Shown here piece by piece: positions 1-53,014 of a DNA stretch of 53,014 bases. Under the pieces are notes generated by a model. The model saw only the letters and a list, made by a program, of their open reading frames with translations, was not told where the DNA came from and did no database searches. The stretch is from Streptomyces bohaiensis (GTDB lineage Bacteria; Actinomycetota; Actinomycetes; Streptomycetales; Streptomycetaceae): the NCBI RefSeq assembly GCF_012033785.1, contig NZ_JAAVJC010000007.1, positions 1-53,014 on the forward strand, written 5' to 3'. Numbering within the stretch: the first letter of the stretch is position 1; every line of letters begins with the position of its first letter. Both the position numbers and the translations under genes were made by a program.

Positions 1-111
1 CGCCGGTCCCTTGCGGACCGGCGCCACCGGTGTGCGGTCCCCACCGGGCCGGCCCCGGTCGTTCGGCCCGGTCGACCCGGTCGCTCGACCCCGGGCGGCC
101 GGTTCGGCCGG

Positions 112-1074
112 TCAGCTCGAGCCGGTCAGCTCCGCGACCAACTGGTCCGCCGCGGTGTAGGGGTCGAGCGACCCCTCGGCGATGCGCTCGCCCAGCGCGC
201 CCAGCCTGCGGTCCTCCCGCAGGTCGCCGATCCGCTCCCGCAGTGCCGTGACGGCGATCGTCTCCACCTCGCGCGCGGCGCGGTCGCGGCGCCGCTGCGC
301 CAGCACACCGCGCTCGTCCATCCAGGCGTGGTGCTTCTCCAGCGCCTCGACCACCTCGTCGACCCCCTCGGCCCGGGCCGCGACGGTCTTGACGATGGAG
401 GGGCGCCAGTCGCCCGCCTCGCGGGCCTCGCCCAGACCGAGCATGTGGTTCAGCTCGCGGACGGTGGCGTCGGCTCCGTCGCGGTCGGCCTTGTTGACCA
501 CGAAGACGTCGCCGATCTCCAGGATGCCGGCCTTGGCCGCCTGGATCCCGTCCCCGGCCCCAGGCGCGAGCAGCACCACCGAGGTGTCGGCCTGCGAGGC
601 GATGTCCACCTCCGACTGCCCGACGCCGACGGTCTCCACCAGCACCACGTCGCACCCCGCGGCGTCCAGCACGCGCACCGCCTGCGGCGCCGCCCACGAC
701 AGGCCGCCGAGGTGGCCGCGGGTCGCCATGGACCGGATGTACACGCCCTCGTCGGAGGCGTGCTCCCCCATGCGGATCCGGTCGCCGAGGAGCGCTCCGC
801 CGGAGAACGGCGAGGAGGGGTCGACCGCGAGGACGCCGACGCGCTTGCCCCGCCGCCGGTAGGCGGTCACCAGCGCGGAGGTCGAGGTGGACTTGCCGAC
901 CCCGGGCGGCCCGGTCAGCCCCACCACGTAGGCGTGGCCGGAGTGGGGCGCCAGGGCCGCCATCACCTCGCGCAGCTGCGGTGACGCCCCCTCGACCAGC
1001 GAGATCAGCCGGGCCACCGCGCGGGGCTGGCCCTGCCGTGCCCGGTCGACGAGATCGGGGACGTCTGCCGCCAT
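112..1074 (-). CDS. meaB: Methylmalonyl-CoA mutase-associated GTPase MeaB
   Basis: G3E-family GTPase that protects and reloads B12-dependent methylmalonyl-CoA mutase in the cytoplasm. The 320-aa protein has the usual MeaB/ArgK length. Its Walker A motif GPPGVGKS lies at residues 55-62, followed by AVDPSSPFSGGALLGDR and VETVGVGQSE switch motifs and the VNKAD base-recognition motif. The ATG start is backed by an AAGGAG Shine-Dalgarno. It lies 133 bp downstream of the thiolase gene on the same strand, and the epimerase mce is nearby on the other strand, so the B12-dependent propionyl/methylmalonyl-CoA route is the clear context. The mutase genes are not in this window. The 111 bases to the left edge hold nothing I can call. 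Confidence 0.96.
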   Translation of the reverse strand: MAADVPDLVDRARQGQPRAVARLISLVEGASPQLREVMAALAPHSGHAYVVGLTGPPGVGKSTSTSALVTAYRRRGKRVGVLAVDPSSPFSGGALLGDRIRMGEHASDEGVYIRSMATRGHLGGLSWAAPQAVRVLDAAGCDVVLVETVGVGQSEVDIASQADTSVVLLAPGAGDGIQAAKAGILEIGDVFVVNKADRDGADATVRELNHMLGLGEAREAGDWRPSIVKTVAARAEGVDEVVEALEKHHAWMDERGVLAQRRRDRAAREVETIAVTALRERIGDLREDRRLGALGERIAEGSLDPYTAADQLVAELTGSS

Positions 1075-1207
1075 CGGTCGTGCTCCTTCGTTGGTGTGGT
1101 CGTGGCGGGGGCCTCCCCGCTCCGGCGGCGTGCCACACGCGCGGCGCGCCGCGGGGCGGGCGCCCCGGAGGCCGACCGCGGCTCACCGCGGCCGGCCCGG
1201 TGCGGGA

Positions 1208-2395
1208 TCAGCCCCGCGGTACGCGCAGAACCAGCGCGTCACCCTGTCCGCCGCCGCCGCAGAGGGCGGCGGCGGCGGTACCGCCGCCGCGGCGGGCGAG
1301 TTCCAGGGCCAGGTGCAGCACCAGGCGGGCGCCGGAGGCACCGATGGGGTGACCGAGCGCGATCGCCCCGCCGTTCACGTTCACCCGTTCGTGGGACACG
1401 CCGAGGTCCTTCATGGACTGCACGGCCACCGCGGCGAAGGCTTCGTTGATCTCGACGAGGTCCAGGTCCTCGACACCGATGCCCTCCTTGCCCAGCGCGT
1501 GCCGGATCGCGTTGGACGGCTGGGACTGCAGCGAGTTGTCCGGGCCGGCGACGTTGCCGTGCGCCCCGATCTCGGCGATCCACTCCAGCCCGAGGGCCTC
1601 CGCGCGCTCCTTGGCCATCACCACCACCGCGGCGGCGCCGTCGGAGATCTGCGAGGAGGAACCGGCGGTGATGGTGCCGTCGGCGGCGAACGCGGGCCGC
1701 AGCCGGGCCAGGGACTCGACCGTGGTCTCGGGCCGGATGCCCTCGTCCGCCGACACGACCAGCGGGTCGCCCTTGCGCTGCGGGACGGGGACGGGGGTGA
1801 TCTCCGCGTCGAACAGGCCCTTCTCCCGGGCGGCGGCGGCACGCTGGTGGGAGAGGGCGGCGACCGCGTCCTGCTCCTCGCGTTCCAGCCCGAGCCGGGT
1901 GTTGTGCCGTTCCGTGGACTCCCCCATCGCGACGTCGTCGTAGGCGTCGGTGAGGCCGTCGTGGGCCATGTGGTCCAGCACCTCGATGGCGCCGTACTTG
2001 TGGCCGGTGCGCGAACCGGGCAGCAGGTGGGGGGCGTTGCTCATCGACTCCTGGCCGCCGGCCACGACCACGTCGAACTCGCCGGCGCGGATCAGCTGGT
2101 CGGCCAGGGCGATGGCGTCCAGACCGGAGAGGCAGACCTTGTTGACGGTGAGCGCCGGGACGTTCATGGGGATGCCTGCGTGGACGGCCGCCTGGCGTGC
2201 CGGGAGCTGCCCCGCGCCGGCCTGGAGCACCTGCCCCATGATCACGTACTGCACCTGGTCGCCGCCGATGCCGGCGCGCTCCAGCGCGGCCCGGATCGCG
2301 GCGCCGCCCAGGTGGGCGGCGGAGAGCGACGACAGCGAGCCGAGGAGACGGCCCATCGGCGTCCTGGCGCCCGAGACGATCACGGAGGTGGTCAT
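1208..2395 (-). CDS. Acetyl-CoA C-acetyltransferase (thiolase)
   Basis: Condenses two acetyl-CoA to acetoacetyl-CoA or does the reverse thiolysis. At 395 aa it is the standard biosynthetic thiolase length. The catalytic triad falls where expected: nucleophile Cys88 in [10 protein letters not shown], His349 in GHPIGASG, and Cys379 in [10 protein letters not shown] chose the ATG at 2395 ([15 protein letters not shown]), which aligns with family N-termini and has an AGGGAG ribosome site; the frame is open for another 37 codons upstream. The gene is divergent from mce, and a perfect inverted repeat (2419-2434) sits just upstream. Together with the 3-hydroxybutyryl-CoA dehydrogenase at 19 kb it could feed butyrate, PHB-type or ethylmalonyl-CoA metabolism, but which one cannot be told from sequence. 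Confidence 0.93.
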
Positions 2396-2418
2396 GTGTG
2401 CGGCTCCCTGGGGACGCG

Positions 2419-2434
2419 GTGAACGAGGGTTCAC
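2419..2434. promoter_or_regulatory. Perfect inverted repeat GTGAAC-N4-GTTCAC upstream of thiolase
   Basis: Six-base perfect arms separated by GAGG lie 24 bases upstream of the thiolase ATG, in the 149-bp divergent region with mce. The size and symmetry fit a dimeric repressor operator. The regulator is unknown. The arms are spaced two bases too widely for a Rex site. Confidence 0.4.
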
Positions 2435-2544
2435 TGCGAGGGTACTGAGCGGCCGGATGGCGGTCACCGGCCGGTGGATGTGACGCGGCGCACGTTGCGC
2501 GGTCACCCGTTGCGCGCGCGCCCCGCCGGCGCTGGACTGGACAG

Positions 2545-2994
2545 ATGCTCACACGAATCGATCACATCGGCATCGCCTGCCGGGACCTCGACACCACCGT
2601 CGCGTTCTACCGGGCCACCTACGGCTTCGAGGTCCACCACACGGAGGTCAACGAGGAGCAGGGCGTCCGGGAGGCGATGCTGCGGATCAACGGGACCGAT
2701 GACGGCGGCGCCACCTGGATCCAGTTGCTGGAGCCGATCCGCGAGGACTCCCCCGTGGCCACGTGGCTGGCGAAGAACGGCGAGGGCGTGCACCACATCG
2801 CCTTCGGCACCGCCGACGTGGACGGCGACGCCCGGGAGATCGGCGCTCGCGGCGTGCGCGTGCTGTACGACGAGCCCCGGCGCGGATCGATGGACTCGCG
2901 CATCACCTTCCTCCACCCCAAGGACTGCCACGGCGTCCTCACGGAGCTGGTGACCTCCGCGTCGGCAGCGGCCGAGGACCCGCCCACCGCCTGA
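2545..2994 (+). CDS. mce: Methylmalonyl-CoA epimerase
   Basis: Interconverts (2R)- and (2S)-methylmalonyl-CoA, linking propionyl-CoA carboxylation to the B12-dependent mutase. The 149-aa protein is a vicinal-oxygen-chelate (glyoxalase) fold with two beta-alpha-beta-beta-beta modules. The expected metal ligands are visible: His7 in RIDHIGIA, Gln60 in WIQLLEP, His84 in GVHHIAF and Glu134 in GVLTELV. Length is typical of the family. It is divergent from the thiolase gene and lies upstream of scy; a strong hairpin 15 bases after its stop probably separates it from scy. Its nearness to meaB, two genes away, supports the assignment over other VOC proteins. Confidence 0.94.
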
Positions 2995-3008
2995 GCCCGC
3001 GGCGCCGG

Positions 3009-3030
3009 GCCCGCCCCGCACGGGGCGGGC
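3009..3030 (+). terminator. Hairpin terminator after mce
   Basis: Perfect 9-bp GC stem GCCCGCCCC / GGGGCGGGC closed by a 4-base loop (GCAC), starting 15 bases after the mce stop. There is no T-tract, which is usual for Streptomyces. Confidence 0.65.
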
Positions 3031-3099
3031 GACCGGCCGCCCCGTACCGAGAACGTCCGCTCCGTACCGGCCGCGAGGGCCACTTCGGGACGCTCCCCA

Positions 3100-3128
3100 C
3101 TGACGCCCGTCCCGGCGGCCGGTAGAGT
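3100..3128 (+). promoter_or_regulatory. Candidate vegetative promoter of scy
   Basis: A CTGACG -35-like hexamer (3100-3105) and a TAGAGT -10 hexamer (3123-3128) are separated by exactly 17 bases. This fits the Streptomyces HrdB consensus TTGACN-N17-TANNNT well. It would give a leader of about 120 bases before the GTG start of scy. Confidence 0.55.
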
Positions 3129-3256
3129 GGCCGGGCCGGGGCGCTGGGCTGCTCGCGCTGTCCCGGAATCGGCCGATGAGCCGGCTTCCGCGCGGGGCGA
3201 TGCCAGCGCGGGCGGCCGGGTCTCCATGACGACCAGGGGACGGATGGGACCGCGGA

Positions 3257-6200
3257 GTGCGGGACTACGACCGCAACGAGGCTGACGACGCCCTCTCGCT
3301 GTTCGAAGCCGACATGAAGCGGCTGAAGAAGGAGCGGGACAAGGCCGTCGATCACGCCGACGACCTCGGCTACCAGATCGAGGTACTGCGCTCCAAGCTG
3401 CATCATGCTCGGCGCGCCCTGTCCCTGCGCCCCGCCTACGGGGACGCGCACGCGCACGCCGAACAGCTGCTGCGCACCGCGCAGCACCAGGCCGACCAGA
3501 TGCGCATCGACGCGGAGCACCAGCTCCGCGAGGCGCGCGCGCAGAACCAGCACATCCAGCAGGAGCGGGCGGAGCTGCGGGCGCGCATGGAGAGCGAGCT
3601 GCACAGCGAGTCCGTGACCCGCCGCCAGCGGCTGGACGAGGAACTCGCCGAACGCCGCGCCACGGTCGAGGCCCACGTCAGCGAGAACGTCGCCTGGGCC
3701 GAGCAGATCCGGGCGCGGACCGAGGCGCAGGCCCGGCGCCTGATGGAGGAGACCCGCGCCGAGGCCGAGCGGACCATGGCGCAGGCGCGGAGCGAGGCGC
3801 AGCGGGTCACCGAGGAGACCCGACAGCGGCTCACCTCCGACGCGGAGTCGGCCCGTTCGGAGGCCGAGGAGCTGGTGCGCCGCGCGCGTGCCGAGGCCGA
3901 GCGGCTGCTCGCCTCCGCCCGCGAGCAGGCGCAGAAGGCCAACGAGCACGCCGCTGTGCTGCGTTCGACCAGCACCAGCGATGCCGAGGACCGCCGCCGC
4001 GAGGCGGCCGCCCTCACCCGCCGTGCCGAGGAGCAGCAGGCCGAGGCCGAGCAGGCGCTCGCCGGCGCCCGCGAGGAGGCCGAACGCCTCGTCACCGAGG
4101 CCACCGAGGAGGCGGAGAAACGCCGCAGTTCGGCCGAGGCCGCCTACGAGCAGCGCGCGGCGACGGCGAAGGCCGAGATCGCCCGCCTGGTCGGCGAGGC
4201 CACCAAGGACGCCGAGGCGCGCAAGGCGGAGGCCGAGCAACTCCTCGCGGAGGCACGGGAGAAGTCCGACCGGCTGGTCGCCGAGGCCACCGAGCAGGCC
4301 CGCGCCAGGACGGCGGAGGAGTCGGCGAGTCAGCTGGCCGAGGCGTCCCGCGAGGCCGAGGAGATCCTCAACAAGGCGGCGGACGAGGCCCGCGAGAGCA
4401 AGCGCACCCTCGCCGAGGAGGTCGAGCGGCTGCGCTCGGAGGCCGAGGCGGAGGCGGACCGGCTCCGCGCCGAGGCGCACGACACCGCGGAGCAACTGCG
4501 CGGGGCGGCCCAGGACGACACCGAGGAGTACCGCGCCAAGACCGTCGAACTCCAGGAGGAGGCACGGCGGTTGCGCGGCGAGGCCGAGCAGCTGCGCGCC
4601 GAGGCCGTCACCGAGGGCGATCGCATCCGGTCCGAGGCGCGCCGCGACTCGGTGCAGCAGATCGAGGAAGCCGCAGCCCGCGCCGAGGAGTTGATCGCGA
4701 AGGCGACCTCGGAGGCCGAGGAGACCCGAACCGCCGCCACCGCCGAGGGCGAGCGGACGCGCGCCGAGGCCGCGGAGCGGGCCGCCGCCCTGCGCACGCA
4801 GGCGGAGGAGGCCCTCGCCACCGCGCGCGCCGAGGTCGAGGACCTGCTGGCGGAGTCGGTCACCCGCTCCGAGGCGGCCGAGGCGGCGGCGACGGAGACC
4901 GCCGAACGGCTGGTCGCGGAGGCACGCGAGGCGGCCCGGGCGGAGCAGGAGGCGGCCGCCGAGGAGCTGGAGCGGCTGCGGACCACGGCCGAGGAGCGCG
5001 TCACCGCGGCCGAGGAGGCGCTGTCGACCGCCCGCGAGGAGGCGGAGCAGCTCCGCACGGAGGCCGGGACCGAGGCGGCCCGCACCCGGGAGGAGGCCGC
5101 CGAGGCAGCACGCGCCCTGGCGGAGTCCACCGAGGAGGAGTCGAGGCGGCTCCGCGAGGAGGCGGCCGCCGACGCGGCGCGGTACCGCGCCGAGGCCGAC
5201 GACCTCGCGGTCCGGCTGCGGGGCGAGGCCACCAGCGAGGCGGAGCGACTGCGGCAGGAGGCGAAGGACGCCGCGGACCAGGTACGAGCCGACGCCGACG
5301 CCGCGGCGGAGCGGACCGCCGGTGAGGCGGCCGAGGCGCTGGCCGCCGCCCAGGAGGAGGCGGCCCGGCTCCGGAAGGAGGCCGCCGGCCTGCTCGAGGA
5401 GGCGCGCGAGGAGGCGCATCAGGAGCGGACCGCCGCCCGCGAGCAGAGCGAGGAGCTGCTGGCCCGCTCGCACGCCGCGAAGGAGGCGGCGCAGCGCGAG
5501 GCCGAGGAGCTGGTCGCCGCCGCGGAGGCACGCGCCCACGAGATCCGCGACGCGGTCTCCGGGCTGCGGGAGGACGCGGAGCGGGACATCGCCGCGCTCC
5601 GCTCCGCCGCCGAGGAGGCCGCGGCCGCGACGCGGCGCTCCGCCGAGGAGGAGAAGGAGGCCGCCACGGCGCTGGCCGACCGGACCGTGCGCGACGCCTA
5701 CGAGGAGTCGGAGCGGCTGCGCGCAAGCGCCGAGGAGGTCATGGAGCGCGCGCGCCGCGAGGCCGACGAACTGCGGGACGCCGCCCGCGAGGAGGCGGCG
5801 CGCCGCCGCACCGAGGCGGCGGGCCAGGCCGACGAGCTGGTCACGCGGGCGCAGGAGGAGGCCGAGCGGCTCACCGGCGAGGCGGCGCGCAGCGCGGAGG
5901 AGATGGTCACCGCCGCGCGCGAGGAGGCGCTGCGCACCACGGCCGGCGCCGAGGAGCAGTCCGACGCCATGGTCGGCGCCGCCCGTCAGCAGGCCGAGCG
6001 GCTCACCGACGAGGCGCGCGCGGAGAGTCGCGACACCGTCGAGCAGGCGCGCAGCGACGCCAACACGCTGCTGGAGGAGGCCCGCCGTGACGCGGCGGCC
6101 ATACGGGAGCGGGCCGAGGAGCTCCGGGAGCGCACCGAGACGGAGGCCGCCGAGCTGCACGAGCGGGCGCGGCGGGAGTCCGCGGAGCAGGCGCGCGCCG

Positions 6201-6679
6201 CCGGCGAGCGGGTGGACCGGCTGGTCCGCGCCGCCGAGGAGCAGCGCGAGGAGGCCCGCGCGGCGGCGGAGCAGGTCAGGAGCGACGCCGACACCGAGGC
6301 GGGCAAGGTGCGGATCGCCGCCGTCAAGAAGGCCGAGGCGCTGCTCAAGGAGGCCGAGGCGAAGCGGTCCTCGATCGTCCGCGAGGCCGAGCAGTTGCGG
6401 GCCGAGGCACAGCAGGAGGCCGCCACGACCGTCGAGGACGGCAAGCGCGAGCTGGAGAAGCTCTCCCGCCGGCGCGCCGACATCAACGCCGAGATCGGGC
6501 GGGTGCAGGACGTGCTGGAGGCGCTGGAGGGGTTCGAGTCCTCGGGCGGCGCCAAGGGCGGCAAGAGCGGCAAGGGCAAGGGCGGCCGGAGCGGCGGGAA
6601 GAACGAGGGCGACGGCGAGGCCGGGGGCTCCGGCCGCGCCGTGGGCGCCGGCTCCGGGCAGGGCAAGCGGGGCGGCTGA
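3257..6679 (+). CDS. scy: Polarity scaffold protein Scy (coiled-coil)
   Basis: Large coiled-coil protein that, in Streptomyces, organises the tip-organising centre with DivIVA and FilP and controls hyphal polar growth and branching. The 1140-aa sequence is almost wholly charged Ala/Glu/Arg-rich coiled coil, with recurring EAEELxxxARxEA blocks and no membrane segment. A distinct N-terminal segment (about residues 1-60, MRDYDRNEADDALSLFEADM) resembles DivIVA-type N-termini. A basic Gly/Lys/Ser-rich tail (GGAKGGKSGKGKGG) follows about residue 1095. The S. coelicolor protein is, from memory, near 1.3 kb codons, so this one is somewhat shorter, which fits variable repeat number. The start is GTG; a nearby ATG at 3244 is out of frame. 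filP follows downstream, as in S. coelicolor. Confidence 0.93.
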   Translation: MRDYDRNEADDALSLFEADMKRLKKERDKAVDHADDLGYQIEVLRSKLHHARRALSLRPAYGDAHAHAEQLLRTAQHQADQMRIDAEHQLREARAQNQHIQQERAELRARMESELHSESVTRRQRLDEELAERRATVEAHVSENVAWAEQIRARTEAQARRLMEETRAEAERTMAQARSEAQRVTEETRQRLTSDAESARSEAEELVRRARAEAERLLASAREQAQKANEHAAVLRSTSTSDAEDRRREAAALTRRAEEQQAEAEQALAGAREEAERLVTEATEEAEKRRSSAEAAYEQRAATAKAEIARLVGEATKDAEARKAEAEQLLAEAREKSDRLVAEATEQARARTAEESASQLAEASREAEEILNKAADEARESKRTLAEEVERLRSEAEAEADRLRAEAHDTAEQLRGAAQDDTEEYRAKTVELQEEARRLRGEAEQLRAEAVTEGDRIRSEARRDSVQQIEEAAARAEELIAKATSEAEETRTAATAEGERTRAEAAERAAALRTQAEEALATARAEVEDLLAESVTRSEAAEAAATETAERLVAEAREAARAEQEAAAEELERLRTTAEERVTAAEEALSTAREEAEQLRTEAGTEAARTREEAAEAARALAESTEEESRRLREEAAADAARYRAEADDLAVRLRGEATSEAERLRQEAKDAADQVRADADAAAERTAGEAAEALAAAQEEAARLRKEAAGLLEEAREEAHQERTAAREQSEELLARSHAAKEAAQREAEELVAAAEARAHEIRDAVSGLREDAERDIAALRSAAEEAAAATRRSAEEEKEAATALADRTVRDAYEESERLRASAEEVMERARREADELRDAAREEAARRRTEAAGQADELVTRAQEEAERLTGEAARSAEEMVTAAREEALRTTAGAEEQSDAMVGAARQQAERLTDEARAESRDTVEQARSDANTLLEEARRDAAAIRERAEELRERTETEAAELHERARRESAEQARAAGERVDRLVRAAEEQREEARAAAEQVRSDADTEAGKVRIAAVKKAEALLKEAEAKRSSIVREAEQLRAEAQQEAATTVEDGKRELEKLSRRRADINAEIGRVQDVLEALEGFESSGGAKGGKSGKGKGGRSGGKNEGDGEAGGSGRAVGAGSGQGKRGG

Positions 6680-7022
6680 CGCTCCGGCGGGTCGGCCGAC
6701 GCAGGGTCCGGCGGTCCGCGGGGGCGCGCGCTCCCGACCGTGCGGGGCTGTCGGGACGGGCGGGACGGCTGTGGCGGGGGCGGTCGGACCGGGCCCGTAT
6801 GCGCCCGGGCGCACGCACCGGCGGAGGGCGCCACCTGTTCGGCAACGCCACTCTTTCGGGGGACAGGCCGCACATTCTCTTCGGAGAACTCGTCATCGAC
6901 TCGAAGACACGCCGGTTCGCCCCCTAGGATTCACCCCGGGGGCTGTTCCGAGTGTGGTCCGGCCGGGCGCACTCTGAGACAGCCACTTGTCCGCCTCACC
7001 CGTCTCATCCGACAGGAACCCC
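6680..7022 (+). other. scy-filP intergenic region
   Basis: No gene is visible in these 343 bases. They hold a perfect 14-bp palindrome TGCGCCCGGGCGCA (6800-6813), which may end the scy transcript. A relatively AT-rich patch follows, with a candidate -10 TAGGAT (6925-6930) and a weak TCGAAG -35 18 bases upstream. This is a plausible separate filP promoter. A Shine-Dalgarno-like CAGGAA precedes the filP start. Confidence 0.4.
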
Positions 7023-7970
7023 ATGAGCGATCCATCGTCCCCGTACGGCTTCGAGTTCGTGCGGCGCGGCTACGACAAGATCCAGGTCAACGAGCGCATG
7101 GCCGAGCTCACCGAACAGCTGCGGGAGAAGCAGCAGTCGATCGAGACGCTCAACAAGCGCGTCCAGGAGCTCTACGCCCAGTCCGCCGAGGAGCAGCAGG
7201 AGTCCGAGCCGTCGTACGCGGGCCTCGGTGCCCGCGTGGAGAAGATCCTCCGCCTCGCGGAGGAGGAGGCGACGGCCGTCAGCGATGACGCCCGCCGCGC
7301 GGCGGAGAAGCTCCGCGACCTGGCCGAGCAGCAGGCGCAGCAGATGCGCCAGGAGGCCGACACCTACGCCGCGGACGCCAAGGCGCGCTCCGAGGCCGAG
7401 GGTCAGCACATCATCGACCAGGCCAACAGCAACGCCGCCGCCCTCCGGGCGGACGCGGAGAAGGACGCGCAGGCCAAGCGTGAGGAGGCCGACGCCCTCT
7501 TCGAGGACACCCGCGCCAAGGCCGCCCAGGCCGCGGCCGACTTCGAGACCAACCTCGCCAAGCGCCGGGAGCAGTCCGAACGCGACCTCGCCGCACGGCA
7601 GGCCAAGGCCGAGAAGCGGCTCGCGGAGATCGAGCACCGCGCGGAGCAGCTGCGCCTGGAGGCGGAGAAGCTGCGCACGGACGCCGAGCGCCGCGCCCGC
7701 CAGACGGTCGAGACCGCGCAGCGTCAGGCGGAGGACATCGTCGCCGACGCCAACGCCAAGGCCGACCGCGCCCGCAGCGAGTCCGAGCGTGAGCTGGCGG
7801 CGCTGAAGAACCGCCGCGACTCGATCAACAACCAGCTCACCAACGTGCGCGAGATGCTGGCCACCCTCACCGGTGCGCAGGCAGCCGCCTCGGTCAACCT
7901 CATCGACGACGACGACGAGACCGACGGCGAGGACTCCCGCGCGGGTGTCCCCGCGCAGCAGAGCCGCTGA
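7023..7970 (+). CDS. filP: Filament-forming cytoskeletal protein FilP
   Basis: Intermediate-filament-like coiled-coil protein that forms networks behind the hyphal tip and supports cell stiffness and polar growth together with Scy and DivIVA. The 315-aa protein matches the usual FilP size of about 310. It begins MSDPSSPYGFEFVRRGYDK, a conserved non-coiled head with the basic FVRRGYD motif, then continues as unbroken coiled coil rich in EEAxA and RxEAExLR blocks to about residue 285. It ends in a short acidic tail (IDDDDETDGEDS). I chose the ATG at 7023 over an in-frame start 36 bases upstream because family members begin at MSDPS and an AGGAA ribosome site precedes it. A terminator with a GCGA loop follows its stop. 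Confidence 0.95.
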   Translation: MSDPSSPYGFEFVRRGYDKIQVNERMAELTEQLREKQQSIETLNKRVQELYAQSAEEQQESEPSYAGLGARVEKILRLAEEEATAVSDDARRAAEKLRDLAEQQAQQMRQEADTYAADAKARSEAEGQHIIDQANSNAAALRADAEKDAQAKREEADALFEDTRAKAAQAAADFETNLAKRREQSERDLAARQAKAEKRLAEIEHRAEQLRLEAEKLRTDAERRARQTVETAQRQAEDIVADANAKADRARSESERELAALKNRRDSINNQLTNVREMLATLTGAQAAASVNLIDDDDETDGEDSRAGVPAQQSR

Positions 7971-8019
7971 GTCGAGCCGGTCCGGGGCTCCCACCGGTCC
8001 CGTTCATCCGCTCGGAGCA

Positions 8020-8049
8020 ACGCCCCCCGCCAGCGATGGCGGGGGGCGT
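8020..8049 (+). terminator. Strong hairpin terminator after filP
   Basis: Perfect 13-bp stem, ACGCCCCCCGCCA pairing with TGGCGGGGGGCGT, closed by a GCGA tetraloop of the stable GNRA class. It lies 50 bases after the filP stop and only 23 bases before the next ATG. Confidence 0.8.
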
Positions 8050-8059
8050 CGTGCGTGTC

Positions 8060-8065
8060 TAGCGT
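8060..8065 (+). promoter_or_regulatory. TAGCGT -10-like hexamer just upstream of the ABC ATPase
   Basis: TAGCGT ends 7 bases before the ATG at 8073, the position expected for a leaderless transcript starting at the A of ATG. No good -35 is seen; that position falls in the terminator stem. The ATG has no clear Shine-Dalgarno, which fits leaderless initiation. Confidence 0.35.
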
Positions 8066-8072
8066 CGCTGCC

Positions 8073-9071
8073 ATGATCGAGCTGGACGGGTTGACCAAGC
8101 GGTACGGCAGCAAGACGGCCGTGGCGGAGCTGACCTTCACGGTGCGGCCCGGGATCGTGACGGGCTTTCTGGGCCCCAACGGCGCGGGCAAGTCCACCAC
8201 GATGCGGATGATGCTCGGTCTGGACCGTCCGACCGCCGGTCGGGTCCGGATCGACGGCCGGCGCTACGACCAGCTCCAGGAACCGCTGCACGAGGTCGGG
8301 GCACTGCTGGAGGCGAAGGCGGTGCACCCGGGGCGGACGGCCCGCAACCATCTGCGCTGCCTGGCGTACTCCAACGGCATCCCGGAGCGCCGCGTCGGCG
8401 AGGTGCTGGAGCTCGTCGGCCTCGGCGGGGTGGCCGACAAGCGCCCCAAGGGCTTCTCGCTGGGGATGGGGCAGCGGCTCGGCATCGCCAGTGCGCTGCT
8501 GGGCGACCCCCGCATCCTCATGTTCGACGAGCCGGTCAACGGGCTCGACCCGGAGGGCATCCACTGGGTGCGGACGATGATGCGGCATCTCGCCGCCGAG
8601 GGCCGGACGGTGTTCGTCTCCAGCCACCTGATGAGCGAGATGGCGCTCACCGCCGACCACCTGATCGTCATCGGCCAGGGCCGGCTCCTGGCGGACACCT
8701 CGATGAACGCGTTCATCCGCGAGAACTCCCGCAGCTACGTGCTGCTGCGGTCGCCGGAGCCGGAGCGGCTGCGGGACGCGCTCGCGGCTGCCGGGCACCG
8801 CACGGCGCCGGGCGAGGACGGCGGACTGGAGGTGGACGGCGCGGAGGCCGCCGTCCTGGGAGAGATCGCCGCCGCGGCCGGGGTGACCCTGCACGAGCTG
8901 AGTCCCCGGCAGGCGTCGCTGGAGGAGGCGTTCATGCAGCTGACGCACGAGTCGGTCGAGTACCACGGGCGCTCCCAGCCCCCGGACGGTGCGCCGCCCG
9001 GCGGGCAGGGCCCCGGCTGGGGCCGGGGCGGGGACGGGGACGGGGCGGGCGCCCGGGGCGGGGAGGGCTGA
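8073..9071 (+). CDS. ABC transporter ATP-binding protein (module 1)
   Basis: ATPase of a BcrA/DrrA-type ABC-2 exporter; substrate unknown. The 332-aa protein has Walker A GPNGAGKST (about residues 32-40), the variant signature FSLGMGQRLGIA and Walker B ILMFDEPVNGLDPEG, then an H-loop in VFVSSHLMSE. After residue 300 the sequence becomes a disordered Pro/Gly/Asp-rich tail (PPDGAPPGGQGPGWGRGG). I chose ATG 8073 (MIELDGLTKRYG) over an in-frame GTG at 8055, which sits on the edge of the preceding hairpin. The permease starts 3 bases after the stop. The module is paralogous to the one at 10032-12322. Confidence 0.93.
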   Translation: MIELDGLTKRYGSKTAVAELTFTVRPGIVTGFLGPNGAGKSTTMRMMLGLDRPTAGRVRIDGRRYDQLQEPLHEVGALLEAKAVHPGRTARNHLRCLAYSNGIPERRVGEVLELVGLGGVADKRPKGFSLGMGQRLGIASALLGDPRILMFDEPVNGLDPEGIHWVRTMMRHLAAEGRTVFVSSHLMSEMALTADHLIVIGQGRLLADTSMNAFIRENSRSYVLLRSPEPERLRDALAAAGHRTAPGEDGGLEVDGAEAAVLGEIAAAAGVTLHELSPRQASLEEAFMQLTHESVEYHGRSQPPDGAPPGGQGPGWGRGGDGDGAGARGGEG

Positions 9072-9074
9072 GCC

Positions 9075-9848
9075 GTGGCACGCAACGGACGGGTCCTGCA
9101 CTCGGAGTGGACGAAGATCCGCTCGGTGCGGTCGACGGTGTGGACGCTCGCGGCGGCCCTGGTGGTCACCGTGGGGCTCGGTGTGCTGATCTGCCTGCTG
9201 GTCCGCAACACCTACGACGACCTCTCGCCCACCGACCGGGCGACCTTCGACGCGACGATGACCAGCTTCGCCGGCATGACGCTCGGCCAGTTGGCGATGA
9301 TCGCCTTCGGCATCCTGGTGATCTCCAACGAGTACAGCACCGGGATGATCCGGGCGTCGCTGGCGGCGGTGCCGCAACGCGGCACGCTGATGGCCGCCAA
9401 GGTGGCGGTGGCGACCCTGCTGGCGCTGGTGGTCGGCATGATCACCGCCTTCGCCGCGTACTTCCCGGGCCAGGCGGTGCTGGGCTCCGGGCTCGCCTCC
9501 GGCATCGGCGACCCCGGGGTCCTGCGGGCCGTGGTGGGCGCCGGGCTCTACATGACGCTGATCGCGGTCTTCGCGATGGGGGTCACCTGGGTGCTGCGCA
9601 GCCCGATGCTGGCCTTCGGCATCCTGATCCCCTTCTTCTTCATGATCTCCGGGATCCTCTCCGCGGTCTCCGCCACCCGCAAGCTCTCCTACTGGCTCCC
9701 CGACCAGGCCGGTTCGATGATCATGTCCGTGGTGGCGCCGAGCCAGGAGCGGCCGTACGGGCCGTGGGGCGGTATGGCGGTCATGGCCGCCTGGGTGGTG
9801 GCGGCGCTACTGGCCGGCTACCTCACGCTGCGGCGCCGGGACGCCTGA
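9075..9848 (+). CDS. ABC-2 type transporter permease (module 1)
   Basis: Integral membrane subunit of the exporter, 257 aa, GTG start 3 bases after the ATPase stop, so translationally coupled. It begins with the cytoplasmic motif LHSEWTKIRSVRSTVWTL and then has about six hydrophobic segments, as in ABC-2 permeases. The region MIAFGILVISNEYSTGMIR is characteristic of actinobacterial ABC-2 permeases. The substrate cannot be predicted. The same N-terminal motif (EWTKIRSVRSTVWTL) occurs word for word in the second permease, marking a duplication. Confidence 0.9.
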   Translation: MARNGRVLHSEWTKIRSVRSTVWTLAAALVVTVGLGVLICLLVRNTYDDLSPTDRATFDATMTSFAGMTLGQLAMIAFGILVISNEYSTGMIRASLAAVPQRGTLMAAKVAVATLLALVVGMITAFAAYFPGQAVLGSGLASGIGDPGVLRAVVGAGLYMTLIAVFAMGVTWVLRSPMLAFGILIPFFFMISGILSAVSATRKLSYWLPDQAGSMIMSVVAPSQERPYGPWGGMAVMAAWVVAALLAGYLTLRRRDA

Positions 9849-10031
9849 CCGCCGCCGCGGGGGCACGGACGGCCGACGGTCCGGGCCCCCGCGGAATCCG
9901 CTCGCCTCCATCCGCGGCACACCGGCGCAGACCCCGGAGATCCGAACACACGGACGGTAAGGTGCGAGTCCTCGCGGGGGCGCAGGACCGACTGACGGCG
10001 CCCCCGACTCGTTACTGAACTGGGGCGGACG

Positions 10032-11096
10032 ATGATCGAGGCAGTCGGCCTGACCAAGAGCTACGGCGACAAGACGGCCGTGCAGGACCTGACCTTCCGG
10101 GTGCAACCCGGGAAGGTCACCGGCTTCCTCGGCCCGAACGGCGCCGGGAAGTCCACGACGATGCGGATGGTCCTCGGGTTGGACCAGCCGACCGGCGGCA
10201 GTGTCACGGTGGCCGGTCGGCCCTACCGTGAGCTGCCCAACCCGCCGCGGACGGTGGGCGCGCTGCTGGACGCCGGCGCCAAGCACGGCGGGCGCAGCGC
10301 CCGCAACCATCTGTTGTCGCTCGCGCAGTTGTCGGGGATACCCGCCTCCCGCGTGGACGAGGTACTGGAGCTGGTCGGGCTGACCGCCGTCGCCGGCAAG
10401 CGCTCGGGCGGCTTCTCGCTCGGCATGGGGCAGCGGCTCGGCATCGCGGCCGCCCTGCTCGGCGACCCCCGCGTCCTGCTGTTCGACGAACCGGTCAACG
10501 GGCTCGACCCCGAGGGCATCCGGTGGGTGCGCGACCTGATGAAGCGGCTGGCCGCCGAAGGGCGCACCGTCTTCGTCTCCAGCCACCTGATGAGCGAGAT
10601 GGCGCTCACGGCGGACCACCTGATCGTGATCGGGCGGGGTCGGCTCATGGCCGACATGCCGGTGCAGGAGTTCATCCTGCAGAACTCGACGAGCTTCGCA
10701 CGGGTCCGCACCGCGGACGTCGGGCAGCGCGACGCGCTCACCTCGCTGCTCACGGGTGCGGGTGCGCAGGTGTTCCCCGAGGAGGCCGGCACGCTGAAGG
10801 TCGTCGGGCTGGAGCTGCCGCAGGTGAGCGACATCGCGTTCGAAGCCGGCGTCCGGCTGTGGGAGCTCTCCCCGCACCACGCCTCCCTGGAGGAGGCGTA
10901 CATGCGGATGACGCAGGGCGCGGTGGACTTCCGCGCCGGCGGCGCGCAGCAGGCGTCGGTCGCCGGTCCCGCGGCACACGGCAGTGGTGGTCCGCCCGGC
11001 TCCCCGCTGCCCCCGGGCGCCGGCCATCCGCCGCAGCAGCCGTACGGCGGCGCGCAGCCCCAGTCCTTCGTCCAGCCGCAGGAGAACGCCCGATGA
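10032..11096 (+). CDS. ABC transporter ATP-binding protein (module 2)
   Basis: Second ABC-2 exporter ATPase, 354 aa, clearly paralogous to the one at 8073. Walker A GPNGAGKST, signature FSLGMGQRLGIA, Walker B VLLFDEPVNGLDPEG and VFVSSHLMSEMALTADHL are nearly identical in both. The C-terminal 50 residues form a Pro/Gln/Gly-rich tail (HPPQQPYGGAQPQSF) unlike a folded domain. Its stop overlaps the next start by 4 bases (ATGA), so it is coupled to the second permease. The 183-base gap before it may hold a separate promoter. Substrate unknown; there are no resistance or biosynthesis genes nearby to suggest one. Confidence 0.92.
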   Translation: MIEAVGLTKSYGDKTAVQDLTFRVQPGKVTGFLGPNGAGKSTTMRMVLGLDQPTGGSVTVAGRPYRELPNPPRTVGALLDAGAKHGGRSARNHLLSLAQLSGIPASRVDEVLELVGLTAVAGKRSGGFSLGMGQRLGIAAALLGDPRVLLFDEPVNGLDPEGIRWVRDLMKRLAAEGRTVFVSSHLMSEMALTADHLIVIGRGRLMADMPVQEFILQNSTSFARVRTADVGQRDALTSLLTGAGAQVFPEEAGTLKVVGLELPQVSDIAFEAGVRLWELSPHHASLEEAYMRMTQGAVDFRAGGAQQASVAGPAAHGSGGPPGSPLPPGAGHPPQQPYGGAQPQSFVQPQENAR

Positions 11097-12322
11097 GCAT
11101 TCCGCCGCCCCCTGCCGGGCCGCCGCAGCCCGGCCAGGCACCGCAGGAGCACCGTCCGCAGCAGGCGGCGCCCCAGGGCTCCGCTCCCGCCGCCCCGCAG
11201 CAGTCGCCCGCCCCGCAGCAGCAGGCCGCCCCCGCTCCCCCGCCGGGGCCCGTGCCGCCCCAGCAACAGCCGTACGGGCAGCAGCCGTACGGGCAGCAGC
11301 CGCAGTACGGTGCCGCCGCTCCGCAGCAGCCGCACGGTGCGCCGCAGGGACCGCCGCAGGGTGGGGTCCCGCAGTATCAGGCGCCGACTCCGCAGCACGG
11401 GGCACCGCCGCAGCAGGCCGCACAGCCGCCGACCGCGCAGCCCAGGACCACGCCGGAGCACGGGGCCGCGCCGGGTGCCGACCCGCGCGGCGGCGACACG
11501 GCGCGGGGCGGCGGTGACGCGCGGCAGGACGGGGCGGACGGCGACATGCGTCCCGCCCACTTCGGCAACGCGCTGCTGGCGGAGTGGACCAAGATCCGCT
11601 CGGTGCGCTCGACCGTCTGGACGCTGCTGGTGATGATGGTGGTCACCGTCGGCATCGGCACCGCGGTCGCCGGCATCATCTCCGCCACCGACGAGCAGGG
11701 CTTCGACCCGCCGATCGCGGGGTTCATCGGCATCCTGCTCGGCCACATCGCCATCGTCACCTTCGGCGTGCTGGTGACCTCGACCGAGTACACCACGGGC
11801 ATGATCCGCACCTCGCTGGTGGCGTCGCCCCGACGCGGCCGACTGCTGCTGGCGAAGTCCGTCGTCTTCGCCGCCATCGCGTTCACCGCGGTCACGGTCG
11901 CGCTGGGCGTCACGCTGGCGCTGAGTGCCGCGCTGCTCGGCGACACCGAGGCCGCCCGCGCGATGCCGGGGGACGCCTGGCTGACGTCGGTGCTGGGAGT
12001 GGCGCTCTACGTCACGCTCCTCGGACTGCTCGGACTGGCCATGGGCTCGCTGCTGCGCTCCTCGGCCGGTGCGATCACCGTGATGCTGGGCGTCGTGCTG
12101 CTGCCCACCATCGCGGCGCCGTTCCTGTACTTCTCCGAAAGCATGCGCGGCCTGGCGGAGCAGATCGACGCCTACTCCGCCATCGGCGGCATGTCCGCAC
12201 TGTCGGTCAGCTACACGGGCGACTTCGACCACAGCGGCTGGCCGCAGACCGCGCTGCTGGCGGGCGTGGTCGCGGTCGCGCTGGCCGGAGCCTGGGCGCG
12301 GCTGCGCACCACCGACGCCTGA
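11093..12322 (+). CDS. ABC-2 type permease with long Pro/Gln-rich N-terminal extension (module 2)
   Basis: 409-aa membrane subunit of module 2. Residues 1 to about 150 are low-complexity and Pro/Gln/Ala-rich, with PYGQQ repeats and no predicted fold. The conserved permease core then begins at about 155 (LLAEWTKIRSVRSTVWTL) with roughly six membrane segments and the IVTFGVLVTSTEYTTGMIR block. The paralogue at 9075 has no such extension. The ATG overlaps the ATPase stop by 4 bases. An internal ATG at 11546 would give only the core, but the coupled start and continuous frame favour the long form. The extension must be cytoplasmic given the core topology. Confidence 0.88.
   Translation: MSIPPPPAGPPQPGQAPQEHRPQQAAPQGSAPAAPQQSPAPQQQAAPAPPPGPVPPQQQPYGQQPYGQQPQYGAAAPQQPHGAPQGPPQGGVPQYQAPTPQHGAPPQQAAQPPTAQPRTTPEHGAAPGADPRGGDTARGGGDARQDGADGDMRPAHFGNALLAEWTKIRSVRSTVWTLLVMMVVTVGIGTAVAGIISATDEQGFDPPIAGFIGILLGHIAIVTFGVLVTSTEYTTGMIRTSLVASPRRGRLLLAKSVVFAAIAFTAVTVALGVTLALSAALLGDTEAARAMPGDAWLTSVLGVALYVTLLGLLGLAMGSLLRSSAGAITVMLGVVLLPTIAAPFLYFSESMRGLAEQIDAYSAIGGMSALSVSYTGDFDHSGWPQTALLAGVVAVALAGAWARLRTTDA
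11267..11296 (+). repeat. 15-bp tandem repeat coding PYGQQ
   Basis: Two exact copies of CAGCCGTACGGGCAG lie in tandem inside the low-complexity part of the second permease. A diverged third copy follows. Confidence 0.8.
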
Positions 12323-12323
12323 C

Positions 12324-12341
12324 GGTCGGGCCGGCCCGACC
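12324..12341. terminator. Palindrome between convergent genes, probable bidirectional terminator
   Basis: Perfect 18-bp palindrome GGTCGGGCCGGCCCGACC, 2 bases after the permease stop and 5 bases before the stop of the convergent gene. It can form a GC hairpin in either transcript. Confidence 0.55.
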
Positions 12342-12346
12342 CCCGG

Positions 12347-12664
12347 TCAGTACCGGGGCGCGTTGCGGGACCGCTGGGGACGGGTTCCCCGGCGGTCCCT
12401 CGCGTTCCAGCAGGCGCGGTGCCAGTGCCGCCGGTCGTCCACGGTTCCGTGCTGCTCCCACGCCACGACGTGGCCGGTGCCCGGCGGGATCAACTGGTCG
12501 CATCCGGGACAGCGGTAGTGCTTGCCGCTGCTGCCGGCGACCTGCCGGACGACCCACGACTCGCCCTGCCAGCTCTCGGTGCTCTCCAGGCCGTAGCGGG
12601 TGTGGTCCTCGGGCCGCCCCTCCGGGCGTGGTCGGGCGTTCCGGTGGTTGCGCCGGGGGGACAC
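12347..12664 (-). CDS. Small Cys/His-rich (putative zinc-binding) protein of unknown function
   Basis: I do not know a function for this 105-aa protein. It begins SPRRNHRNARPRPEGRPED, a basic disordered head, followed by a compact part with CPGCDQLIPPGTGHVVAWE and RRHWHRACW. The CPGC pair with a later His/Cys set (HWHRAC) suggests a small zinc site of the HNH/treble-clef type without obvious nuclease residues. I chose GTG at 12664, with a GAGG ribosome site 6 bases upstream; the frame continues to 12799 but that part is Arg-rich and looks non-coding. It is convergent with the ABC genes and divergent from the oxidoreductase. It looks like a conserved actinobacterial protein rather than a chance frame. 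Confidence 0.72.
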   Translation of the reverse strand: MSPRRNHRNARPRPEGRPEDHTRYGLESTESWQGESWVVRQVAGSSGKHYRCPGCDQLIPPGTGHVVAWEQHGTVDDRRHWHRACWNARDRRGTRPQRSRNAPRY

Positions 12665-12855
12665 CTGGCACCTCGCTCGTCTCCGGGCGCTCCTCGCGGC
12701 GCCGTCCCCCACCAGCGTACGCAGTCGCCGGTCCCCGCCGCGCGCACCGCGCGCTCGCACAGAAATCTCCGGCCGGACCGTGCCTTGGGCACGTGTCACG
12801 CGTTAATACCATCACCGGATGATGCGCCGCCGCGGCGGCGGGAGGGGCACGCGAG

Positions 12856-14004
12856 ATGCGGGTAGGCACGTTCGTGCTGGCGGGACAGTTCGCAGGCCAG
12901 ACACACGACGAGGTGCTGCACCGAGTGGTGCGGTCGGCCGAGGTCGCCGAGGAGGCCGGGCTCGACGCCGTCTGGCTGGCCGAGCACCATTTCATCCCCT
13001 ACGGCATCTGCCCCTCCGCCGCGACCCTCGCCGGCTTCCTGCTGGGCCGCACCCGGCGCATCGGCGTCGGCACCGCCGTCAGCGTGCTGCCGACCACGCA
13101 TCCCGTCTCGCTCGGCGAGCAGGCCGCGCTGCTGCATCTGACCTCGGAGGGGCGGTTCACCCTCGGGGTGGGGCGTGGCGGGCCCTGGATCGACCTCTCG
13201 GTGTTCGGCACCGGTCTCGACGCGTACGAGCGGGACTTCCCCGAGGCGCTGGACCTGCTGCTGCGGTGGCTGCGGGAGGAGCGGGTGGGGGCCGCGGGCG
13301 AGCGGTTCCGGTTCCCCAGCGTCCCGGTGGTGCCGCGCCCGGACGCCGGCCCGGACGGCGCGGGCCCTCCGGTGGTGATGGCCTGCACCTCACCCGGCGG
13401 GGTGCGGACCGCCGCGCTGCGCGGCCTGCCGATGCTGCTGGGGATGCACGCGGACGACGAGGAGCGCGCGGAGATGGTGGCGCTGTGGCGCCGCACCGCG
13501 CTGGAGTCCGGTGCCGAACCGGCGCGGGTGGGCGCCGCCGGTCACGTCGCCGTCGGAGTGGTGCAGGTCGGGGACTCCCGGAGCGAGGCGGTGTCGGTGC
13601 TGCGCCGTTCGATGCCCGAGTGGTTCCGCAGGGGGCTGGGGGCCTACCGGACGGCGGACGGCCGTCCCCGGCGGATGCGGGACCCCCTGGCGTACACCGA
13701 ACTCCTCTGCGAGATGCACCCGGTGGGCCCGCCGCGGCTCTGCGCGGACCGGCTCGCCGGGACGGCGGAGCGGACCGGCGTGACGCGGTTCGCGCTGCTC
13801 CCGGAAGGCTCGGGCCGACTGGACGCCACGGAGGAGAACCTGCGCCGGTTGGGGGCCGAGGTACTGCCGCTGCTCCCCCGCCCGACTCCCGGTGCCGCCG
13901 CCCCGGGCCCCGGGAGGGGGGAGGCGGCACCGCCGGCGGCCCGGTCGGCCTCCGGCCGCACCGAGGTCTCGGTCAGCAGTCCCGCAGTTCGGGCGACTGG
14001 TTGA
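12856..14004 (+). CDS. LLM-class flavin-dependent oxidoreductase
   Basis: Bacterial-luciferase-like monooxygenase, 382 aa, using FMN or F420; substrate unknown. The N-terminus MRVGTFVLAGQFAGQTHDEV starts the TIM barrel. Family landmarks are GLDAVWLAEHHF, RIGVGTAVSVLPTTHPVSLGEQ and SEGRFTLGVGRGG near residues 35-115. The last 30 residues are Ala/Pro/Gly-rich and poorly conserved. A GGAGG Shine-Dalgarno precedes the ATG. The 3' end overlaps the convergent 130-aa gene by 32 bases (13973-14004). Confidence 0.9.
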   Translation: MRVGTFVLAGQFAGQTHDEVLHRVVRSAEVAEEAGLDAVWLAEHHFIPYGICPSAATLAGFLLGRTRRIGVGTAVSVLPTTHPVSLGEQAALLHLTSEGRFTLGVGRGGPWIDLSVFGTGLDAYERDFPEALDLLLRWLREERVGAAGERFRFPSVPVVPRPDAGPDGAGPPVVMACTSPGGVRTAALRGLPMLLGMHADDEERAEMVALWRRTALESGAEPARVGAAGHVAVGVVQVGDSRSEAVSVLRRSMPEWFRRGLGAYRTADGRPRRMRDPLAYTELLCEMHPVGPPRLCADRLAGTAERTGVTRFALLPEGSGRLDATEENLRRLGAEVLPLLPRPTPGAAAPGPGRGEAAPPAARSASGRTEVSVSSPAVRATG

Positions 14005-14365
14005 GCAACTGGCCGCGGACGGAGGTGAATCGCTTCAGCCGGTCGTCGGCCTGGGCGCCGGTCGGGAAGACCGCCACCCGGTGGCAGTTCTGGAAGGCGA
14101 GCCGCACCCCGAAGTGCCGCTCCAGCGAACCGCGGATCGCGTCGCTGGCCAGGGCACGCAGCAGCTGCCCGCGAGCCGCCTCGGTCGGGGGCGGCGTCGT
14201 GTTGTCGGCGAACTCGCCGCCATCGACCTCCAGTCGGGCCGTCAGGGAACTGATCATCTCCCAGGCGTAGGGCAGGGACGTCCGCACGCAGTCGACGAAC
14301 TCGGCCTCGTCGACCTCTCCTCGCTCGGCCTGCGCCAGAAGGGCAGGCGTGACATCGAGCGACAT
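13973..14365 (-). CDS. Conserved actinobacterial protein, SCO5389 family
   Basis: 130-aa soluble protein of unknown function. It starts MSLDVTPALLAQAERGEVDE, contains FVDCVRTSLPYAWEMISSL and LERHFGVRLAFQNCHRVAVF, and ends LLNQSPELRDC. I recognise it as the small Streptomyces family named after SCO5389. There are no membrane segments or catalytic motifs. The VDCVRTSLPYAWE region is the best-conserved-looking part. Its stop overlaps the convergent oxidoreductase by 32 bases. It is divergent from nucS across a 264-base region with an unusually AT-rich patch (14505-14565), where its promoter probably lies. A GAGAGG-type ribosome site precedes the ATG. Confidence 0.85.
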   Translation of the reverse strand: MSLDVTPALLAQAERGEVDEAEFVDCVRTSLPYAWEMISSLTARLEVDGGEFADNTTPPPTEAARGQLLRALASDAIRGSLERHFGVRLAFQNCHRVAVFPTGAQADDRLKRFTSVRGQLLNQSPELRDC

Positions 14366-14534
14366 GTGGTTTCTCCTCTCGCGATCCCCGGGTCACGGGA
14401 TCTGAACGGATGGAACCGGGGCTGCACCGCTGAGACATCTGTGATCGTGCGCGTTCGTACGGCGACATCCTCGTTGCTGCCAAGGTAAGCCGGTTGGCCG
14501 ATCATGTCAGTGGAGCGCGCTTATAGTCAGCCAA

Positions 14535-14565
14535 TTGCAAACCGCTGTATTACCGGGCATATGAG
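14535..14565 (+). promoter_or_regulatory. AT-rich promoter-like patch between the SCO5389-family gene and nucS
   Basis: TTGCAA (14535-14540) and TATGAG (14560-14565) are 19 bases apart. A TATAGT hexamer also lies at 14522-14527. This is the most AT-rich stretch between these two divergent genes. Which gene it serves cannot be decided. Confidence 0.35.
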
Positions 14566-14615
14566 CGGACCGCTGCGAACCCGGAGGCGGCTTCGCCTCC
14601 CGGCGCCCGGACAGG

Positions 14616-14621
14616 TAGCGT
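14616..14621 (+). promoter_or_regulatory. TAGCGT -10-like hexamer close to the nucS start
   Basis: TAGCGT ends 8 bases before the nucS ATG, so a transcript from it would be leaderless or nearly so. A 7-bp hairpin, GGAGGCG / CGCCTCC (14583-14600), lies just upstream, where a -35 would be expected. nucS has no convincing Shine-Dalgarno. Confidence 0.35.
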
Positions 14622-14629
14622 GACCGACC

Positions 14630-15301
14630 ATGCGTCTCGTCATCGCCCGCTGCTCCGTGGACTACGCCGGCCGGCTCACCGCACATCTGCCCCTGGCTCC
14701 GCGCCTGATCCTGGTGAAGGCCGACGGTTCGGTGTCGGTACACGCCGACGACCGCGCCTACAAGCCGCTCAACTGGATGTCGCCGCCGTGCACCCTCAAG
14801 GAGGGCGAGGAGAACGGCGTGGCGGTGTGGACCGTGGTGAACAAGGCAGGCGAGAAACTGATCATCACCATGGACGAGATCCTCCACGACAGCTCGCACG
14901 AGCTCGGAGTCGATCCCGGGCTGGTCAAGGACGGCGTGGAGGCGCACCTCCAGGAGCTGCTGGCGGACCGGATGGAGACCCTCGGCGAGGGGTGGTCGCT
15001 GATCCGCCGCGAGTACCCCACGGCCATCGGACCGGTGGACATCCTCGGTCGGGACGCGGACGGCACCACCATCGCGGTCGAGATCAAGCGGCGCGGCGAG
15101 ATCGACGGCGTCGAGCAGCTGACCCGCTACCTGGAGCTGCTCAACCGGGACCCGCATCTCGCTCCGGTGAAGGGCGTGTTCGCCGCCCAGGAGATCAAGC
15201 CGCAGGCCCGGGTGCTCGCCACCGACCGCGGCATCCAGTGCGCGGTGCTGGACTACAACGCGCTCCGCGGCATCGAGGACGACAAGCTGCGGCTGTTCTG
15301 A
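14630..15301 (+). CDS. nucS: Mismatch-specific endonuclease NucS (EndoMS)
   Basis: Double-strand endonuclease that cuts at mismatches and performs mismatch repair in actinobacteria, which lack MutS/MutL. The 223-aa protein shows the two-domain layout: an N-terminal dimerisation/DNA-binding half ([20 protein letters not shown]) and a C-terminal RecB-like nuclease. The PD-(D/E)xK residues are visible as Asp137 in GPVDILGRD and Glu151-x-Lys153 in AVEIKRRGE. The last residues, DDKLRLF, match the C-terminal motif through which NucS binds the sliding clamp. Length is typical. It stands alone with its own likely promoter. Confidence 0.96.
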
Positions 15302-15564
15302 CGCCCGCTCGGCCTCCATGCCCGCCGGCTCCGACGCGGCCGGGAGGAACGGCCGCCCCGGACGGCCGGCACCGTGCGCCACGGCGTGAATACGTGCCAC
15401 CGGCCCACCCGATCGCGCCGGTTCCGCGCGAGCGGCACCGCCCGCGCGACGGTCGCGGCGCCCCGCCCGGGGCGTCCCCGCCGTCGGCATCCGACGACCG
15501 ACGCGGCCGTGGACCCCGCCCTCCGGCGGGCGCCACGGTCGCGTCGGTCGTGCTTGCCGCCCCG

Positions 15565-17994
15565 TCAGAGGTCGTAGAACCCGGAGGCGGTGGGCGACGG
15601 CGAGCCGGTGGGCGCCGTGCTCGACGGAGAGGCCCCCGGGCCGGAGGGGTCGGGGTCCGGACTCGTCGGGTCCGGGTCCGGACTCGTCGGGTCCGGGTCC
15701 GGACTCGTCGGGTCCGGGTCGGGACTCGTCGGGTCCGGGTCGGGGCTCGTCGGGTCGGGCGGAGTACCGCCGTTGCCGCCGTTGCCCCCGTTCCCACCGG
15801 TGCCGCCGCCACCGTTGCCGCTGCCGCCGCCGGTGCCCCCGCTGCCGCCGTCCCCGCCGGGCGAGCCACCGCCGTTGCCGCCGCCGGTGCCCCCGCTGCC
15901 GCCGTCCCCACCGGACGAGCCACCGCCGGTACCGCCACCGCCGGTGGTGGTACCGCCGTCCCCGGGCTGCGGCTCCTGCTCACCGGGCTCCCCCGAGCCG
16001 TCGGCCTCGGGGGACTCCGGGTCCTGCTCGGGATCCTCGGGCGTGTTCTCCGTGCTCGGGCGGTCGGCCTCGCCCGTGTCGTCGTCGTCGACGTCGTCGT
16101 CCTCGCGCTCGTCGGCCTCCCTGCTCGGCTCCTCCTCCGACTCGGCGCCGTCGGCGTCCGGCGCGGAGGTCGGGTCGTCGGTGCGCGGCCGGGTGTCCGG
16201 CAGGTCGGTCTCCCCGGAGGTGAGCCCCAGGGTGACGACCGTGCCGAGCACGGCGGCCAGCAGGACCCCCGTACCGGCCGCCACGGTGTTGCGGCGGGTC
16301 CCCGCCAGGGCGGCCTTCCGCAACCCGCCGCGCGGCTCCTCGGGCGGCGGGGCGGCGCCCACCGCCGTGATCAGCTGTGTGCTGTCCTCGCTGCCGCGCG
16401 GGATCATCACGGTGTCCGACTCCGGCGGCGGCGTCGCCGCCTGCTCCGGCACGGCCACCGGGTGCACGGCGGTCGCAGGGGTCTGCGCCGGCAGCACCAG
16501 GTCCTCGACGAGGGCGAGCGCGCGCCGACCGGCGTGCACGCCGCCGGAGTCGGCCAGCGCGGCACGCAGCGCCACCGATGCCTCCAACTCGGCCCGGGCC
16601 CGGTCGAGCTGGTCCCGGCAGATGGCCAGCACGCCCAGCTCGTGGTGGAAGTAGGCCTGGTCGGCGACGAAGCCGGCCGCCCGCGCGCACTCCTGCCCCG
16701 TCCGCAGCATCCGCTCCCAGACGCCCCAGCGGAGCGCCAGCGCGAGCCGCGGGGCGGCGGCCCGCACCAGCGAGGCCACCGCCTCGTGGTGCCCGGCGCG
16801 CTGCGCCGCGCGCGCCACCGCGGGCAGGGTCTCGGCCTCCGCGGCGACCTCGCGGGGCGCGGGCTCGGCATCCGACAGCCACCAGGCGTAGTGCTGGGCC
16901 GTGCCCAGCGCCCGCTCCTGCGCGCCCTCGGCGTAACCGGCGGCGGCCAGCGCCTCGACCACCCCGGCGGCGGTGCGGACGTGGTCGCCGGTCCTGGAGA
17001 GCAGGCCTGCGGTGTGCAACCGGTCGTGGTCGGCGAGGACGGTGTGGTCGCCGGTGAGCGCGGGCAACTGCGCGGCGGCCGGGAGCGCGCCGCCGAGGGC
17101 GACGGCGATCCGCAGTGTCTCGCGCGCCCCCTCGGGGAGCGCGGCGGCGAGCGCGACGACCAGCGCGTCGGGCTCCGGCAGGGGCCCCGTCGCCCGGCCG
17201 CCGTCGCGAAGCCGCAGGTACTCACCGGCCTGGGCGAACCGGACGGGCAGCCCCTCGGTGGCGGACCAGAGGTCGCCGGCCCAGTCGGACTCCTCGTCGG
17301 TGAGCGCCCGCCCGGCGAGGCTCTCCAGCAGTTCCACGCAGCCGGTGCGGCTGAGGCCGCCGAGGACGACCTCCTCCAGACGGGAGTCGGCTCCCGGGCC
17401 GTGGCTGCCCGGCGCGGCGGTCAGCAGGAAGGCGCACTCGGGAGTGGCGTCGAGCAGTTCCTCCAGGGCGTTGCCGGTGAACTCGACGTCGTCCACCAGC
17501 ACCACGGCCCCGATACCGCGCAGCGCCGCCCGCAGTTCCGCGGGGGCCGGGCGGTGCTCGGGGGCCTCGTGGGCGGCGCCGTACAGCTCGTGCTTGAGGT
17601 CGGCGGCGCTGCGGTGGTGGCCGCTCAGGCGTATGAGTCCGTCGGGCGCGAGGTCCGCGCAGTCCCGGGCCACGGCGTCGAGCAGGGCGGTGCGACCGCT
17701 GCCGGCGGGGCCGGTGAGCCGCACGGAGCGTCCCCGGGAGAGCAGCCGAGCCAGGCGCTCGCGCTGGTCCTCGCGCTCCAGCAGGACCGGACGCGGGCCG
17801 CCGGGCGCGACGGGGTCGGGGAAGCGGCGTCCCGCCACGGGCCGCCGGCCGGGCGGGCAGGACTCTATCTGGCTGCCGTCGACGGGGTTCAGCGTCAGGA
17901 GGAAGTCGCCGGCGATCAGCTCGGCGGGGCGCCGTGGACCGCCGCCGTTGTCCCGGGGCTCCGGACCGTCGGGTGCCGGGTGGTCGGTGTCCAT
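15565..17994 (-). CDS. Membrane-anchored ATP-binding protein with repetitive extracytoplasmic tail
   Basis: 809-aa protein of unknown role. Residues about 65-330 look like a STAND/LuxR-type ATPase: P-loop GPAGSGRT at 95-102, with Arg101 where Lys is normal, and a Walker B-like AVVLVDDVEF near 185. An all-helical repeat-like region follows (about 330-530). One membrane segment (AGTGVLLAAVLGTVVTLGL, about 570-590) is preceded by basic residues, so the C-terminus should lie outside. The outer part is acidic (about 600-660), then Gly/Ser/Thr-rich, then Thr-Ser-Pro-Asp-Pro repeats. I chose ATG 17994 (MDTDHPAP); 26 further codons upstream are open. The neighbouring STAS gene hints at signalling. 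Confidence 0.82.
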   Translation of the reverse strand: MDTDHPAPDGPEPRDNGGGPRRPAELIAGDFLLTLNPVDGSQIESCPPGRRPVAGRRFPDPVAPGGPRPVLLEREDQRERLARLLSRGRSVRLTGPAGSGRTALLDAVARDCADLAPDGLIRLSGHHRSAADLKHELYGAAHEAPEHRPAPAELRAALRGIGAVVLVDDVEFTGNALEELLDATPECAFLLTAAPGSHGPGADSRLEEVVLGGLSRTGCVELLESLAGRALTDEESDWAGDLWSATEGLPVRFAQAGEYLRLRDGGRATGPLPEPDALVVALAAALPEGARETLRIAVALGGALPAAAQLPALTGDHTVLADHDRLHTAGLLSRTGDHVRTAAGVVEALAAAGYAEGAQERALGTAQHYAWWLSDAEPAPREVAAEAETLPAVARAAQRAGHHEAVASLVRAAAPRLALALRWGVWERMLRTGQECARAAGFVADQAYFHHELGVLAICRDQLDRARAELEASVALRAALADSGGVHAGRRALALVEDLVLPAQTPATAVHPVAVPEQAATPPPESDTVMIPRGSEDSTQLITAVGAAPPPEEPRGGLRKAALAGTRRNTVAAGTGVLLAAVLGTVVTLGLTSGETDLPDTRPRTDDPTSAPDADGAESEEEPSREADEREDDDVDDDDTGEADRPSTENTPEDPEQDPESPEADGSGEPGEQEPQPGDGGTTTGGGGTGGGSSGGDGGSGGTGGGNGGGSPGGDGGSGGTGGGSGNGGGGTGGNGGNGGNGGTPPDPTSPDPDPTSPDPDPTSPDPDPTSPDPDPTSPDPDPSGPGASPSSTAPTGSPSPTASGFYDL
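15661..15744 (-). repeat. Four 21-bp tandem repeats coding Thr-Ser-Pro-Asp-Pro units
   Basis: Four near-perfect 21-bp units (15661, 15682, 15703, 15724) encode DPDPTSP heptapeptides near the C-terminus of the membrane ATPase. A partial copy follows. Such arrays easily change copy number. Confidence 0.9.
15822..15929 (-). repeat. 54-bp duplication coding a Gly-rich 18-residue unit
   Basis: Two copies of a 54-bp unit (15822-15875 and 15876-15929) differ at a few positions and encode GGDGGSGGTGGG-type sequence in the same protein, just before the acidic-to-Pro transition. Confidence 0.75.
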
Positions 17995-18214
17995 GGTGTC
18001 GTTCCCTCGGAAGCGGCGGACGTCGCCGGGGGGCGACGGTCCGGGGCGGGCCGTCGGTCGCCTGGACCGCACTGACAGCGGGTCCAGAAGTACTGTCGTA
18101 CCACCGCCACCCGAGCGGCTGTCGAGCAGGGCCCGGTGGCTGCCGTTTTGCCCCGCTTCGGCGGCGTGCCCGGCCGCGGGAAGTCGGGCTTGGTGCCCGA
18201 CCCCCCGCGGCGCG

Positions 18215-18508
18215 TCACGGGGTGATGGTGAGGATGCGGTGGAGCCGGGTGGCCACCAGCAGCCGTCGCATGCGGGGCGGGACCTCGCGCAGCACCAGCC
18301 GCCGACCGCAGCGGCCCGCCCGCCGATGGGTGCCCATGATCACCCCCAGCCCGGTGGAGTCCCACGCGTCGAGCTCGCGGAGATCCAGGACCAGGTCCCC
18401 GTGGCCGGAGTCCACGGCGTCGTGCAGCGCGGACCGGGCGTCCGCGGCGCTGCGTACGTCCAGGCGACCTCCGACGACCAACTCGGTGTGGTCGCCCCTG
18501 ATGTGCAT
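18215..18508 (-). CDS. STAS-domain anti-sigma factor antagonist
   Basis: 97-aa single-domain STAS protein of the SpoIIAA/RsbV class, which binds and sequesters anti-sigma kinases unless phosphorylated. The fold runs MHIRGDHTELVVGGRLDVRS, then LVLDLRELDAWDSTGLGVIM; the Ser of DSTGLG is the expected phosphorylation site. Length is typical. ATG 18508 has a strong GGGGAGAG ribosome site; the frame extends to 18889 but that part is Arg/Pro-rich and unlikely to be translated. It is upstream of the membrane ATPase on the same strand with a 220-base gap. No partner anti-sigma kinase is next to it, so it is probably an orphan antagonist. Confidence 0.9.
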   Translation of the reverse strand: MHIRGDHTELVVGGRLDVRSAADARSALHDAVDSGHGDLVLDLRELDAWDSTGLGVIMGTHRRAGRCGRRLVLREVPPRMRRLLVATRLHRILTITP

Positions 18509-18998
18509 ACGCTCTCCCCGCTCGGCCCCCGGCCCCGGGTCACCGGGCCGAAGGCGGTCTCGTTCTCGGTCTGTTCGTCTCGCCGCGGGGCCGTGGCGCC
18601 CCGCGGGCCCCGCCGCACACGGACGGCGCGCCCGCGGCGGTGCCACCGGTTGTTCTCGGGCTACCCCGGACGGCAGCGACGTTCCCACCACCGGGGTGTG
18701 CTTCCTGGGCGGGTTCCTGGTGCGTGCGGTGAGGAACCGCGGGTGTCGGGCGCACGGAACCCGCCGCGGCGGCACCGGGGCTGGTCCCGAGCCCTCCCCC
18801 GATCTGACGGATCGGCAGCCCGGCGCGTTGCCGACTCGGCCGATTCCGTCACGTATTTCACCCGTGCGCGTGAACGCCCGGGCCCGCATGGTGACAAACG
18901 GCGGAGCGCGCGCGGCCGCCGCCCCCGGTGCGGCCGCCGCGCCCCGCGGCGTGTCCGGCCCGCCCCGCGAGGGCGGGCCGGACAGCGCCCCGCGGCCG
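18509..18998. other. Intergenic region between the STAS gene and the hydroxyacyl-CoA dehydrogenase gene
   Basis: No convincing gene in 490 bases; open frames here are Arg/Pro-rich shadows. Visible structure: an inverted repeat GGTTCCT / AGGAACC (18712-18738), a TTCAC-N8-GTGAA inverted repeat (18857-18874) in a relatively AT-rich patch, and the dehydrogenase terminator at the right end. The promoter of the STAS gene should lie here. Confidence 0.5.
18953..18983 (-). terminator. Terminator of the hydroxyacyl-CoA dehydrogenase gene
   Basis: Perfect 13-bp stem GTCCGGCCCGCCC / GGGCGGGCCGGAC with a 5-base loop, 16 bases beyond the stop codon at 18999. Confidence 0.8.
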
Positions 18999-19847
18999 TC
19001 AGTACCGGTAGAAGCCCTCGCCGCTCTTGCGGCCGATGACCCCGGCGTCGACCATGCGCCGCATCAGCTCCGGCGGTGCGAACTTCTCGTCCTGGGACTC
19101 GGTGTAGATGTTCTCCGCGGCGTGCGTGAGCACGTCGACGCCGGTGAGGTCGGCGGTGGCCAGCGGGCCCATGGCGTGCCCGAACCCGAGCTTGCAGGCG
19201 ATGTCGATGTCCTCGGCGGTCGCGACGCCGGACTCGCGCAGCTTGGCCGCCTCCACCACCAGCGCGATGATCAGACGGGTGGTCACGAACCCGGCGACGT
19301 CGCGGTTGACGACCACGCAGGTCTTGCCGACCGACTCCGCGAACGCGCGGGCGGTGGCGAGCGCCTCGTCACTGGTGCGGACACCGCGCACCAGCTCGCA
19401 CAGGGCCATCATCGGGACCGGGGAGAAGAAGTGGGTGCCCACCACCCGCTCCGGCCGCTTGGTGGCCGCCGCGATCTTGGTGATCGGGATCGCCGAGGTG
19501 TTGGTGGCGAGCACCGCCTCCTCGCGGACGACGGTGTCGAGTGCGGCGAAGATCTCCTGCTTGGTCTCCAGCCGCTCGAACACCGCCTCCACCACGATGT
19601 CCGCCTCCGCCGCGGCGTCCAGGTCGGTGGTGGTGGTGATGCGGCCCAGGGTCTCCTGCGCCTGCTCGGCCGTCAGCTTCTCCTTGGCGACGAACCGCTG
19701 GAGCGACTGCTCGATACCGGCGACGCCGCGGGCGAGTGCCTCCTCGGTGACATCCCGCAGCACCACGTCCCATCCCGCTCGTGCCGAGACCTGGGCGATA
19801 CCGGACCCCATGAGTCCGGCACCGATGACAGCGAGCTTCCTTGCCAC
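18999..19847 (-). CDS. 3-hydroxybutyryl-CoA dehydrogenase
   Basis: NAD(P)-dependent oxidation of 3-hydroxybutyryl-CoA, or reduction of acetoacetyl-CoA, in the cytoplasm. The 282-aa protein is the short, single-function form. The dinucleotide site GAGLMGSGIAQ (Gly9, Gly11, Gly14) opens the Rossmann domain. The catalytic His lies in GTHFFSPVPMM, and the C-terminal dimerisation domain has GFGHAMGPLATADLTGVDVL. I chose GTG 19847 (ARKLAVIGAG) because AAGGGA lies 7 bases upstream and it matches family starts. It would use the acetoacetyl-CoA made by the thiolase at 1208. It is divergent from the cobalamin adenosyltransferase gene across 137 bases. Confidence 0.94.
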   Translation of the reverse strand: MARKLAVIGAGLMGSGIAQVSARAGWDVVLRDVTEEALARGVAGIEQSLQRFVAKEKLTAEQAQETLGRITTTTDLDAAAEADIVVEAVFERLETKQEIFAALDTVVREEAVLATNTSAIPITKIAAATKRPERVVGTHFFSPVPMMALCELVRGVRTSDEALATARAFAESVGKTCVVVNRDVAGFVTTRLIIALVVEAAKLRESGVATAEDIDIACKLGFGHAMGPLATADLTGVDVLTHAAENIYTESQDEKFAPPELMRRMVDAGVIGRKSGEGFYRY

Positions 19848-19972
19848 GCGAGATCCCTTCGCCGTTCCGTAAAGTGCCTGCGCCGGAATGTAACCGCCCG
19901 GCAGGGTCCTTGGGGAGTGGCAGGGACGCGCGTCACGTCTCACATGGCGGACATCACACCGGCGCCGGACGG

Positions 19973-19978
19973 TAGCGT
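19973..19978 (+). promoter_or_regulatory. TAGCGT -10 hexamer for a probable leaderless adenosyltransferase transcript
   Basis: TAGCGT ends 6 bases before the ATG at 19985, so transcription would start at or next to the A of ATG. A weak CGGACA -35 lies 19 bases upstream (19948-19953). There is no Shine-Dalgarno. Confidence 0.45.
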
Positions 19979-19984
19979 TCGGCC

Positions 19985-20557
19985 ATGGTCAACCTCACGC
20001 GCATCTACACCCGTACCGGAGACCAGGGCACCACCGCCCTCGGTGACATGAGCCGCACCGCCAAGACCGACCTGCGCATCGCCGCCTACGCCGACGTCAA
20101 CGAGGCGAACGCCGCCATCGGCACCGCCCTGGCCCTCGGCGGGCTCGACGGCGAGGTCGCGTCGGTCCTGGTGCGAGTGCAGAACGACCTCTTCGACGTC
20201 GGCGCCGACCTGTCCACGCCGGTGGTCGCCGATCCTGAGCACCCGCCGCTGCGCGTGCTCCAGACGTACGTGGACCGGCTGGAGGAGGACTGCGACCGCC
20301 ACCTGGCGGAGTTGGAGAAGCTGCGCAGCTTCATCCTCCCCGGGGGAACGCCCGGCGCGGCCCTGCTCCACCAGGCGTGCACCGTGGTGCGTCGCGCGGA
20401 GCGGTCCACCTGGGCGGCGATGGAGGAGCACGGCGCCACCATGAACGCCCTCACCGCGACCTACCTCAACCGCCTCTCCGACCTGCTGTTCATCCTGGCG
20501 CGCGCCGCCAACAAGGAGACCGGCGACGTGCTGTGGGTGCCGGGCGAGAACCGCTGA
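19985..20557 (+). CDS. Cob(I)alamin adenosyltransferase, PduO type
   Basis: Transfers the adenosyl group of ATP to cob(I)alamin, making the cofactor needed by methylmalonyl-CoA mutase and other radical B12 enzymes. The 190-aa protein carries the PduO signature: N-terminal YTRTGDQGTTALGDMSRTAK, which binds ATP, then DLRIAAYADVNEANAAIG, FILPGGTPGAALLHQACTVVRRAER and LNRLSDLLFILARAANKE. It belongs to the trimeric helical-bundle class, not the CobA/BtuR class. MeaB and Mce elsewhere in the window are consumers in the same pathway. Its last 97 bases overlap the convergent membrane-protein gene. Confidence 0.95.
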   Translation: MVNLTRIYTRTGDQGTTALGDMSRTAKTDLRIAAYADVNEANAAIGTALALGGLDGEVASVLVRVQNDLFDVGADLSTPVVADPEHPPLRVLQTYVDRLEEDCDRHLAELEKLRSFILPGGTPGAALLHQACTVVRRAERSTWAAMEEHGATMNALTATYLNRLSDLLFILARAANKETGDVLWVPGENR

Positions 20558-21219
20558 GGCGCCGCTCCCCGCGGCGACCACCGGGCGACGCGCGGCGCGG
20601 TGCCGGCCGTCGTGCCCGCCCCGCCGGCGACACCGGCCCCGTCGGTGTCGCCGGTGGGGCCGGGCCGCCCGCCGGACCGCTCCCCGGGCCGCGGGCGGGC
20701 CCACCAGAGGGCGGAGAGGGCGATGACGCCGTGGACCACCGCGATGCGCACGGCCAGGGCCTGCCCGTTGCCGAGAGCCTCGTCCGCCCGGGCGCCGTCC
20801 GCCGCCACGACCGTGAGCATCTGGAGGACCACGGCTGCGAGCGCCGCCGCCACCACCGTCTGCCGCCAGAGCACGAGTTCGAGGCGGATGCGCTCCCGGC
20901 CCCGGGCCGGCGGCTTCGCGGGGCGCGGCCCCCGTCCGGCCCGGTGGGCGGCGTGGGCGTCGGCCCAGCGGATCAGCCGGTGGCCGTAGGCGACGGTGAA
21001 GCCCAGGTAGAGGGCGGCCAGGACGTGGCGCGGCCCGGGCTCGGCGCCCCGGGCCAGGTCGACGGCGGTCGCCGTCAGCAGCAGCACGTCGATGAGCGGG
21101 ACGCAGAGCAGCAGTGCGGCGCCCGCCCGCGGCCGGTGCAGCAGGTAGCGCGCCGCGAGTCCGGCGCCCAGCACGAGCCAGAATCCGATCTCGGCGGCGA
21201 CGACGAGCGCGATGATCAC
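20461..21219 (-). CDS. Membrane protein of unknown function
   Basis: 252-aa protein with about four to five hydrophobic segments: IIALVVAAEIGFWLVLGAG, LLLCVPLIDVLLLTATAV, HVLAALYLGFTVAYG, VVAAALAAVVLQMLTVVAA and a last one around AVVHGVIALSALWW. A cytoplasmic Arg/Pro-rich loop separates the third and fourth. The last 75 residues are Gly/Pro/Arg/Ser-rich and lie antisense to the 3' end of the adenosyltransferase gene, with an overlap of 97 bases. GTG 21219 has an excellent GAGGAGG Shine-Dalgarno 5 bases upstream, so translation is well supported even though the tail is odd. No known family is recognised. Confidence 0.75.
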   Translation of the reverse strand: MIIALVVAAEIGFWLVLGAGLAARYLLHRPRAGAALLLCVPLIDVLLLTATAVDLARGAEPGPRHVLAALYLGFTVAYGHRLIRWADAHAAHRAGRGPRPAKPPARGRERIRLELVLWRQTVVAAALAAVVLQMLTVVAADGARADEALGNGQALAVRIAVVHGVIALSALWWARPRPGERSGGRPGPTGDTDGAGVAGGAGTTAGTAPRVARWSPRGAAPQRFSPGTHSTSPVSLLAARARMNSRSERRLR

Positions 21220-21352
21220 AGCGACCTCCTCGTGGTGTCCCCACGAGCCTGCCGCCGGGGCCCGCCGCGGCGCGTCGTCGCCCGTGACGAGCTCGGCGCC
21301 GCGGACTGCACCCTTCGGTGTACACGCACCGGGGACCGCCCCGGGCCGGCGG

Positions 21353-22126
21353 TCAGCCCAGGAGCGCGGCCACCAGCGCCACCGCGGCGCCGGCGCCGCA
21401 GACCACCGCGGCGATGCGGAACCCGCGTTCCTTGGCCCCCTCGGACTTCAGCAGTTCCTCCTGCGTGCGGGTGGAGACCAGGTGGAGACCGCCGTCGGCC
21501 GGCGCCCCCACCACCAGCCGCCCGGCCGAGTCGTCGGCCTCGCCATGGACGAAGACCGTACGGCCCGGCAGCAGCGCCCACTCCTCGTACCGGTAGCCGA
21601 CGGTGCCGCTGCGGGACCCGAGCGGCAGCGAGAAGGACCCGAAGGTGATCGCGCTGTGCCCCCGGCCGCCGCCCTTCTCGAAGTTGTCGAGGATCTTCTC
21701 CGGCTGGTCCACCCCCTTGCCGGGGCTGACCAGCACGTCGCCGGTGGCGTCCCGGACGAGGAAGTCGGCCCCGCTGGTGTGCTCGGAGACGACGCGGCTG
21801 CGCTCCTGCCGCTTGGTGTTGCCGTTGCTGTCGCGGACGGTCTCCCAGTACGTGTGGGTGACCTTGTGCCGGTGCCAGACGCACTCGCGTTGCGCCAGCT
21901 GGGAGGTGAGCGCCTGCCCGTCGGGGTGGACGGCACCGACGACCTCGACCGCGTAGCGGAACTGGCCCGGCCCGGCGGCGTCGCCGGCGGCGCGGTGCAG
22001 CTGGTTCACCTCGTCGGCGGTGAACGTCTCCACCCTGCGCAGTGTCTTCGCGCGGCCCTGCGCCGAGCGGGCCGCGAACACGCAGCCCACGGCGGCCACC
22101 GCGGCTATGAGACCGATCCAGATCAT
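21353..22126 (-). CDS. Membrane protein with GIDE/MUL1-like (E3 ligase-related) domain, no RING
   Basis: 257-aa protein with a hydrophobic segment at each end (MIWIGLIAAVAAVGCVFAA and AAVVCGAGAAVALVAALLG) and a large soluble middle. The middle resembles the GIDE (BAM) domain found between the two membrane segments of the mitochondrial E3 ligase MUL1: ECVWHRHKVTHTYWE, DFLVRDATGDVLVSPGK, and a C-terminal YRYEEWALLPGRTVFVHGEA block. The RING finger of the eukaryotic protein is absent, so ligase activity is not implied; some databases still name these proteins E3 ligase family. ATG 22126 has a GAGGGGG ribosome site. Bacterial function is unknown; membrane stress sensing is only a guess. Confidence 0.8.
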   Translation of the reverse strand: MIWIGLIAAVAAVGCVFAARSAQGRAKTLRRVETFTADEVNQLHRAAGDAAGPGQFRYAVEVVGAVHPDGQALTSQLAQRECVWHRHKVTHTYWETVRDSNGNTKRQERSRVVSEHTSGADFLVRDATGDVLVSPGKGVDQPEKILDNFEKGGGRGHSAITFGSFSLPLGSRSGTVGYRYEEWALLPGRTVFVHGEADDSAGRLVVGAPADGGLHLVSTRTQEELLKSEGAKERGFRIAAVVCGAGAAVALVAALLG

Positions 22127-22272
22127 GGAACCCCCTCGTCGTACCGATGAGCACGCGCCCGGGGCGCCCACCGGTTCCGGGGGCCGAGCGGCCCGCACGT
22201 CCCGTCCGTCCGCCGGGCGAGCCCGGCGCCGCGGCCCGTCCCCGGTGCGGCGGCCCCAACCTATCGGGCAGC

Positions 22273-23571
22273 ATGGGCACCATGAGCCGGCGCCGACCGC
22301 ATCGTGACGACCTGGTGATCTGCGGCGCCGGACTGGCGGCCGGGGTCGTCAGCTGGCGCCTGGGGCTGTACAACGACCCGACGGCCGGTGCCCGCTGGGG
22401 CGCGCTGGTGCTGGTGCCGCTGGCGGTGATGGCCGGGGCGGAGCTGCTGCGCCGGATCGCGCCACTGCTCGGGCTCGGCCTGGGGGTGCTCGCCCTGGTG
22501 GCGGATGTGGCGACCGGGTCGCTGCTGGTCACGGTGGTGATGTTCAGTGACCTGGTCTACGCGGCGGCCTGCTACGGGCCGCGGCGTGCCGCCCGGGCGC
22601 TGGTGCCGGTCTCAGCCGCCTGCTCGGTGGCGGTGACGGTCGGGGTGCTGGTGCTGATGCGGCGGCCGGAGGCGCTGGTGATCGGCGCGGTGCTGGCGCT
22701 GGTGACGCTCGCGCCCGCCTCCAGCGGGCTGCTGGTGAGGTCGCACCGGGAGGCTGCGGACGCCGAGCGGCTGCGGGCGGAGCAGACGGCGCTGCTGGCC
22801 GAGATGGACCGGACGCAGGCGGTGGCGGCGGAGCGGGCCCGGGTGGCGCGCGAGCTCCACGACGTGGTGGCCGGGCACCTCTCGGCCATCGCGATCCACG
22901 CCACGGCCGCGCTGTCGCGCGAGGAGGCGGAGACCCGGCAGCGGGCACTGGGGGTGATCCGTGAGAACAGCACGCAGGGGCTCGCCGAGATGCGTCGGCT
23001 GATCGGCATCCTGCGGGAGGCCGGCGGGCCGGCGACCGGCGCGGTCGGCGATCGGGGCGCCGACGGGGCGGGCGAGAGGGTGGCTCCCACCCTCGACGGC
23101 CTCGCCGCGCTGGTCGCGCGAGCCGGCCGCGGGGGCGCGGCGGCGGGGCTTCGCTTCGTCCTGGACGACGACGCCGCCCGCTCCGGCCCGCTGCCTGCGC
23201 CGGTGGAGCTCGCCGCGTACCGGGTCGTCCAGGAGGCCCTGGCCAACGCCGTGCGCCACGCCGCGCCGGGCACGGTGCGGGTCGGTCTGCGGGTGGCGGA
23301 CGGGGCGCTGCTGGTGTCCGTCCGCAGTCCGCTGGGTGAGAGCCGGTCGCCCCGGGTGGCGAGCGCCGGGGCGGGGCTGATCGGCATGGCGGAGCGTGCG
23401 GAGCTGCTGGGCGGGACATTCTCGGCCGGACCCGAGCGGGCCGTGGACGGCTCCGGCCCGGCATGGTGGGTGCGGGTGTCGCTGCCCGTGGGCGGACCGT
23501 CGCCCGGGGCCGCCCGCACGACGGAGTCGGAGGCTCCCGGCGGCGCCGGGGCCGGGGAGGCGGACGGATGA
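22273..23571 (+). CDS. Two-component sensor histidine kinase (HisKA_3/NarL type)
   Basis: 432-aa membrane kinase partnered with the next gene. Residues about 15-165 hold several hydrophobic segments (integral membrane sensor, no large outer domain). A linker helix leads to the HisKA_3 motif VARELHDVVAGHLSAIAIHA, whose phospho-acceptor is about His196. The ATPase domain shows AYRVVQEALANAVRHA (N box) and GAGLIGMAERAELLGG (G box). The start is uncertain: ATG 22273 or 22282, neither with a Shine-Dalgarno; a TATCGG hexamer ending 5 bases before 22273 could give a leaderless message. The stop overlaps the regulator start by 4 bases. The signal is unknown. Confidence 0.9.
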   Translation: MGTMSRRRPHRDDLVICGAGLAAGVVSWRLGLYNDPTAGARWGALVLVPLAVMAGAELLRRIAPLLGLGLGVLALVADVATGSLLVTVVMFSDLVYAAACYGPRRAARALVPVSAACSVAVTVGVLVLMRRPEALVIGAVLALVTLAPASSGLLVRSHREAADAERLRAEQTALLAEMDRTQAVAAERARVARELHDVVAGHLSAIAIHATAALSREEAETRQRALGVIRENSTQGLAEMRRLIGILREAGGPATGAVGDRGADGAGERVAPTLDGLAALVARAGRGGAAAGLRFVLDDDAARSGPLPAPVELAAYRVVQEALANAVRHAAPGTVRVGLRVADGALLVSVRSPLGESRSPRVASAGAGLIGMAERAELLGGTFSAGPERAVDGSGPAWWVRVSLPVGGPSPGAARTTESEAPGGAGAGEADG

Positions 23572-24263
23572 GGGACCAGGGCGGACAGCGCGGCGCGGAG
23601 GGCGCCCCGGTGCGGGTGGTGGTGGCCGAGGACCAGTCGGCGGTACGCGCCGGGCTGGTGCTGATCCTGACGGGCGCGCCGGACGTCGAGGTGGTCGCGG
23701 AGGCCGGCGACGGCGAGCGCGCGGTGGCCGCGGCACGGGAGCTGCGGCCCGACGTGGTGCTGATGGACGTGCAGATGCCGCGGCTGGACGGGGTGGCGGC
23801 GACCCGGCTGATCGTCCGCGAGGGGCTGGCGGACGTGTTGGTGCTCACCACGTTCGATCTGGACGCGTACGTCTTCGGCGCGCTGCGGGCGGGGGCGGCG
23901 GGGTTCCTGCTGAAGGACGCGGAGGCGTCCGAGCTGCTCGCCGCGGTCCGCGCGGTGGGGCGGGGCGAGGGGGTGATCGCGCCGGCGGTGACGCGGCGGT
24001 TGATCGCCGAGTTCGGGAGGGTGCCTCCGCGGTCGTCGGAGGCCTCCGCGCGGGAACGGGAGGCGCGGCTGGCACCGTTGACACCGCGCGAGCGCGCGGT
24101 GCTGGTGGAGGTGGCGCAGGGGTTGTCGAACGCGGAGATCGGTCGGCGGCTCGGCATGGCGGAGGCCACGGCCAAGACCCACATCAGCAGGGTCCTCACC
24201 AAGCTCGACCTGCGCAGTCGTGTCCAAGCGGCGATGCTGGCACGCGAGTTGGGGCTCGTCTGA
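23568..24263 (+). CDS. Two-component response regulator, NarL/LuxR family
   Basis: 231-aa DNA-binding regulator, translationally coupled to the kinase by ATGA. The receiver domain holds the acidic pair Glu21-Asp22 (VVVAEDQSAVRAG) and phospho-acceptor Asp67 in VVLMDVQMPRLDG, with the switch Thr in VLVLTTFDLDAYVFGAL. The LuxR helix-turn-helix follows near residue 165: LTPRERAVLVEVAQGLSNAEIG, then ATAKTHISRVLTKLDL. The chitinase gene is next downstream on the same strand, 231 bases away. Chitinase control by this pair is possible, but the promoter there carries DasR-type elements, so it is not shown. Confidence 0.94.
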   Translation: MRDQGGQRGAEGAPVRVVVAEDQSAVRAGLVLILTGAPDVEVVAEAGDGERAVAAARELRPDVVLMDVQMPRLDGVAATRLIVREGLADVLVLTTFDLDAYVFGALRAGAAGFLLKDAEASELLAAVRAVGRGEGVIAPAVTRRLIAEFGRVPPRSSEASAREREARLAPLTPRERAVLVEVAQGLSNAEIGRRLGMAEATAKTHISRVLTKLDLRSRVQAAMLARELGLV

Positions 24264-24356
24264 CCGGGCGTCCCCCACCGGCCGCGGGGAGTGAACCTTT
24301 CGGGCGCGGTGCGGGGAGGGGCGCGCCGCGGCGCGGCGGGGCCGCACGTTCCGCAT

Positions 24357-24390
24357 AGGTCCAGACCTATTGACCGCTGGTCTGGACCAG
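24357..24390 (+). promoter_or_regulatory. Pair of DasR-type (dre) 12-bp elements in the chitinase promoter
   Basis: AGGTCCAGACCT (24357-24368) and TGGTCTGGACCA (24378-24389) are 21 bases apart start to start. The second extends to the near-palindrome CTGGTCTGGACCAG. Streptomyces chitinase promoters typically carry paired 12-bp repeats of this kind, recognised by the N-acetylglucosamine-responsive GntR regulator DasR. They lie about 105-140 bases before the chitinase start. Confidence 0.85.
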
Positions 24391-24494
24391 TCCTAATCTC
24401 AACGCATCTGCTGTGAGCGCATGCATGACAAGCCGTGCTCGCGGGCGGCGCAGATTCCCCCTCGATCTGTCTGACCGACCCCCCGGGAGTTCCC

Positions 24495-26159
24495 TTGCTG
24501 TCAACGACCTCGGAAGATCACAGATCCCGAACCAGTCGCAGGCTGGTGACGCTCCTCGTCGTCCTCGCCCTGCCGCTCACCGCGCTCGTCGCGCTGGCGA
24601 GCCCGGCCCAGGCGGCGACCGCCACCGCGTCCTTCACCCGGACCACCCAGTGGGAGACCGGGTACGACGCCCGCTGGACCGTCACCAACACGGGCAGCAC
24701 CCCCCTGCAGGGCTGGACCGTCACCTGGACCTTCCCCGAGGGCACCTCCACCTCGACCCTCTGGGACGGGGCCCTCACCCGGGACGGCAACCGCTACACC
24801 GTCACCAACGTCGGATGGAACGGCACCCTCGCCCCCGGGGCGAGCACCTCCTTCGGGTTCAGCGCCCGGGGCCTCGGTGACCCGATCGACTGCCGCGTCA
24901 ACGGAGCCCCCTGCGACGGCGGTTCCGACCCCACCGACCCGGATCCGACCGACCCGGACCCCACCGACCCGGCCGACCCGGATCCGACCGACCCCACCGA
25001 TCCGGACCCCACCGACCCCACCGACCCGGGGCCGGGCAACCCCGGTGACTCCGTCGTCACCGGCTACTTCACCGAGTGGGGCGTCTACGACCGCAACTAC
25101 CACGCCCGGAACATCGTCACCTCCGGCTCCGCCGAGCGGCTGACCCACATCAACTACGCGTTCGGCAACGTGCAGAACGGCCGCTGCACCATGGGCGACG
25201 CCTACGCGGCCACCGACCGCGCCTACACCGCCGCCGAGAGCGTCGACGGCGTGGCCGACACCTGGGACCAGCCGCTGCGCGGCAACTTCAACCAGCTGCT
25301 CAAGCTGAAGGAGCAGCACCCGCACCTCAAGATCGTGTGGTCCTTCGGCGGTTGGACCTGGTCCGGTGGCTTCCCCGACGCCATGAAGAACCCGGAGGCG
25401 TTCGCCCGCTCCTGCTTCGACCTGGTCAACGACCCCCGCTGGGAGGGTGTCTTCGACGGCATCGACCTGGACTGGGAGTACCCCAACGGCTGCGGGCTGA
25501 GCTGCGACAGCAGCGGACCGCGGGTCTTCGGCGACATGATGAAGGCGTTCCGCGCCGAGTTCGGCGACCAGCTGGTGACGGCGGCCATCACCGCCGACGC
25601 CTCCACCGGCGGCAAGATCGACGCCGTCGACTACGCCTACGGAGCCGAGTACGCCGACCTGATCCACGTGATGACCTACGACTTCTTCGGGGCGTTCGCA
25701 GCGCAGGGGCCGACCGCCCCGCACTCCCCGCTGACCTCGTACCCGGGCATCCCGGCCCAGGGCTTCAACAGCGCGGATGCCATCGCCAAGCTGAAGGCGC
25801 AGGGCGTGCCGTCCGAGAAGCTCACCCTCGGCATCGGCTTCTACGGCCGCGGCTGGACCGGGGTGACCCAGTCCGCACCGGGCGGCAGCGCGACCGGTGC
25901 GGCCCCGGGCCGCTACGAGGCGGGGATCGAGGACTACAAGGTCCTCAAGGAGCGGTGCCCCGCCACCGGCACCATCGCCGGTACCGCCTACGCCCACTGC
26001 GGCAACCAGTGGTGGTCCTACGACACCCCGGCCACCGTGCTGTCGAAGATGGCCTGGGCCAACCAGCAGGGCCTCGGCGGCGCGATGTTCTGGGAGCTGA
26101 GCGGGGACACCGCCGGCGGTGAGCTGATCCGCGCCATCGACCAGGGGCTGAACGGCTAG
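24495..26159 (+). CDS. chiC: Secreted chitinase, CBM2 plus GH18
   Basis: Extracellular endo-chitinase, 554 aa. A signal peptide spans residues 1-40 (hydrophobic core LVTLLVVLALPLTALVALA, cleavage after SPAQA); an Arg-Arg pair before the core leaves Sec or Tat open. A family-2 carbohydrate-binding module follows (about 41-140, with TNTGSTPLQGWTVTWTF). An Asp-Pro-Thr repeat linker runs to about 185. The GH18 barrel then shows SFGGWTWSGGF and the catalytic DGIDLDWE at 321-328, with Glu328 as acid. The start is probably TTG 24495, with GGGAG 5 bases upstream; a longer in-frame ATG at 24435 has no ribosome site. Position beside the atp operon matches chiC of S. coelicolor as I recall it. Confidence 0.93.
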   Translation: MLSTTSEDHRSRTSRRLVTLLVVLALPLTALVALASPAQAATATASFTRTTQWETGYDARWTVTNTGSTPLQGWTVTWTFPEGTSTSTLWDGALTRDGNRYTVTNVGWNGTLAPGASTSFGFSARGLGDPIDCRVNGAPCDGGSDPTDPDPTDPDPTDPADPDPTDPTDPDPTDPTDPGPGNPGDSVVTGYFTEWGVYDRNYHARNIVTSGSAERLTHINYAFGNVQNGRCTMGDAYAATDRAYTAAESVDGVADTWDQPLRGNFNQLLKLKEQHPHLKIVWSFGGWTWSGGFPDAMKNPEAFARSCFDLVNDPRWEGVFDGIDLDWEYPNGCGLSCDSSGPRVFGDMMKAFRAEFGDQLVTAAITADASTGGKIDAVDYAYGAEYADLIHVMTYDFFGAFAAQGPTAPHSPLTSYPGIPAQGFNSADAIAKLKAQGVPSEKLTLGIGFYGRGWTGVTQSAPGGSATGAAPGRYEAGIEDYKVLKERCPATGTIAGTAYAHCGNQWWSYDTPATVLSKMAWANQQGLGGAMFWELSGDTAGGELIRAIDQGLNG

Positions 26160-26199
26160 CCCCGACCTCCCGGGCGGGCAGCACCCGCCCCAGCCGGCC

Positions 26200-26239
26200 C
26201 CGGCCGGGGAGACGGTCCGCCCGCCGTCTCCCCGGCCGG
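26200..26239 (+). terminator. Strong terminator hairpin after the chitinase gene
   Basis: Perfect 16-bp stem (arms 26200-26215 and 26224-26239, core GGCCGGGGAGACGG) with an 8-base loop, 41 bases after the chitinase stop. Confidence 0.85.
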
Positions 26240-26286
26240 CACACGTTCCGGCCGCTTCCCGCGCGTCCGTGCACCGCACACGACGA

Positions 26287-26311
26287 AGCCGCAGGCACGT
26301 CGCCTGCGGCT
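26287..26311 (-). terminator. Terminator hairpin at the end of the atp operon
   Basis: Perfect 10-bp stem AGCCGCAGGC / GCCTGCGGCT with a 5-base loop, about 100 bases beyond the DUF2550 stop; minus-strand bases after it are TTCGTCGT. It is probably the end of the atp transcript. A 12-bp direct repeat GGAGATGCGGCT (26313-26324, 26326-26337) lies between it and the gene. Confidence 0.6.
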
Positions 26312-26413
26312 CGGAGATGCGGCTTGGAGATGCGGCTCACGGATACGGAAGGAGAAGGGGCCCGGCCCGGACGAGCTGGGCGCAACAAGGGGCCGAACAA
26401 CACCGGGGGAGGA

Positions 26414-26860
26414 TCAGGCGACGTTCACGCGCTGGCCGGGCGGTGCCGCCTCCAGCCAGGCGAGGAACCCGGTGAGGGCGTCCTCGCTCATCGCCAGCTC
26501 CAGGTCGGTCGACTCGTGCCGACACGTCAGGACGACGGCGCCGGACAGGAGCGCCAGCTCCTCCTCGCCGTGGGGCCGGCGGCGGTCGCGCACCTGGATG
26601 CTGTCGCGCCGCAGCGTCATCCGCGGACGGGGCGCGTAGGAGAAGACCCGGAACCACTCGATGTGGTCGCCGTTGTACCGGGCGACCCCGTAGACCCATC
26701 CCTTGCCGGGCGACGCGCCCGCCTCCGGGGGGGTCCACCGGGCACTGCAGTCGAACGTGCCGCCGGGCCGCTGGATCAGCCGCCGGCGGACACCGAACGC
26801 GAGCAGTCCCACCGGCACCAGTGCCAGCAGGACCGCGCACACCACGAGTACGAGGACCAT
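26414..26860 (-). CDS. DUF2550 membrane-anchored protein
   Basis: 148-aa protein with a single N-terminal membrane anchor (VLVLVVCAVLLALVPVGLLAF) and a small cytoplasmic domain (GTFDCSARWTPPEAG, KGWVYGVARYNGDHIEWFRVFSY). I recognise the actinobacterial DUF2550 family, which commonly lies just after atpC. Function is unknown. The gene starts 44 bases after the atpC stop with a GAGGAGG ribosome site, so it is very likely the last cistron of the atp operon. Constant linkage suggests a role at the membrane related to the ATP synthase or to general envelope function, but nothing in the sequence proves it. Confidence 0.88.
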   Translation of the reverse strand: MVLVLVVCAVLLALVPVGLLAFGVRRRLIQRPGGTFDCSARWTPPEAGASPGKGWVYGVARYNGDHIEWFRVFSYAPRPRMTLRRDSIQVRDRRRPHGEEELALLSGAVVLTCRHESTDLELAMSEDALTGFLAWLEAAPPGQRVNVA

Positions 26861-26904
26861 CTACGAGCGACCTCCTCGACTCCGGTGAACCGTCAGGACC
26901 GCGG

Positions 26905-27288
26905 TCAGTTCTTCCTGGCCGCTGCCGCGAGACGTACGTGGGCACGACGCTCCGCGTGGGAGTCGGTGTCGGCCTTCGCCTTCTCCAACGCACGCTCGGC
27001 GCGCTCGACGTCGATCTCGTCGGCCAGCTCGGCGATCTCCGCGAGCACCGACAGCTTACCGTCAGCGTAGGAGAGGAATCCGCCGTGCACCGCCGCGACG
27101 ACCGTGCCCTGGCCGCTCTCACCGGTGGTGCGGATCGTCACGGGACCCGTCTGCAGCACACCCAGCAGCGGCTGGTGGTTGGGCATGATGCCGATGTCAC
27201 CCGACGTGGTGCGGGCGATGACCATGTCGGCCTTGCCCGACCAGACACTGCGGTCCGCCGCGACCAGCTCGACGTCCAGCTCAGCCAC
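26905..27288 (-). CDS. atpC: ATP synthase F1 subunit epsilon
   Basis: Central-stalk subunit that couples rotation and inhibits ATP hydrolysis. The 127-aa protein has the N-terminal beta-sandwich (AELDVELVAADRSVWSGKAD, GDIGIMPNHQPLLGVLQTG) and a C-terminal helical part (IDVERAERALEKAKADTD) of normal length. GTG start with TAAGGAG upstream. It is separated from atpD by 120 bases that contain a strong hairpin, unlike the tight spacing of the other F1 genes. Confidence 0.96.
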   Translation of the reverse strand: MAELDVELVAADRSVWSGKADMVIARTTSGDIGIMPNHQPLLGVLQTGPVTIRTTGESGQGTVVAAVHGGFLSYADGKLSVLAEIAELADEIDVERAERALEKAKADTDSHAERRAHVRLAAAARKN

Positions 27289-27361
27289 GATGGCTCCTTA
27301 ACGATGGAAAGCTGATGAGTGGGAAGTGGGGCCGTCTTCCGTGAACGGCTCCGGGAGTGCC

Positions 27362-27394
27362 CCGAGGGGGCGGGGCGGCACCCCGCCCCCTCGG
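27362..27394 (-). terminator. Intercistronic hairpin between atpD and atpC
   Basis: Perfect 14-bp stem CCGAGGGGGCGGGG / CCCCGCCCCCTCGG with a 5-base loop, 14 bases after the atpD stop. It could act as a partial terminator or mRNA stabiliser, lowering epsilon relative to beta. Confidence 0.7.
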
Positions 27395-27408
27395 AAACGG
27401 TCCGGGTG

Positions 27409-29780
<2,372 letters not shown>

Positions 29781-29782
29781 GC

Positions 29783-31354
29783 TCAGCCCTCGCCCAGGAG
29801 CTGGCCGTCCGAGGTCTCGAACTGCTGCTTGAACTTGTTCACCGCGACGCCGATGGCGGTGACGGTGTCCTTGGACATCTTCTGGCCCTCGCGGATGGAG
29901 GTGAGAAGGTCCTTCTCCTCGCGGCCCAGGTGGTCCAGGAGCTCCCGCTCGAAGCGGCGGATGTCGCCGACCGGGATGTCGTCCATCAGACCGTTGGTGC
30001 CGGCCCAGACGGAGACGACCTGGTGCTCGGTCGGGAAGGGGTTGTACTGCTCCTGCTTGAGCAGCTCCACCATCCGCTTGCCGCGCTCCAGGGCCGACTT
30101 CGACGCGGCGTCCAGGTCGGAACCGAAGGCGGCGAACGCCTCCAGTTCCCGGTACTGGGCCAGGTCGACACGGAGCGAACCGGTGATCTGGCGGATCGCC
30201 TTGTGCTGGGCGGAGCCACCGACACGGGAGACCGAGATACCCACGTTCAGCGCGGGGCGCTGCCCGGCGTTGAAGAGGTCGGACTCCAGGAAGCACTGGC
30301 CGTCGGTGATGGAGATGACGTTGGTCGGGATGAACGCCGAGACGTCGTTGGCCTTGGTCTCGACGATCGGCAGACCGGTCATCGAACCGGCACCCATCTC
30401 GTCGGAGAGCTTGGCGCAGCGCTCCAGCAGGCGGGAGTGCAGGTAGAAGACGTCACCCGGGTAGGCCTCGCGCCCCGGCGGGCGACGCAGCAGCAGGGAG
30501 ACGGCACGGTAGGCGTCGGCCTGCTTCGACAGGTCGTCGAAGATGATCAGGACGTGCTTGCCCTCGTACATCCACTGCTGGCCGATGGCCGAGCCGGTGT
30601 AGGGGGCGAGGTACTTGAAGCCCGCCGGGTCGGACGCGGGAGCCGCCACGATGGTGGTGTACTCCAGCGCGCCGGCCTCCTCCAGGGCACCGCGCACCGA
30701 GGCGATGGTGGAGCCCTTCTGGCCGATGGCGACGTAGATGCAGCGGACCTGCTTCTTCGGGTCGCCGGAACGCCAGTTGTCGCGCTGGTTGATGATGGTG
30801 TCGACCGCGAGGGCGGTCTTGCCGGTCTGCCGGTCGCCGATGATCAGCTGGCGCTGGCCGCGGCCGATCGGCGTCATGGTGTCGACGGCCTTGTAGCCGG
30901 TCTCCATCGGCTCGTGCACCGACTTGCGCTGCATGACCGTGGGGGCCTGCAGTTCCAGCGCGCGGCGGCCCGAGGTCTCGATGTCGCCGAGACCGTCGAT
31001 GGGGGCGCCCAGCGGGTCGACGACCCGGCCCAGGTAGCCCTCGCCGACACCGACGGAGAGCACCTCACCGGTGCGCTGCACCGGCTGGCCCTCCTCGATG
31101 CCGCTGAACTCGCCGAGCACGACGGCACCGATCTCGCGCTCCTCGAGGTTGAGGGCGAGGCCGAGGGTGCCGTCCTCGAACTTCAGAAGTTCGTTCGCCA
31201 TCGCCGAGGGAAGACCCTCGACCTTCGCGATGCCGTCACCGGCAGCGCTGACCGTGCCGACCTCTTCGCGCGAGGCGGCGTCCGGCGTGTACGACTGGAC
31301 GAAATTCTCCAGCGCGTCCCGGATCTCATCCGGCCGGATCGTGAGCTCCGCCAT
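29783..31354 (-). CDS. atpA: ATP synthase F1 subunit alpha
   Basis: Non-catalytic nucleotide-binding subunit, 523 aa. The start [19 protein letters not shown] is typical; the P-loop is [15 protein letters not shown], followed by [14 protein letters not shown], and the alpha-specific Arg region lies in [14 protein letters not shown] 132-base gap with a hairpin separates it from atpH, the longest gap within the F1 genes, and could carry a processing or regulatory element. Confidence 0.98.
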
Positions 31355-31451
31355 CTGGGTTCCCTGCTCTCCTTGTTGGGACCGTAAGTCTTCGTACGGC
31401 CCAACTCGGGCCGCTGAACACTGCTTCTTGAGTTGGTAGGGCGCGCTATCC

Positions 31452-31473
31452 GCCGGCCCGCGCACGGGCCGGC
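31452..31473 (-). other. Intercistronic hairpin between atpH and atpA
   Basis: Perfect 9-bp stem GCCGGCCCG / CGGGCCGGC with a 4-base loop in the 132-base atpH-atpA gap, 14 bases after the atpH stop. Likely an mRNA processing or stability element. Confidence 0.6.
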
Positions 31474-31486
31474 AGGACGATCGCGC

Positions 31487-32314
31487 TCAGCCGGCCATCC
31501 GGCGCCGGACCTCGTCGAGGCGGTCGGCGACGGTGCCGTGGATGACCTCGTCCCCGATCCGCACGGAGATCCCGCCGAGCACCGAGGGGTCCACATCCAG
31601 GTTCAGCTGGATGTCCCGGCCGTACATCCGGCCGAGCGCCCCGGCGAGCCGGCTTTTCTGCCCGTCGCTGAGCGGAACCGCCGAGACCACGACGGCGACC
31701 GAGCGGTTGCGCCGCTCCGCTGCCAGCCGGGACAGCGATTCCAGGCCCGCCTCCAGGCTACGTCCCCGCGGGCGGAGGACGAGCCGGGCGATGAGCCGCT
31801 GGGTGGTGGGCGCCACACGGCCGCCGAGCAGCCGCTCGACGAGACCGGTGCGCGCGGAGCGCAGCGCCTCGCCGGAGTCCTTGCCGCTGAGCGTGGCGCG
31901 CAGCTCCGGGGCCCCGGCGATGATGCGGCCGAACCGGAAGAGTTCGTCCTCCACCGAGTCCAGCGTCCCGGCGCCCTCGGCCGCGATCAGGTCGGCGGTG
32001 TCCGCCAGCTCCTCCATCGCGTCGACCAGGTCACGCGAGGTGGACCAGCGGGCACGCACCATGCCGGAGACCAGGTCGACGGCCTCGCCGCTGATCTGGC
32101 CGCCGAGGAGGCGGCCGACCAGCTCGGCCTTGGCCTCTCCCGGCTGGGAGGGGTCGGTCAGGACACGGCGCAGCGAGACCTCGCGGTCCAGCAGCGCCGT
32201 GACCTGCGCCAGGTCGTCGGCCAGGGAGGTGGCGTCCACACCGGTGGAGTCCACCAGGGTGTTCAGCCGTCCCCGCGCGGCGACCAGCGCCTCGCGGCTC
32301 ACTCCACCGGTCAT
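31487..32314 (-). CDS. atpH: ATP synthase F1 subunit delta
   Basis: Peripheral-stalk cap (OSCP-like) linking F1 to the b subunits. At 275 aa it is longer than the E. coli delta (177), with extra N-terminal sequence as known for actinobacteria. Helical N-terminal part MTGGVSREALVAARGRLNTL; C-terminal GMYGRDIQLNLDVDPSVLGG and VRIGDEVIHGTVADRLDEV match the family end. Its ATG overlaps the atpF stop by 4 bases, so the two stalk subunits are coupled. Confidence 0.95.
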   Translation of the reverse strand: MTGGVSREALVAARGRLNTLVDSTGVDATSLADDLAQVTALLDREVSLRRVLTDPSQPGEAKAELVGRLLGGQISGEAVDLVSGMVRARWSTSRDLVDAMEELADTADLIAAEGAGTLDSVEDELFRFGRIIAGAPELRATLSGKDSGEALRSARTGLVERLLGGRVAPTTQRLIARLVLRPRGRSLEAGLESLSRLAAERRNRSVAVVVSAVPLSDGQKSRLAGALGRMYGRDIQLNLDVDPSVLGGISVRIGDEVIHGTVADRLDEVRRRMAG

Positions 32315-32850
32315 CGGCCCGCCTCGGCCTTCTCCTCGAGGTCATCGAGGAAACGGTCGATGGTGCGGCTCTGACGGGCGTGGTCCTCCAGGGACTCCCC
32401 GACGAGCCGACCGGCGAGGTCGATGGCGATCTTGCCGACGTCCTGGCGCAGGGCCTCGGCCGCCTGCTGACGCTCCGCGGAGATCTGGGCGTGGCCGGCG
32501 GCGATGATCTCCTCGCGCTGGCGCTGGCCCTCCTCCCGCATCTCGGCGATCAGCGTGGCGCCCTGCTCCTGGGCCTCCTGACGCAGTCGGGAGGCGTCCC
32601 GCCGGGCGTCGTCGAGCTGCGCGCGGTACTCCTCAAGGGTCTGCCGCGCTTCGGCCTGGACGGCCTCAGCCTTCTCCATGCCGCCCTCGATGGCTTCCCG
32701 CCGCTCGTCCAGCGCCTTGTTGATGGCCGGGAGGAGCTTCTTGTGGAAGGCGAGGTAGACGACACCGATGCAGATCAGACCGATGACGATCTCAGGCCAG
32801 ACGGGCAGCAGCGGACTCTGCGGCCCGTCGGCGGCCAGCTGAATCATCAT
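32311..32850 (-). CDS. atpF: ATP synthase Fo subunit b
   Basis: Peripheral stalk subunit, 179 aa. One N-terminal membrane span (WPEIVIGLICIGVVYLAF) is followed by a long charged amphipathic helix (LDERREAIEGGMEKAEAVQA, LEEYRAQLDDARRDASRLRQ) reaching up to delta. Length is normal for actinobacteria. The start is the first of two adjacent ATGs (32850), with AAAGG upstream. It lies 40 bases after atpE. Confidence 0.96.
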   Translation of the reverse strand: MMIQLAADGPQSPLLPVWPEIVIGLICIGVVYLAFHKKLLPAINKALDERREAIEGGMEKAEAVQAEARQTLEEYRAQLDDARRDASRLRQEAQEQGATLIAEMREEGQRQREEIIAAGHAQISAERQQAAEALRQDVGKIAIDLAGRLVGESLEDHARQSRTIDRFLDDLEEKAEAGR

Positions 32851-32890
32851 GGTGGACCTTTCGTCGTGAACGGCTCGGGGGGAGGACCCG

Positions 32891-33127
32891 TCAGTTGAAG
32901 ATGAACGGGGTGACGAAGCCGATCAGGGCCAGCGCCTCGACGAGGGCGGCACCGAGGAGCATGTTCTGACGGATGAGGCCGGCGGCCTCGGGCTGGCGGG
33001 CGATGGCCTGCACGCCGTTGCCGAAGATGTAACCGACACCGATACCGGCACCGATGACGCCGATGCCGTAGCCGATGGTGCCGATGTTGCCGTTGACGGC
33101 GGCGAGGGTCTCGAAAGCAGCGGACAT
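32891..33127 (-). CDS. atpE: ATP synthase Fo subunit c
   Basis: Proteolipid of the rotor ring, 78 aa, two hairpin membrane helices joined by the polar loop ARQPEAAG. The proton-binding carboxylate is Glu64 in ALVEALALIG. There are no sodium-type coordinating residues, so H+ coupling is expected. ATG 33127 has an AAGGA Shine-Dalgarno; the frame upstream is not part of the gene. A hairpin precedes it in the atpB-atpE gap, where high translation of c is needed. Confidence 0.98.
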   Translation of the reverse strand: MSAAFETLAAVNGNIGTIGYGIGVIGAGIGVGYIFGNGVQAIARQPEAAGLIRQNMLLGAALVEALALIGFVTPFIFN

Positions 33128-33187
33128 GTCCGTGGTTCCTTCTCTGTGGTAGGCCGGTGGACATGTGTCCACCGGTCGTCTGGCGGC

Positions 33188-33208
33188 CGGGGGCCGCGAG
33201 GGCCCCCG
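33188..33208 (-). other. Intercistronic hairpin between atpB and atpE
   Basis: 8-bp stem CGGGGGCC / GGCCCCCG with a 5-base loop in the 104-base gap between atpB and atpE. It may protect or separate the highly translated atpE message. Confidence 0.55.
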
Positions 33209-33231
33209 TCGGGTCGGTCAGAAGAACCGGG

Positions 33232-34041
33232 TCAGTGCGGCTCTTCCAGCGCGCCCGAGATGTAGGTCGCGGTGAGGATCGTGAAGACGTACGCCTGGAG
33301 CGCCTGGATGAAGAGCTCGAAGACCGTGATCACCAGGGTCATGAACAGCGAGCCGAAGGCGAAGAAGGTGCCGACGACGGTGCCGAGCATGTACCAGGCG
33401 CCGATGAGGAAGACCAGGATCAGCACGTGGCCGGCGAACATGTTGGCGAACAGACGCACGGCGAGCGTGAAGGGCCGCAGGAAGACGTTCGACAGCAGCT
33501 CGATCGGCGTGACGATCACGTAGATCGGCTTCGGCAGCCCACCCGGGACGCAGAGGTTGCGGATACCGCCGACGAAGCCGTTCGTCCTGAAGGTCACCGT
33601 CATGTAGGTGACCCAGACCACCAGCGCGAGCGCGATGGGGTAGGCGATGATCGACGACGCCGGCAGCTGGGCGACCGGGACGATGGCCCAGAGGTTGAAC
33701 ATCCAGACCGTGAAGAACAGCGTGACCAGCAGCGGGACGAAGGACTCGGCCTGCTTGCCGATGACCGCGCGGCCGATCCCGGTGCGCACGAAGTCGTAGA
33801 GGACCTCGGCGACCATCTGCAGCTTGCCCGGGACGACCTTCGCGTTGCCGAACGCCGCCCAGAAGAAGCCGACGACCAGCAGCGAGCCGAGGATCGCGAG
33901 CAGCGCCGGCTTGTTGAAGTCGAAGCCGCCGATGCTGAAGATCGGCTCGAACTGGAACGACCAGAGCGAAGGAGCGGGGTAGCCGCAGTCCTGGAAGAGA
34001 TGGCAGTCGGTCTCGAAGGCGAGCGTCTGGTCGCTATTCAC
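33232..34041 (-). CDS. atpB: ATP synthase Fo subunit a
   Basis: Proton half-channel subunit, 269 aa from the chosen start, with five to six membrane helices. The essential Arg lies in LAVRLFANMFAGHVL, and the preceding block PIYVIVTPIELLSNVFLRPF is typical. I chose GTG 34041 (NSDQTLAFETDC) because AAGGAG sits 7 bases upstream; the first in-frame ATG at 34059 would place that ribosome site inside the coding region. The gene follows atpI after 255 bases, a gap where an extra promoter is possible (TATCGT at about 34247-34252 on the minus strand). Confidence 0.94.
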   Translation of the reverse strand: MNSDQTLAFETDCHLFQDCGYPAPSLWSFQFEPIFSIGGFDFNKPALLAILGSLLVVGFFWAAFGNAKVVPGKLQMVAEVLYDFVRTGIGRAVIGKQAESFVPLLVTLFFTVWMFNLWAIVPVAQLPASSIIAYPIALALVVWVTYMTVTFRTNGFVGGIRNLCVPGGLPKPIYVIVTPIELLSNVFLRPFTLAVRLFANMFAGHVLILVFLIGAWYMLGTVVGTFFAFGSLFMTLVITVFELFIQALQAYVFTILTATYISGALEEPH

Positions 34042-34314
34042 CGCGAGCTCCTTCGGCATGACGCATGGATACGGCTACCTCGCGTGTGGGCGTGGCGGCG
34101 TGCCACGGAACGGCACTGGACTGGGTGGGTGACGGGATGAGGAGCCGGCCGGCTGCAACGCCACGCCGCCCCAAGGGAGTCCGGGGGGAACGCGCGGCTG
34201 TCCCGTGCAGCGCGCGTGCCGACATCGGCCGAGGCTCCGGCGACGGACGATAGCAGTCCGGGGTGGACCCGCGTATGCCGCCCCCCGTAAGGGCGGCGCC
34301 GACGGCGCCCGACA

Positions 34315-34758
34315 TCAGTCGGTGGCCTTGTCGTCGGTGCCGCGCGCGGTGGTGGCGGTGTCCTGGTCGGTCACCACGTAGGGGGTCTTGACCTTCAGGT
34401 TTCCCTGGATCTGACCCGCGAGCCAGGACACCATCGCCACGAAGACTCCCGCGGCGAAGAGTTGACCGTCCAGGAACGAGGCGTCCCGCAGGACGACCAG
34501 CAGGACCAGGAGGAGGAGGATCTTCGTCGTGTAGACGAAGACCGCTGCCGCCATGAGCAGATCGGGCCGGTGGTGGACCACCTTGGCCAGGGCGAACTGC
34601 CCGGACGCGAAGAAGAGAGCTCCGACGAGCACGCCGAGGCCGACGCTCACCGCCCCCTCGGACCCGCGCAGCGCGGTGGCCGCCACGAGGGCGATCGCAC
34701 CGGCCACGGCAGTGAAGAGCGCGGCGCCGCGGAGGATCCGGGCGTCGTTGGGCTGCAT
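34315..34758 (-). CDS. atpI: ATP synthase-associated protein AtpI
   Basis: 147-aa membrane protein with four hydrophobic segments (AALFTAVAGAIALVAATAL, VSVGLGVLVGALFFASGQFA, LLMAAAVFVYTTKILLLLVL, LFAAGVFVAMVSWLAGQI), basic loops and a polar tail. It occupies the atpI position at the head of the operon. Family proteins are thought to help c-ring assembly; the sequence is variable and the identification rests mainly on topology and place. ATG 34758 has GGAG upstream. The Rex-like site lies 77-94 bases upstream of the start. Confidence 0.85.
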   Translation of the reverse strand: MQPNDARILRGAALFTAVAGAIALVAATALRGSEGAVSVGLGVLVGALFFASGQFALAKVVHHRPDLLMAAAVFVYTTKILLLLVLLVVLRDASFLDGQLFAAGVFVAMVSWLAGQIQGNLKVKTPYVVTDQDTATTARGTDDKATD

Positions 34759-34834
34759 GAAGTGGTTCTCCGGCAGGCGTCAGGGGTCTTCGTTGACGGG
34801 GAGCCCCAAGAGCGAGACGCGCTCCATCGGGACT

Positions 34835-34852
34835 ACGTGAACGCTATCACAA
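34835..34852 (-). promoter_or_regulatory. Rex-like operator upstream of the atp operon
   Basis: On the minus strand, TTGTGAT-AGCG-TTCACGT matches the Rex consensus TTGTGAA-N4-TTCACAA at 11 of 14 conserved positions with exact spacing. Rex is the NADH/NAD+-sensing repressor of actinobacteria. The site also contains a TAGCGT that could be the -10 of the atpI promoter. It lies in an AT-rich island (34830-34880) that stands out from the surroundings. Confidence 0.7.
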
Positions 34853-34988
34853 ACTATTTGATGAGGTCTTTACCTAGTTCGTGTGCAGGAACTCACACGG
34901 TCGGGGTAACAGCGGCCCCATCGGTTGACGTCCGTCCGGGGGACCCCGGTGGTGTGTCCGACCGGCACGCAGGCGCAGGCCACCGGGG

Positions 34989-36425
34989 TCACGAGCCCCG
35001 CCGCGCGGAGCCGCCGGAAACGCTCCGGTGGCCCCCCTGAGCGCCGGTCTCCGACTCCTCGCGGCGCTCCCCCGCGGCCGGTTCGTCGGCCGCCGAGTGC
35101 TTCTGGGCGCCCTCGGAGTGCGCCGGGCGCACGGCGGGGTGCGCGCCGCCGCGCCGGGCCGGGGGACGCCGGGTGAACCGCCGTCGCTCCCCCACCGCCG
35201 TCGCGCCGCTGAGCCCCTTCCCCACCGCCTCCTCGCGGTCCGCGGAGAGCGTCGGCTCCGGTCTGCGGTAGCGCGGCGGCACCAGCCGCTGCGCCCACAG
35301 CGGGACCCGGGGGGTGAACCGCGGCAGCAGCAGCAGGACCAGCCCGACCGTGCTGAGCAGCACGATGATCGAGACCACCAGCATGCTCTCGCCCTGCACC
35401 GTGAACCCGAGGGTGCCGAAGGCGATCAGCGCCGACCAGAAGTACATGATCAGCACCGCCCGGCTGTGGCTGTGGCCGATCTCCAGCAGCCGGTGGTGCA
35501 GGTGCCCCCGGTCCGCCGCGAACGGCGACTGCCCGTTCCAGGTCCGCCGCACCACCGCCAGCAGCAGGTCCGCGACGGGCACCGCAATGATGGTCAGTGG
35601 CAGCAGCAGCGGGATGTAGACCGGCACCATCTCGTGGACGGTCTGGCGCACGGAGCCGGTGAAGAGGTTCAACCGGTCCGGGTCGACCTGGCCGGTCACC
35701 GACGCCGCGGAGGCCGCCATCACCAGACCCAGCAGCATCGATCCCGAGTCGCCCATGAAGATCCGCGCGGGGTGCATGTTGTGCGGCAGGAAGCCCAGGC
35801 ACATGCCGATCAGCACCGCGGAGAACAGCGTGGCCGGCGCCGCCGCCTCCACGCCGTGGCCGTACCAGAGCCGGTAGGTGTAGAGGAAGAACGCCGCCGC
35901 GGCGATGCACACCATGCCGGCGGCGAGTCCGTCCAGCCCGTCGACGAAGTTGACCGCGTTGATGGTGACGACGACCAGGGCGACCGTCAGCAGGATCGAC
36001 TGCACCGGCGTCAGCGCCACCACCCCGACCCCGGGGATCGGCAGCCAGAGGATCGCCAGCCCCTGCATCACCATGACGCCGGCCGCGATCATCTGGCAGC
36101 CCAGCTTCACCAGGGCGTCCACGCCCCACTTGTCGTCCAGCACACCCAGCAGCCAGATGAGGCCGGCGCCCGCGAGCAGCGCCCGCGGTTCGCTGGAGGA
36201 GGTGAAGACCTCACCGATGTTGGTGAGCTGCGAGGCGACCAGCAGACCGGCGCAGAGCCCGCCGAACATCGCGATCCCGCCCAGCCGCGGTGTCGGCTCC
36301 CGATGCACGTCCCGTGCGCGGATCTGCGGCACGGCTCCGACGGCGATCGCGAACTTCCGCACCGGACCGGTCAGCAGATACGTCACGGCCGCTGTCACGC
36401 AGAGCGTCAGCAGGTATTCGCGCAC
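34989..36425 (-). CDS. MraY-family phosphoglycosyltransferase (TagO/WecA-like)
   Basis: Transfers a sugar-1-phosphate, probably GlcNAc-1-P, from the UDP-sugar to undecaprenyl phosphate, starting a wall polymer such as teichoic or teichuronic acid. The 478-aa protein has about ten membrane helices. Family motifs: REPTPRLGG, the Asp-rich DDKWGVDALVKL, NFVDGLDGLAAG, and NMHPARIFMGDSGSMLLG. The last 110 residues form a basic, Arg/Ala/Gly/Ser-rich cytoplasmic tail not found in E. coli WecA. GTG start with GGGGAG. The peptidoglycan enzyme MraY is less likely because this lies outside a dcw cluster. The LCP protein at 40.6 kb could act later in the same polymer pathway. Confidence 0.88.
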   Translation of the reverse strand: MREYLLTLCVTAAVTYLLTGPVRKFAIAVGAVPQIRARDVHREPTPRLGGIAMFGGLCAGLLVASQLTNIGEVFTSSSEPRALLAGAGLIWLLGVLDDKWGVDALVKLGCQMIAAGVMVMQGLAILWLPIPGVGVVALTPVQSILLTVALVVVTINAVNFVDGLDGLAAGMVCIAAAAFFLYTYRLWYGHGVEAAAPATLFSAVLIGMCLGFLPHNMHPARIFMGDSGSMLLGLVMAASAASVTGQVDPDRLNLFTGSVRQTVHEMVPVYIPLLLPLTIIAVPVADLLLAVVRRTWNGQSPFAADRGHLHHRLLEIGHSHSRAVLIMYFWSALIAFGTLGFTVQGESMLVVSIIVLLSTVGLVLLLLPRFTPRVPLWAQRLVPPRYRRPEPTLSADREEAVGKGLSGATAVGERRRFTRRPPARRGGAHPAVRPAHSEGAQKHSAADEPAAGERREESETGAQGGHRSVSGGSARRGS

Positions 36426-36549
36426 GGGCTCCCCTGTGTGATTCGGACCTCAAGGCCCACACCCTAGCTCCAGACGGCGGACCGCCCGCACGCTCCCACC
36501 TGCCGCGGACGGCCGGCGGCCGCGGCGGGCGCACCGAGCCGCCCCGCCG

Positions 36550-37251
36550 TCACCGCCCGTGAGGGGGCGCCCACCCCCGGCGGTCCGCGGCGGGCGGCCC
36601 CGGCACCCCGGTGATGGCGGTGACCACCGGATCGAGCGCCGACCGGATCTCCTCACCCACGCTGCGGAAGTACGGGATCGGCGCGCCGTACGGGTCCTGC
36701 ACCTCGTCCGCCTCTGCCGTGGGCGCCGCCAGCCAGCCGCGCAGCGCCGCAGCGGCACGGCTGAGCGCCCGGGCGCGGATGACCAGCCCGCCCGGCTCCC
36801 GGGCGTCCGGCAGCTTCCCCATGTCGATCACCCGCACCAGCCGGGTGAACTCCTTGAGGGTGAAGGTCCGCAGCCCCGCCGAGTGGCCCATCGAGATCAC
36901 CTGCGCCCGGTGGTCGCGCGTCGCGGTCAGCACCAGGTCCGCCCGGATGACGTGCTCGTCGAGCAGCTCCCGCCCGGTGAACCCGGCGGTGTCGGCGCCG
37001 AACTCGTCCAGCACCTGCGCGGCGTGGGCCTCCATGGGCGCGCCGACATGGCCCCACGTCCCGGCGCTCTCCACCACGAGGCCGGCGTCCGACCCGAGCC
37101 GTTCGACGACGGCGAGCCGGGTGAGCCGCTCGGTGATCGGGGAACGGCACACGTTCCCGGTGGAGACGTGCAGGATCCGGAAGACCTGGTCGGCCTCGGG
37201 AGGCCGGAACGCGGCTATGCCCGCGTCCGCGTCACTGGCAGCCGCGGTCAA
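36550..37251 (-). CDS. Low-molecular-weight protein-tyrosine-phosphatase homologue lacking the nucleophilic Cys
   Basis: 233-aa cytoplasmic protein with the LMW-PTP/arsenate-reductase fold. The phosphate loop reads HVSTGNVCRSPITERL: the family pattern is V-C-x-G-N-x-C-R-S-P, so Ser30 replaces the catalytic Cys, while Cys35 and Arg36 remain. The general-acid motif DPYG survives near the C-terminus (VQDPYGAPIPYF). It may be a non-catalytic or altered enzyme. The start is inferred: TTG 37251 overlaps the tsaC stop (TTGA), giving translational coupling; residues 1-24 are variable. It is part of the prfA-prmC-tsaC cluster. Similar proteins regulate capsule or wall export kinases in other bacteria, which is only a hint here. 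Confidence 0.83.
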   Translation of the reverse strand: MTAAASDADAGIAAFRPPEADQVFRILHVSTGNVCRSPITERLTRLAVVERLGSDAGLVVESAGTWGHVGAPMEAHAAQVLDEFGADTAGFTGRELLDEHVIRADLVLTATRDHRAQVISMGHSAGLRTFTLKEFTRLVRVIDMGKLPDAREPGGLVIRARALSRAAAALRGWLAAPTAEADEVQDPYGAPIPYFRSVGEEIRSALDPVVTAITGVPGPPAADRRGWAPPHGR

Positions 37252-37895
37252 TGGGGGGTCTCCAGATCGGGTACCACCGAGCGGAGCTCCTCCTCGCTCA
37301 CCGCCCCGGGCCGCAGCAGCACCGGCACGTCCCCGGTGATGTCGACGATGGAGGAGGGAACGTCGCTGGGGGTGGGCCCGCCGTCGAGGTAGACGGCGAC
37401 GGAGTCGCCGAGCATGCGCTGCGCGGCGTCGCAGTTCTGCGGGGCCGCCTCGCCGGTGAGGTTGGCACTGGAGACGGCGACCGGCCCGAAGTCCTTCAGG
37501 AGCTCCAGCGCCACCGGGTGCAGCGGCATCCGGACGGCGACCGTGCCGCGGGTCTCCCCGAGGTCCCAGGTGAGGGACGGCTGGTGCCGCGCGACAAGGG
37601 TGAGACCGCCGGGCCAGAAGGCGTCGACCAGCTCCCACGCGCTGTCGGTCATGCCGGTGACCAGGCCGTGCAGCGTGTTCGGCGAGCCCACCAGGACCGG
37701 GGACGGCATGTTGCGGCCGCGGCCCTTGGCCTCCAGCAGGTCCCCGACGGCGCGCTTGTTGAAGGCGTCCGCCCCCACCCCGTAGAGGGTGTCGGTGGGC
37801 AGGACGACCAGGTCCCCGCGGCGAATGGCGGAGACGGCCTCCCGCAGGCCGTGCTTGCGGTCCGCCGCGTCGGTGCAGTCGTAGCGCCGTGGCAT
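37248..37895 (-). CDS. tsaC: L-threonylcarbamoyladenylate synthase (Sua5/YrdC family)
   Basis: First enzyme of the universal tRNA t6A37 pathway, making threonylcarbamoyl-AMP from Thr, bicarbonate and ATP. The 215-aa protein is essentially the YrdC domain alone: basic N-terminus MPRRYDCTD, then RRGDLVVLPTDTLYGVGADA, KGRGRNMPSPVLV, and LPLHPVALELLKDFGPVAVS-type core with SSANLTGE. ATG 37895 has AAGGAG upstream. It lies 29 bases after prmC and overlaps the phosphatase start, in the conserved prfA-prmC-tsaC translation cluster. Confidence 0.94.
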   Translation of the reverse strand: MPRRYDCTDAADRKHGLREAVSAIRRGDLVVLPTDTLYGVGADAFNKRAVGDLLEAKGRGRNMPSPVLVGSPNTLHGLVTGMTDSAWELVDAFWPGGLTLVARHQPSLTWDLGETRGTVAVRMPLHPVALELLKDFGPVAVSSANLTGEAAPQNCDAAQRMLGDSVAVYLDGGPTPSDVPSSIVDITGDVPVLLRPGAVSEEELRSVVPDLETPH

Positions 37896-37924
37896 CGGTG
37901 CGTGCTCCTTCGATGCGCCCCGCG

Positions 37925-38806
37925 TCAGCGGGTGACCCGGCGAGCCGTGGCGAACCGGGGTCGGTTGTTGAGATCGGGATGGTCCGCCGCGTCCGCCCAG
38001 CCGCGGTCCTCGGTGAAGATCCAGGGCACCTGTCCGCCCTGGGTGTCGGCGTGCTCGACGACGACGATGCCGCCGGGGCGCAGCAGCCGGTGCGCGGTCC
38101 TCTCCAGCCCCCGGATGGTCTCCAGGCCGTCCTCGCCGGAGAACAGGGCGAGCTCCGGGTCGTGGTCGCGCGCCTCGGGCGCGACGTACTCCCATTCGGT
38201 GAGCGGGATATAGGGCGGGTTGGAGACCACGAGGTCGACCTGCCCGTCCAGCTCGGGCAGCGCGGTGAGCGCGTCGCCGTGGTGGAGGGTGACGCGGGAG
38301 CCCTCGGCGGTGTTCGCCACGTTGCGGCGGGCCCAGCCCAGGGCGTCCTCGTCCAGTTCCACCGCGTGGACGCGGGAGCGCGGCACCTCCTGGGCGAGGG
38401 CGAGCGCGATGGCGCCGGAGCCGGTGCACAGGTCCACGATGAGCGGTTCGGCCACGTCCATCGCCCGGACCGCGTCTATCGCCCAGCCGACGACGGACTC
38501 CGTCTCGGGCCGCGGCACGAAGACCCCGGCGCCGACCTGGAGTTCGAGGTAGCGGAAGAAGGCGCGGCCGGTGATGTGCTGCAACGGTTCGCGGGCCTCC
38601 CGCCGGGCCACCGCCTCCCAGTAGCGGGCGTCGAAGTCGCCGTCGCCCACCAGGTGCAGCTTGGCGCGGTCGGTGGCGTGCACGAACGCCGCCAGCTCCT
38701 CGGCGTCGAACCGGGGGCTGGCGACCCCCGCGGCGGCCAGCCGCTGGGTGGCCTGGGCCACTTCGGCGAGCAGCAGCGAGCGGGGCGGCGGGGAGGTCGG
38801 AGTCAC
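37925..38806 (-). CDS. prmC: Peptide chain release factor glutamine methyltransferase PrmC
   Basis: Methylates the Gln of the GGQ motif of release factors (prfA is next upstream). The 293-aa protein has an N-terminal helical recognition domain (LLLAEVAQATQRLAAAGV) and a SAM-dependent methyltransferase domain with VDLCTGSGAIALALA and the hallmark NPPYIP. GTG 38806 (TPTSPPPRSL) is preferred over an earlier in-frame GTG at 38815 because an AGGGTGG ribosome site fits it better. It lies 107 bases after prfA. Confidence 0.94.
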   Translation of the reverse strand: MTPTSPPPRSLLLAEVAQATQRLAAAGVASPRFDAEELAAFVHATDRAKLHLVGDGDFDARYWEAVARREAREPLQHITGRAFFRYLELQVGAGVFVPRPETESVVGWAIDAVRAMDVAEPLIVDLCTGSGAIALALAQEVPRSRVHAVELDEDALGWARRNVANTAEGSRVTLHHGDALTALPELDGQVDLVVSNPPYIPLTEWEYVAPEARDHDPELALFSGEDGLETIRGLERTAHRLLRPGGIVVVEHADTQGGQVPWIFTEDRGWADAADHPDLNNRPRFATARRVTR

Positions 38807-38913
38807 GGAACCCACCCTACGTTCACCGTGTCCCTTCGTTTCTCACGCCGCCGCGCGTGCGGCGGCCGGTGCCCGGCCCCGGGCCGGTCGGCACCGCGGG
38901 CCCGAGCCCGCGG

Positions 38914-39984
38914 TCAGCGGTCCTCGGCGAGGCGGGCGGCGGAATCGGCGTCCACGCACGCCTGGATGACAGCGTCGATCTCGCCGTCGAGCACCTGGTC
39001 GAGGTTGTACGCCTTGAACCCGACCCGGTGGTCGGAGATCCGGTTCTCCGGGAAGTTGTAGGTGCGGATCTTCTCGGACCGGTCCCCGGTCCGCACCTGG
39101 CTGCGGCGGGCGTCGGACGCCTCCCGCTCGGCCTCCTCGCGGGCGGCCGCCAGCAGTCGGGAACGCAGGATGCGCAGCGCCTGCTCCTTGTTCTGGAGCT
39201 GGCTCTTCTCGTTCTGGCACGAGGCGACGACGCCGGTCGGCAGGTGCGTGATGCGCACCGCGGAGTCGGTGGTGTTGACGGACTGCCCGCCGGGGCCGGA
39301 GGAGCGGTAGACGTCGATCCGCAGGTCCGCGGGGTTGACCTCGACCTCCACCTCCTCGGCCTCGGGGGTGACGAGCACCCCGGCGGCGGAGGTGTGGATG
39401 CGGCCCGCCGACTCGGTCGCCGGGACCCGCTGCACCCGGTGGACGCCGCCCTCGAACTTCAGGCGCGCCCAGACGCCCTGCCCGGGCTCCGTGCGCCCCC
39501 GTGCCTTCACCGCGACCTGCACGTCCTTGTAGCCGCCCAGCTCCGACTCGGTGGCGTCGATGATCTCGGTCCGCCAGCCGGTGCGCTCGGCGTAGCGCAG
39601 GTACATCCGCAGCAGGTCGCCGGCGAACAGGGCGGACTCGTCGCCCCCGGCGCCCGCCTTGATCTCCAGGATCACGTCCTTGTCGTCCGCCGGGTCGCGC
39701 GGGACCAGCAGCAGCCGCAGCCGCTCGGTCAGCTCCTCCGCGTGGGCCTCCAGCTCCTTGACCTCACCCGCGAACTCCGGGTCCTCGGCAGCGAGTTCCC
39801 GCGCGGTCGCGATGTCGTCCCGGCAGCCGCGCCACTCCTGGTACACGGCCACGACGGGCGTCAGTTCGGCGTAGCGCTTGCTCATGGCGCGGGCACGCCC
39901 CTGGTCCGCGTGGACATCGGGGTCTGCGAGCTGCCGCTCGAGGTCGGCGTGCTCGCCGATGAGTTCCTCGACCGCCTCGAACAT
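38914..39984 (-). CDS. prfA: Peptide chain release factor 1
   Basis: Class I release factor recognising UAA and UAG. The 356-aa protein has the standard length. The codon-recognition motif PAT is in [12 protein letters not shown]; the catalytic GGQ is in [13 protein letters not shown], substrate of PrmC. ATG 39984 ([12 protein letters not shown]) has GGGAG upstream. A 233-base gap with the rpmE terminator precedes it. Confidence 0.98.
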
Positions 39985-40173
39985 GATCGGTGGCTCCCGG
40001 GACGCTGGTGTCGTCCGCTGCTGCGGATCGCTGGTGGGGTGGCCTGTCCGGCGCGGGGCGCCGGCACCACGGACGGGGCGGGGCCGCCGCGCGCCGACGC
40101 GGCTGCGGGGGCGGTCCGGGCCCGGCGGTGCCGCCGGGGGGGGACCCGCGGCACCGTACGGAAAACGCCGGTC

Positions 40174-40200
40174 CGGCCGCCCCCTCGCGGGGAGCGGCCG
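40174..40200 (-). terminator. Terminator hairpin after rpmE
   Basis: 11-bp GC stem (CGGCCGC-CCCC against GGGG-GCGGCCG with one bulged A) and a 4-base loop, 18 bases after the rpmE stop and 190 bases before prfA. Confidence 0.7.
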
Positions 40201-40217
40201 AGCCGGCGTGCCGTGCG

Positions 40218-40436
40218 CTACTTCTTGGCGGCGTTCTTGCCGAACCGCGCCTCGAAGCGGGCCACCCGGCCACCGGTGTCGAGGATCTTCTGCTTGCCGG
40301 TGTAGAACGGGTGGCACTCGGAGCAGACGTCGGCACGGACGCTGCCGCTGCTGACGGTGCTGCGAGTGGTGAACGAGGCGCCGCAGGTGCAGCTGACCTG
40401 GGTCTCCACGTACTCCGGGTGGATGTCGCGCTTCAC
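40218..40436 (-). CDS. rpmE: 50S ribosomal protein L31
   Basis: 72-aa ribosomal protein of the zinc-binding (C+) type: Cys16 and Cys18 (VSCTCGASF) and Cys37/Cys40 (VCSECHPF). This is the zinc-replete form; the cysteine-free paralogue made under zinc limitation is not in the window. MKRDIHPEY start on GTG with AAGGAG upstream. The zinc-repressed counterpart is expected elsewhere in a Streptomyces genome. Confidence 0.98.
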
Positions 40437-40618
40437 GGTGTCTCCTTGGTGTCACGGGAGGGCTCCGGGTCGCTCCGCCGAATGCGTCGCGTGAACCGGG
40501 GCCGACGCACCAGTCTGCCAGGACCGGTCGTGACAGCCAAAACGTGATCCGGGCGCCCGGTATTCCACCGCCGACCGGCCGCCGGAACGGCGCCCGCCGA
40601 CCGGCCGGGGGCTGCGGG

Positions 40619-41722
40619 TCAGCCGCTGAGGGCCGGCGGCTCCGCCTCGCCCCCGGGCTCCGCGTCGGAGCCCTCCGTGAGGTGTTCCGGCACCGGCACG
40701 TCCGCTCGCAGGGCGTCCCACACACCGGTCGCCTGCGGCTCCAGCGGTACGACCCGGTTGGGGTCGGCGCGGTCGTAGCCGACCGGCAGCGTCACCGTCT
40801 GGAGCCGCTCGGGCTCCACGTCGCCGAGCCGCCGCGCCAGCGCCGTCAGCTCCGACACGGAGGCAAGGGCGCTGTCGGTGGTGACCGCCCCGGTGGCGGT
40901 GTCGGCGAGGCGGTACAGCCGCCGCGGGTCGCCGACCACCCCGACGTTCCTCACCTCCTGCGCGAGCGCGCGGATGAAGGAGTGCTGGAGCTGGATGCGC
41001 TCCAGATCGCTTCCGTCCCCCAGGCTCTTGCGGGTCCGCACCAGCGCCAGCGCCGTCTCGCCGTCCAGCCGGTGGTCGCCCGCCGCGAGGTCCAGGTGGC
41101 TGTCGGGGTCACGCAACGGCCGGTCGAGGCTCACCTCGACGCCGCCGAGCGCGTCGATCATCTTCTCGAAGCCGCGGAAGTCGACCTCGACGTAGTGGTC
41201 CATCCGCACCCCGGTCATCGCCTCGGCGGTCTTCACCGCGCAGACCGGCCCGCCGACCGCGAACGCCTCGTTGAACATGACCCGGTCCGCGGCCGGCACC
41301 TCCTCGCCGTCCGCGTCGCGGCAGGCCGGTCGGTGGACCAGCGTGTCCCGGGGGATGGAGACGACCGTCCCGCCGCGCCGGTCCTCGGCCAGGTGCACCA
41401 CCATCGCGGTGTCGGCGCGGGGTCCCCCCTGCTGGCGGCCGTAGACCTCGTTCTCGCCCTCGCGGCTGTCGGAGCCCAGCACCAGGATGTCGAGGGACTC
41501 CCCCGGCTCGTCCTCCGGGCGGTCGGTGCCGAGCGCCGCGTCGATGTCGATCTCGGAGATGTTGCCGTCGAACCGGAGGTACAGCGCGCCCGCGGCGGCA
41601 CCCGCCAGCAACAGGAGAGCCAGCAGCGCCCCGGTCGCCGCGTAGGCAGCCCGGCGCCGGCGGCCGACCCGTCGGCGGCGGAGCGGAGGCCGCGGACCCC
41701 AGGTGGGGAACTGCTGCGCCAT
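40619..41722 (-). CDS. LytR-CpsA-Psr (LCP) family cell-wall ligase
   Basis: 367-aa membrane-anchored protein that likely attaches undecaprenyl-linked glycopolymers to peptidoglycan. A basic cytoplasmic head ([14 protein letters not shown]) leads into one membrane span ([18 protein letters not shown]) and an outer LCP domain. Conserved acidic/arginine landmarks are [40 protein letters not shown] and [19 protein letters not shown] 41722 has GAGG upstream. Genes rho and rpmE flank it on the same strand, but spacing suggests separate units. It may finish the polymer begun by the TagO-like enzyme at 35-36 kb. Confidence 0.92.
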
Positions 41723-41868
41723 GGTCACCGCCTCGTCTCGGGTACGCCCGCCCCGGCAGGGGCCGACGGGGCGCCGCACGGGGCGGCCCGAATCACCCGA
41801 TTGTGGCCCGCTCGCGGATCGGCCGCCGCCCGTGGCAGCCCCGCACTACGGCGAACGGGGGACGACGA

Positions 41869-41904
41869 CGGGGCCGCCCCACCAGCGGTGGTGGGGCGGC
41901 CCCG
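41869..41904 (-). terminator. Strong hairpin terminator after rho
   Basis: Perfect 16-bp stem (arms 41869-41884 and 41889-41904, core GCCGCCCCACCA) with a 4-base loop GCGG, 55 bases beyond the rho stop. Confidence 0.85.
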
Positions 41905-41958
41905 GACGTGGTACCGGCGCGCCGCGGGCCCGACGGGACGGGCGCCGCGGCGCGGCGG

Positions 41959-43944
41959 TCAGTCGCCGCTGCTCGGCGAGGGGGTGTTCTTCTGGATCTG
42001 CATCAGGAACTCGGCGTTGGACTTGGTCTGCTTCATCTTGTCCAGCAGCAGCTCGATCGCCTGCTGCTGGTCCAGGGCGTGCAGCACCCGGCGGAGCTTC
42101 CAGACGACCGCCAGCTCCTCGGCGCCCATCAGGATCTCCTCCTTGCGGGTGCCGGAGGCGTCCACGTCCACGGCCGGGAAGATCCGCTTGTCGGCGAGCT
42201 TCCGGTCGAGCTTGAGCTCCATGTTGCCGGTGCCCTTGAACTCCTCGAAGATCACCTCGTCCGCGCGGGAGCCGGTGTCGACCAGGGCGGTGGCGAGGAT
42301 GGTCAGCGAGCCGCCGTCCTCGATGTTCCGGGCCGCGCCGAAGAACTTCTTCGGCGGGTACAGGGCGGTGGAGTCCACACCACCGGACATGATGCGCCCG
42401 GAGGCGGGGGCGGCCAGGTTGTAGGCGCGGCCCAGGCGGGTGATGGAGTCCAGCAGCACGACCACGTCGTGGCCCAGCTCCACCAGGCGCTTGGCGCGCT
42501 CGATGGCGAGTTCCGCGACGACGGTGTGGTCCTCGGCCGGGCGGTCGAAGGTCGAGGAGATGACCTCGCCCTTCACCGACCGCTGCATGTCGGTGACCTC
42601 CTCGGGCCGCTCGTCCACGAGCACGACCATCAGGTGGCACTCGGGGTTGTTGCGGGTGATCGAGTTGGCGATCGACTGCATGATCATCGTCTTGCCGGTC
42701 TTGGGCGGCGCGACGATGAGACCGCGCTGGCCCTTGCCGATCGGCGAGACCATGTCGATGATCCGCGGGGTGAGCGAGCCCGGCTCGCACTCCAGCCGCA
42801 GCCGCTCCTGCGGGTACAGCGGGGTGAGCTTGTTGAACTCCTCGCGCCCGCGGCCCGAGTCGGCGCCCATGCCGTTGACGGAGTCCAGCCGCACCAGCGC
42901 GTTGAACTTCTCGCGGCGCTCGCCGTCACGGGGCTGCCGGACCGCGCCGGTGACGTGGTCGCCCTTGCGCAGGCCGTTCTTCCGGACCTGGGCGAGGGAG
43001 ACGTAGACGTCGTTGGGGCCCGGGAGGTAGCCGGACGTCCGCACGAAGGCGTAGTTGTCGAGGATGTCGAGGATGCCGGCGACGGGGATCAGCACGTCGT
43101 CGTCGGCGACCTGCGGCTCGTTGAAGTCCTCGCGACCGCCGCTGCGGCGGCCCCGGCGGTCGCGGTAGCGGCCACGGCGGCCGCGGCGGCTGCCCTCGAA
43201 GTCGTCGTCGCGGTTGCCGTCGTCGCCGCGGCCGTCGCGGTTGCCGCCGCGGTTGCCGTCACCCCGACCGCCGCCGTCGCGGTTGTCGCCCCGGGTGCCG
43301 TCGCCCCGGCCGCCACCGTCGCGGTTGCCGCCGTCGCGGTTGCCGCGGCCGCCGCCCTGCTGGTTCTGGCCGCCCTGGCCGGCGTTCTTGCCGCGCCGCT
43401 CGCGCTTGCCCTGCCGCTCGCCGCCGTCCTCCTTGGACGAACCGTCAGCGCGGGGCGAATCGCCCTTCGCGCCCTCGGACTTGGTGGGCTGGCCGGCGTC
43501 CTTGGCGGACTCCTTCTCCTTGGCGGCCGGGGCGGAGTCCTGCGCGGAGTCCTTCACGCCCTCGTCGCCCTCGGAGCGCGCGGGGGCCTCGGCCTGGGTC
43601 GCGGCCTTGGCGTCGGTGCGCACACGGGAGGTGGCACGCCGCTTCGGCTTCTCCGCCGCGGGTGCCTCCGCGGCGGGCGCGGACTCGGCGGGCGCGCCGC
43701 CCGAGCCCTGCTTCTCCTTGATGACCTCGATCAGCTGGCTCTTGCGCATCCGCGCGGTGCCCCTGATGCCGAGGCCGGAGGCAACCTGCTGCAGTTCAGC
43801 CAGCACCATGCCGTCGAGGCCGGTGCCGGAACGCCGACGGCGCGGCGCCTTGGCAGCACTGTCCGTCACGGACGCGGGGGCAGCACCGGCAGTCTTGTCG
43901 GCGCTGTCGGCACTCGCGCCCATCAGATCGGTGGTGTCGCTCAC
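41959..43944 (-). CDS. rho: Transcription termination factor Rho (actinobacterial form with insert)
   Basis: Hexameric RNA helicase that ends transcription. At 661 aa it is far longer than E. coli Rho (419). A Rho_N SAP-like part (MVLAELQQVASGLGIRG, about 45-85) is followed by about 190 residues of low complexity, first Ala/Glu/Lys then Arg/Asn/Asp/Gly-rich (GNRDGGGRGDG), the high-GC actinobacterial insert that changes RNA recognition. The RNA-binding cold-shock-like domain (GILDILDNYAFVRTSGYL) and the ATPase with P-loop APPKTGKTMIMQ, DERPEEVTDM and LVELGHDVVVLLDSITRLGR follow. GTG start with GGAAGGA. A 454-base leader precedes it. Confidence 0.97.
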   Translation of the reverse strand: MSDTTDLMGASADSADKTAGAAPASVTDSAAKAPRRRRSGTGLDGMVLAELQQVASGLGIRGTARMRKSQLIEVIKEKQGSGGAPAESAPAAEAPAAEKPKRRATSRVRTDAKAATQAEAPARSEGDEGVKDSAQDSAPAAKEKESAKDAGQPTKSEGAKGDSPRADGSSKEDGGERQGKRERRGKNAGQGGQNQQGGGRGNRDGGNRDGGGRGDGTRGDNRDGGGRGDGNRGGNRDGRGDDGNRDDDFEGSRRGRRGRYRDRRGRRSGGREDFNEPQVADDDVLIPVAGILDILDNYAFVRTSGYLPGPNDVYVSLAQVRKNGLRKGDHVTGAVRQPRDGERREKFNALVRLDSVNGMGADSGRGREEFNKLTPLYPQERLRLECEPGSLTPRIIDMVSPIGKGQRGLIVAPPKTGKTMIMQSIANSITRNNPECHLMVVLVDERPEEVTDMQRSVKGEVISSTFDRPAEDHTVVAELAIERAKRLVELGHDVVVLLDSITRLGRAYNLAAPASGRIMSGGVDSTALYPPKKFFGAARNIEDGGSLTILATALVDTGSRADEVIFEEFKGTGNMELKLDRKLADKRIFPAVDVDASGTRKEEILMGAEELAVVWKLRRVLHALDQQQAIELLLDKMKQTKSNAEFLMQIQKNTPSPSSGD

Positions 43945-44398
43945 GAAGGGTCCTTCCCTGGAGCGGACGTCGGCCTGTCTGGCTCGGCGACCGGTCGTGC
44001 TGTCCGGCTGCGGTCTCGTCTGATGGACCGGCCGGGGCGGTGGTCCGCCTGCTCATGGCGGCGGTGAGAACGGTTCGAAAAAGTACGGAATGGCCGATGT
44101 GACCGTCGTACCGGATCCGGAGCGTGCCGAGCTCTGCCAGGCAGGCTGCTGAGGCAGAGGGAGCTCCCGGAAGAAGACGCGGCCCCTGAGGACGGGACCC
44201 CGGTGTACCGTGCCGCCCGGGGTGCCCCGGGGACGACGCCGCCGCGGATACCACGACGGCCACCCCTCGGAGTGATCCGCAGGGACGGTACGTGTAGACC
44301 TGAGATTAACACTACCGGATACTGCCGGTATTCCCCCCTCTCCATGCTCTTCATGCATGCCCACCCGGGCGCCCCGCTCACACCGGGACGGCGGATTC
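43945..44398 (-). promoter_or_regulatory. Long rho leader region, candidate attenuator
   Basis: No gene in these 454 bases between thrB and rho. On the minus strand, from upstream: an inverted repeat TACCGG-N6-CCGGTA (44313-44330) next to TAGTGT and TTAATC, -10-like; a hairpin CTCTGCC / GGCAGAG (44132-44159); and a short stem GTACG / CGTAC (44083-44111) followed by five T residues (44078-44082), rare in such GC-rich DNA and shaped like an intrinsic terminator. This suggests leader-mediated control of rho, which autoregulates in other bacteria. Confidence 0.45.
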
Positions 44399-45337
44399 TC
44401 ACCCCGCTTCGGCACCGGCGCCGGCGGCGAGCGGCAGCACGCTCGACCCCGCGGCGTCCAGCTCCAGCCGGTTGGCGGCCCAGTCCCCGCCGGCCAGCCG
44501 CGCCACCCGGTCCGCCTCCGCGTCGCCGACCAGGGCCAGCACGGTCGGCCCGGCGCCGGAGATCACCGCGGGCACGCCCTCGTCCCGCAGCCGTGCGACG
44601 AGCTGCACGCTCCCGGGCATCGCCGCCGCACGGTACTCCTGGTGCAGCCGGTCCTCGGTCGCCGGCAGCAGCAGCTCCGGACGGCGTGTCAACGCCTCCA
44701 CCAGCAGCGCCGACCGGCCCGCGTTCATCGCCGCGTCGACATGGGGGACGGAGCGCGGGAGCAGTCCGCGCGCCGTCTCGGTCCGCAGCGGCTGGGCCGG
44801 GACGAAGACGACCGGCGCGATCGTCGCGTCGGGCTCCAACCGCACCGCCCGCGCCGCACCCCCGTCCGACCAGGCGATGGTGAAGCCGCCGAGCAGGCAG
44901 GCGGCCACGTTGTCGGGGTGGCCCTCGATCTCGGACGCCAGCTCCAGCAGCGCACGCTCCCCGAGACGGGCCTCGCCACCGCTGGTCACGGCCCGGGCCG
45001 CCATCAGCCCGGCGCAGATCGCCGCGGAGGACGAGCCCAGGCCGCGCCCGTGCGGGATGCGGTTGGCGCACACCACCTCCAGCCCGCGCGGCTGACCGCC
45101 CAGCACGTCGAACGCCGCGCGCATCGCGCGCACCATCAGGTGCCGCTCGTCGCGAGGCAGGGTGTCGGCGCCCTCCCCCGCGATGTCGATGTGGAGGCCG
45201 GACTCCGCAACGCGGACCACCACGTCGTCGTAGAGCCCCAGCGCCAGACCCAGGGCGTCGAAGCCGGGCCCCAGGTTGGCGCTGGTGGCGGGCGTGCGCA
45301 CCCGGACGGGCGCGGCACGGAATGCGGGGTGCGCCAT
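44399..45337 (-). CDS. thrB: Homoserine kinase
   Basis: GHMP-family kinase phosphorylating homoserine, the step before threonine synthase. The 312-aa protein has RVRTPATSANLGPGFDALGL at the N-terminus, the ATP-binding PHGRGLGSSSAAICAGL and the C-terminal VISGAGPTVLAL block. ATG 45337 has AAGGAG. It is on the same strand as hom and thrC but 546 bases after thrC, an unusually large gap, so it may have its own promoter. Confidence 0.96.
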   Translation of the reverse strand: MAHPAFRAAPVRVRTPATSANLGPGFDALGLALGLYDDVVVRVAESGLHIDIAGEGADTLPRDERHLMVRAMRAAFDVLGGQPRGLEVVCANRIPHGRGLGSSSAAICAGLMAARAVTSGGEARLGERALLELASEIEGHPDNVAACLLGGFTIAWSDGGAARAVRLEPDATIAPVVFVPAQPLRTETARGLLPRSVPHVDAAMNAGRSALLVEALTRRPELLLPATEDRLHQEYRAAAMPGSVQLVARLRDEGVPAVISGAGPTVLALVGDAEADRVARLAGGDWAANRLELDAAGSSVLPLAAGAGAEAG

Positions 45338-45883
45338 CGCTCGACGACTCTCCTTGCTGGTTCCGGACGTCCCGCGGCGACTGCCGGGGACGGCCGAGGG
45401 GTGGTGGCCGCGGGACGCGGCCAGGAAGGGACCCGCCGCACCGGTGCCGGGGGCGGCTCCGCCGTGGCGAGCTCCGAACGGCGGCCGCCCGGGTCCGTCG
45501 TCGTCACCGACGGCGCCGTGCGGCGCGGTGTTCGGGGCCCGGCCCCGGACGGTCCCGACCGACCGCCGTCGGGGACGGTGCAGACGCCCGCCCGCTGGGG
45601 GCGGTGGGCGCTCGGGCCCGCGACTGCGGCGCCCTCCCCACGCGTGCGGGAGCGGCATGCCACGGGCCTGCCGGTCGGGAACCGGCCCCCGGGGTGAAAC
45701 CGCTCCGGCCTGCCGGAACGCGGCCCAGCCTACCGAAGGCCGCGCCGCCGTCCGCAGAGGGTGCACCTCGGGCGATGCCCGTGTCGACCCTGCCGGAGCC
45801 GGTGCGCCCGCGGGGCACTCGCGCCGGAGTGCCGTGCGGCGGCGGGGTGGTGAACCCCCGTCGGCACGGCCCCCGGCGAGGCG
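45338..45883 (-). other. 546-base non-coding gap between thrC and thrB
   Basis: Open frames here are Arg/Gly/Pro-rich on all strands and look like shadows, with no ribosome site or recognisable protein. A GGCCTGCCGG direct repeat (about 45665 and 45708) and several GC-rich potential hairpins are visible. The thrC terminator and a thrB promoter may lie here, but I cannot place them. Confidence 0.4.
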
Positions 45884-46978
45884 TCAGGCCAGGCCGAGGC
45901 GTTCCGCCGCGGCGTCGGCGTTCACCGGCACCGTGATGGGCGGCGGCGCACCGGCGACCGCCCAGTCCGGGTCCTTGAGCCCGTTGCCGGTGACCGTGCA
46001 GACGATGCGCTGCCCGGGGTCGACATCGCCGCGCGCCGCCGCCTTCAGCAGGCCGGCCACCGACGCCGCCGACGCGGGCTCCACGAAGACGCCCTCCTGC
46101 GCCGCGAGCAGGCGGTACGCGGCGAGGATCTCCCGGTCCGTCACCTCGTCGATGATCCCGCCGGACTCGTCGCGCGCCGCCTCCGCCTGGGTCCACGACG
46201 CCGGGTTGCCGATGCGGATCGCGGTCGCCAGGGTGGCGGGGTTGCGCACCGGCGCGCCCCGGACGATCGGCGCGGAGCCCGACGCCTGGAAACCCCACAT
46301 CCGCGGCGTGCGCGAGGCGGGCGCGCCCAGCGGGGAGCTGGTGTCGGCGTACTCGCGGTACCCGCGCCAGTAGGCGGTGATGTTGCCGGCGTTGCCGACC
46401 GGCAGCACGTGGATGTCGGGCGCGTCGCCGAGCATGTCGACCACCTCGAAGGCGCCGGTCTTCTGGCCCTCGATGCGGGCGGGGTTGACCGAGTTCACCA
46501 GCGCCACCGGGTACTTCTCCGACAGGCCCCGCGCGAGGTCGAGGCAGTCGTCGAAGTTGCCGTCGACCTCCAGGATGCGGGCGCCGTGGACCAGCGCCTG
46601 GCCCATCTTGCCGAGCGCGATCTTGCCGGTCGGCACCAGCACCGCGCAGACCATCCCGCCGCGCACCGCGTAGGCGGCGGCCGAGGCCGAGGTGTTGCCG
46701 GTGGAGGCGCAGATGACGGCCTGCGCCCCCTCCTCCTTGGCACGCGAGATGGCCATGGTCATGCCGCGGTCCTTGAAGGAGCCGGTGGGGTTGGCCCCCT
46801 CGACCTTCAGGTGCACCTCGCAGCCGGTGCGCTCGGAGAGCACCTGCGCCGGCACCAGCGGAGTACCGCCCTCACGCAGTGTCACCACGGGCGTCGTCGC
46901 GGAGACGGGCAGCCGCTCGCGGTACTCCTCGATGACTCCCCGCCACTGGCGGCTGGTGGTGGTCTGCTGTGCTTCCAT
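45884..46978 (-). CDS. thrC: Threonine synthase
   Basis: PLP enzyme making threonine from O-phosphohomoserine. The 364-aa short form is typical of actinobacteria. The PLP lysine is in [29 protein letters not shown] binds the phosphate, and [16 protein letters not shown] follows. ATG 46978 ([12 protein letters not shown]) is chosen; a GTG 9 bases upstream is equally open, with AGGGAAG spaced between the two. It lies 93 bases after hom with a small hairpin between them. Confidence 0.96.
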
Positions 46979-47044
46979 GACGTCCACTGCTTCCCTGACT
47001 CTCCGGCTTCCCGAGCCCCCGGACTCTCCGGTGTTCCTACCGCA

Positions 47045-47064
47045 CGCCGCCCGGACGGGCGGCG
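47045..47064 (-). other. Hairpin between hom and thrC
   Basis: 9-bp stem CGCCGCCCG / CGGGCGGCG with a 2-base loop, 8 bases beyond the hom stop. It may tune downstream thrC expression. Confidence 0.45.
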
Positions 47065-47071
47065 CGGCGGG

Positions 47072-48364
47072 TCATTCGCCCTCGACCCGCATGATGCTGG
47101 CGACGCCCCGGACGGTGTCCAGGCCGCGCAGCGTCTCGACCGTCGCCGTGAGCGCGGCGTCGGGCGCGCGGTGGGTGACCACGACCAGCGACGCCTCCCC
47201 GTCCTTGCCCTGCTGCCGCACCGTGTCGATGGAGACGCCGTGGTCGGCGAAGACCGCCGCCACCTGCGACAGCACACCCGGCTTGTCCGCCACGTCGAGG
47301 CTGATGTGGTACCGGGTGACGACATCGCCCATCGGGCTGACCGGGAGCATGGTGTACGCCGACTCGCCGGGGCCGCGCGCGCCGCTCACCTTGTTGCGGC
47401 AGGCGGCGACCAGGTCGCCGAGGATCGCCGAGGCGGTCGGCACCCCGCCGGCGCCCTGGCCGTAGAACATCAGGCTGCCGGCGGAGTCGGCCTCGACGAA
47501 GACCGCGTTGTACGCCTCGCGGACGGAGGCCAGCGGATGGGTGAGCGGGATCATCGCCGGGTGGACCCGCGCGGTCACCGACCGGCCGTCGGCGGCGCGC
47601 TCGCAGATGGCCAGCAGCTTCACGGTGCAGCCCATGCGGCGGGCGGAGGCGATGTCCGAGGCGGTGACCTCGGTGATGCCCTCGCGGTGGACGTCGTCCA
47701 GCCGGACCCGGGTGTGGAACGCGATCCCGGAGAGGATCGCCGCCTTGGCGGCGGCGTCGAACCCCTCCACGTCCGCCGTCGGGTCGGCCTCCGCGTAGCC
47801 GAGGGCGGTCGCCTCCTCCAGCGCCTCGTAGTAGCCGGCGCCGCTGGTGTCCATGCGGTCGAGGATGAAGTTGGTGGTGCCGTTGACGATGCCCAGCACC
47901 CGGTTGACGCTGTCACCGGCGAGCGACTCGCGCAGCGGGCGCAGCAGCGGGATGGCACCGGCGACCGCGGCCTCGAAGTAGAGGTCGGCGCCGTACTTCT
48001 CGGCCGCCGAGTAGAGCGAGGGGCCGTCCTCGGCGAGCAGCGCCTTGTTGGCGGTGACGACGCTGGCGCCGTTCTCGAAGGCGGTCGAGATGAGCGACCG
48101 GGCGGGCTCGATCCCGCCGATGACCTCGACGACGACGTCGATGTCGGGGCGGGAGACCAGTCCCTGCGCGTCGGTGGTGATCAGCTCGGCGTGGACGCCC
48201 TCGCGCAGCCGGCCGGGGCGGCGGACCGCGATACCGGCCAGTTCCACGGGCGCGCCGACCCGGGCGGCCAGGTCGGCGGCGTGCGTCGTCACCAGGCGTG
48301 CCACCTGTGACCCGACCACTCCGCACCCCAGCAGCGCCACCTTCAGCGGCCGCCCATCCGTCAT
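47072..48364 (-). CDS. hom: Homoserine dehydrogenase
   Basis: NAD(P)-dependent reduction of aspartate semialdehyde to homoserine, the branch to threonine and methionine. The 430-aa protein has the dinucleotide motif LLGCGVVGSQVARL, the substrate domain with NGTTNFILDRM and the catalytic block GYAEADPTADVEGFDAA, and a C-terminal ACT domain (DVADKPGVLSQVAAVFADHG, about residue 350 onward) for threonine feedback. ATG 48364 has GAAGG upstream. It heads hom-thrC-thrB and follows lysA, which draws from the same aspartate pathway. Confidence 0.97.
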   Translation of the reverse strand: MTDGRPLKVALLGCGVVGSQVARLVTTHAADLAARVGAPVELAGIAVRRPGRLREGVHAELITTDAQGLVSRPDIDVVVEVIGGIEPARSLISTAFENGASVVTANKALLAEDGPSLYSAAEKYGADLYFEAAVAGAIPLLRPLRESLAGDSVNRVLGIVNGTTNFILDRMDTSGAGYYEALEEATALGYAEADPTADVEGFDAAAKAAILSGIAFHTRVRLDDVHREGITEVTASDIASARRMGCTVKLLAICERAADGRSVTARVHPAMIPLTHPLASVREAYNAVFVEADSAGSLMFYGQGAGGVPTASAILGDLVAACRNKVSGARGPGESAYTMLPVSPMGDVVTRYHISLDVADKPGVLSQVAAVFADHGVSIDTVRQQGKDGEASLVVVTHRAPDAALTATVETLRGLDTVRGVASIMRVEGE

Positions 48365-48717
48365 CGCCCGACCTTCTCTCTCCGCTCTCGTACCGCACGT
48401 ACCGCCGCTTCCGGCGGGGGCGCCGCCGTGACCGGCGTCCGGCCCACGGCACTCCCCGCCCCCGCAAGTCTCGCCCACCGGGGGCGGCTCCTCACCGCCG
48501 GTGTCAGTATGCGAGATTCGCCGGCCGCCCGCCGGACATCGGCCGGCGGGCCGACGTGCGACGGACGATCCGCGGGGCACGGAAGTTCGAGCCGGGTGGG
48601 GGCGGTCGTGCGCCGCCGGGGCGCACGCCGGTGGGGTGGCGGCCCCCGGGACAGGACGGGCCCGGGGGCCGGCGCCGGTGGTGCGCACGGCGCCGGTGGA
48701 CGGCCGCCGCCCGGCTG
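48365..48717 (-). other. lysA-hom intergenic region
   Basis: 353 bases with no credible gene. An 11-bp direct repeat GGCGCCGGTGG (48671-48681, 48689-48699) just after lysA could form part of its terminator. A CATACT -10-like hexamer appears near 48508 on the minus strand without a good -35. I see no threonine-rich leader peptide or T-box. Confidence 0.4.
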
Positions 48718-50109
48718 TCAGCCCACGTCGAGACGGAGCAGGTCCTCCTCGGTCTCGCGCCGCAGCAGCACCCGGGCCTGCCCGTTCCGGACGGCGACCA
48801 CCGGCGGGCGGGCCACGTGGTTGTAGTTGCTGGCCATCGAGCGGCAGTAGGCGCCGGTGGCGGGTACCGCCAGCAGGTCGCCGACGGCCGTGTCGGCGGG
48901 CAGGTGGGCGTCGCGCACGACGATGTCGCCGCTCTCGCAGTGCTTGCCGACCACCCGCGTCAGCATCGGCGCGGCCTCGGACGTCCGCGAGACCAGGGCG
49001 ACCGAGTACTCGGCGTCGTAGAGGGCGGTCCGGATGTTGTCCGACATGCCGCCGTCGACGCTGACGTAGGTGCGCAGCCCGGGCAGTTCCTTGGTGGTGC
49101 CGACCTCGTAGACGGTGACCGCGGTCGGACCGACGACGGCACGGCCGGGCTCGACGGAGAGCCGGGGCCGCGCCAGTCCCGCAGCATCACACTCACGGGT
49201 GACGATGTCGCGGAGCGCCCTCGCGATCTCGTGTGGTTCGCGGGGGTCGTCGGCCGGGGTGTAGGCGATGCCGAGGCCGCCGCCGAGGTCGATCTCGGGG
49301 AGCTCCAGGCCGTGCTCGTCCCGGACCTCCCGCAGCAGGCCGACCACGCGGTGCGCCGCCACCTCGAACCCGGCGGTGTCGAAGATCTGCGAGCCGATGT
49401 GGGAGTGCACCCCGATCAGCTCCAGGCTGTCGTGGGCGAGCACGCGCCGCACGCCGTCCGCGGCCTGGCCGCCGGCCAGCGCCAGACCGAACTTCTGGTC
49501 CTCGTGGGCGGTGGCGATGAACTCGTGGGTGTGGGCCTCCACGCCGACGGTGACCCGCAGCTGCACCCGCTGGCGTCGGCCCAGCCGGCGTGCGGCGTCG
49601 GCGACGCGGTCGATCTCCTGGAGCGAGTCCAGCACGATCCGGCCGACGCCGGCCTCGACCGCCCGCTCGATCTCGGCGGCCGACTTGTTGTTGCCGTGGA
49701 GCGCGATCCGCTCGGCGGGCATCCCGCCGGCCAGCGCGGTCGCCAGTTCGCCGCCGCTGCAGACGTCGAGGTTGAGCCCCTCCTCGGTCAGCCACCGCAC
49801 CACGGCGCGGCACAGGAACGCCTTGCCGGCGTAGAAGACGTCGGCGTCCGGCCCGAAGGCGTCGCGCCAGGCGCGGCACCGGGCGCGGAAGTCCTCCTCG
49901 TCCAGGAAGTAGGCGGGGGTGCCGAACTCCTCGACCAGCGCGCGGACGTCGACGCCGCCGATGGTCAGCGCCCCGTCGGGGCCGCGGCGGGCGGTGCGGG
50001 GCCAGACCCGGGGGTCGAGCTCGTTGAGGTCGGCCGGGGGCGGGCCGTGGTGGCCCTCGGGGAGGACGTCGGCGTGGCGGGGCCCGGCGGGGTGCGCGGA
50101 ACGACTCAT
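48718..50109 (-). CDS. lysA: Diaminopimelate decarboxylase
   Basis: PLP-dependent last step of lysine synthesis. The 463-aa fold-type III enzyme has the PLP lysine in [38 protein letters not shown] and the C-terminal catalytic Cys block [15 protein letters not shown], with [10 protein letters not shown] at the end. ATG 50109 ([12 protein letters not shown]) is the likely start, although no good Shine-Dalgarno precedes it; the open frame runs 36 codons further through a tandem repeat. It lies upstream of hom on the same strand. Confidence 0.95.
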
Positions 50110-50447
50110 GGCTGCTGCTGTCGCTTTCTTGCTGGTTCGCGGTCGCGGTCCGCGGTCGCAGTTCGCGGTCGCGGTCCGCGGTTCGTGCGGAAGGGCGGCT
50201 GTTGCGGAGGCGGGCACGCGCGGTGGTGTCCGCCGTCGGGGTGGTCCAACGGGGCGCTGTCAGGGGAGGCAACGGGAGACGAGGCCGCCCGGTCACGAGC
50301 CGGTCCGTCGGTCCGTCGGTCCGGCGGACCGGCCGGGACGGGACGGTGCCGCGCGGAGCCCTCGGCGACCCACGACTCCCGCGACCGGCGGCACCGTCGG
50401 CACGAGAGGTGCGGCGACCGGGGCCCGTGCCCGGCACGGCGCCCGGC
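50110..50447 (-). other. lysA upstream region with 26-bp tandem repeat
   Basis: 338 non-coding bases. Two tandem 26-bp units (50135-50160 and 50161-50186) share their first 21 bases exactly; each contains GCGGTCGCGGTCCGCGG. They begin 25 bases upstream of the lysA ATG, so they fall in its leader. Beyond them nothing else is recognisable. Confidence 0.6.
50135..50186 (-). repeat. Tandem 26-bp duplication in the lysA leader
   Basis: Two adjacent 26-bp copies, identical over 21 bases and differing only in their last five. The GCGGTC core is itself repeated inside each unit. Confidence 0.85.
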
Positions 50448-51044
50448 TCAGAGGTGGTCGGGCGCCCCGATGCCCAGGCGGGTCAGGCCGTCGGCGAGCA
50501 CCGTGGCGGTGGCCTGGGCGAGGGCCAGCCGCGCGCGGTGGACGGCCCCGGGTTTCTCGGGTCCCTGGGGCAGGACGGCGGCGGTGGCGGTCGCGTCGAG
50601 GTGCGCGTCGGCGAGGCGGACCAGCCAGCCGGCCGAGCCGGCGCGGTGCCGCTCCCCCAGCAGCGCCAGCACGGCGCGCTCGGCGGGGTGCCGCAGCTCC
50701 TCGGCGGCTGCGGCATCGGGGGCGATCCCGAGCCGCGCCCCGCCGCGCACGGCGGAACGCGCGCGGGCGTGGGCGTACCGCACCCGGAAGAGCGGGTTCT
50801 CGGTGCGCTGGGTGAGGAGATCGAGACCGGCCGGGGGACGGTCGTCCGAGGCGGCCCGCCAGGCGCGGACGTCCCGTGCCGGGTCCTCGGGCAGAGCGGC
50901 GGGCGCGGGCAGCGTGAGGATCTCGTCCAGCAGCGCGGCCTGCGCGCCCTCGGCGAGCACGATGTCGAGGAACCCGGGGCCGGACGGGGTCACCGCGGCG
51001 ACCCCGGGGGTGGCCGCCAGGCGACGCCGGAGCACCTCGGCCAC
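50448..51044 (-). CDS. ArgS-related anticodon-binding (DALR) protein, apparently N-terminally truncated
   Basis: 198 aa, related to the C-terminal half of arginyl-tRNA synthetase: LLTQRTENPLFRVRYAHARA, the block after which ArgS enters its anticodon domain, and HPAERAVLALLGERH followed by a helical end LALAQATATVLADGLTRLGI. This is the family I know as NrtL (RefSeq wording, from memory), whose members are about 350 aa with an N-terminal ArgS-like additional domain. Here that part is missing; only about 40 in-frame codons (ending AGPAARPPHT) lie between the sigma factor stop and GTG 51044, with no other start. It could be a remnant or a short but used form. It lies between the sigma factor gene and lysA. 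Confidence 0.65.
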   Translation of the reverse strand: MAEVLRRRLAATPGVAAVTPSGPGFLDIVLAEGAQAALLDEILTLPAPAALPEDPARDVRAWRAASDDRPPAGLDLLTQRTENPLFRVRYAHARARSAVRGGARLGIAPDAAAAEELRHPAERAVLALLGERHRAGSAGWLVRLADAHLDATATAAVLPQGPEKPGAVHRARLALAQATATVLADGLTRLGIGAPDHL

Positions 51045-51167
51045 CGTGTGCGGGGGCCGGGCGGCGGGGCCGGCGGTCGTCGGCGGGGCGGTCGACGCGT
51101 GGTGGGGGCGCGGGATGGCGGGCCGGGATGGCGGTGCGCGGCGCCACCGTGAGCCGCCCGCGCCCGG

Positions 51168-51794
51168 TCACGCCGTGCCGCGCGCACCGAGGTGGCCGAA
51201 CCGGCCGCGCAGCCGCTTCAACCCGTCCCGCATCCGCGTCTTGACCGTTCCCAGCGGCACGTCGAGCTGCCGCGCCACCTGCGGGTAGCTCAGCCCCTCG
51301 TAGTACGCCAGGGTGATCGCCTCCCGCTGGAGCGGGGTGAGGGAGTCCAGTCCGGCGAGGACCGTCTCGCCGTCGGCGGCACGGTCCACGTACTCCGCGA
51401 CCGGGTCGTGCAGCAGCTCGGCGTCGCTCCGCTGGAACCGCTCCTCGCGGGCGGTGAGCGCCTGTTCGTGCCGCACCCGGTCGACGGCGCGCCGGTGGGT
51501 GATCCGCAGCACCCATCCCCAGGCCCCGCCCCGCTCCCGCTGGTAGCGGGCGGCGTTGCGCCACACGTCGAGCAGCGCCTCCTGCGCCACGTCCTCGGCG
51601 AGCGAACGGTCGCGGACCACGGCCAGCGCCGTCGTCAGCACGCGGCCGGCGACGCGGTCGTAGACCTCGGCGAAGGCCGCCTGGTCGCCGTGGGCCGTGG
51701 CTGCCAGCAGCTCCTCCAGCGAGCGGCGGCCGGGGCGGGCGCCGTCCGCGGCGGGGCGGTCGGTGGGGGCGTCGGTTCCGGGAAGCACCGTCAT
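51168..51794 (-). CDS. ECF RNA polymerase sigma factor (SigK-like)
   Basis: 208-aa group 4 sigma-70 factor. Region 2 covers AAFAEVYDRVAGRVLTTALA and SLAEDVAQEALLDVWRNAAR through AWGWVLRITHRRAVDRVR; region 4 is LDSLTPLQREAITLAYYEG with the helix-turn-helix SYPQVARQLDVPLGTVKTRM. It is close to the SigK/ECF19 type. No anti-sigma factor gene follows it, which is normal for many members of this group; the next gene is the ArgS-related remnant. ATG 51794 has GGAG upstream. The promoter targets are unknown. Confidence 0.93.
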   Translation of the reverse strand: MTVLPGTDAPTDRPAADGARPGRRSLEELLAATAHGDQAAFAEVYDRVAGRVLTTALAVVRDRSLAEDVAQEALLDVWRNAARYQRERGGAWGWVLRITHRRAVDRVRHEQALTAREERFQRSDAELLHDPVAEYVDRAADGETVLAGLDSLTPLQREAITLAYYEGLSYPQVARQLDVPLGTVKTRMRDGLKRLRGRFGHLGARGTA

Positions 51795-51934
51795 GTCCGG
51801 GTCTCCAGTGTCCTGCTGGGGCCGGTCGCCGAAGCCACCGTCGGGGTGGTCGGCCCCCGGCCCGGGGTGGGCGCGCGAGGGAGGTGGTGCGGCACGGCCG
51901 GGGCGTCCTGGGGACACGGCGGCCGGGCCGGTGA

Positions 51935-53014
51935 TCAGCCCGGTCGACGCGGGCCGCGGCCGTCCAGCAGGTAGCCGGCGGCTCGGTGGTCCTCCGCCCG
52001 GGCGGCGCCGGGGGAGTCGGTGGCGGGGGCCGGGCCGTCCGGCTCGATGGGGCGGCTGCCGACCGGGCCGTGCGATCCCGTGCAGGGCATGCCGGTCGAG
52101 GTGCCGACGACGGTGGACTCGGCCCCGGGTGCGTTTCCGCCGTCGGAGGCGCGGTCGCCGAGGTCACGCCGGTCGGCGCGGTCCTCTTCGGTGGCGGCGC
52201 CATCGAGAGCGGGGCCGGGCGCCGCCGCGGCGTCCACCAGGGTGCCGAGGGTGTCGAGGTGCGCCGCGGCGAGGTCGGCCACCGCGTGCGGGCCGGACAG
52301 GCCGACCGAGCGGGCCGTCTCCGCCGGGGCGGCCTCCGGACCCCGGTCCGCCGCGTCGTCCCCCTCGCCGTCGCCCGCTTCGGTGCCGGTCGCACCGCCC
52401 GGGGTCGTCGCTCCGCCTGGGGCGTCCTGCTCGGGTGAGGTCGCCGCCGGCGGGGCGGGTTCGGTGGGGTGCGCGGTCGGCGGGGCGGTGGTTCCAGGGC
52501 TGCTCGCGGCGGGGGTGACCCGCAGGGCATCGGTGACGGGTCGCAGCCCGGCGGCGTCGGCCACCGGGACGAGGACCGGCGTGAGCAGTCCGGTGGGCGG
52601 CTGTGCCGGCTCCGGCTGTCGCGCCTCGCCCTCGGAGCCGGTCTCTCCGGCACCCGGCGCGGTCGGTGCGCCCGGCGCGGTCGGCTCGCTCGGTTCGCCA
52701 CCGTCGCTCCCGTCCCCTGCGGAGCCCGCGGCCCCGGTCGCCGGGGCGAGACGGTCGGCGACCGGCGAAAGAAACTCACCTACGGGGGCCAGGAGTTCAC
52801 CGAACGGGACGAGCAGTCCGCCGACGGCGCCGGGGACGCCGCCGGGCGCAGCCGCCCGCTCCGGCTGCTGCGCGCCGGAAGCGGAACGGCTTCCTCCGGT
52901 GGTGCCCGTTGCCGGGTGCTGCCCGACCGCGCGCTGCTCGGAACCGGGCGCGGCCGGGGTGGTCCCGTGCTCCGCGCCCCGGGCCCCGCGGGGCTCCGGT
53001 GCACGGTCCGCGCG
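51935..53014 (-). CDS. Pro/Ala/Gly-rich protein, 5' end outside window
   Basis: The frame is open from the right edge to the stop at 51935, at least 359 codons. I recognise no family. The sequence is low complexity, rich in Pro, Ala, Gly, Glu and Thr. A semi-hydrophobic stretch near residue 65 of the visible part (GGLLVPFGELLAPVGEFL) and a second (TPVLVPVADAAGLRPVTDA) form a repeated valine/leucine-proline pattern like that of secreted Streptomyces surface proteins. One Cys occurs near the C-terminus (MPCTGSHGPVG). It precedes the sigma factor by 140 bases on the same strand, so it might be co-transcribed. Strand and reading frame are supported mainly by the long stop-free run, so this is less sure than other genes. 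Confidence 0.6.
   Translation of the reverse strand, partial: RADRAPEPRGARGAEHGTTPAAPGSEQRAVGQHPATGTTGGSRSASGAQQPERAAAPGGVPGAVGGLLVPFGELLAPVGEFLSPVADRLAPATGAAGSAGDGSDGGEPSEPTAPGAPTAPGAGETGSEGEARQPEPAQPPTGLLTPVLVPVADAAGLRPVTDALRVTPAASSPGTTAPPTAHPTEPAPPAATSPEQDAPGGATTPGGATGTEAGDGEGDDAADRGPEAAPAETARSVGLSGPHAVADLAAAHLDTLGTLVDAAAAPGPALDGAATEEDRADRRDLGDRASDGGNAPGAESTVVGTSTGMPCTGSHGPVGSRPIEPDGPAPATDSPGAARAEDHRAAGYLLDGRGPRRPG

Follow-up and report, generated by a model that had tools for sequence, protein, structure and literature searches.

Rex control of an atp operon has been described in Streptomyces avermitilis. There Rex was found to bind the atpI promoter in EMSA, ChIP and DNase I footprint experiments (PMC5355995). 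The footprint contained TTGTGATACGGTTCACGA, and the corresponding Rex operator (ROP) is given in Table 1 of that paper, for which the mismatch limit was three, at coordinates 3533332-3533349. Our operator match in genome G216 falls at exactly these coordinates, which suggests that G216 is S. avermitilis. In the rex mutant atpI was higher. Under O2 limitation atpI fell in the wild type and in the rex mutant alike, from which the authors inferred that another regulator is involved. Release of Rex by NADH was shown at the S. avermitilis cydA1 promoter, and binding was shown at the atpI orthologue; probes with three mismatches had a lower affinity for Rex (PMC5355995). For S. coelicolor, SCO5366-74 are listed as Rex-repressed (PMC8981147, citing Brekasis and Paget 2003). 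The initial annotation of the DNA studied here had referred to reports of Rex acting on Streptomyces atp genes, and such reports exist (PMC5355995, PMC8981147). Since such control is already in print (PMC5355995, PMC8981147), a Rex operator at the present atp operon is not new as a basic finding; it is essentially published, having been demonstrated for a close orthologue. To this, sequence comparison adds how deeply the site is conserved, evidence from relatives in favour of a -10 box in the operator, a wider conserved block and a candidate leader RNA in relatives.

The locus lies in a stretch of 53,014 bases from Streptomyces bohaiensis (the window), and its atp operon is encoded on the minus strand. 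The gene order after the operator is AtpI-like, AtpB, AtpE, AtpF, AtpH, AtpA, AtpG, AtpD, AtpC. The atpI-like gene (34315..34758; NCBIfam NF053722, 'Cg1360 family ATP-synthase-associated protein') is the first gene and has a GGAG ribosome site at 34771-34768. It is followed by atpB (F0 subunit a; 33232..34059; PF00119) and by atpE, atpF, atpH, atpA, atpG, atpD and atpC (26905..33172, with ORF ends taken from the mechanical list). A glycosyl transferase family 4 gene (WecA-like; 34989..36425) precedes the operon in the same orientation; it matches PF00953, with TIGR02380 below its cut-off. The nearest named AtpI relatives are those of S. lonarensis (96%), S. spiramenti (94%) and S. otsuchiensis (77%), which places the window in this Streptomyces clade.

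Inspection of the sequence upstream of atpI, at a distance of 76 nt, showed that the minus strand from 34852 to 34835 reads TTGTGATAGCGTTCACGT, that is TTGTGAT-AGCG-TTCACGT. It has the spacing of the Rex palindrome TTGTGAA-N4-TTCACAA and agrees with it at 11/14 specified positions, the mismatches being positions 7, 17 and 18, with TTGTGA and TTCAC intact. The Rex-like site that the initial annotation had placed here, with the right spacing and the same 11 of 14 positions, was thus confirmed by sequence and by motif scan. In the whole window TTGTGATAGCGTTCACGT was the sole match to the Rex consensus with at most three mismatches, and 100 shuffles of the window gave on average 0.06 such matches, with one or more in 6/100. 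The genome (5.63 Mb) contains 21 sites at this threshold against 4 for the motif read backwards; by arithmetic from these counts, the probability that a single 150-bp promoter carries a match by chance is of order 1e-4.

In this genome one match to PF06971 (Rex N-terminal family) was over the cut-off. The same ORF matches PF02629 (CoA_binding), and its product matches solved Rex structures with E values down to 4.9e-47. The site upstream of rex, TTGTGCACGCGTTCACAA, is letter for letter the rex operator of S. avermitilis. Further sites were found upstream of cydA (1 mismatch), nuoA (2) and wblE (2), and together with those of rex and atp they make up a coherent redox/respiratory regulon, comparable to the S. 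coelicolor Rex regulon with its atp, nuo, cyd and hem/rex operons as targets (PMC8981147). Target assignment covered the better-scoring of the 21 sites, and hppA was not identified among these. With three mismatches the atp site was the weakest match among the rex, cydA, nuoA, wblE, parA-like and atp sites. The site near the parA-like gene has two mismatches and a near-identical counterpart in Table 1 of the S. avermitilis study, where that counterpart is absent from the targets reported bound in the text consulted (PMC5355995). A separate Rex-like site with two mismatches, ATGTGAATGCATGCACAA (C54), is found where a DUF3817 gene (L009:1118-1498 (-)) and a gene for a MarR-type regulator (L009:1503-2156 (+)) start divergently, and does not appear in the S. 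avermitilis table of Rex sites (PMC5355995). Another with three mismatches (C158, L018:1579-1596) is found where an ORF of the AhpC/TSA-redoxin family begins.

The operator of the window (34835..34852, minus strand) and that of the S. avermitilis atpIBEFHAGDC operon occupy orthologous positions in front of the same operon (TTGTGATAGCGTTCACGT and TTGTGATACGGTTCACGA, respectively). The window operator has one mismatch more (PMC5355995), and the distance from operator to ATG is 76 nt compared with 137 in S. avermitilis (Table 1, PMC5355995). To find how far the site is conserved, AtpI upstream regions were collected in two even draws, in which 60/61 genomes of the genus and 59/61 of the family had an AtpI match. 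The three genomes without a match (G001, G071, G074) were dropped and three genomes were common to both draws, which gave a final set of 116 regions, 67 from the genus (window included) and 49 from other genera; S. avermitilis is not among the 116. In this comparison with relatives, of a kind that the initial annotation had proposed, the operator was found at the same place in 116/116 atpI upstreams. The best match to the Rex motif had two mismatches in 115/116 regions and three in the window, and the reversed motif reached three mismatches or fewer in 0/116 and was never better than four. The extra mismatch of the window, at position 18, was common to all four members of its clade. With the regions aligned by their operators, T, A and T were found at positions 7, 8 and 12 in 116/116.

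At the level of the order, 197/197 genomes matched TTGTGATANNGTTCACNA with at most one mismatch and the reversed pattern matched in 1 genome, the location of the match being checked for part of them. In the class, 143/296 genomes matched a slightly looser operator pattern. Fifty-one loci, many of them chosen because they match, were inspected. Among the 33/51 with an exact match, 32 had AtpI or AtpB downstream and one (L186) had the glycosyl transferase upstream. The other 18/51 had one mismatch only, and atp genes were downstream in the reading direction in 2 of them; in a further three, L167-L169 (family f13), the palindrome is, by coordinates, upstream of atpB when read in the other direction. 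One genome (G119, L142) has two Rex-like palindromes, TTGTGAAATAGTTCACTA and TTGTGAAAAAGTTCACGA, 34 bp apart, and the stretch fetched there contains no atp gene.

As the order and class patterns prescribe TA, the test was repeated with the Rex consensus alone. For this 75 AtpB upstreams spread over families were used (17 supplied with the search and 58 fetched), drawn from 135 non-genus genomes, with the weakest AtpB matches among the 60 omitted. A site with at most two mismatches was present in 17/75 against 0/75 for the reversed motif, and at three mismatches the counts were 1 against 3. Positions 7-8 were TA and position 12 was T in 16/17 of these operators, the exception being from f13. 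A Rex-family match was found in all 17 genomes with a site and in 46/58 without one. Expressed the other way, a site occurred in 17/63 genomes with Rex and in 0/12 without (p=0.057), a weak correlation in which G436, absent from the Rex-family matches, was counted as lacking Rex. The marker PF06971 also matched in the E. coli control, so that PF06971 alone is no proof of Rex. In the class comparison, many Rex-bearing lineages had no atp site. Judged from these comparisons, the atp operator is old but patchy, and older than the genus Streptomyces.

A match by chance and without function, for which nothing speaks beyond the three mismatches, was rejected on the basis of the shuffles, the whole-genome control with the reversed motif, the conservation in 116/116 regions, which is position-specific, and the 17/75 against 0/75 in other families; we regard its probability as negligible. 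The proposal of the initial annotation that a Rex operator precedes the ATP synthase operon gained support from the published S. avermitilis orthologue, from the presence of the site in all 116 atpI upstreams and from a genome that encodes Rex. We concluded that the palindrome ahead of the atp operon is very probably a Rex binding site of a kind demonstrated by experiment in one related Streptomyces.

TANNNT is the Streptomyces form of the -10 box, and HrdB-type promoters have a TTGAC-like -35 at a distance of 16-18 bp. Within the operator the hexamer TAGCGT (34841..34846, minus strand) has the form TANNNT and is preceded by TGA, which resembles an extended -10, and its T, A and T were invariant in 116/116. 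The initial annotation had noted a possible -10 overlapping the Rex site; TAGCGT is indeed present at 34846-34841, and its proposed role as a -10 is backed by sequence comparison. TANNNT at operator positions 7-12 was found in 116/116 regions of the family and in 16/17 operators of other families. T7 departs from the Rex consensus and yet is as invariant as A8 and T12. As an invariant TANNNT in which one T is a mismatch to the consensus favours the reading as a -10, the pattern suggests that the same few bases may serve both as Rex operator and as part of the atp promoter. A point against this explanation is the f13 operator without TA among the 17 found by consensus, and two more f13 genomes have, by coordinates, such a site upstream of atpB. 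TANNNT in the operator register was absent from the other 20 sites of the window's genome and from the other 20 S. avermitilis sites of Table 1 (PMC5355995).

If TAGCGT is the -10, transcription is predicted from the spacing to start at 34834 (minus strand), within about 2 nt. A consensus scan of 34700-35050 detected no canonical promoter or terminator. The -10 reading is weakest at the -35. By eye, AAGACC (34865..34870, minus strand) could be a weak alternative -35, with an 18-bp spacer to TAGCGT; it has only GAC in common with TTGAC. A conserved GGTAAAG lies 21 nt from TAGCGT. Within the literature searched, a TANNNT -10 overlapping the atp operator was not found in print. Ravcheev reportedly published a comparative paper on Rex in 2012.

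A different start site can be read from the S. avermitilis study, in which the atpI footprint was placed at -50 to -22, with the operator between -35 and -10 (PMC5355995). By arithmetic this footprint implies a start 39-50 nt from the first base of the operator. The operator would then cover the -35 region, transcription would begin about 40-50 nt downstream of the operator's first base, and no -10 would lie inside the operator. S. avermitilis has TATATT at a suitable distance from the first base of the operator (28-33 nt), a box that the window lacks. In 1/116 relatives, a set without S. avermitilis, a TANNNT begins 18-40 nt from the first base of the operator; the window has none. As the methods name 5'-RACE for rex and wblE only, the main text does not show how the atpI start was obtained (PMC5355995). 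In addition, a downstream start would cut the leader RNA predicted for relatives (see below). We consider the downstream start unlikely and prefer a -10 inside the operator.

Conservation in the 116 family regions is not confined to the operator, but reaches 46 nt upstream of it. Directly upstream, at -11 to -1, lies the box CATCAAATAGT (34853..34863, minus strand; 98 to 116 of 116 per column). GGTAAAG (34868..34874, minus strand), in which GTAAAG was invariant in 116/116, occupies -22 to -16 from the operator, corresponding to -40 to -34 if the start is near 34834, and may be a -35-region element or an activator box. At -46..-29 in the family there is a second palindrome, GTGTGAGTTCCTGCACAC (34881..34898, minus strand; GTG-N8-CAC), which is Crp/GlxR-like or weakly Rex-like and has the family form GTGTGAC..GCACAC. 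GGTAAAG-N4-CATCAAA occurs exactly once in the genome, and GTGTGAN7CACAC twice, with one occurrence of the reversed control. The combination GGTAAAG-N4-CATCAAATAGT (34853-34874, minus strand) is nearly invariant in the family. Allowing one mismatch, GGTAAAG was present 13-30 nt before the operator in 10/44 loci against 1 for the reversed motif. Outside the family it was present in 9/43 operator loci (8 from f19 and 1 from f3), in four of the nine exactly at -22. Neither CATCAAATAGT nor the second palindrome could be recognized by eye in operator loci outside the family. The upstream block was not found in print within the literature searched.

The second palindrome was also tried as a tandem Rex operator and rejected. 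GTGTGAGTTCCTGCACAC has four mismatches and the commoner form in relatives has five, and as five mismatches are reached by the reversed motif by chance, the palindrome was left as Crp-like or other.

The upstream block bears on a reading in which the conserved sequence consists of a promoter and sites of other factors (GTGTGAC..GCACAC, GGTAAAG, CATCAAATAGT), Rex binding being weak or incidental here and the site having drifted to three mismatches. Such drift would agree with the position-18 mismatch common to the four members of the window clade, with the lower affinity of probes carrying three mismatches (PMC5355995), and with a family conservation that extends 46 nt upstream and a GGTAAAG that reaches other families. 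It is hard to reconcile with TTGTGA and TTCAC being intact in the window, and with the Rex palindrome being kept outside the family in loci that show nothing else of the block. We regard this reading as very improbable.

The form of the two palindromes raises the question of Crp. GTG-N8-CAC, the GlxR form (PMC10033298), is present both at 34881-34898 and in the operator at 34835-34852. The Streptomyces Crp form GTG(N)6GNCAC (PMC10033298) is not exactly matched by either palindrome, the required G missing in both on either strand. In Corynebacterium glutamicum GlxR activates atpBEFHAGDC (PMC7026483), and the window with its two palindromes resembles this arrangement of a CRP-type regulator ahead of an actinobacterial atp operon; GlxR is, unlike Rex, a cAMP-dependent activator (PMC7026483). 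The window's genome has Crp-type HTH matches, the best with 65.8 bits. From the fit to GTG-N8-CAC, the GlxR activation in C. glutamicum and the Crp-type proteins in the genome, a cAMP input beside Rex is plausible, and it would fit the O2 response that Rex alone leaves unexplained. It could further be argued that Crp, instead of or besides Rex, uses both the operator and 34881-34898 and activates as GlxR does, and S. avermitilis atpI does behave as if a second regulator acts (PMC5355995). The outer TT and the set of sites (rex, cydA, nuoA, wblE) are those of Rex, and Rex itself was footprinted directly on the orthologue (PMC5355995). A role of Crp at the operator is therefore distinctly unlikely in our judgement, and we retain Rex as the protein that would bind there.

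For many of the Streptomyces studied, folding predicted a three-way junction just after the operator. When sequences were folded singly, 46/68 genus and 27/49 other-genus loci were predicted to form a multiloop. RNAalifold on the raw MAFFT alignment A1 (62 sequences) returned 4 pairs only, of which 3 were changed on both sides, a low yield that we attribute to A1 being poorly aligned in P1 and P3. For this reason a model, R1, was built from 16 hand-chosen, easily aligned genus sequences, a choice that biases it towards the common form. In these 16 sequences 4 pairs were changed on both sides, a number reached by 29/500 shuffles, and the covariation score was reached by 0/500, which is modest. 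At an E value of 0.002, R1 matched directly behind the operator in 58/66 genus loci (window excluded), leaving 8/66 unmatched (L027, L028, L029, L031, L057, L066, L078, L096). In other genera it matched 13/49 loci and left 36/49 unmatched; the larger search with 70 matches recovered 12 of the 13. Immediately after the atp Rex operator, the three-way-junction RNA occupies L076:1453-1524 (-) and the matching places in 70 loci. Over the 70 matches 19/22 pairs were changed on both sides (90 cells), either value being reached by 0/500 shuffles, and slid controls gave at most 10 pairs and 39 cells; alignment A5 was fitted to the structure, and these counts lean towards it. At the same places 15/77 R1 matches were antisense to the leader, which we put down to the long stems scoring on either strand.

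In S. avermitilis (L147) the same fold shape is present with other letters and was not found by R1. Unlike in S. avermitilis, the three-way junction was not found in the clade of the window: R1 had no match in the window or in L223-L228, the six loci from its nearest named relatives, and the distance from operator to ATG is only 75-79 nt in the window and the three nearest relatives. Where relatives have the junction, the predicted fold of 34745-34834 in the window gives a stem-loop (34802..34834, minus strand); this fold was no better than shuffles (z -0.47). Rfam had no match in the window region, and in five loci it gave two sub-threshold matches, neither at the leader. An atp leader RNA was not found in print within the literature searched and is unnamed in the text consulted of PMC2864571 and PMC11109978. 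We regard the leader RNA of relatives as a candidate. With stem P1 opening 2-3 nt beyond the operator, transcription in those species would have to start at or before the operator's end.

Taken together, the reading that we favour, with a probability of roughly 80%, is that the -10 region of the atp promoter lies within the Rex operator and that Rex represses at low NADH/NAD+. At a low ratio a Rex dimer on TTGTGATAGCGTTCACGT would cover the -10 (TAGCGT) and the start point, so that RNA polymerase could not engage. When NADH rises, Rex would be released and atpI-B-E-F-H-A-G-D-C transcribed. The mismatch T7 would belong to the -10 box, which would explain why the operator is off-consensus in every case here, and from an off-consensus operator repression of ATP synthase should be partial. 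For this locus we infer the binding of Rex, the -10 overlap and the start site; binding and repression are published for S. avermitilis (PMC5355995). The tie of ATP synthase expression to NADH/NAD+ put forward in the initial annotation is supported by the higher atpI of S. avermitilis without Rex, with the caveat that the fall under O2 limitation also occurs without Rex (PMC5355995).

A broader version, to which we give slightly less than even odds, is that of a fused operator-promoter TTGTGA-TANNNT-TCAC, kept in one register from the Streptomyces family to several more families of the class (f3, f10, f19, f28, f32, f35 and f42), with GGTAAAG at a nearly fixed upstream distance in some. It would be a deliberately imperfect Rex site, and the Streptomyces transcript would open with the three-way-junction RNA as a post-transcriptional layer on ATP synthase, lost in the clade of the window.

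The locus confirms the known link from the NADH/NAD+ ratio to the supply of ATP synthase. A -10 built into the operator would, if true, explain the imperfect Rex site in every relative examined and offer a simple mechanism based on steric hindrance. If true, the leader RNA of relatives would add a hitherto undescribed control element to a central operon, and it can be tested directly.
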